The translations under genes and the position numbers were made by a program. From positions 1 to 20,032 of IMG/VR virus record IMGVR_UViG_3300003690_000186: DNA of 20,032 nt; one strand, written 5' to 3'. A model generated the notes under the pieces. It searched no databases, had not been told where the DNA came from, and saw only the letters and a list, made by a program, of their open reading frames with translations. Below, one piece after another: positions 1-20,032 of the stretch (positions are counted from its first letter, which is position 1; every line of letters begins with the position of its first letter). The DNA is from a virus.

Positions 1-190
1 CGGTATCCACTTTGTCCAGTTGATGATCAACCTCCATTTCAGGGGGTGGATTGAGCACCGCCTTGTACGCCTGTATCTGATTGAGGAAGGCTATGCACTG
101 TCCGTCAGACTGTACCACCTGGTTGCCACGCTCCGACAACCCCTTCTCCAGCTCCTTGATACGCTCCTCAATCTTCTCACTGGTTAGCAT
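1..190 (-). CDS. Hypothetical coiled-coil-type small protein (partial, C-terminus beyond window)
   Basis: The reading frame starts with ATG at 190 and stays open to the window edge, giving 63 residues with no stop. An AAGGCGG Shine-Dalgarno lies 6 nt upstream, right after the stop of the preceding gene. The N-terminus is heptad-like and charged (EKIEERIKELEKGL), followed by a Gln-rich helix and a Pro-rich stretch (NPPPEME). I do not recognise a specific family. Small coiled-coil proteins downstream of tail fibers in phages include lysis accessory and tail assembly proteins, but no signal peptide or membrane segment is visible in the part present, so no function is assigned. Confidence 0.75.
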   Translation of the reverse strand, partial: MLTSEKIEERIKELEKGLSERGNQVVQSDGQCIAFLNQIQAYKAVLNPPPEMEVDHQLDKVDT

Positions 191-201
191 CAAACACCGC
201 C

Positions 202-420
202 TTACTGGTTAGCGTCATAGATGGTCTGCATGCCGTCAACGCCCCGGCCCTTGAACCATCCTATCATCTTGTCCCGACGGATACGATCCGCATGGGAGTC
301 AACCAGGCTCTGGGCGATGTCCTCCGCTGTTACTGTAGTCTCCTCAGTGCTCTGCTCAGTCGCCTGACTGGACAGTGCCGCGTCACGAGCGGCTGCTGCG
401 GTAATCGTGTATTCTGCCAT
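202..420 (-). CDS. Hypothetical protein downstream of tail fiber (72 aa)
   Basis: A 72-residue protein whose ATG shares one base with the fiber stop codon (TAATG), so it is probably translationally coupled to the fiber. The first half is Ala/Ser/Thr-rich and the second half is charged (SHADRIRRDKMIGWFKGRG), suggesting a short helical protein. No Cys, membrane segment or known motif is seen. Position immediately after a long fiber is typical of small fiber-assembly or minor tail proteins; that is inference from context only. The family is not recognised. Confidence 0.75.
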   Translation of the reverse strand: MAEYTITAAAARDAALSSQATEQSTEETTVTAEDIAQSLVDSHADRIRRDKMIGWFKGRGVDGMQTIYDANQ

Positions 421-3400
421 TAGGCTGCTATCCTTTTTAGGGTTTCCTGGGCCTCTTTCAACTGTATTTTCGTCTCATTCAAATCTCGGGCCAACTGCCT
501 GATAGCCCCGTTATGCAGTCGTTGTAGCTGGGTGACGTTGGTCATACCACCCTCTGCCACCGGGGCACCGAGGACACCCGCCTCGATCAAGTCCTCTTCG
601 TGATACTTGGCGAAGTCCTCGAAGTCGGTGCGGATGACCGAGTCAGGAGCGACAGCCATATCGTAGGCAGAGATTAGCGCGACGTCGTCGTGGGCATCAA
701 ATGTCTGAGCACTCGTTACTGAGTAGAGGTCGCCATCCTCATCTACCAGTAGCCGAGTCACACTGCTGCCGCCTACTCGGGCACGTACGCCGAAGACGTT
801 CCCATCTGAGTCAATGTTGTCCAGCCCATTCGAACCATCATGCTGCATTACATTTATTTCCGCCAAGCACCGACCGGCTGTCGTCTTAGTCGTTTGCGGC
901 GTTCCGCCGATGGACTGGATGTCGAGCACCAGCACATTGGCCGAATTCTCCATCATTGCTTGCATTCGGCAGCCGCCTACGGATCCTGACAACTTGCCAA
1001 TCGCAAAATAATCGTCTGTCTGAACGTCAAGAGAGGTCACATCCCCCAATCCCGTTACAACATCACCTGTGGATTTTAACGTTAAAATTGCGGTATCAAC
1101 AGTCCCCTGGTTCAGCGTCAGGAGTCCGTTGGGGTCCGTATCACCTATGCCGACGTTGCCATCGGAGCCGATTCGCATGACCTCTGTCGGCGCAGCGTTC
1201 GCGGTTCCGTCCCGAGTCGCAAAAAAGAGGTCGCCCTGCGTGTACCCCGACGCGCTCGTGTTTATATAGCCGATGACCGCAGGCGGCTGCGTATTGTAGA
1301 GCTGGCCGTTGTCATATCCAAAAGCAATTTGCGCCACATTCCCCACTGCTGAAGCGGACCCAAGCCATAAATGCGCGTCAGTGCCTATGACTGACTGTTG
1401 CGTAACACGGATACCGATGCCATGTTCTGCGCCGCCGGTCACGACCAGCGGCAACGCCGGGGTCGCCGTGCCTATGCCGACGTTGCCTGTAGCGCCGTCA
1501 ATGGTCATACGCTGGGCTGTGGCCGTCCAGAAAGACATATCTGCCGTTGTGTGGTCAATAGAAAGCGCCAACCCTCCGGAACAAGTAGAACCCGCCTCAA
1601 ATAACATTGAGTCAGCAATGTATTTACCTGACGTGTTATAACCACTGCTGAAAGCGTAAAGTGTGCCGCCACAAGCGTCGGCATCAATTCTGAGTGATGC
1701 GCCTGCTCCAGTCCCCGAAGTGTTGTTGTCAATCTGGATATTTGTTAGAGCATTTTGATCTTTCTCCACTTCGAGTAACGCCGAAGGGCTCGCCACGCCT
1801 ATGCCGACGTTGCCGTCTAAGTCAATGCGAACAGCCTCAGAATTTGCGGCGGTCATAAACCTTACTTCCGCGGAGGTCTTGTTACTCCCCATGGTCAATA
1901 GACCGTCCGTCTCAGCGTCGGAGTCCCAAGAAATTATGGCTTGATTGTTCCCCCCTGTGGCATTGCCAAAATAGATGTTTGCTACATTTCCATCAGGAAC
2001 TAGTATACTCATCCCATTATGAGTACTATCTTCAAGAACAAGAAGATTGGCGTTGGTGGCTGCTGTTATAGTTCCAGCCGTCGCCTTGTGGACATGAAGA
2101 TTGCCATCTGGGTCCGTCGTGCCTATACCGACGTTGCCACCCGTAATACCAAGGGCGTTACTTGAGTGCGTAATAAGGACATCGCCAGAATTGAAGTCCA
2201 GCACCGCGCCAGAGGTGAAGAACATATCATCACCTACGTAGGCGTCCTTGACCCAGGCGATGCCTCCTGCCGTCTTCAGCGAGGCCGCAGTAGTAGACGT
2301 GGCCTCTGTGGCATCCGAGGTAGAGAGGACGCCAGAGCCGGTGATAGAGGATGCTGTAGTGACCGTCAGAGCTGAGGTACCCGCGACCGTGAGGCCGGCT
2401 GCACCTACGAGCTTGAGATCATCCACGCTCTCATCCCAGAGCATATAAGCTCCTGATGTTGCCCCAAAGAGCTTCACGTCATAGCCGGTATCGTTAACCC
2501 CGACAGTGATAGTGCCTGAATGCGTCTGGTTGCCCTTGCTCGTAATGGTCGTAGTGTCGGTGCCATCGAGGATACCGATGTTCAGCGTCCTCGTCCCCGC
2601 CGTCGCCAGGTTCACGTTCTGATCTACGTTATCATTGGCTATAGAGATCGCCCCGCCACTGCTGTTGACCTGTATCGCCCCAGTAGCATCCAGATCGACC
2701 GACGCTGTATTGGTGGTAGCCAGGACGCGGGCATCGCTGATGCCTATAATTGTGGAGCCGCCCTCCTGGATGTTAACACCGCCCGTGCCATTAAGCGTCA
2801 AAGCTCCAGCACTGGTAGACCACGTTGCAGCCGTAGCAGAGGTAATGGTCAAGGCGCCACCAGAGGTAGTGAGGTTCGAGGCCGCAGATGAGTCTATAGA
2901 CACCCCGGCGCTGTCTATTGTAACAGCCCCCGATGCATTCAGATCATAAGCGGCAGTGTCTATGTTAAATTCAGTCGAAGAGTTCAGATCTACTGTAGGG
3001 GCGGTAATGTCTAAGGTGGTGCCAGCATTGACCTCCAGATGCCCATTAGACGAGGCGATAATGTTTTCCCCGCCTGCTGCATCGTGGAACGAGAGCTTGG
3101 AATCCCCAGCCAGCACAAGCTCGTCGGCACTCTCATCCCAGAGCATATATTGGCCGCTGGTAGCCCCAAAGAACTGGACATCGTGGCCCGTATCATTGAC
3201 ACCCACAATGACGCCCGAGGCGTTGATGGTCATCACCTCAGTAGCCGTACCCAGGATCTTAGGCTTGAAGGAAAACTCGCCAGAGACGGCGCCAGTCGCA
3301 TCAGAAGTACACAAGACATCCAGACTAGCGAACTCTATCTGCGTATCCGCATCGTCAGGCATCTTCCAGACGATACCTATACCGGAGGCGTTGTCGGTCA

Positions 3401-3659
3401 TGTTGCCACTATCTTCGGGATTCCACTCAAGGAAGGCCATGTCCTGCACCGAGCCCGCGGCGTTGGCGTCCTCAAACCAGCCCATGAGTTCAAAGCGTAC
3501 GCCGGTAGAGCCATCCTGACCCAAGACCGTAGTCGTCGAAGCGTCGAGGATCTTCATAACGATGTCAGGGTTAGTATCTACCTCCGCTCCACCTATGGCG
3601 TCCCCGGTATTATCCCTAAGGCTGTTATCCGTCTTCGCATCAAATACAGGTGTAGGCAT
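420..3659 (-). CDS. Long repetitive tail fiber / receptor-binding protein
   Basis: A 1079-residue fiber, probably trimeric and carried on the tail for host attachment. The start is ATG at 3659 behind AAGGAAAT; a more upstream start at 3758 would overlap the previous gene and has no such site. Residues 1-150 are the likely virion-attachment end. Two copies of a YMLWDES module sit near residues 171 and 405, separated by low-complexity Ser/Thr/Ala beta-strand repeats. Four copies of GNVGIG-x2-(S/T/D)P begin at residues 508, 616, 725 and 834, a period of 108-109 residues. These resemble repeats found in many environmental phage fibers. The C-terminus has a conserved-looking stretch (FEDFAKYHEEDLIEAGVLG, then LQRLHNGAI) and ends in a coiled coil (about 1045-1079). 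No Ser-Asp dyad of an S74 self-cleaving chaperone domain is evident. Confidence 0.85.
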   Translation of the reverse strand: MPTPVFDAKTDNSLRDNTGDAIGGAEVDTNPDIVMKILDASTTTVLGQDGSTGVRFELMGWFEDANAAGSVQDMAFLEWNPEDSGNMTDNASGIGIVWKMPDDADTQIEFASLDVLCTSDATGAVSGEFSFKPKILGTATEVMTINASGVIVGVNDTGHDVQFFGATSGQYMLWDESADELVLAGDSKLSFHDAAGGENIIASSNGHLEVNAGTTLDITAPTVDLNSSTEFNIDTAAYDLNASGAVTIDSAGVSIDSSAASNLTTSGGALTITSATAATWSTSAGALTLNGTGGVNIQEGGSTIIGISDARVLATTNTASVDLDATGAIQVNSSGGAISIANDNVDQNVNLATAGTRTLNIGILDGTDTTTITSKGNQTHSGTITVGVNDTGYDVKLFGATSGAYMLWDESVDDLKLVGAAGLTVAGTSALTVTTASSITGSGVLSTSDATEATSTTAASLKTAGGIAWVKDAYVGDDMFFTSGAVLDFNSGDVLITHSSNALGITGGNVGIGTTDPDGNLHVHKATAGTITAATNANLLVLEDSTHNGMSILVPDGNVANIYFGNATGGNNQAIISWDSDAETDGLLTMGSNKTSAEVRFMTAANSEAVRIDLDGNVGIGVASPSALLEVEKDQNALTNIQIDNNTSGTGAGASLRIDADACGGTLYAFSSGYNTSGKYIADSMLFEAGSTCSGGLALSIDHTTADMSFWTATAQRMTIDGATGNVGIGTATPALPLVVTGGAEHGIGIRVTQQSVIGTDAHLWLGSASAVGNVAQIAFGYDNGQLYNTQPPAVIGYINTSASGYTQGDLFFATRDGTANAAPTEVMRIGSDGNVGIGDTDPNGLLTLNQGTVDTAILTLKSTGDVVTGLGDVTSLDVQTDDYFAIGKLSGSVGGCRMQAMMENSANVLVLDIQSIGGTPQTTKTTAGRCLAEINVMQHDGSNGLDNIDSDGNVFGVRARVGGSSVTRLLVDEDGDLYSVTSAQTFDAHDDVALISAYDMAVAPDSVIRTDFEDFAKYHEEDLIEAGVLGAPVAEGGMTNVTQLQRLHNGAIRQLARDLNETKIQLKEAQETLKRIAA
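1144..2138 (-). repeat. Four in-frame repeats in the fiber gene, period 324-327 bp
   Basis: The plus-strand 17-mer CCTATGCCGACGTTGCC (one copy has A for G) occurs at 1144, 1471, 1798 and 2122. Spacing is 327, 327 and 324 bp, all multiples of three. Each encodes the GNVGIG turn of the fiber, so this is a coding repeat of about 109 residues; the sequence between cores is strongly diverged. Confidence 0.85.
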
Positions 3660-3670
3660 TATATTTCCTT

Positions 3671-5209
3671 TCAGGCGGCAATCTGCCGTGCCGTTATCTC
3701 CGCTTCCGTGATGATCCCCGCCACCTTGAACCAATCGTCCGTACCGCTTGTCTGGCACTGTACTCTGAGATTATACCCCCGCGATACCTTCTGGGGCCTG
3801 AGCCACTTACCTGCCGACCCTGTGCCTCCCCAGATGGACGCACCCCACTCTCCTACCCCCCAGCCATCCACGGACCCTAAATCCGTCAACGGCTCTAATG
3901 AGCCCCCAGGGGCGGAAAAGCCCGCACGACCCATAGAGAAGGATACGTCCACCGCGTAGTTGCCGTTAGCCTTCACATCCATGAAAATCCGATAGTACCG
4001 CTTCATGTAGTGCGGTGCCCCCTGTGGCTCCTGAGAAGTCTGGAAGCGAGCGACGTAGGGTGACTGGTCTCTATCGTAATCCTGATGCATCTGATAGATA
4101 CGACCATTAGCGTCACCGATGACCGAGATCATCTCATTGTTAGAGAGGAACTGTGTCCCTGCCGTAAGCTTGTTAAAGTCGTGGTTCGTCCACCGTGGTC
4201 TCGTCTTACCTAATGCCGTATTGCCTATCACGCCCTCTGAGGGCAAGGAACTACCCGTACCATACTGGCAGTAGTACTCCGCCCTGTCCTCATCGAAGAG
4301 CGACCAGGAGGTAGCCTGCACCGTCTTATCCCTACGATCTACCAAGGGTTTGATAGGCTCGGAGATGTTCACCGGCCTGAAACCACCGGACCGCTCCGTA
4401 GGGGCTATCGCCTGTATCCCGTTATCACTCAAGAAGTATAACGCCCCCTCAGAGATGCCGGATCCCTCCTTGATTGTGAAGTGAGAGGTGCATCCTATGC
4501 TACCGGACACCCGCCAGAGACTCGTAGCCTCGATGGTACTCGTCGGGTCCATATGGAAGGTACGGTTCCTCTTAAAAACAAAGAGGTGATCCATGAATAC
4601 CGTTAAACCGGTGATAGCCCCAGATCGTCCGTCAGCGGCGAAAGACCCTCCATTCGTCGCCCAATCTTCAGCGTCATCAACGCCGGAATAATGCAGGGTA
4701 GAGCCGGTAGCCATCCATAGTCGTCCCAGCCACTGGACTGGAAACTTACCTAAGGCAGGAGGAGATCCGCCTAAGGCGCTCACGGCGCCACCGGTATACT
4801 TCTGCGGAGCGTCTACACCATTCGTCAAGACCGTCATCAAGGTGCCGGAGATGGCACCGAAGAAGTCAGCGGCGGACCATCGGGTGTCCGTGTCCGTGTC
4901 AAAGCCGGTACCGCCGGTAGAGGTAGATAGGGCCGTGCCGATAGCCGCCGTCTCGGAGATGCGCCCTGAGGCATCGCAGACCAGCAGTTTCGTGCCCTCA
5001 TCATGGTCGAAGATGCCGGTGACCCTGGCGGTGAGGTCGGTGGTGCCGCCGATGCGGTTAACACCCCTCATCTTCTCCGGCTCGGTATTACCGCGCTCAT
5101 AGACCATATTCAGGCCCGCCCACATATACCCCTTGGGGAACTCAGGACTGTGGGGCTCCGTAAGACGGTAGATACCCTTGGAGTAGTCGTAGTTAGCATA
5201 GTCAGCCAC
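3671..5209 (-). CDS. Beta-propeller tail protein, P22 gp10-like DNA-stabilization / tail nozzle protein
   Basis: A protein of about 512 residues resembling the packaged-DNA stabilization (tail nozzle) proteins that close the portal channel in P22-like short tails. Visible family features are the blade-like segments LGRLWMATGSTLHYSG, DAEDW, then GAITGLTVFMDHLFVFKRN, typical of these propellers; the second half is beta-rich and Gly/Trp-rich. Start choice: GTG at 5209 follows the stop of the previous gene by one base with GGAG about 11 nt upstream. In-frame TTG (5233) and GTG (5221) are alternatives that would add eight or four residues. Its position after the connector-like gene at 6644 and before the fiber matches the P22 order of neck, nozzle and spike. 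Confidence 0.7.
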   Translation of the reverse strand: MADYANYDYSKGIYRLTEPHSPEFPKGYMWAGLNMVYERGNTEPEKMRGVNRIGGTTDLTARVTGIFDHDEGTKLLVCDASGRISETAAIGTALSTSTGGTGFDTDTDTRWSAADFFGAISGTLMTVLTNGVDAPQKYTGGAVSALGGSPPALGKFPVQWLGRLWMATGSTLHYSGVDDAEDWATNGGSFAADGRSGAITGLTVFMDHLFVFKRNRTFHMDPTSTIEATSLWRVSGSIGCTSHFTIKEGSGISEGALYFLSDNGIQAIAPTERSGGFRPVNISEPIKPLVDRRDKTVQATSWSLFDEDRAEYYCQYGTGSSLPSEGVIGNTALGKTRPRWTNHDFNKLTAGTQFLSNNEMISVIGDANGRIYQMHQDYDRDQSPYVARFQTSQEPQGAPHYMKRYYRIFMDVKANGNYAVDVSFSMGRAGFSAPGGSLEPLTDLGSVDGWGVGEWGASIWGGTGSAGKWLRPQKVSRGYNLRVQCQTSGTDDWFKVAGIITEAEITARQIAA

Positions 5210-5210
5210 G

Positions 5211-5618
5211 TTAATTAGCACTCCAATGGACAATAAGACTTATACAATCGGCGGAAGCCGCCGAGGTAGTGGTTAAGACCAAATCCCCCGTACCGCCTGA
5301 GGCAGTCTTCACTAAGCCACCCTCATTATTAACCAATGAAAAATCAAAATCTTTCCACTCTGCTCTCTCACCTAAACATGATCGATAAATAAACTCATCT
5401 GATGTAGCGTCAAACTCTAGAGTAAAATCAATTCCCGTAGTACATACATACCTGATATGATTAACTCTCAAGAAGGAAGTATGCCCGCTCGAGAGAGCTG
5501 AAATATCTACAATAGAAGAGTCAGTAAGGTTATTAGTATCCGTCCATAGGGCGGTCCATATAGTAAACCCATATCTTCCGCTTTGCCGTTCATATTTCTG
5601 GGGGGTAGGAGCAGCCAA
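5211..5618 (-). CDS. Small virion protein, paralogue of the gene at 6647-7045
   Basis: A 135-residue beta-rich protein with TTG start at 5618 behind AGGGAAG. Its opening MAAPTP and the later motifs W(T/S)A(L/V)WTDTNNLT, LEFDA-type and IYR are shared with the 132-residue product at 6647-7045, so the two are clearly paralogues. They flank the connector-like gene on both sides. The compact all-beta pattern without signal peptide or membrane segment fits a minor capsid or tail component. The exact role is not recognised; decoration, collar or tail adaptor are all possible. Confidence 0.75.
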   Translation of the reverse strand: MAAPTPQKYERQSGRYGFTIWTALWTDTNNLTDSSIVDISALSSGHTSFLRVNHIRYVCTTGIDFTLEFDATSDEFIYRSCLGERAEWKDFDFSLVNNEGGLVKTASGGTGDLVLTTTSAASADCISLIVHWSAN

Positions 5619-5627
5619 TTTACTTCC

Positions 5628-6644
5628 CTACCACCTCTTCGCCGACTTATTGTCGAAGGCTGTTAATGACCGGACGGGATATCTACCCCTGGCACCTCTA
5701 CGGAAGGTAGCCACCTTAGGACTCTGGTCCCTACGGGTGTCATTCTCCCTCTTGACCAACTTACCTAAACCCCGCTCGTAGAGAGCCCACTCCTCAGCGG
5801 CGTCATTGTGCATGTTCTCATAGCGAAAGGCCCTCCACTTCATACGGGATTCTACCGCATCATAAGCGATCTCAGGAGCGTCACCGGCGAAGAGGTTGGT
5901 ATCGAAGGTTGTATTCTCCGAGTAGAGGATTGTATACCATACATCCATCAGGTAGTCATCATCGGGGTACGGCCATAAGAGGATGCGGGGGTTGTCGGAG
6001 GAGTCCCTAGAGAGCCTGGAGAAGAAGGCGGGCCTACCGGAGGCTACCCTGTGCAGATCACCGCCGGAACGCTCCATCAGTTCGTTGAAGTTAACCGGAT
6101 GTACCTGCCGGTCTGGGGACCACCGTGACAACGCCCAGCCATGACCGGAGAGACCGTAGGTCAGGTACTGCACCTCATCCAGGTCTGAGTCGGAGAGGCT
6201 GTAGGTATCCTGAAAGGTATCATAACCTATGGCCGTGCTGGTGGTACCCTTGTACGCTACCGCTAACGTTATCGTATGTGGATTTGAGACACTGTCTACC
6301 GAACTGATCTCGTAAGAGGTCTGGTCGGAGGTGACCCTAAACCACATAGACGTAGTCACGGAACCGAAGTTCTGAGCGTTAGCCCCAGCGGAGGTTACAG
6401 AGGTGACGGTGGTAGAGGCGTTGGTGACGGCGACGGACTCCGTGGAGACATTGTCTGTCGTCACCAGCGTCGTATGCTTCAGTCCCCACTCATAGTCCAC
6501 CGTATTGAGGATATCCCGCTCACCGTTGTTGGCCTCCTCGATGAGTAACTCTTCAAGGATATTGCCGGAGGTGAAGGAGGTTACCTCAGACTCACCGATA
6601 ACCTTCAGGGCGCTGTTGACCGCCGTTCCCAGCGTTTTCGGCAT
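5628..6644 (-). CDS. Head-tail connector / tail tubular protein A-like (P22 gp4-like) protein
   Basis: A 338-residue protein. The N-terminal helical part (MPKTLGTAVNSALKVIGE, then LIEEANNGERDILN) and the later DTYSLSDSDLDEVQYL and RILLWPYPDDDYLMDVWY segments resemble gp4/tail-tubular-A adaptor proteins that extend the portal. Residues of roughly 60-150 form a Ser/Thr/Val-rich beta insert, Ig-like in appearance, in the middle of this fold. The C-terminus is basic (FRRGARGRYPVRSL, ending NKSAKRW). It starts with ATG two bases after the previous stop and lies upstream of the beta-propeller tail gene, the normal order for these partners. Family assignment is by motif resemblance and gene order. 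Confidence 0.6.
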   Translation of the reverse strand: MPKTLGTAVNSALKVIGESEVTSFTSGNILEELLIEEANNGERDILNTVDYEWGLKHTTLVTTDNVSTESVAVTNASTTVTSVTSAGANAQNFGSVTTSMWFRVTSDQTSYEISSVDSVSNPHTITLAVAYKGTTSTAIGYDTFQDTYSLSDSDLDEVQYLTYGLSGHGWALSRWSPDRQVHPVNFNELMERSGGDLHRVASGRPAFFSRLSRDSSDNPRILLWPYPDDDYLMDVWYTILYSENTTFDTNLFAGDAPEIAYDAVESRMKWRAFRYENMHNDAAEEWALYERGLGKLVKRENDTRRDQSPKVATFRRGARGRYPVRSLTAFDNKSAKRW

Positions 6645-6646
6645 GA

Positions 6647-7045
6647 CTAAGTACTTCGACCTATAATGACGATGGAGACCTCATCGAGATTAGCGGCACT
6701 GAGAGTAGTCAAGAGTATATCACCGGTGTCGGCAGGCGCCTGACCATCCCAGATGAAGCCCTCGATGGACATGAAGTCTAGAACGACATTACCCACCACA
6801 CCGATAGGATGACGGTAGATGATCACATCCGAAGAGGCGTCATCAAACTCCAGCGTTGCTGATATTCCAGCGGTAGCCGTTACCGCGACAGAATGAATAC
6901 GTATACGGTTGGTGAAGTTCAGATCAGAGAGGTTGACGACGATACTGTTCGTCAAGTTGTTCGTGTCGGTCCACACCGCACTCCAAGTAGCGACAAAAGC
7001 CTTGCCGTTCTTGTAGACGTTGGTGACCGGGGTTGGAGCAGCCAT
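6647..7045 (-). CDS. Small virion protein, paralogue of the gene at 5211-5618
   Basis: A 132-residue beta-rich protein starting with ATG behind AAAGG. It shares MAAPTP, ATWSAVWTDTNNLT, LEFDDASSD and IIYR with the 135-residue product at 5211-5618. It is the first gene after the C(UUCG)G hairpin at 7101-7130 and ends two bases before the connector gene. No membrane, signal or catalytic motif is visible. A structural role at the neck or capsid surface is inferred from the neighbours; the family is not recognised. Confidence 0.75.
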   Translation of the reverse strand: MAAPTPVTNVYKNGKAFVATWSAVWTDTNNLTNSIVVNLSDLNFTNRIRIHSVAVTATAGISATLEFDDASSDVIIYRHPIGVVGNVVLDFMSIEGFIWDGQAPADTGDILLTTLSAANLDEVSIVIIGRST

Positions 7046-7100
7046 ATCTTACCTTTCGCCTTGATCGGCCCCTAATGAGTCCGAGGGTAGTAGGTTGAAG

Positions 7101-7130
7101 TATGGTGAGGGCCCGAAGACCCTCACCATA
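7101..7130 (-). terminator. Stable hairpin with C(UUCG)G loop, possible terminator or mRNA stabilizer
   Basis: Arms TATGGTGAGGG (7101-7111) and its exact complement (7120-7130) enclose 8 bases. Read on the minus strand the inner pairs are a G-U wobble and C-G closing a UUCG tetraloop; on the plus strand the wobble becomes an A-C mismatch. The element therefore favours leftward transcripts. It lies 7 nt after the stop of the beta-helix gene. There is no clear U-tract after it, so it may stabilise or process mRNA rather than terminate. Confidence 0.65.
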
Positions 7131-7136
7131 GAGTAA

Positions 7137-8045
7137 TTAAGAAGCTACAGTACTAGGGAACAGACGGGCCGACTGATTTATAGCGTCAGCCTCGTAGTTC
7201 TCTGCACACATGCAGGAACCAGGATCGAGCATACTCCCCAGAGTGCCGCCGCCCAGGATATTATTGGCGATGATCCCTGTCGCCGCCGCCGAAAACTTAA
7301 TACCGGCAACAGACTCAAAACTCCGATTGCCCTCGATAAGACAGTTGGTGTGCGCGACGGTAGAGTTGATAGACCCTACATCCCAAGCGTTGGTATCCGT
7401 GCCACCATTAAAGACGTTATTCTTAACTTCCAACCTGTTGACGCCTGCTGCTTCGATCTCGATAGCGGCATCGGGACCGTCGGCGGTGACGTAGAAGCGG
7501 TTGCCCTCAATCGTCAGTTCGTCACCGGCTCCTTGGATGGTAATAGTCTCAAGATCATTAGCGCCGCAGTTGAACGAGTTATTGCGGATGGTACAGTTCG
7601 CGGCAGCGACATCGATACGAGAGGTCGTAGCCGCCGTGCTGGCCGCAAAGTTCAGATCCTCAATAACAATATTAGCTCCCGTGACATTGATAGCGTCAGC
7701 GGACGATGCAAGACTGCTGACGATACTCGACGGATGGACAGCCGTACTGCCCTTGGTGCCCGTGAGGGTCACGTCATCAAGGTCCAGTGCTATAGCCGAC
7801 GTGATTGTTATAGACCCAGGCAACAAGACGATAGTATCACCACGACTGGCCACACAGGAGGCGTGAGCACCCCGAGTTCCGTCGATGGTTGCAAAAGGTT
7901 GCTCGGGCGTGATGCCCACCCTACCAGAGCCATCAGAGGCACCCTTGCCGTTGAAGGCTACCGTACCACCACCGACGAAGAAGACGGCACCACCAGGCTT
8001 TTCCTGGTTGATCCATCTCCCATGTACATTAATCAGATTAGCCAT
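7137..8045 (-). CDS. Right-handed parallel beta-helix virion protein
   Basis: A 302-residue protein starting with ATG behind AAAGG. After a short N-terminal region (MANLINVHGRWINQ) comes a run of about 20-25-residue coils (ITITSAIALDLDDVTLTG, IVIEDLNF, CTIRNNSF, ELTIEGNRF, LEVKNNVF, CLIEGNRS, GIIANNIL). This is the classic pattern of pectate-lyase-like beta-helices with Asn ladders. In phages this fold is used in tailspikes and head or tail fibers that bind or degrade glycans. The catalytic residues cannot be identified here. It sits just after the capsid/endonuclease block, so a capsid-attached fiber is as plausible as a tailspike. Confidence 0.75.
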   Translation of the reverse strand: MANLINVHGRWINQEKPGGAVFFVGGGTVAFNGKGASDGSGRVGITPEQPFATIDGTRGAHASCVASRGDTIVLLPGSITITSAIALDLDDVTLTGTKGSTAVHPSSIVSSLASSADAINVTGANIVIEDLNFAASTAATTSRIDVAAANCTIRNNSFNCGANDLETITIQGAGDELTIEGNRFYVTADGPDAAIEIEAAGVNRLEVKNNVFNGGTDTNAWDVGSINSTVAHTNCLIEGNRSFESVAGIKFSAAATGIIANNILGGGTLGSMLDPGSCMCAENYEADAINQSARLFPSTVAS

Positions 8046-8069
8046 TACTTACCTTTCGTTTGTGTAGGT

Positions 8070-8097
8070 GGGGGTTTGGCCTCCCGGCTACTCCCCC
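8070..8097 (-). other. Hairpin in the leader of the beta-helix gene
   Basis: On the minus strand a five-pair GGGGG/CCCCC stem encloses a GCC/GGC helix capped by GGGA, a GNRA-type loop, with internal loops AGTA and CAAA. It lies between the endonuclease stop and the beta-helix start, 24 nt before the ATG. It could be an mRNA end-protecting or translation-control structure. No U-tract follows. Confidence 0.35.
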
Positions 8098-8111
8098 CTC
8101 CCTGACTTAGA

Positions 8112-8132
8112 CCCTATATACCTTCTATAGGG
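8112..8132 (-). other. Hairpin after the endonuclease gene
   Basis: CCCTATA (8112-8118) and TATAGGG (8126-8132) form a perfect 7-bp stem with a 7-base loop, starting 9 nt after the endonuclease stop on the minus strand. It lacks a following U-tract, so termination is uncertain; it may protect the upstream mRNA end. Confidence 0.4.
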
Positions 8133-8141
8133 CGGAATTTG

Positions 8142-8828
8142 CTACACGCCAGCCTGATGCTTTCTGAGATAGACCAGGGCGAGTTCAAGTTTTTCGGCAG
8201 AATCACCAAGATTACCTATCCCAGCATTACAGGCACCACAGAGAAGACCTCTGACCTTTCCGGTATCATGACAATGATCAACCGACAGATCGTTCTTATT
8301 CCGCAGTTCCTCTTTCCCGCAAATGGCACATACGCCTTCCTGGCTCTCAAGAAGATCGTTGTAGTCCTCAAGACTCATCTTGAAATACCTCTTAAGATGC
8401 ATCCTTTTTACGGCATCAGGATTACTCTCTCGCCATTCCTTAGCATACATATTCTGATATTGGCGAGCTTCTTCTGTATTTCTAAGTGGAGCATGAACCC
8501 ATTGGGCATTATCCGGTCCGAGATCCCTCGTCATATCCACTCGGCGTAAGAAATGGCGCTTAGAAGGTCGATCTCCTACATCCTCAACGAACTTCCAAAA
8601 GTCCTTATCCCACACCTCGCAGATATCCTCAATATTACTACGACGATGCCATGCCCAGTGGTTATATAATGGATGCTTCTCCCGACTTCCCCAGTCCTTG
8701 GGACGAGTGGAATCAAGGTGGCCATGTCTCTTTAGTCGTATACGATGTTTATCGCATAATCCCTTGGAAACAATCAACCCATCACATCCTACCACTGAAC
8801 ACTCCTTCTTTTCTTTAACAAGAGCCAT
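8142..8828 (-). CDS. Free-standing endonuclease with C-terminal Endonuclease VII domain
   Basis: A 228-residue protein from ATG at 8828 with GGGG 7-8 nt upstream; an in-frame ATG at 8840 lies inside the hairpin and would add four residues. Three modules are visible. Residues 10-28 form a small zinc-binding cluster (C10, C15, C25, H28). Residues of about 50-120 match the HPLYxxW...DVGDRPS...RRxDxxxxLGPDNAQW region common in phage homing-type endonucleases. Residues 150-225 match recombination Endonuclease VII: YFKMSLEDYNDLLESQ, CAIC (C167, C170), VDHCHDTGKVRGLLC with D184/H185/H187, and C197/C200 followed by NAGIGNLGD. Such genes are typically selfish homing elements between phage structural genes; a Holliday-junction-resolving role is the alternative. 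Confidence 0.85.
   Translation of the reverse strand: MALVKEKKECSVVGCDGLIVSKGLCDKHRIRLKRHGHLDSTRPKDWGSREKHPLYNHWAWHRRSNIEDICEVWDKDFWKFVEDVGDRPSKRHFLRRVDMTRDLGPDNAQWVHAPLRNTEEARQYQNMYAKEWRESNPDAVKRMHLKRYFKMSLEDYNDLLESQEGVCAICGKEELRNKNDLSVDHCHDTGKVRGLLCGACNAGIGNLGDSAEKLELALVYLRKHQAGV
8146..8154. repeat. Direct repeat (left copy) flanking the endonuclease gene
   Basis: The 9-mer ACGCCAGCC here recurs exactly at 8896-8904, 750 bp away. Both copies encode the same C-terminal Ala-Gly-Val then stop, in the endonuclease here and in the capsid protein at 8892. Confidence 0.45.
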
Positions 8829-8836
8829 GATATACC

Positions 8837-8875
8837 CCATATATTAAGAGTAGAATCTCTACCCTTAATATATGG
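8837..8875 (-). promoter_or_regulatory. Long hairpin covering the endonuclease ribosome-binding region
   Basis: A 12-bp perfect stem (8837-8848 with 8864-8875), one A/C mismatch, then five more pairs (8850-8854 with 8858-8862) and a 3-base loop. It begins 17 nt after the capsid stop, and its 3' arm on the minus-strand transcript runs into the GGGG Shine-Dalgarno of the endonuclease (ATG at 8828). In T4, similar hairpins block translation of homing endonucleases from read-through transcripts; the same role is inferred here. It could also protect the capsid mRNA end. Confidence 0.6.
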
Positions 8876-8891
8876 TCTATACCCCGTGTTG

Positions 8892-9797
8892 TCATACGCC
8901 AGCCACCCCAAAGACGCCTCTAGGATCAGACCAGCCACTGCTCTGCGAAAACATCAAACTGACCTTGTGGTCCTTGGTCTCAAACTCTTCCTCGTAGTCC
9001 GTCCACGGGGTCTCGCGCTCATAGAGCAGGAGGAAATGGTCGGACTTCTTGGCGACGAGGAACCACGCATCCGTATCCGTCAGATAGTGCCAGACAGCCG
9101 CTGAGGTGCTGTCATACAGCGGGTTGGAGGCGTTGGTATCGTTCTCTGGGGAGTACATGCTCTTGAGGTAGCGGTGCGCCTCAAAGCGCAACTCCTTGGG
9201 GATCACCAGTAGTTCAGGCTCTATCATCAGCCTCTTCCCGCCACCGTCACGGAAGTCAGAGAAATCGATATGCGCCTGCTCCAGCGACGTCTGTGAGAGG
9301 TCGGCGCTGCTGGAGAGTTCGTTGGCGTAGGTGGAGCCGTCCTCACGGACATGGGCAGAGCTAAACAGCTCTACGCCGTCAGCACCGGTGAAACCGGAGT
9401 CAAAGCCGTTGTTGAGATGATTCGCCAACAGCGTCTCCTCCGTAGCTACCGCCATACGCCCCAACTCTGCCGCCTGCTGCTCCATGGTACCATACAGGTC
9501 CTCACGGAACATCCTGCGGGTGATACGCATACCGTTACCGTAGTCTACATGGGTAAAGGTCTGCCTGAAACCTTCGTTGAGACTGACGTACGCCAGCCCC
9601 TGACCTTCAGCAACCTCAGGCATGATGCCCGCGCCGCCGGCGGTCTGCGTGTCCTCACGGTACTGCGTAGAGGTACGCACGTTGAAGATCTCACGGCCCT
9701 TACGTGGCCGCTGTTCCCACTCATCGAAGATGACGATGTCGATGCCTCGTAGCGTGGTGTGGTTGGCCCACGCGCTGGTCTCCATTATGCTAGCCAT
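8892..9797 (-). CDS. Major capsid protein, Mu gpT-like HK97 fold
   Basis: A 301-residue protein resembling Mu-like gpT major head subunits. Family-like features are the N-terminal segment ending in IFNVRTSTQYREDTQ, then EGFRQTFTHVDYGNGMRITRRMFREDLYG, the helix LGRMAVATEETLLANHLNNGF (an HK97-type spine helix pattern), and a C-terminal FETKDHKVSLMF region. Its ATG overlaps the previous stop (TAATG). It follows scaffold and decoration-like genes, the expected order. No protease gene is visible nearby and there is no obvious N-terminal delta domain, consistent with a separate scaffold. Confidence 0.85.
   Translation of the reverse strand: MASIMETSAWANHTTLRGIDIVIFDEWEQRPRKGREIFNVRTSTQYREDTQTAGGAGIMPEVAEGQGLAYVSLNEGFRQTFTHVDYGNGMRITRRMFREDLYGTMEQQAAELGRMAVATEETLLANHLNNGFDSGFTGADGVELFSSAHVREDGSTYANELSSSADLSQTSLEQAHIDFSDFRDGGGKRLMIEPELLVIPKELRFEAHRYLKSMYSPENDTNASNPLYDSTSAAVWHYLTDTDAWFLVAKKSDHFLLLYERETPWTDYEEEFETKDHKVSLMFSQSSGWSDPRGVFGVAGV
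8896..8904. repeat. Direct repeat (right copy) at the 3' end of the capsid gene
   Basis: ACGCCAGCC, identical to 8146-8154, here encoding the last residues (AGV) of the capsid protein. The two copies bracket the endonuclease gene and its upstream hairpin. Confidence 0.45.
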
Positions 9798-10312
9798 TAT
9801 ATACCTGCTACGAGTTTGTTGATGTGCTCATTGGGCCGGACAACAAACCTTGCGTGTTCCGCTAGGGTCTGGCCGACGACGTTTGCCAGGTCGTGCATCT
9901 TCCACTGTCCTGCCGAAGTGCTTACGGTGGAGATCAGCAGTTCGTGACGTGAAAGGCCGGTGTTAGCGTCCCCCGCCGTCACTGAAGTGTCCGAGGCGGC
10001 ATTCATCATATTCTGGTTCGCCGCTGTTCCGGTGACGCCCTGAACCGTATACCGCTGGTCCTGATCGTCATGGACGTGGATCGTCCCGGCCGTCAGCGTA
10101 GCCAACTGACCGGAGGTCGCACCTATGATCTTGATCTCAGAACCGTCGGTGCTAGGCGAAACATTACCGTCTGTCGTAGCCCCTACCGTCCCCGCCACAA
10201 CACAGTCCCCGGTAAAAAACGCCGGGGCGTTGGTGACGACTACATTGTAGGGCTGCAGAGGACAGACAGGCGCCATGACCGTAAAGCCATCTGCTCTGTC
10301 TAGATTTGCCAT
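9797..10312 (-). CDS. Probable capsid decoration or minor head protein
   Basis: A 171-residue Gly/Ala/Thr-rich, beta-strand-rich protein with ATG at 10312 behind GAAGAGAAAG. It lies directly upstream of and overlaps the major capsid gene. Compact beta-proteins of this size between scaffold and capsid in tailed phages are commonly head decoration proteins, but I see no motif that fixes a family. Pattern features include a repeated strand-turn composition (GDCVVAGTVGATTDG, GSEIKIIGATSGQLATLTAG) and an HVHDDQDQRY segment. Co-translation with the capsid implies a virion role; function is inferred from context. Confidence 0.7.
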   Translation of the reverse strand: MANLDRADGFTVMAPVCPLQPYNVVVTNAPAFFTGDCVVAGTVGATTDGNVSPSTDGSEIKIIGATSGQLATLTAGTIHVHDDQDQRYTVQGVTGTAANQNMMNAASDTSVTAGDANTGLSRHELLISTVSTSAGQWKMHDLANVVGQTLAEHARFVVRPNEHINKLVAGI

Positions 10313-10327
10313 GATACTTTCTCTTCG

Positions 10328-11104
10328 TTAAAGACTGCGCTCACCGCGCTGGTCTCTGATGTGCATAAACCCCTCACGTACGCCCTCACGCTGGCGTATG
10401 TTACCCCTCTCTAACCCCCGTCCCAGGCTGTCGGCACGTTGCTGGGCCACCTCCCTGGGTAGCCCGTCAGCGAGAAAGCCCTGGTAGGCCTGCTCTTTGA
10501 TGTCATCAGGATGGTTACCGACACGCTCCTCTGCCCGTGATCGTAGCTGGTCCTCGGTCTTGCGGGCCTTGACGGCCCGACGCTTGTCCACGGTAGTCTT
10601 AGGCAGTTGGAATAGCATCATCTCGTTGGACTTCTGCAGTCCATCTTCTGTACTATTCTGCTTCTTCATATAGTTCTCACCCTTGAAGGGCACCGGCTCA
10701 CCACCTTGGTTACGCCAGTAGCTCACCTTATCGGGGGAGGCCCAGCGGAGGACATCGCCCTTCGCCTCAGCCTCCCGACGTACATCAGGGTCTATAGCTA
10801 AGAAGTCTACCTTGTCTACCTCATCGAGGATCTCCAGGCCTAGACGCTCTTCCACCGTCTCTTCTCTGACACGGTCATTATTCTCAATCAGTCTGGGCAC
10901 CAGCGTCTGCTGTTCGTAGGCCATGATGGACTTGTGTTCGTGTGAAGAGCGGATATGAGCCTGAAAGGCCTTCTCCTTGTTGCTCTTGGTGCCGTTACTC
11001 CAACCACACCAAGGACACTCTTCGGGATTAGCGTGAGAGTTGTAGATGTAGAGGACAGCCTCAGTCAAAAGGCCTTGGGTGGTGTCAACGGTTACTTCAG
11101 TCAT
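10328..11104 (-). CDS. Zinc-finger-containing protein of unknown role between scaffold and capsid genes
   Basis: A 258-residue protein starting with ATG overlapping the scaffold stop (TAATGA). Residues of about 30-56 contain CPWCGW...KAFQAHIRSSHEH, a C2H2 finger with Cys-x2-Cys and His-x4-His. The remainder is highly charged, mostly helical in pattern and rich in Arg, Glu and Gln, with an Arg-rich C-terminal third (DSLGRGLERGNIRQREG). No enzyme motif is visible. A nucleic-acid-binding or assembly-linked role is possible because the gene is locked between two head genes. The family is not recognised. Confidence 0.75.
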   Translation of the reverse strand: MTEVTVDTTQGLLTEAVLYIYNSHANPEECPWCGWSNGTKSNKEKAFQAHIRSSHEHKSIMAYEQQTLVPRLIENNDRVREETVEERLGLEILDEVDKVDFLAIDPDVRREAEAKGDVLRWASPDKVSYWRNQGGEPVPFKGENYMKKQNSTEDGLQKSNEMMLFQLPKTTVDKRRAVKARKTEDQLRSRAEERVGNHPDDIKEQAYQGFLADGLPREVAQQRADSLGRGLERGNIRQREGVREGFMHIRDQRGERSL

Positions 11105-11937
11105 TAGTGTTGTCCTTCCCGAGCCTTCTGCTTTTCAATAGCAGCCTCTAGTCGTTTGGGGTCCATGCTTGATAATCTACCGAAGGACTTCGTTAGCTCT
11201 CCGGTCTCTACTTTTGTTTCCTTTGGTGCCGCCGATCCTCCTGACGGCTGCAGTGGATTGGTAGGTGCCTGAAAGGTGGGCTTCTCTATGGCGCCGGACA
11301 TTAACATCTCAGTATAGAGTGATTTGGTGAGATGCTTCACATCCTCGGGACGAGCGGCCAACTGCGGGTCAGTCTGCATCTGTGACTGCACCGCCGAGTG
11401 GATCTTGCCCGCACCCTCCTTATTCAGCATGCCCTTAGCCATCATGTTCTGTAGGGTATTGCTGACGTTCGCCACGGACGATAACCGCGAGGCTACCGCC
11501 GCATCTCCGTGCTGTGCCAGTGCTATAGCCTCATCACGAGAGACTAGGCCGGCCTTCTTGATCTTGTAGTCCACGGCCAGGTCGAAATTCTTTTTGGCCC
11601 GTATGCCAGGATCATCACGCCCAAAAGCATCGGCGATGGTCGCCTCTACCGCATCCTCCTCAACATCGTCACCGTTGACGGGCGCAGGAGGGGTCGATTT
11701 CACTTCCTTCAGAGCCTTATTCTCAGCCTCTAGCCGCGCTACATAGGGTTGTGCTTCTTTACCCCACTTTTCCCACTGCTGATTCTTCTGTTCTGCCGCC
11801 TCCTTATGCTTAACCATCTCATCAAAGCGGACGACATCAGACGATTCATCTACGCTGGCTTGTTCCGGTCCAGGATCCGGTGTCTGATCGGTTGAGGGCG
11901 AGGACTCCTCCACTACACTCGGTTGAACTTCACTCAT
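11104..11937 (-). CDS. Scaffolding protein
   Basis: A 277-residue acidic-then-helical protein with ATG behind GGAGATATT. The N-terminus is disordered-looking and acidic (Ser/Glu/Asp/Pro-rich, about 1-40). It is followed by a coiled-coil stretch (EMVKHKEAAEQKNQQWEKW through LEAENKALKEV), a charged helical middle, and a C-terminal segment ending SSMDPKRLEAAIEKQKAREG, which could be the capsid-binding helix. This composition, absence of Cys, and the position between portal and capsid are standard for scaffolds that guide procapsid assembly and then leave. Assignment rests on composition and context. Confidence 0.8.
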   Translation of the reverse strand: MSEVQPSVVEESSPSTDQTPDPGPEQASVDESSDVVRFDEMVKHKEAAEQKNQQWEKWGKEAQPYVARLEAENKALKEVKSTPPAPVNGDDVEEDAVEATIADAFGRDDPGIRAKKNFDLAVDYKIKKAGLVSRDEAIALAQHGDAAVASRLSSVANVSNTLQNMMAKGMLNKEGAGKIHSAVQSQMQTDPQLAARPEDVKHLTKSLYTEMLMSGAIEKPTFQAPTNPLQPSGGSAAPKETKVETGELTKSFGRLSSMDPKRLEAAIEKQKAREGQH

Positions 11938-11945
11938 AATATCTC

Positions 11946-12065
11946 CTAGTACTGCTTCGCGGGATCTTTACGCGTATAGCTTCCCTTGCTACCCTTGGCC
12001 TTGGCCTTGGGATGCCCCTTGCTGCCTGAGGCCTTACGCGGAGCCTTGCCATAATTATCTTTCAT
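11946..12065 (-). CDS. Small Lys-rich basic protein (39 aa)
   Basis: A 39-residue product from ATG at 12065, overlapping the previous stop (ATGA) with GGAG 5 nt upstream. It contains about 10 Lys and 2 Arg against 2 Asp, with a repetitive core of Lys alternating with Gly, Ala and Ser (KASGSKGHPKAKAKGSKGS), resembling histone-H1-tail-like DNA-binding segments. It lies just before the scaffold gene in a run of small basic genes. DNA or scaffold/capsid binding by charge is an inference; no family is recognised. Confidence 0.75.
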   Translation of the reverse strand: MKDNYGKAPRKASGSKGHPKAKAKGSKGSYTRKDPAKQY

Positions 12066-12262
12066 GGGTTCTCCTTTGGGTTATGCGCCTTCTTGAGGCG
12101 CGTGAGTTCGCGCTGAATGCGTTCAAGACGCTTAGCGTCCATACCCACATCCAGGATGATGGGATCATCATTCTCTTTAAAGGTGAACATCAGGAAGTCA
12201 CCGGGCAGATTATTACGGGCGACCGTCCTGGTCCCTTCATTATCCAGTGTCAGTAGAGGCAC
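12062..12262 (-). CDS. Hypothetical helical protein (66 aa)
   Basis: A 66-residue protein from GTG at 12262, 7 nt after the stop of the Arg-rich gene; no strong Shine-Dalgarno is present, so coupling is likely. The first half is a small beta-type region (FLMFTFKENDDPIILDVG) and the second half is an amphipathic charged helix (RLERIQRELTRLKKA). The C-terminal helix loosely resembles that of the 75-residue product at 12604-12831. The family is not recognised. Confidence 0.65.
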   Translation of the reverse strand: MPLLTLDNEGTRTVARNNLPGDFLMFTFKENDDPIILDVGMDAKRLERIQRELTRLKKAHNPKENP

Positions 12263-12269
12263 TATCTAA

Positions 12270-12602
12270 CTATCGTCTTCGAGCCGCAGCACGCCTTCGG
12301 GCCGCAACGGCTGCTGTTGCGAGAGACGCTCGGCTAGCAGGACGTCGAGTCGTTTGCGCTGGAGCACGTCTTACTGCTCTTCGACTCGGTGCTCTACCGC
12401 GAATTGCACCCGATCCTACGGTCCCTCTGAGACGCGATAGTGGTCGTCCGGCTGGCGCACGCGCTGGCGCACGTCTTACTGCTCTTCGTGCCGCAACACG
12501 CCTTTGGGGACCTGACCCGCCCCCTCTCCCTCTGAGACGCTCTAGTGTTTGTCCAGCAGGACGGCGAGAGACACTGCGCGTGGGGGTTCTTCGATGTGGC
12601 AT
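12270..12602 (-). CDS. Arginine-rich, lysine-free protamine-like protein with internal repeats
   Basis: A 110-residue protein from ATG at 12602 with a perfect AAGGAGG 7 nt upstream, one base after the previous stop. By count it has 33 Arg, no Lys and a single Glu, with Ala, Pro, Gly and Ser making up most of the rest, giving a net charge near +32. Residues of about 13-47 and 48-82 are two copies of a 35-residue unit sharing RRAVRRAPA and RLRG, followed by a shorter third Arg/Ala segment ending RRRAAARRR. It contains GRGG and RGR stretches reminiscent of AT-hooks and protamines. It sits between portal and scaffold. A role in condensing or anchoring packaged DNA is inferred. The opposite strand also lacks stops here but has no start signals. 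Confidence 0.75.
   Translation of the reverse strand: MPHRRTPTRSVSRRPAGQTLERLRGRGGGSGPQRRVAARRAVRRAPARAPAGRPLSRLRGTVGSGAIRGRAPSRRAVRRAPAQTTRRPASRASLATAAVAARRRAAARRR
12356..12565 (-). repeat. Imperfect tandem duplication, 105-bp unit, inside the Arg-rich gene
   Basis: A 28-bp segment at 12461-12488 recurs at 12356-12383 with one mismatch, and 14 bp at 12527-12540 recur exactly at 12422-12435. Both pairs are offset by exactly 105 bp (35 codons), showing an in-frame duplication. Confidence 0.85.
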
Positions 12603-12603
12603 A

Positions 12604-12831
12604 TCAACCCTCCTTAGGGTCCAATTCCTTCTTGAGGTTCGCCAGACGTAGCCGCCATCGCTCTATGCCCTCGATGACCCCCGCCTGCACGTTGATCTTG
12701 GTGATGTTTCCCTCACGGGAGAAACCACGTAGGGAGGCGTTCTCCTTACGTATCATCTCATCAGCCGCCGCCACCAGGTCGTTCCAGGCGGGATTGGTGA
12801 TGAAGTCCTTCTGTTCACGGGCAGAGGCCAA
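12604..12831 (-). CDS. Hypothetical helical protein (75 aa)
   Basis: A 75-residue protein from TTG at 12831, directly abutting the stop of the preceding 41-residue gene. It is predicted mostly helical: an N-terminal NPAWNDLVAAADEMIRKENA helix, a short strand around TKINVQAG, and a charged C-terminal helix (GIERWRLRLANLKKELD). The end of the gene carries the AAGGAGG that serves the next gene. Its charge is balanced, unlike the basic products on both sides. It is unrecognised; a small virion or assembly protein is inferred from position. Confidence 0.75.
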   Translation of the reverse strand: MASAREQKDFITNPAWNDLVAAADEMIRKENASLRGFSREGNITKINVQAGVIEGIERWRLRLANLKKELDPKEG

Positions 12832-12957
12832 CTACCGGCCCCGGCGTCTGGTTGAGCGAATCCTCGCCTTGGGCCTGGGGGCGAGACCCATCGATCTGAA
12901 ACCGGGAATAGACGGCGCCCTGCGTCCTCGACCACGCTGTGGTTTATACGCCGGCAT
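12832..12957 (-). CDS. Small Arg-rich basic protein (41 aa)
   Basis: A 41-residue frame from ATG at 12957 with GGGAGA about 6 nt upstream, two bases after the previous stop and ending immediately before the next gene's TTG. It contains 12 Arg and 2 Lys and no acidic residue, with clusters RGRGRRAP and STRRRGR separated by Pro/Gly. Tight packing between two other genes and the ribosome-binding site support it being real despite its size. A nucleic-acid-binding role is inferred from charge only. Confidence 0.7.
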   Translation of the reverse strand: MPAYKPQRGRGRRAPSIPGFRSMGLAPRPKARIRSTRRRGR

Positions 12958-12959
12958 GA

Positions 12960-13148
12960 CTATCTCCCTTTCGATGAACTCTTAGTAGGCTTCGGCCCCC
13001 GTCGGAAGCCCTCGCCATCCCCATGCTTCTTACCATCCTGGTCTGCGCTTCCTGCGGAGTGCCCCTTACCCATACCGGTGACGGTGTAACTGTCCTTGCT
13101 GGTATAGTAGGGTTGCTTACGTGGTCCTCTGTTCACTCTGCTGCTCAT
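12960..13148 (-). CDS. Small basic Gly/Ser/Lys-rich protein (62 aa)
   Basis: A 62-residue protein whose ATG shares a base with the portal stop (TAATG), so it is probably coupled to portal translation. It has about 14 Lys plus Arg against 5 acidic residues and is low-complexity and probably disordered (GMGKGHSAGSADQDGKKHGD, then a basic tail with KSSSKGR). There is no hydrophobic core, signal or Cys. It is the first of four small basic products between portal and scaffold. Function unknown. Confidence 0.7.
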   Translation of the reverse strand: MSSRVNRGPRKQPYYTSKDSYTVTGMGKGHSAGSADQDGKKHGDGEGFRRGPKPTKSSSKGR

Positions 13149-15385
13149 TATACCGGTCCTATGTTAGGTGATCCGTTAGGAGGGAGACTCTGTGAGATAT
13201 CGCCCATCTTCCCACCCTGGTCTACCCCCATCAACTGCGGGACGATCCTATCCTGACTCCCTGCGGGATTCGTAGGTGTAGGGCCTGCATTGTTGGGATC
13301 CTGCCCCCCCTGCTGTTGCTGTAACTGCATCTGTTGCTGCTGCTGCATCTTCTGCTGCTTGGCCTGCACATGCGCCTGGTAGTGGGCCATATGCCCCTTA
13401 AGGTTCGGGGAGCCCATACTCTGGAACTCAGAGGACTGGATATGCTCAAGGCTCTCAACCATATGACTATCATCGTTGTCGTTGGGATGTACCGGTCCCG
13501 GTTTACCTATACCGTGGATCTGCTGGTCCATCTCCCCGTTCTCCTCATCCTGTGGCTTGGCGACACCTGGACCGACAGCCTCCTTAGGACCGAAGAAACG
13601 CTCCGGCGTAGGTATGTTCCTGGCGTTGGCGGAGAACATGCTCATCTCCCAGAGCCTGCCCATGTCCTGCGTGATCAACGGGTTCCACTGTGCCATAGCC
13701 TCCAGCGACTGCGCCTGCTCCTGTCTCGTCATGCTCGAGTAGGTGCCCTGGTTGGAGCCTACCCGGTAGTCATACTCACCGCGCATACGGAGGTCTTCTC
13801 TGGATAGTTTCTGCGTCAGCGGACCCTCCTTGCCCTGCAGGCGTAGTAACCGGTAGTCGGGACCATACTGTATCTCCATCGTCTGTATCATCTTACAGAG
13901 GAAGGCGAAGGCCTCGGAATCCTGACTGACCAGCGTCTCCATACGGGCGAGAGCCTCCTGCTGCGTACCTACAAAGCCGGTAGCATGTCTTGCGGCGGCA
14001 CCCTGAGTGGGGGAGATACCAAGAAATAGATCGGTGACGCCCATGACCCGTTCAATGATCGTGAACAGTTGCTGCTCTTCCTGGTAGTAGAAGGAGGTGA
14101 CCGACTGTAGTTGCGGGAAACGGATGTCGTTAGGGTCATCGACCGGGATACCGGAGAGTGGCTTGAGTTCTATCTGTTCAGGGTTGATGCCCGAGGTAGC
14201 TTCTAGCTCCGCTGAGAGGTGCTTGCCTATCTCCGCGATCCCCATGCTATACCAGCGTGTCCCGACTACCTGGTAGTGCATCTCCAGTAGCGGCCGTTCA
14301 CCGGTGTTGACGATATCTGAGAGCCTGAAGGCCCCCAGCAGCATACGCGGTCGGCGACACCAGAAGAAGACGATCTCCTGCGTCTCATCACCGTCAGGAC
14401 CCTCTATCTCCCACGGGGCGAAGGCGGTGATGATCTCATACTCAGGATTGGCGTTAGAACCTCTGGTGGTGCCCCGAGAGTTACGGTCGCGGCCTTCGTG
14501 CCGGTCGTGGGATCGTGCGGAGGTCTGGTTGGTGGTGCCGGACTCTGACTGGGATCTATCCTGCGCCGGCTGGTCAGAGCGCCATTCATCCTTGGTGTCT
14601 TTGTCGGAGCCCTCTATAAAGGTATAGGCCTTCTCCCTCTTGTCCCATATCAGGTTCAGATCCTCCCAAGAGCGGAGCATGACCCAGGGAGCACCGGAGG
14701 GGTTGGAGAGGGATCGAGGCTGCAGGTTGATGCCCGTGTCCATAGGACATACGACATCATCCCAGGTCTTCATCTCTATCACCGGACCGTGATACCGGGA
14801 CTTCTCCACCAGGTTGACCTTCTCAGGAACTGCCTCAACGGCGTTACCTTCCTCATCTACCTTGAGGGTATCGTCGAGATTGAACTCGAAGGCGGGGAGG
14901 GCGCTATTCTCATAGTCACGGACGATGTACTTGTCGTTGACGTAGGACAGCAGACCTACACTGTAGCCGTGGATACCTCGGGAGCGAGATAGACGGGACC
15001 ATATGGCCCTGGCGTTCATACGCTTGGGCTGCAGGTGCCAGTCTATCAGTTTGGTGGAGTGGCGGAAGGCCTCGGAATCATCGTCCTCTTCGGCCTGCCC
15101 CCCTACCAGGGGTGTCTGCCCCCAGATAGTAGAGTCAAGACGCACACAGATGGCGTCAACAAGCCAGTAGATGAGCGGTACGTGCAGGTTCGCGGCGTTG
15201 GCCCACGGACCCTCCCTGTCAGCTACGTTGCCACGGAACATATCATCGTAGCTCTCGTGATCTGACTGAAAGGAGGTGCGGTCCTCTATCTGACCGTTAT
15301 ACAGGTCCTCAAGGTGATGGAGGATGGTATCCTTCTCATCATCCTTGAACTTCAGGGGTACCGGAGCGGGGAAAGGTGAGGGCAT
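13148..15385 (-). CDS. Portal protein
   Basis: A 745-residue protein, the size of P22-type long portals, with ATG behind AGGAG. The N-terminal helical wing (about 15-60) is followed by PWANAANLHVPLIYWLVDAI, a characteristic start of the portal core. Then come WDDVVCPMDTG, an acidic/Ser/Arg-rich insertion (about 270-320), and a stem/clip-like region near EQQLFTIIERVMGVTDLFLG and ATGFVGTQQEALARM, typical of portal stem helices. The C-terminus is a Gln-rich coiled coil (KQQKMQQQQQMQLQQQQ), as in the P22 barrel that directs DNA. It forms the dodecameric channel at one capsid vertex and docks the terminase. Its order before the scaffold fits. Confidence 0.85.
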   Translation of the reverse strand: MPSPFPAPVPLKFKDDEKDTILHHLEDLYNGQIEDRTSFQSDHESYDDMFRGNVADREGPWANAANLHVPLIYWLVDAICVRLDSTIWGQTPLVGGQAEEDDDSEAFRHSTKLIDWHLQPKRMNARAIWSRLSRSRGIHGYSVGLLSYVNDKYIVRDYENSALPAFEFNLDDTLKVDEEGNAVEAVPEKVNLVEKSRYHGPVIEMKTWDDVVCPMDTGINLQPRSLSNPSGAPWVMLRSWEDLNLIWDKREKAYTFIEGSDKDTKDEWRSDQPAQDRSQSESGTTNQTSARSHDRHEGRDRNSRGTTRGSNANPEYEIITAFAPWEIEGPDGDETQEIVFFWCRRPRMLLGAFRLSDIVNTGERPLLEMHYQVVGTRWYSMGIAEIGKHLSAELEATSGINPEQIELKPLSGIPVDDPNDIRFPQLQSVTSFYYQEEQQLFTIIERVMGVTDLFLGISPTQGAAARHATGFVGTQQEALARMETLVSQDSEAFAFLCKMIQTMEIQYGPDYRLLRLQGKEGPLTQKLSREDLRMRGEYDYRVGSNQGTYSSMTRQEQAQSLEAMAQWNPLITQDMGRLWEMSMFSANARNIPTPERFFGPKEAVGPGVAKPQDEENGEMDQQIHGIGKPGPVHPNDNDDSHMVESLEHIQSSEFQSMGSPNLKGHMAHYQAHVQAKQQKMQQQQQMQLQQQQGGQDPNNAGPTPTNPAGSQDRIVPQLMGVDQGGKMGDISQSLPPNGSPNIGPV

Positions 15386-15394
15386 TCACACTCC

Positions 15395-15458
15395 TGTGTA
15401 TATGAGTGGGCTATTTAACCCATTACACACAGTAGTGTTAGTGTTACGGGGGTGTCAA
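15395..15458 (-). promoter_or_regulatory. Candidate sigma70-type promoter and leader hairpin before the portal gene
   Basis: On the minus strand TTGACA (15453-15458) is a perfect -35 box. After an 18-bp spacer, TACTGT (15429-15434) keeps the T, A and final T of a -10 box. The leader then contains an imperfect hairpin (TGTGTA 15395-15400 with 15424-15429, and TGGG 15407-15410 with 15419-15422) before the portal ribosome-binding site. This is one of the few non-overlapping gene junctions in the window. The -35 lies inside the 3' end of the preceding gene. Confidence 0.4.
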
Positions 15459-15617
15459 GTCCTTTTTTGCGGGGGTTACTATGCCATATCTATCACATAA
15501 TACGTTGAAATGCGTCCCGTCACTGAGACCCAACGCCCGCATCGCCTGGGCGTTGGTCCTGGACATCCGGCATACGCGCCGTAACTGATCCTCACTGATC
15601 GATGATTTCTTCGGCAT
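15444..15617 (-). CDS. Small helix-turn-helix-like protein (57 aa)
   Basis: From ATG at 15617 (GGAG about 9 nt upstream) this encodes 57 residues; an ATG at 15626 would add three. The core, RTNAQAMRALGLSDGTHFNVLCDRYGIVTP, resembles the helix-turn-helix segment seen in many phage regulators and in tails of homing proteins (A..ALG(I/L)S...F..LC.RYGI.TP). It could be a DNA-binding regulator or a terminase-associated accessory protein. It overlaps the end of the 108-residue gene and precedes the candidate portal promoter. Confidence 0.65.
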   Translation of the reverse strand: MPKKSSISEDQLRRVCRMSRTNAQAMRALGLSDGTHFNVLCDRYGIVTPAKKDLTPP

Positions 15618-15918
15618 ACATCCCATCTCCCATCAGGTCGCGTATCTGCTCCCATACTCCCGCCTCCTCAAGCATAAAGCGGGCTATATGCTTAATCTGG
15701 TCCTCCTTGTAACGCTTGAGCAACTCTTGACGCCTATCCTGCACGTCATCGGGGAGGACGACCTCTATGAGGCCCTGCAGGGCCTCGATGACGAAGGTGG
15801 CCTTGTCATCATCGCTCATCAGGATCATCTCGGAGTTGGGGTGCCTCTTCTGCCAGGTGATACGGGCGGCGTCGGCCTTGGACCAGTCGAGGTTATCCAA
15901 CAGATCAGCGAGGGTCAA
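15592..15918 (-). CDS. Hypothetical protein (108 aa)
   Basis: A 108-residue acidic, helical protein starting with TTG that overlaps the previous stop (TTGA), a translational coupling junction. It contains alternating charged helices (MTLADLLDNLDWSKADAARI, DDVQDRRQELLKRYKEDQI, MLEEAGVWEQIRDLMGD). No Cys, membrane or catalytic motif is seen. The family is not recognised; it lies in the packaging gene block upstream of the portal. Confidence 0.75.
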   Translation of the reverse strand: MTLADLLDNLDWSKADAARITWQKRHPNSEMILMSDDDKATFVIEALQGLIEVVLPDDVQDRRQELLKRYKEDQIKHIARFMLEEAGVWEQIRDLMGDGMYAEEIIDQ

Positions 15919-16640
15919 TATCCGCCTATCCCCGGTTTATGTACGTGCCCCTGCTGTTTATTAATAGGCCGGTAACCCAACTGCAGCATCCGATACGCCA
16001 TCCACAGCGACTGTGCCGGCAGCCCCTGTCCGTGACTAACACCGGCTTGTGTAGCCTGCACCGGTAGATCCGCGGGGAAGGAGATGCGAGCCATAGCGTC
16101 CTTGGCCTTGTCCACCAGCAGCATGCCGCTCTTAGGATCTATCGGTCTCTCCGTAAGCAGGCGCTCTATGTCCTGGTGTACTACCGCCTCATCAGGGAGA
16201 GGGACAGGATGTAGGGAGGCGGTGACGTCGAAGCTCTGGAAGGACGACCATAGACCGCGGGCAATCTGCGGTTCGAGGGTGTCATTGTAGAAGGCCAACC
16301 CCTCGAGGGAGCGTATGCTCTGCACCAGGTCGGCGGGCCGCTCAGGACACCCTATCCGATCCGCTCGGTAGCGGTCCTTCAGCGTTATCAACTCCTTCCC
16401 TACCGTATGCGCTGATGGCAAGACCTTCTCGTCAAGCACATAGTAGCATACTTCCTGCTTGTCCCTCCAGGAGAAGATGCGCTCACCGACGACACAGAGA
16501 TGGGCGGCGGTCTCCCACGATACGCCTATCGCTATACGGCGGAAGATCAGTTGGAAGGTGTCATCGTCACCCATAGCCTCAGGGAGGTGCCATAGACAGG
16601 AGAGACCCTCAGGGGCGGGGAAGGTGCCTATATGCTTCAC
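15915..16640 (-). CDS. Hypothetical protein in the packaging block (241 aa)
   Basis: Assigned start is GTG at 16640, overlapping the glycosyltransferase stop as GTGA. The frame stays open further upstream, but that part lies inside the glycosyltransferase gene and reads as an out-of-frame shadow. The protein has a beta-rich first half (VSWETAAHLCVVGERIFSWR) and a helical, charged second half with PIDPKSGMLLVDKAKDAMAR. No membrane segment or clear enzyme motif is evident. I do not recognise the family. Its coupling to the genes on both sides suggests a packaging or head assembly function. Confidence 0.75.
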   Translation of the reverse strand: MKHIGTFPAPEGLSCLWHLPEAMGDDDTFQLIFRRIAIGVSWETAAHLCVVGERIFSWRDKQEVCYYVLDEKVLPSAHTVGKELITLKDRYRADRIGCPERPADLVQSIRSLEGLAFYNDTLEPQIARGLWSSFQSFDVTASLHPVPLPDEAVVHQDIERLLTERPIDPKSGMLLVDKAKDAMARISFPADLPVQATQAGVSHGQGLPAQSLWMAYRMLQLGYRPINKQQGHVHKPGIGGY

Positions 16641-17245
16641 TGGACGATACCCTTGATGAGGATGTCGTGGACGGCCGTCAGGTTGACCTTCTTGATATGC
16701 TGGCAGACATAGTTGGGGTCTACCATGACGCCCCCTATGTCCCTGAAGAAGGTGAAGTCCTCCCCTAGCCACTCGATCCCAGGCTCGTAATGGAAGGGAT
16801 CCTCAGGTAGCTTGTCGAAGACCTCCCTGCGTAAAAGAGCACACCCCAGTCCGGTAGCGGCGGCATGGAACGGTTCGTCGGGCCAATCCTGGCGGCGGTA
16901 GAGGGCCCAGGTGCCCTCCCCATCACCGGGCCTGTAGACGTTCCAGTGCAGCGCGCGGTCTAGGCGGAAGGACTCGTAGGGACCGCAGACGGCGGAGTAG
17001 TCATGGTCGAGGAAACTCAGATTCATCGGCGGTACCGTGTCAGAGTCTATCATCCATAGATGGGTACAGTCAGAGTCGAGAAACGCCCTGAGGATCATGT
17101 TCCTGCCGTGGGCGATTCCGTAGCCGGCGGTATAATGCCGTTGGGCATCGATCTCAATATTACGAAGGCTAGCTAGCCACATGAGCCAGTCCGTCAGCGA
17201 GCCCTCTACCTGACCTTGGGTGGGTATCCTCAGCATGATCTTCAT
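16637..17245 (-). CDS. GT-A fold glycosyltransferase
   Basis: A 202-residue protein whose ATG overlaps the terminase stop (ATGA). The N-terminus has the nucleotide-sugar-binding pattern MKIMLRIPTQGQVE and the GRN(M/I)ILRAFL helix (residues 47-56). Then comes HLWMIDSDTVPP, with the metal-binding DxD motif at D67-S68-D69, and a GLGCALLRREVFDKLPEDPF segment and GEDFTFFRDI typical of family-2-like enzymes (the acidic ED pair is a likely catalytic site). It would transfer a sugar from an activated donor. The acceptor is unknown: virion protein, modified DNA base or host surface glycan are options. It is unusual to find it inside the terminase-portal operon. Confidence 0.8.
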   Translation of the reverse strand: MKIMLRIPTQGQVEGSLTDWLMWLASLRNIEIDAQRHYTAGYGIAHGRNMILRAFLDSDCTHLWMIDSDTVPPMNLSFLDHDYSAVCGPYESFRLDRALHWNVYRPGDGEGTWALYRRQDWPDEPFHAAATGLGCALLRREVFDKLPEDPFHYEPGIEWLGEDFTFFRDIGGVMVDPNYVCQHIKKVNLTAVHDILIKGIVQ

Positions 17246-17802
17246 GGCAGACTCATCAGGGTGCGTATGTGCTTGTTATGGTCCCAGGCAGGATGCCAGG
17301 TGTGTCCTACCTCCTGGGTGACGCCCCAGAGGGACATGGCCGAGGCTATCACCCCGTCAATCTGCTTGGACTGCTTCATCTTGACGATACGCCAGCCCCT
17401 CTCCGTATGTATCGCGTTGGCGGAGGCGAAGTGGGTCCTCAGGGCAGGGTCTTTAGGGAAGAGGACAGAGCCGTCATGGATATGAGCGTGGAGGGTGTTG
17501 GAACAGGGGAGCATCATAGACTGCTGGTTGACCTCTACGAGGATGTCCTTATAGCCCTCCTCGATGAGCCGCTGCTCAGTGGTCGCGAACTGATAGGGGT
17601 CGTAGAGCAGGGCGGCGACACGGTAGGTGGCGAGGACATCGAAGAGCGCCGGCTCCACCTGATTGATGATATCTACGGGGGCGGGCCATATAGCGGAGCC
17701 GAAGCAGCCGAAGGTGCTGTCATCCATGCGGAAGTACCCGGTCAGGGCGGTAGAGTCACGCTTCACCGCCAGGTCAAGACCCAGGTAGAGGACGGGATCC
17801 AT
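17242..17802 (-). CDS. Terminase large subunit nuclease domain (ATPase domain absent)
   Basis: A 186-residue protein matching only the C-terminal RNase H-like nuclease half of phage large terminases. The three metal-binding acidic motifs are visible: YLGLDLAVKRDSTAL (D10), LLYDPYQFATTEQRL (D68), and KQIDGVIASAMSLWG (D149). This domain cuts the DNA concatemer during packaging. No Walker A or B motif is present in this gene or in any other gene of the window. The ATG at 17802 shares one base with the previous stop (TAATG), so it looks like a complete separate gene rather than a truncation. A usual full-length subunit has 450-600 residues. Confidence 0.8.
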   Translation of the reverse strand: MDPVLYLGLDLAVKRDSTALTGYFRMDDSTFGCFGSAIWPAPVDIINQVEPALFDVLATYRVAALLYDPYQFATTEQRLIEEGYKDILVEVNQQSMMLPCSNTLHAHIHDGSVLFPKDPALRTHFASANAIHTERGWRIVKMKQSKQIDGVIASAMSLWGVTQEVGHTWHPAWDHNKHIRTLMSLP

Positions 17803-18176
17803 TATGAGCTTCCCTGCAGATCATTGACCAGGTCGTCGATCATCCTCTTCCTTGAGGGCTTATACATCTTCCTGTGCTGGTCTATCTCCCAGAATCGGGT
17901 CGTCTCTATCAACCCCTCCTGCACCCAGTCGATCCTGGTGAGGTACATGTTGCTCCAGCCATTAGGGGGAACGTTGACCTCCGCGGCCATCATCATGCTC
18001 TTGGAGGTGTGAGAGCCGAAGCTATCCTTCCAGTAGACGACACCGTGGACGTAGTCCTGACCCATGAAACCCCTACTTTTAGAGTGCACCCAGAAGACCT
18101 GCGGGGGGATAGGCAGCCCGTCAGGAGCCTCTCCATGGATCTTGTAGATGGCGTCACGCTCTATCTGTGAGAGCAG
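17802..18176 (-). CDS. Hypothetical protein upstream of terminase nuclease, probably non-standard start
   Basis: The frame is open from the stop near 18257 down to 17802. The residues before the first standard start (GTG at 18089) already read as protein (QIERDAIYKIHGEAPDG, then PIPPQVFWVHSKSRG), so translation probably begins earlier. CTG at 18176, 5 nt after the stop of the previous gene, would give 124 residues; starting at GTG gives 95. The product is mixed alpha/beta with a basic stretch (HRKMYKPSRKRMIDDLVNDL) and no Walker motif, so it does not supply the missing terminase ATPase. Function unknown; position suggests the packaging machinery. A sequencing error is an alternative explanation for the missing start. 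Confidence 0.6.
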   Translation of the reverse strand: MLSQIERDAIYKIHGEAPDGLPIPPQVFWVHSKSRGFMGQDYVHGVVYWKDSFGSHTSKSMMMAAEVNVPPNGWSNMYLTRIDWVQEGLIETTRFWEIDQHRKMYKPSRKRMIDDLVNDLQGSS

Positions 18177-18181
18177 GGTGA

Positions 18182-18409
18182 TTATCGGGCTTTGTCGGTA
18201 GATCGCATGCCCCTCTGGGCTGGATAGTGGGTATGAGACCGCTGGTTTCTAGCGTAGATGCGCTGTGCCTGCTCTACCGCGGCGTCGGTGAAGAAGTAGG
18301 GCTTTCTATACCCTGACTCCTGCTCAGCGGCCAGCCAGCCCTTCTTCGCGTACTTCTTCAGCGTCCTCTCCGCGATACCGGTCCGCAGTGCCAGATCCTT
18401 GATGTTCAG
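18182..18409 (-). CDS. Small MerR/Nu1-like winged-helix DNA-binding protein, apparent CTG start
   Basis: A 75-residue product. The CTG at 18409 overlaps the GroES stop as CTGA, matching the ATGA/GTGA/TTGA junctions of its neighbours, and gives (M)NIKDLALRTGIAERTLKKYA, a natural start of a MerR-type helix-turn-helix. The wing-like continuation GWL...SGYRKPYFFTDAAVEQAQRI resembles the N-terminal winged helix of lambda Nu1, the small terminase that recognises cos. No ATG, GTG or TTG is available between the upstream in-frame stop and the HTH helix. Its location just upstream of the terminase nuclease supports a small-terminase or regulator role. The fold is a confident reading; the terminase role is inference. 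Confidence 0.65.
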   Translation of the reverse strand: MNIKDLALRTGIAERTLKKYAKKGWLAAEQESGYRKPYFFTDAAVEQAQRIYARNQRSHTHYPAQRGMRSTDKAR

Positions 18410-18882
18410 GGGGCTGTGGGGGGCGCCGGACCTGATCCCTGGGTGATCCCCTGTGCCTCCCTGGATGACTTGGCCCTAGCGGCTAACTTCTCCCGCTTGC
18501 GACGCTCCGTATACTCCAGGAGGGGCTCGTCGGGTAAGGCCTTGGGGCCTAGATCCTCGATAACAGCCTCATCGCCACCGACATCCGTCTCCGCTGACGC
18601 TTCGACAATGGCGAGGATATCCTGATCCTTCATCAGCCAGTATACATCCCCGTTGTAACTGATCTCCGTGCCGGCGTACTTGGCGACGACGACACGATCA
18701 CCTACCGCCGTATCCATCGCTATCCTAACACCCTTGTCCAAGGCCCCAGGGCCTACGGCGACGAGAACGGCGATGTCCGAGGCTCGCTGTGCGGTGTCCG
18801 GTATCAAAATACCACCCTCCGTAGCCTCATCACCGGCCTCCTTCTGTACGATTACCCTGTCCGCTATCGGTGCTGGGAACAT
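18406..18882 (-). CDS. GroES-like co-chaperonin with C-terminal extension
   Basis: A 158-residue protein from ATG at 18882, preceded by AAGGAGTAGGAAAT; an upstream in-frame start at 18957 would overlap the previous gene. Residues 1-95 match Cpn10: FPAPIADRVIVQKE, the mobile-loop segment TEGGILIPDTAQR that binds GroEL, AVGPG, VGDRVVVAKYAGTEI and a final MKDQDILAIVEA. Cpn10 is normally about 97 residues, so about 60 residues of acidic then basic, Pro-ending tail (EYTERRKREKLAARAKSSREA) are extra. Phage co-chaperonins such as T4 gp31 pair with host GroEL to fold the capsid protein; the same role is inferred here. Confidence 0.9.
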   Translation of the reverse strand: MFPAPIADRVIVQKEAGDEATEGGILIPDTAQRASDIAVLVAVGPGALDKGVRIAMDTAVGDRVVVAKYAGTEISYNGDVYWLMKDQDILAIVEASAETDVGGDEAVIEDLGPKALPDEPLLEYTERRKREKLAARAKSSREAQGITQGSGPAPPTAP

Positions 18883-18887
18883 ATTTC

Positions 18888-19112
18888 CTACTCCTTGTTC
18901 TCGTGTTGTGAGGCCCATTCCAGCCAGCGTTTTATCATCATCCCTGCAAGTTCCCATCTCTCCTCCATAGTAAAGACTACTCCGACTACGCCATCATACC
19001 CCCCATAAACATCTCCATCCGTCCCCAGGCCAACGATACCTTTGTTGGCATAGAAGGTCTTTCCAGTACTCAGGGTGATCTCATCCTCATCCATCTCTGG
19101 TGTTATTGTCAT
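18888..19112 (-). CDS. Hypothetical protein (74 aa)
   Basis: A 74-residue protein with ATG overlapping the previous stop (ATGA). The first part is acidic and beta-like (TPEMDEDEITLSTGKTFYAN), then Gly-rich (GLGTDGDVYGGYDGVVGV), ending in an amphipathic helix (MEERWELAGMMIKRWLEW). No motif is recognised. Its gene ends 6 nt before the GroES start and carries the GroES ribosome-binding site in its tail or spacer. Confidence 0.7.
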   Translation of the reverse strand: MTITPEMDEDEITLSTGKTFYANKGIVGLGTDGDVYGGYDGVVGVVFTMEERWELAGMMIKRWLEWASQHENKE

Positions 19113-19372
19113 TCCATCAATGCCTTGATCATCCGCAGCACATGCGTCTCCAGAGATCTTATTCTCCCCTTATCCACCACCGTACCTACCTCGTAGGGGA
19201 AATACGTCGCTATCCTGCCACACACCCCACACTCCCGTTGATGTAAGGCGGTCAAGTAGTCGGGAGGGTGCTTGAAGGCCTTGAGAGCCATGGTACCCTC
19301 ACACCTGTAGACCGGACAGTCAGGTAGCCCAGGACATAGGGATGTGTGGCTTGACCCCGAGGGGTCACCCAT
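19109..19372 (-). CDS. Small Cys-rich, possible zinc-binding protein
   Basis: Up to 87 residues from ATG at 19372, overlapping the upstream gene by 8 nt. Cys clusters LCPGLPDC, YRC and later ECGVCG could bind zinc. An internal ATG at 19291 with GAGGG 5 nt upstream would give a 60-residue protein that loses the first Cys cluster but keeps CGVC, so the start is uncertain. The last 30 residues are a helical charged segment. Small zinc proteins in this position may act as regulators or assembly factors. The family is not recognised. Confidence 0.6.
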   Translation of the reverse strand: MGDPSGSSHTSLCPGLPDCPVYRCEGTMALKAFKHPPDYLTALHQRECGVCGRIATYFPYEVGTVVDKGRIRSLETHVLRMIKALME

Positions 19373-19592
19373 CTAAGGGAATCCACCAGCATTCGTAACC
19401 GTAGATGACATGGCCGCCATCCAAGGTTATCCGCACCGTCCAGTCATCCTCCCGCTCAGCCAACCCCTCCTTACCCAGGTGCGGGATAGAGACCTCGGGG
19501 GTCGAAGCCATAAGAGAACTGCCATTAAAGGGTTTGTAACCCTCCGCGTCGACGATCCGGCAGCGGGTGGGGTAAGAGATATCCTTACTCAT
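19365..19592 (-). CDS. Hypothetical protein (75 aa)
   Basis: A 75-residue protein with ATG overlapping the stop of the previous gene (ATGA). It appears to be a small beta-domain (CRIVDAEGYKPFNG, DDWTVRITLDGGHVIYGYEC, ending WWIPLDG). No membrane segment or recognised motif is seen. It is in the same leftward run as the zinc-ribbon and Cys-rich genes. Confidence 0.65.
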   Translation of the reverse strand: MSKDISYPTRCRIVDAEGYKPFNGSSLMASTPEVSIPHLGKEGLAEREDDWTVRITLDGGHVIYGYECWWIPLDG

Positions 19593-19798
19593 GGGGTAGG
19601 AGCCTGACCCCTGGGGATATAATCCAGCAGCGCATCCAACAGCGCCTTACCCTTCTTGTCCACCGGGCGGTCAGACCACACCTCCACCGTAGATGACCTA
19701 TGACCGAACGCACAGGCCCTACTGCGATGCCGTAGACCATCCCTCTTCTCCCTACTATCCACCACCTTCGTCACCCTACCGCAACTCAGGCACCTCAT
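19589..19798 (-). CDS. NrdR-like zinc-ribbon protein (69 aa)
   Basis: A 69-residue protein starting MRCLSCG and continuing VVDSREKRDGLRHRSRAC, closely resembling the N-terminal zinc ribbon of NrdR-type repressors. Ligands are C3 and C6, then C29 with H33 where NrdR has a second Cys pair, so the site may be CCCH. The ATP-cone that follows in NrdR is missing; instead there is a short basic helical tail. It is the first gene of the leftward run after the leader region and is therefore a candidate regulator. There is no strong Shine-Dalgarno before the ATG. Binding specificity cannot be read from sequence. Confidence 0.7.
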   Translation of the reverse strand: MRCLSCGRVTKVVDSREKRDGLRHRSRACAFGHRSSTVEVWSDRPVDKKGKALLDALLDYIPRGQAPTP

Positions 19799-20032
19799 CT
19801 CAGCACCAGATCATCCTAAAGAACAACATATGACTACCTAAAATTACTAACGCCCATAGAGGGGTAATTCCTTAACCAAGCTAAGCATATGTAGTAGGGG
19901 GTGCAAGCAGAAAGACCGTAGGGGAGTAATACTATAAGAACGGTGCCACTAGAAGGATGGGATACCAAATTAAGAAGATGGGCCTCTTTATATAAGAATA
20001 TTACAAGGATGGGGCCCCCTATTTTTTTTCTT
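19799..20032 (-). promoter_or_regulatory. AT-rich leader region without a gene
   Basis: No credible gene is seen on either strand. The minus strand contains TATAGT (around 19931-19936) and TATATA-type -10-like stretches, but no convincing -35 at proper distance. Three copies of CCATC(C/T)TT-type sequence (plus strand AAG(G)ATGGG at 19953-19961, 19974-19982 and 20005-20013) could be operator or activator repeats. At the right end GGGGCCCCC followed by eight T on the plus strand may be the tail of a terminator for rightward transcription. As the only extended non-coding stretch in the window it is the natural place for the control of the whole operon. Confidence 0.35.

Follow-up and report, generated by a model that had tools for sequence, protein, structure and literature searches.

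The open reading frame at positions 12270 to 12602 of the minus strand, hereafter called p110, codes for a predicted arginine-rich, lysine-free protein of 110 amino acids in the head module of a tailed phage, and is probably a real gene and not a product of chance. That it is also translated appears likely. There is about an even chance that the explanation which best joins the observations holds as a whole, namely that p110 is an accessory gene particular to this lineage, both genuine and translated, and that its product would be a disordered polycation binding nucleic acid at head assembly or packaging. The window, i.e. the whole stretch of DNA analysed, is an entire IMG/VR virus record of 20,032 bases, a phage contig with its main genes on the minus strand. 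The features of p110 are:

12270..12602, minus strand: p110, Arg-rich, Lys-free ORF of 110 aa, described by composition, repeats, codon phase and shuffles
12609..12615, minus strand: AAGGAGG, resembling a Shine-Dalgarno (SD) site, 6 nt ahead of the p110 ATG
12462..12566, minus strand: repeat copy A, 35 aa, amino acids 13-47, RRPAGQTLERLRGRGGGSGPQRRVAARRAVRRAPA
12357..12461, minus strand: repeat copy B, 35 aa, amino acids 48-82, RAPAGRPLSRLRGTVGSGAIRGRAPSRRAVRRAPA
12270..12356, minus strand: diverged third stretch, amino acids 83-110, Arg/Ala-rich C-terminus ending AAARRR

The residues of p110 are R33, A23, G11, P10, S8, T7, V6, L5, Q3 and E1, with K0 and D0, giving an Arg share of 30 %, a computed pI of about 12 and a computed charge of about +32. 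The original prediction was confirmed in its coordinates, frame and composition (33 Arg in 110 residues, no Lys, one acidic residue). It had also described two 35-residue duplications, of which the duplication itself is present but the number is not, as there is a single 35-amino-acid unit in two tandem copies. Copies A and B are identical at 67 of 105 nucleotides (64 %) and at 20 of 35 amino acids, and the repeat families D1 and D2 within p110 are spaced by 105 nt. Amino acids 83-110 were judged by eye to be self-similar.

The location of p110 among head genes, also part of the original prediction, was borne out, the ORF lying inside the head module between the portal gene and the scaffold and major capsid genes. 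The surrounding genes are:

13148..15385, minus strand: portal protein
12960..13148, minus strand: b62, basic 62-aa ORF after portal, not found in the closest relative
12832..12957, minus strand: a41, Arg-rich ORF of 41 aa, of which 12 are Arg; missing from the closest relative
12604..12831, minus strand: h75, conserved 75-aa head-operon protein, TTG start, upstream of p110
12062..12262, minus strand: s66, conserved 66-aa protein, GTG start, no clear SD, downstream of p110
11946..12065, minus strand: k39, conserved Lys-rich basic 39-aa protein, upstream of the scaffold-position gene
11104..11937, minus strand: putative scaffold-position protein, 277 aa, role assigned by position only
8892..9797, minus strand: major capsid protein (MCP; Phage_capsid_4 / Mu gpT-like)

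The borders of h75 and s66 were set by homology, h75 matching that of the relative L012 at 57 % and s66 starting with M/L-P-L like that of L012. Only 1 nt separates the h75 stop from the p110 ATG, and 7 nt separate the p110 TAG from the GTG start of s66, a layout which is that expected for translational coupling and which the insert appears to preserve. With its own SD and its ATG just past the h75 stop, p110 would be made together with the head proteins by coupling, and its stop just ahead of the s66 start could pass coupling onward. Since s66 has no clear SD and overlaps h75 elsewhere, s66 would depend on translation of p110. The perfect AAGGAGG reported earlier ahead of the p110 ATG is indeed there and overlaps the last codons of h75. 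The heptamer is by itself common, occurring nine times on the minus strand of the contig, and AAGGAGG alone is therefore weak evidence for p110 being a gene. A start codon follows 3-10 nt downstream in two of the nine cases, the other being internal to a GroES-like gene, and the p110 site is the sole minus-strand AAGGAGG with a start codon at a gene's end.

These nine occurrences, mostly within genes, fit a different explanation, that p110 is not a functional gene but a repeat-built or decaying foreign insert of 330 nt, the Arg-rich frame of which is open by composition and the SD of which is a by-product of Lys-Glu codons in h75. It is also favoured by the atypical codon usage of the p110 frame, the other minus frames being more genome-like, and by the low T content at position 1, which eases long frames, both strands being open at p110. 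We nevertheless consider it somewhat unlikely, as the start and stop of p110 match both conserved gene borders and the statistics of the stretch argue for coding. The 3-base periodicity of p110 gave a chi2 of 74.7 (P 4e-14); the contig is itself mostly coding, and 0.15 % of its 330-nt windows attained this value. In 5000 dinucleotide-preserving shuffles of the stretch the number of Arg was 18.4 ± 3.6 with a maximum of 31, none reaching 33, and the frame stayed open in 4.2 %. Because out-of-frame ORFs are often Arg-rich in GC-rich phage genes, they were chosen as a control. With every frame of the window and of 16 related sequences (17 in total) taken into account, 914 ORFs had a length of 60 amino acids or more. 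The out-of-frame ORFs of these 17 sequences fell short of the Arg content of p110, which had the highest Arg fraction of all 914; the second highest was that of a 63-aa intergenic ORF in the portal-h75 interval of the related sequence L003. Thus p110 was found to have a start with an SD, an open frame, codon-phase composition and a fit to its neighbours. The remaining two minus frames over the stretch have near-normal codon usage but are interrupted by several stops, which speaks against the insert being non-coding and led us to reject a different true frame at the locus; a PHROGs search with these two frames and two plus-strand frames (stops masked) gave only noise. A structured RNA was also rejected, with no Rfam match and a fold less stable than those of shuffles (z-score +1.67).

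The synonymous codon usage of p110 is the least genome-like of all genes of the contig (score -0.64), with AGA and CGA making up 19 of the 33 Arg codons, no CGG, and low GC3. The two Arg-rich ORFs of L003, of 63 and 39 amino acids, are likewise AGA-rich and low in GC3 (scores -0.49 and -0.26, GC3 0.38 and 0.50), while the scores of their neighbours h75, s66 and k39 in L003 are 0.62-0.80. They arose independently of each other in the analysis as ORFs like p110 in the same head-operon interval, with similar Arg content and their own SDs, but differ from it in being on the portal side of h75 and in containing Lys. Because their usage is similar, the atypical codons of p110 speak less strongly for a non-coding stretch, and the odd codon style would seem to be a trait of the putatively translated Arg-rich ORFs of this module, not of p110 alone. 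Homology of p110 to these ORFs, or to a41, b62 or k39, was not convincing (shuffle P 0.022 and 0.44 for the L003 ORFs, with five targets tested).

Between copies A and B, 6 of the 21 codons that differ in the p110 frame are synonymous, compared with 1 and 2 synonymous differences in the other two minus frames, and amino acid identity is highest in the p110 frame. The codon-aligned antisense frame is open and also has 6 synonymous changes. As no relative carries p110, the comparison was limited to its internal repeats, for which the synonymous excess had a P of about 0.06 against a shifted-mask null, and is only suggestive of purifying selection in the frame.

Relatives were gathered among viral contigs via their portal and capsid genes, and 12 related sequence groups were compared at the junction. 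The gene order is kept: portal, a variable stretch, h75, s66, k39, the scaffold-position protein, c258, dec171 and MCP. In 10 of the 12 groups h75 and s66 overlap, and in the other two unrelated genes of 400 aa (L024) and 195 aa (L027/L028/L036) are found between them. The h75/s66 junction thus accepts genes. The junction genes of L024 (5234-6436) and L028 (5751-6338) both begin MTMMPNIDP, and in L031 a gene with a similar beginning sits before h75 and not at the h75/s66 junction. The closest relative, L012/L013, has a portal protein 62-66 % and an MCP 83 % identical to those of the window; there the portal gene leads directly into h75, which overlaps s66, and b62, a41 and p110 are all missing. 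Altogether p110 is absent from 12 of 12 related groups examined, L012/L013 included, and none of the viral contigs scanned was closer than L012/L013 and covered the p110 region. Loss of the frame in related phages had been named as evidence against the original prediction; the entire insert is missing in all relatives found. This disfavours a virion protein that is conserved and essential, but is compatible with a gene confined to one lineage. Thus p110 is probably a lineage-specific accessory insert and not a conserved virion component, and since relatives with equivalent head genes lack it, an essential role in packaging is unlikely. The gene may have been inserted, or have grown by duplication of the 105-nt unit, between two normally overlapping small head-operon genes, and the junction illustrates how small accessory genes enter a tightly overlapped head operon with a coupling-type arrangement retained.

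As an orphan that is repeat-built and missing from all relatives, p110 could alternatively be a translated newborn gene, functionless or nearly so, grown by tandem duplication and having as its sole effect the delivery of ribosomes to s66. We regard this as improbable in view of the weak synonymous excess between the repeats and the maintained start, SD and stop. That p110 is known from a single metagenomic contig could also suggest a chimeric join in the assembly that put its sequence at the junction. The portal gene, moreover, lacks near residue 394 a stretch of 21 residues conserved among relatives (TIHNMRMDVGFATNMPFFFFV in L012), the 63 nt having been either deleted in frame or lost through faulty assembly. 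However, the joins of p110 fall precisely at gene borders with plausible signals and the adjacent conserved genes are intact, making an artefact very improbable.

Homology search and structure prediction, suggested with the original prediction as ways of checking the function, did not name one. No homologue of the p110 product was present in PHROGs, Pfam, NCBIfam, PDB, phages, plasmids or IMG/VR; the PDB search returned only histone H3 (E 0.04-0.11), probably an effect of composition. AlphaFold, run without an alignment, gave a low-confidence model (mean pLDDT 58), mostly unordered with possible helices and with no fold indicative of function. A known foreign donor of the DNA was rejected, no nucleotide or protein match being obtained among phages, plasmids and viral contigs (a 29-nt match with E 0.4 was noise). 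A search of genome contigs with the MCP gave one weak 27-residue match and no host.

As to its role, we infer the translation, disorder, nucleic-acid binding and timing of p110. The product would be a mostly disordered arginine polycation which binds nucleic acid electrostatically during head assembly or packaging, with protamine-like chemistry. Nucleic-acid binding follows naturally from the strongly polycationic character of p110, and we give it an about equal chance of being or not being the main action of the predicted protein. For polycations, RNA and acidic proteins are as good binding partners as DNA, and the partner of p110 could instead be the scaffold-position protein in the prohead, the gene of which is just downstream of p110 and the N-terminus of which is visibly rich in Glu/Asp, or else host RNA or ribosomes. 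This is unlikely, the scaffold-position gene being kept in relatives without p110.

A comparable protein is P6.9, the protamine-like core protein of baculoviruses, which are insect viruses; it has about 50 amino acids and condenses DNA in the nucleocapsid (PMC6669607). Like P6.9, which acts in nucleocapsid assembly, p110 is small, arginine-rich and strongly basic, and its composition is of the P6.9 type, with very high Arg and few acidic residues. The two differ in that the role of the roughly 50-aa P6.9 in the nucleocapsid has been shown, whereas p110 has 110 amino acids, is repeat-built and is known from sequence alone. No sequence homology of p110 to P6.9 or another known protein of this type was found by Pfam, PHROGs, NCBIfam or PDB search. 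The J protein of Microviridae (phiX174) is a small, basic protein that enters the capsid with DNA. It resembles p110 as a small basic phage protein, but belongs to a single-stranded-DNA phage, is a defined virion component and had no detectable homology to p110. In the literature searched for phage protamine-like proteins no example from a tailed phage was found.

The general view of packaging in tailed phages is that small counter-ions, not protamines, accompany the DNA. The original prediction had suggested a DNA-condensing or pilot (ejection) protein of the virion, for either of which p110 is at most a candidate. Location and chemistry make a protamine-like, DNA-condensing virion protein a plausible reading of p110, but one which is rather unlikely and is weakened because p110 is missing from the closest relative. 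It is speculative, and in our opinion doubtful, that the Arg-rich ORFs of the portal-to-scaffold interval encode protamine-like proteins that change rapidly, replaced or regrown by lineage, and that would enter the head and neutralise the double-stranded DNA packaged in it. If true, lineage-variable Arg-rich head proteins would be a protamine strategy in tailed phages, and an arginine polycation from the head operon would open the counter-ion view of their packaging to simple proteomics.

For a conserved basic head-operon protein k39 is a better candidate than p110. Both are small basic proteins of the same operon, but k39 is Lys-rich, conserved in 13 of 13 loci and encoded by a separate gene alongside p110. 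Its homologues (about 40 aa) precede the scaffold-position gene in 12 of 12 relatives and have the pattern A-S...K-G-x-P-K-A-K-A-K-G...K-Q-Y. Searches of Pfam, PHROGs and NCBIfam with k39 gave nothing above threshold.

Elsewhere on the minus strand, c258 (10328-11104) has an N-terminal C-x2-C...H-x3/4-H motif (CPWCGWSN...AFQAHIRSSH), which resembles a zinc finger and is apparently retained in L003 and L017. Three further genes were named from their sequence only: a GroES-like co-chaperonin gene (18406-18957), a short ORF with a terminase-like nuclease domain and no evident ATPase part adjacent (17242-17802), and, downstream of the MCP gene, an HNH-endonuclease-like gene with C-x2-C motifs (8142-8840), the codon usage of which is atypical.
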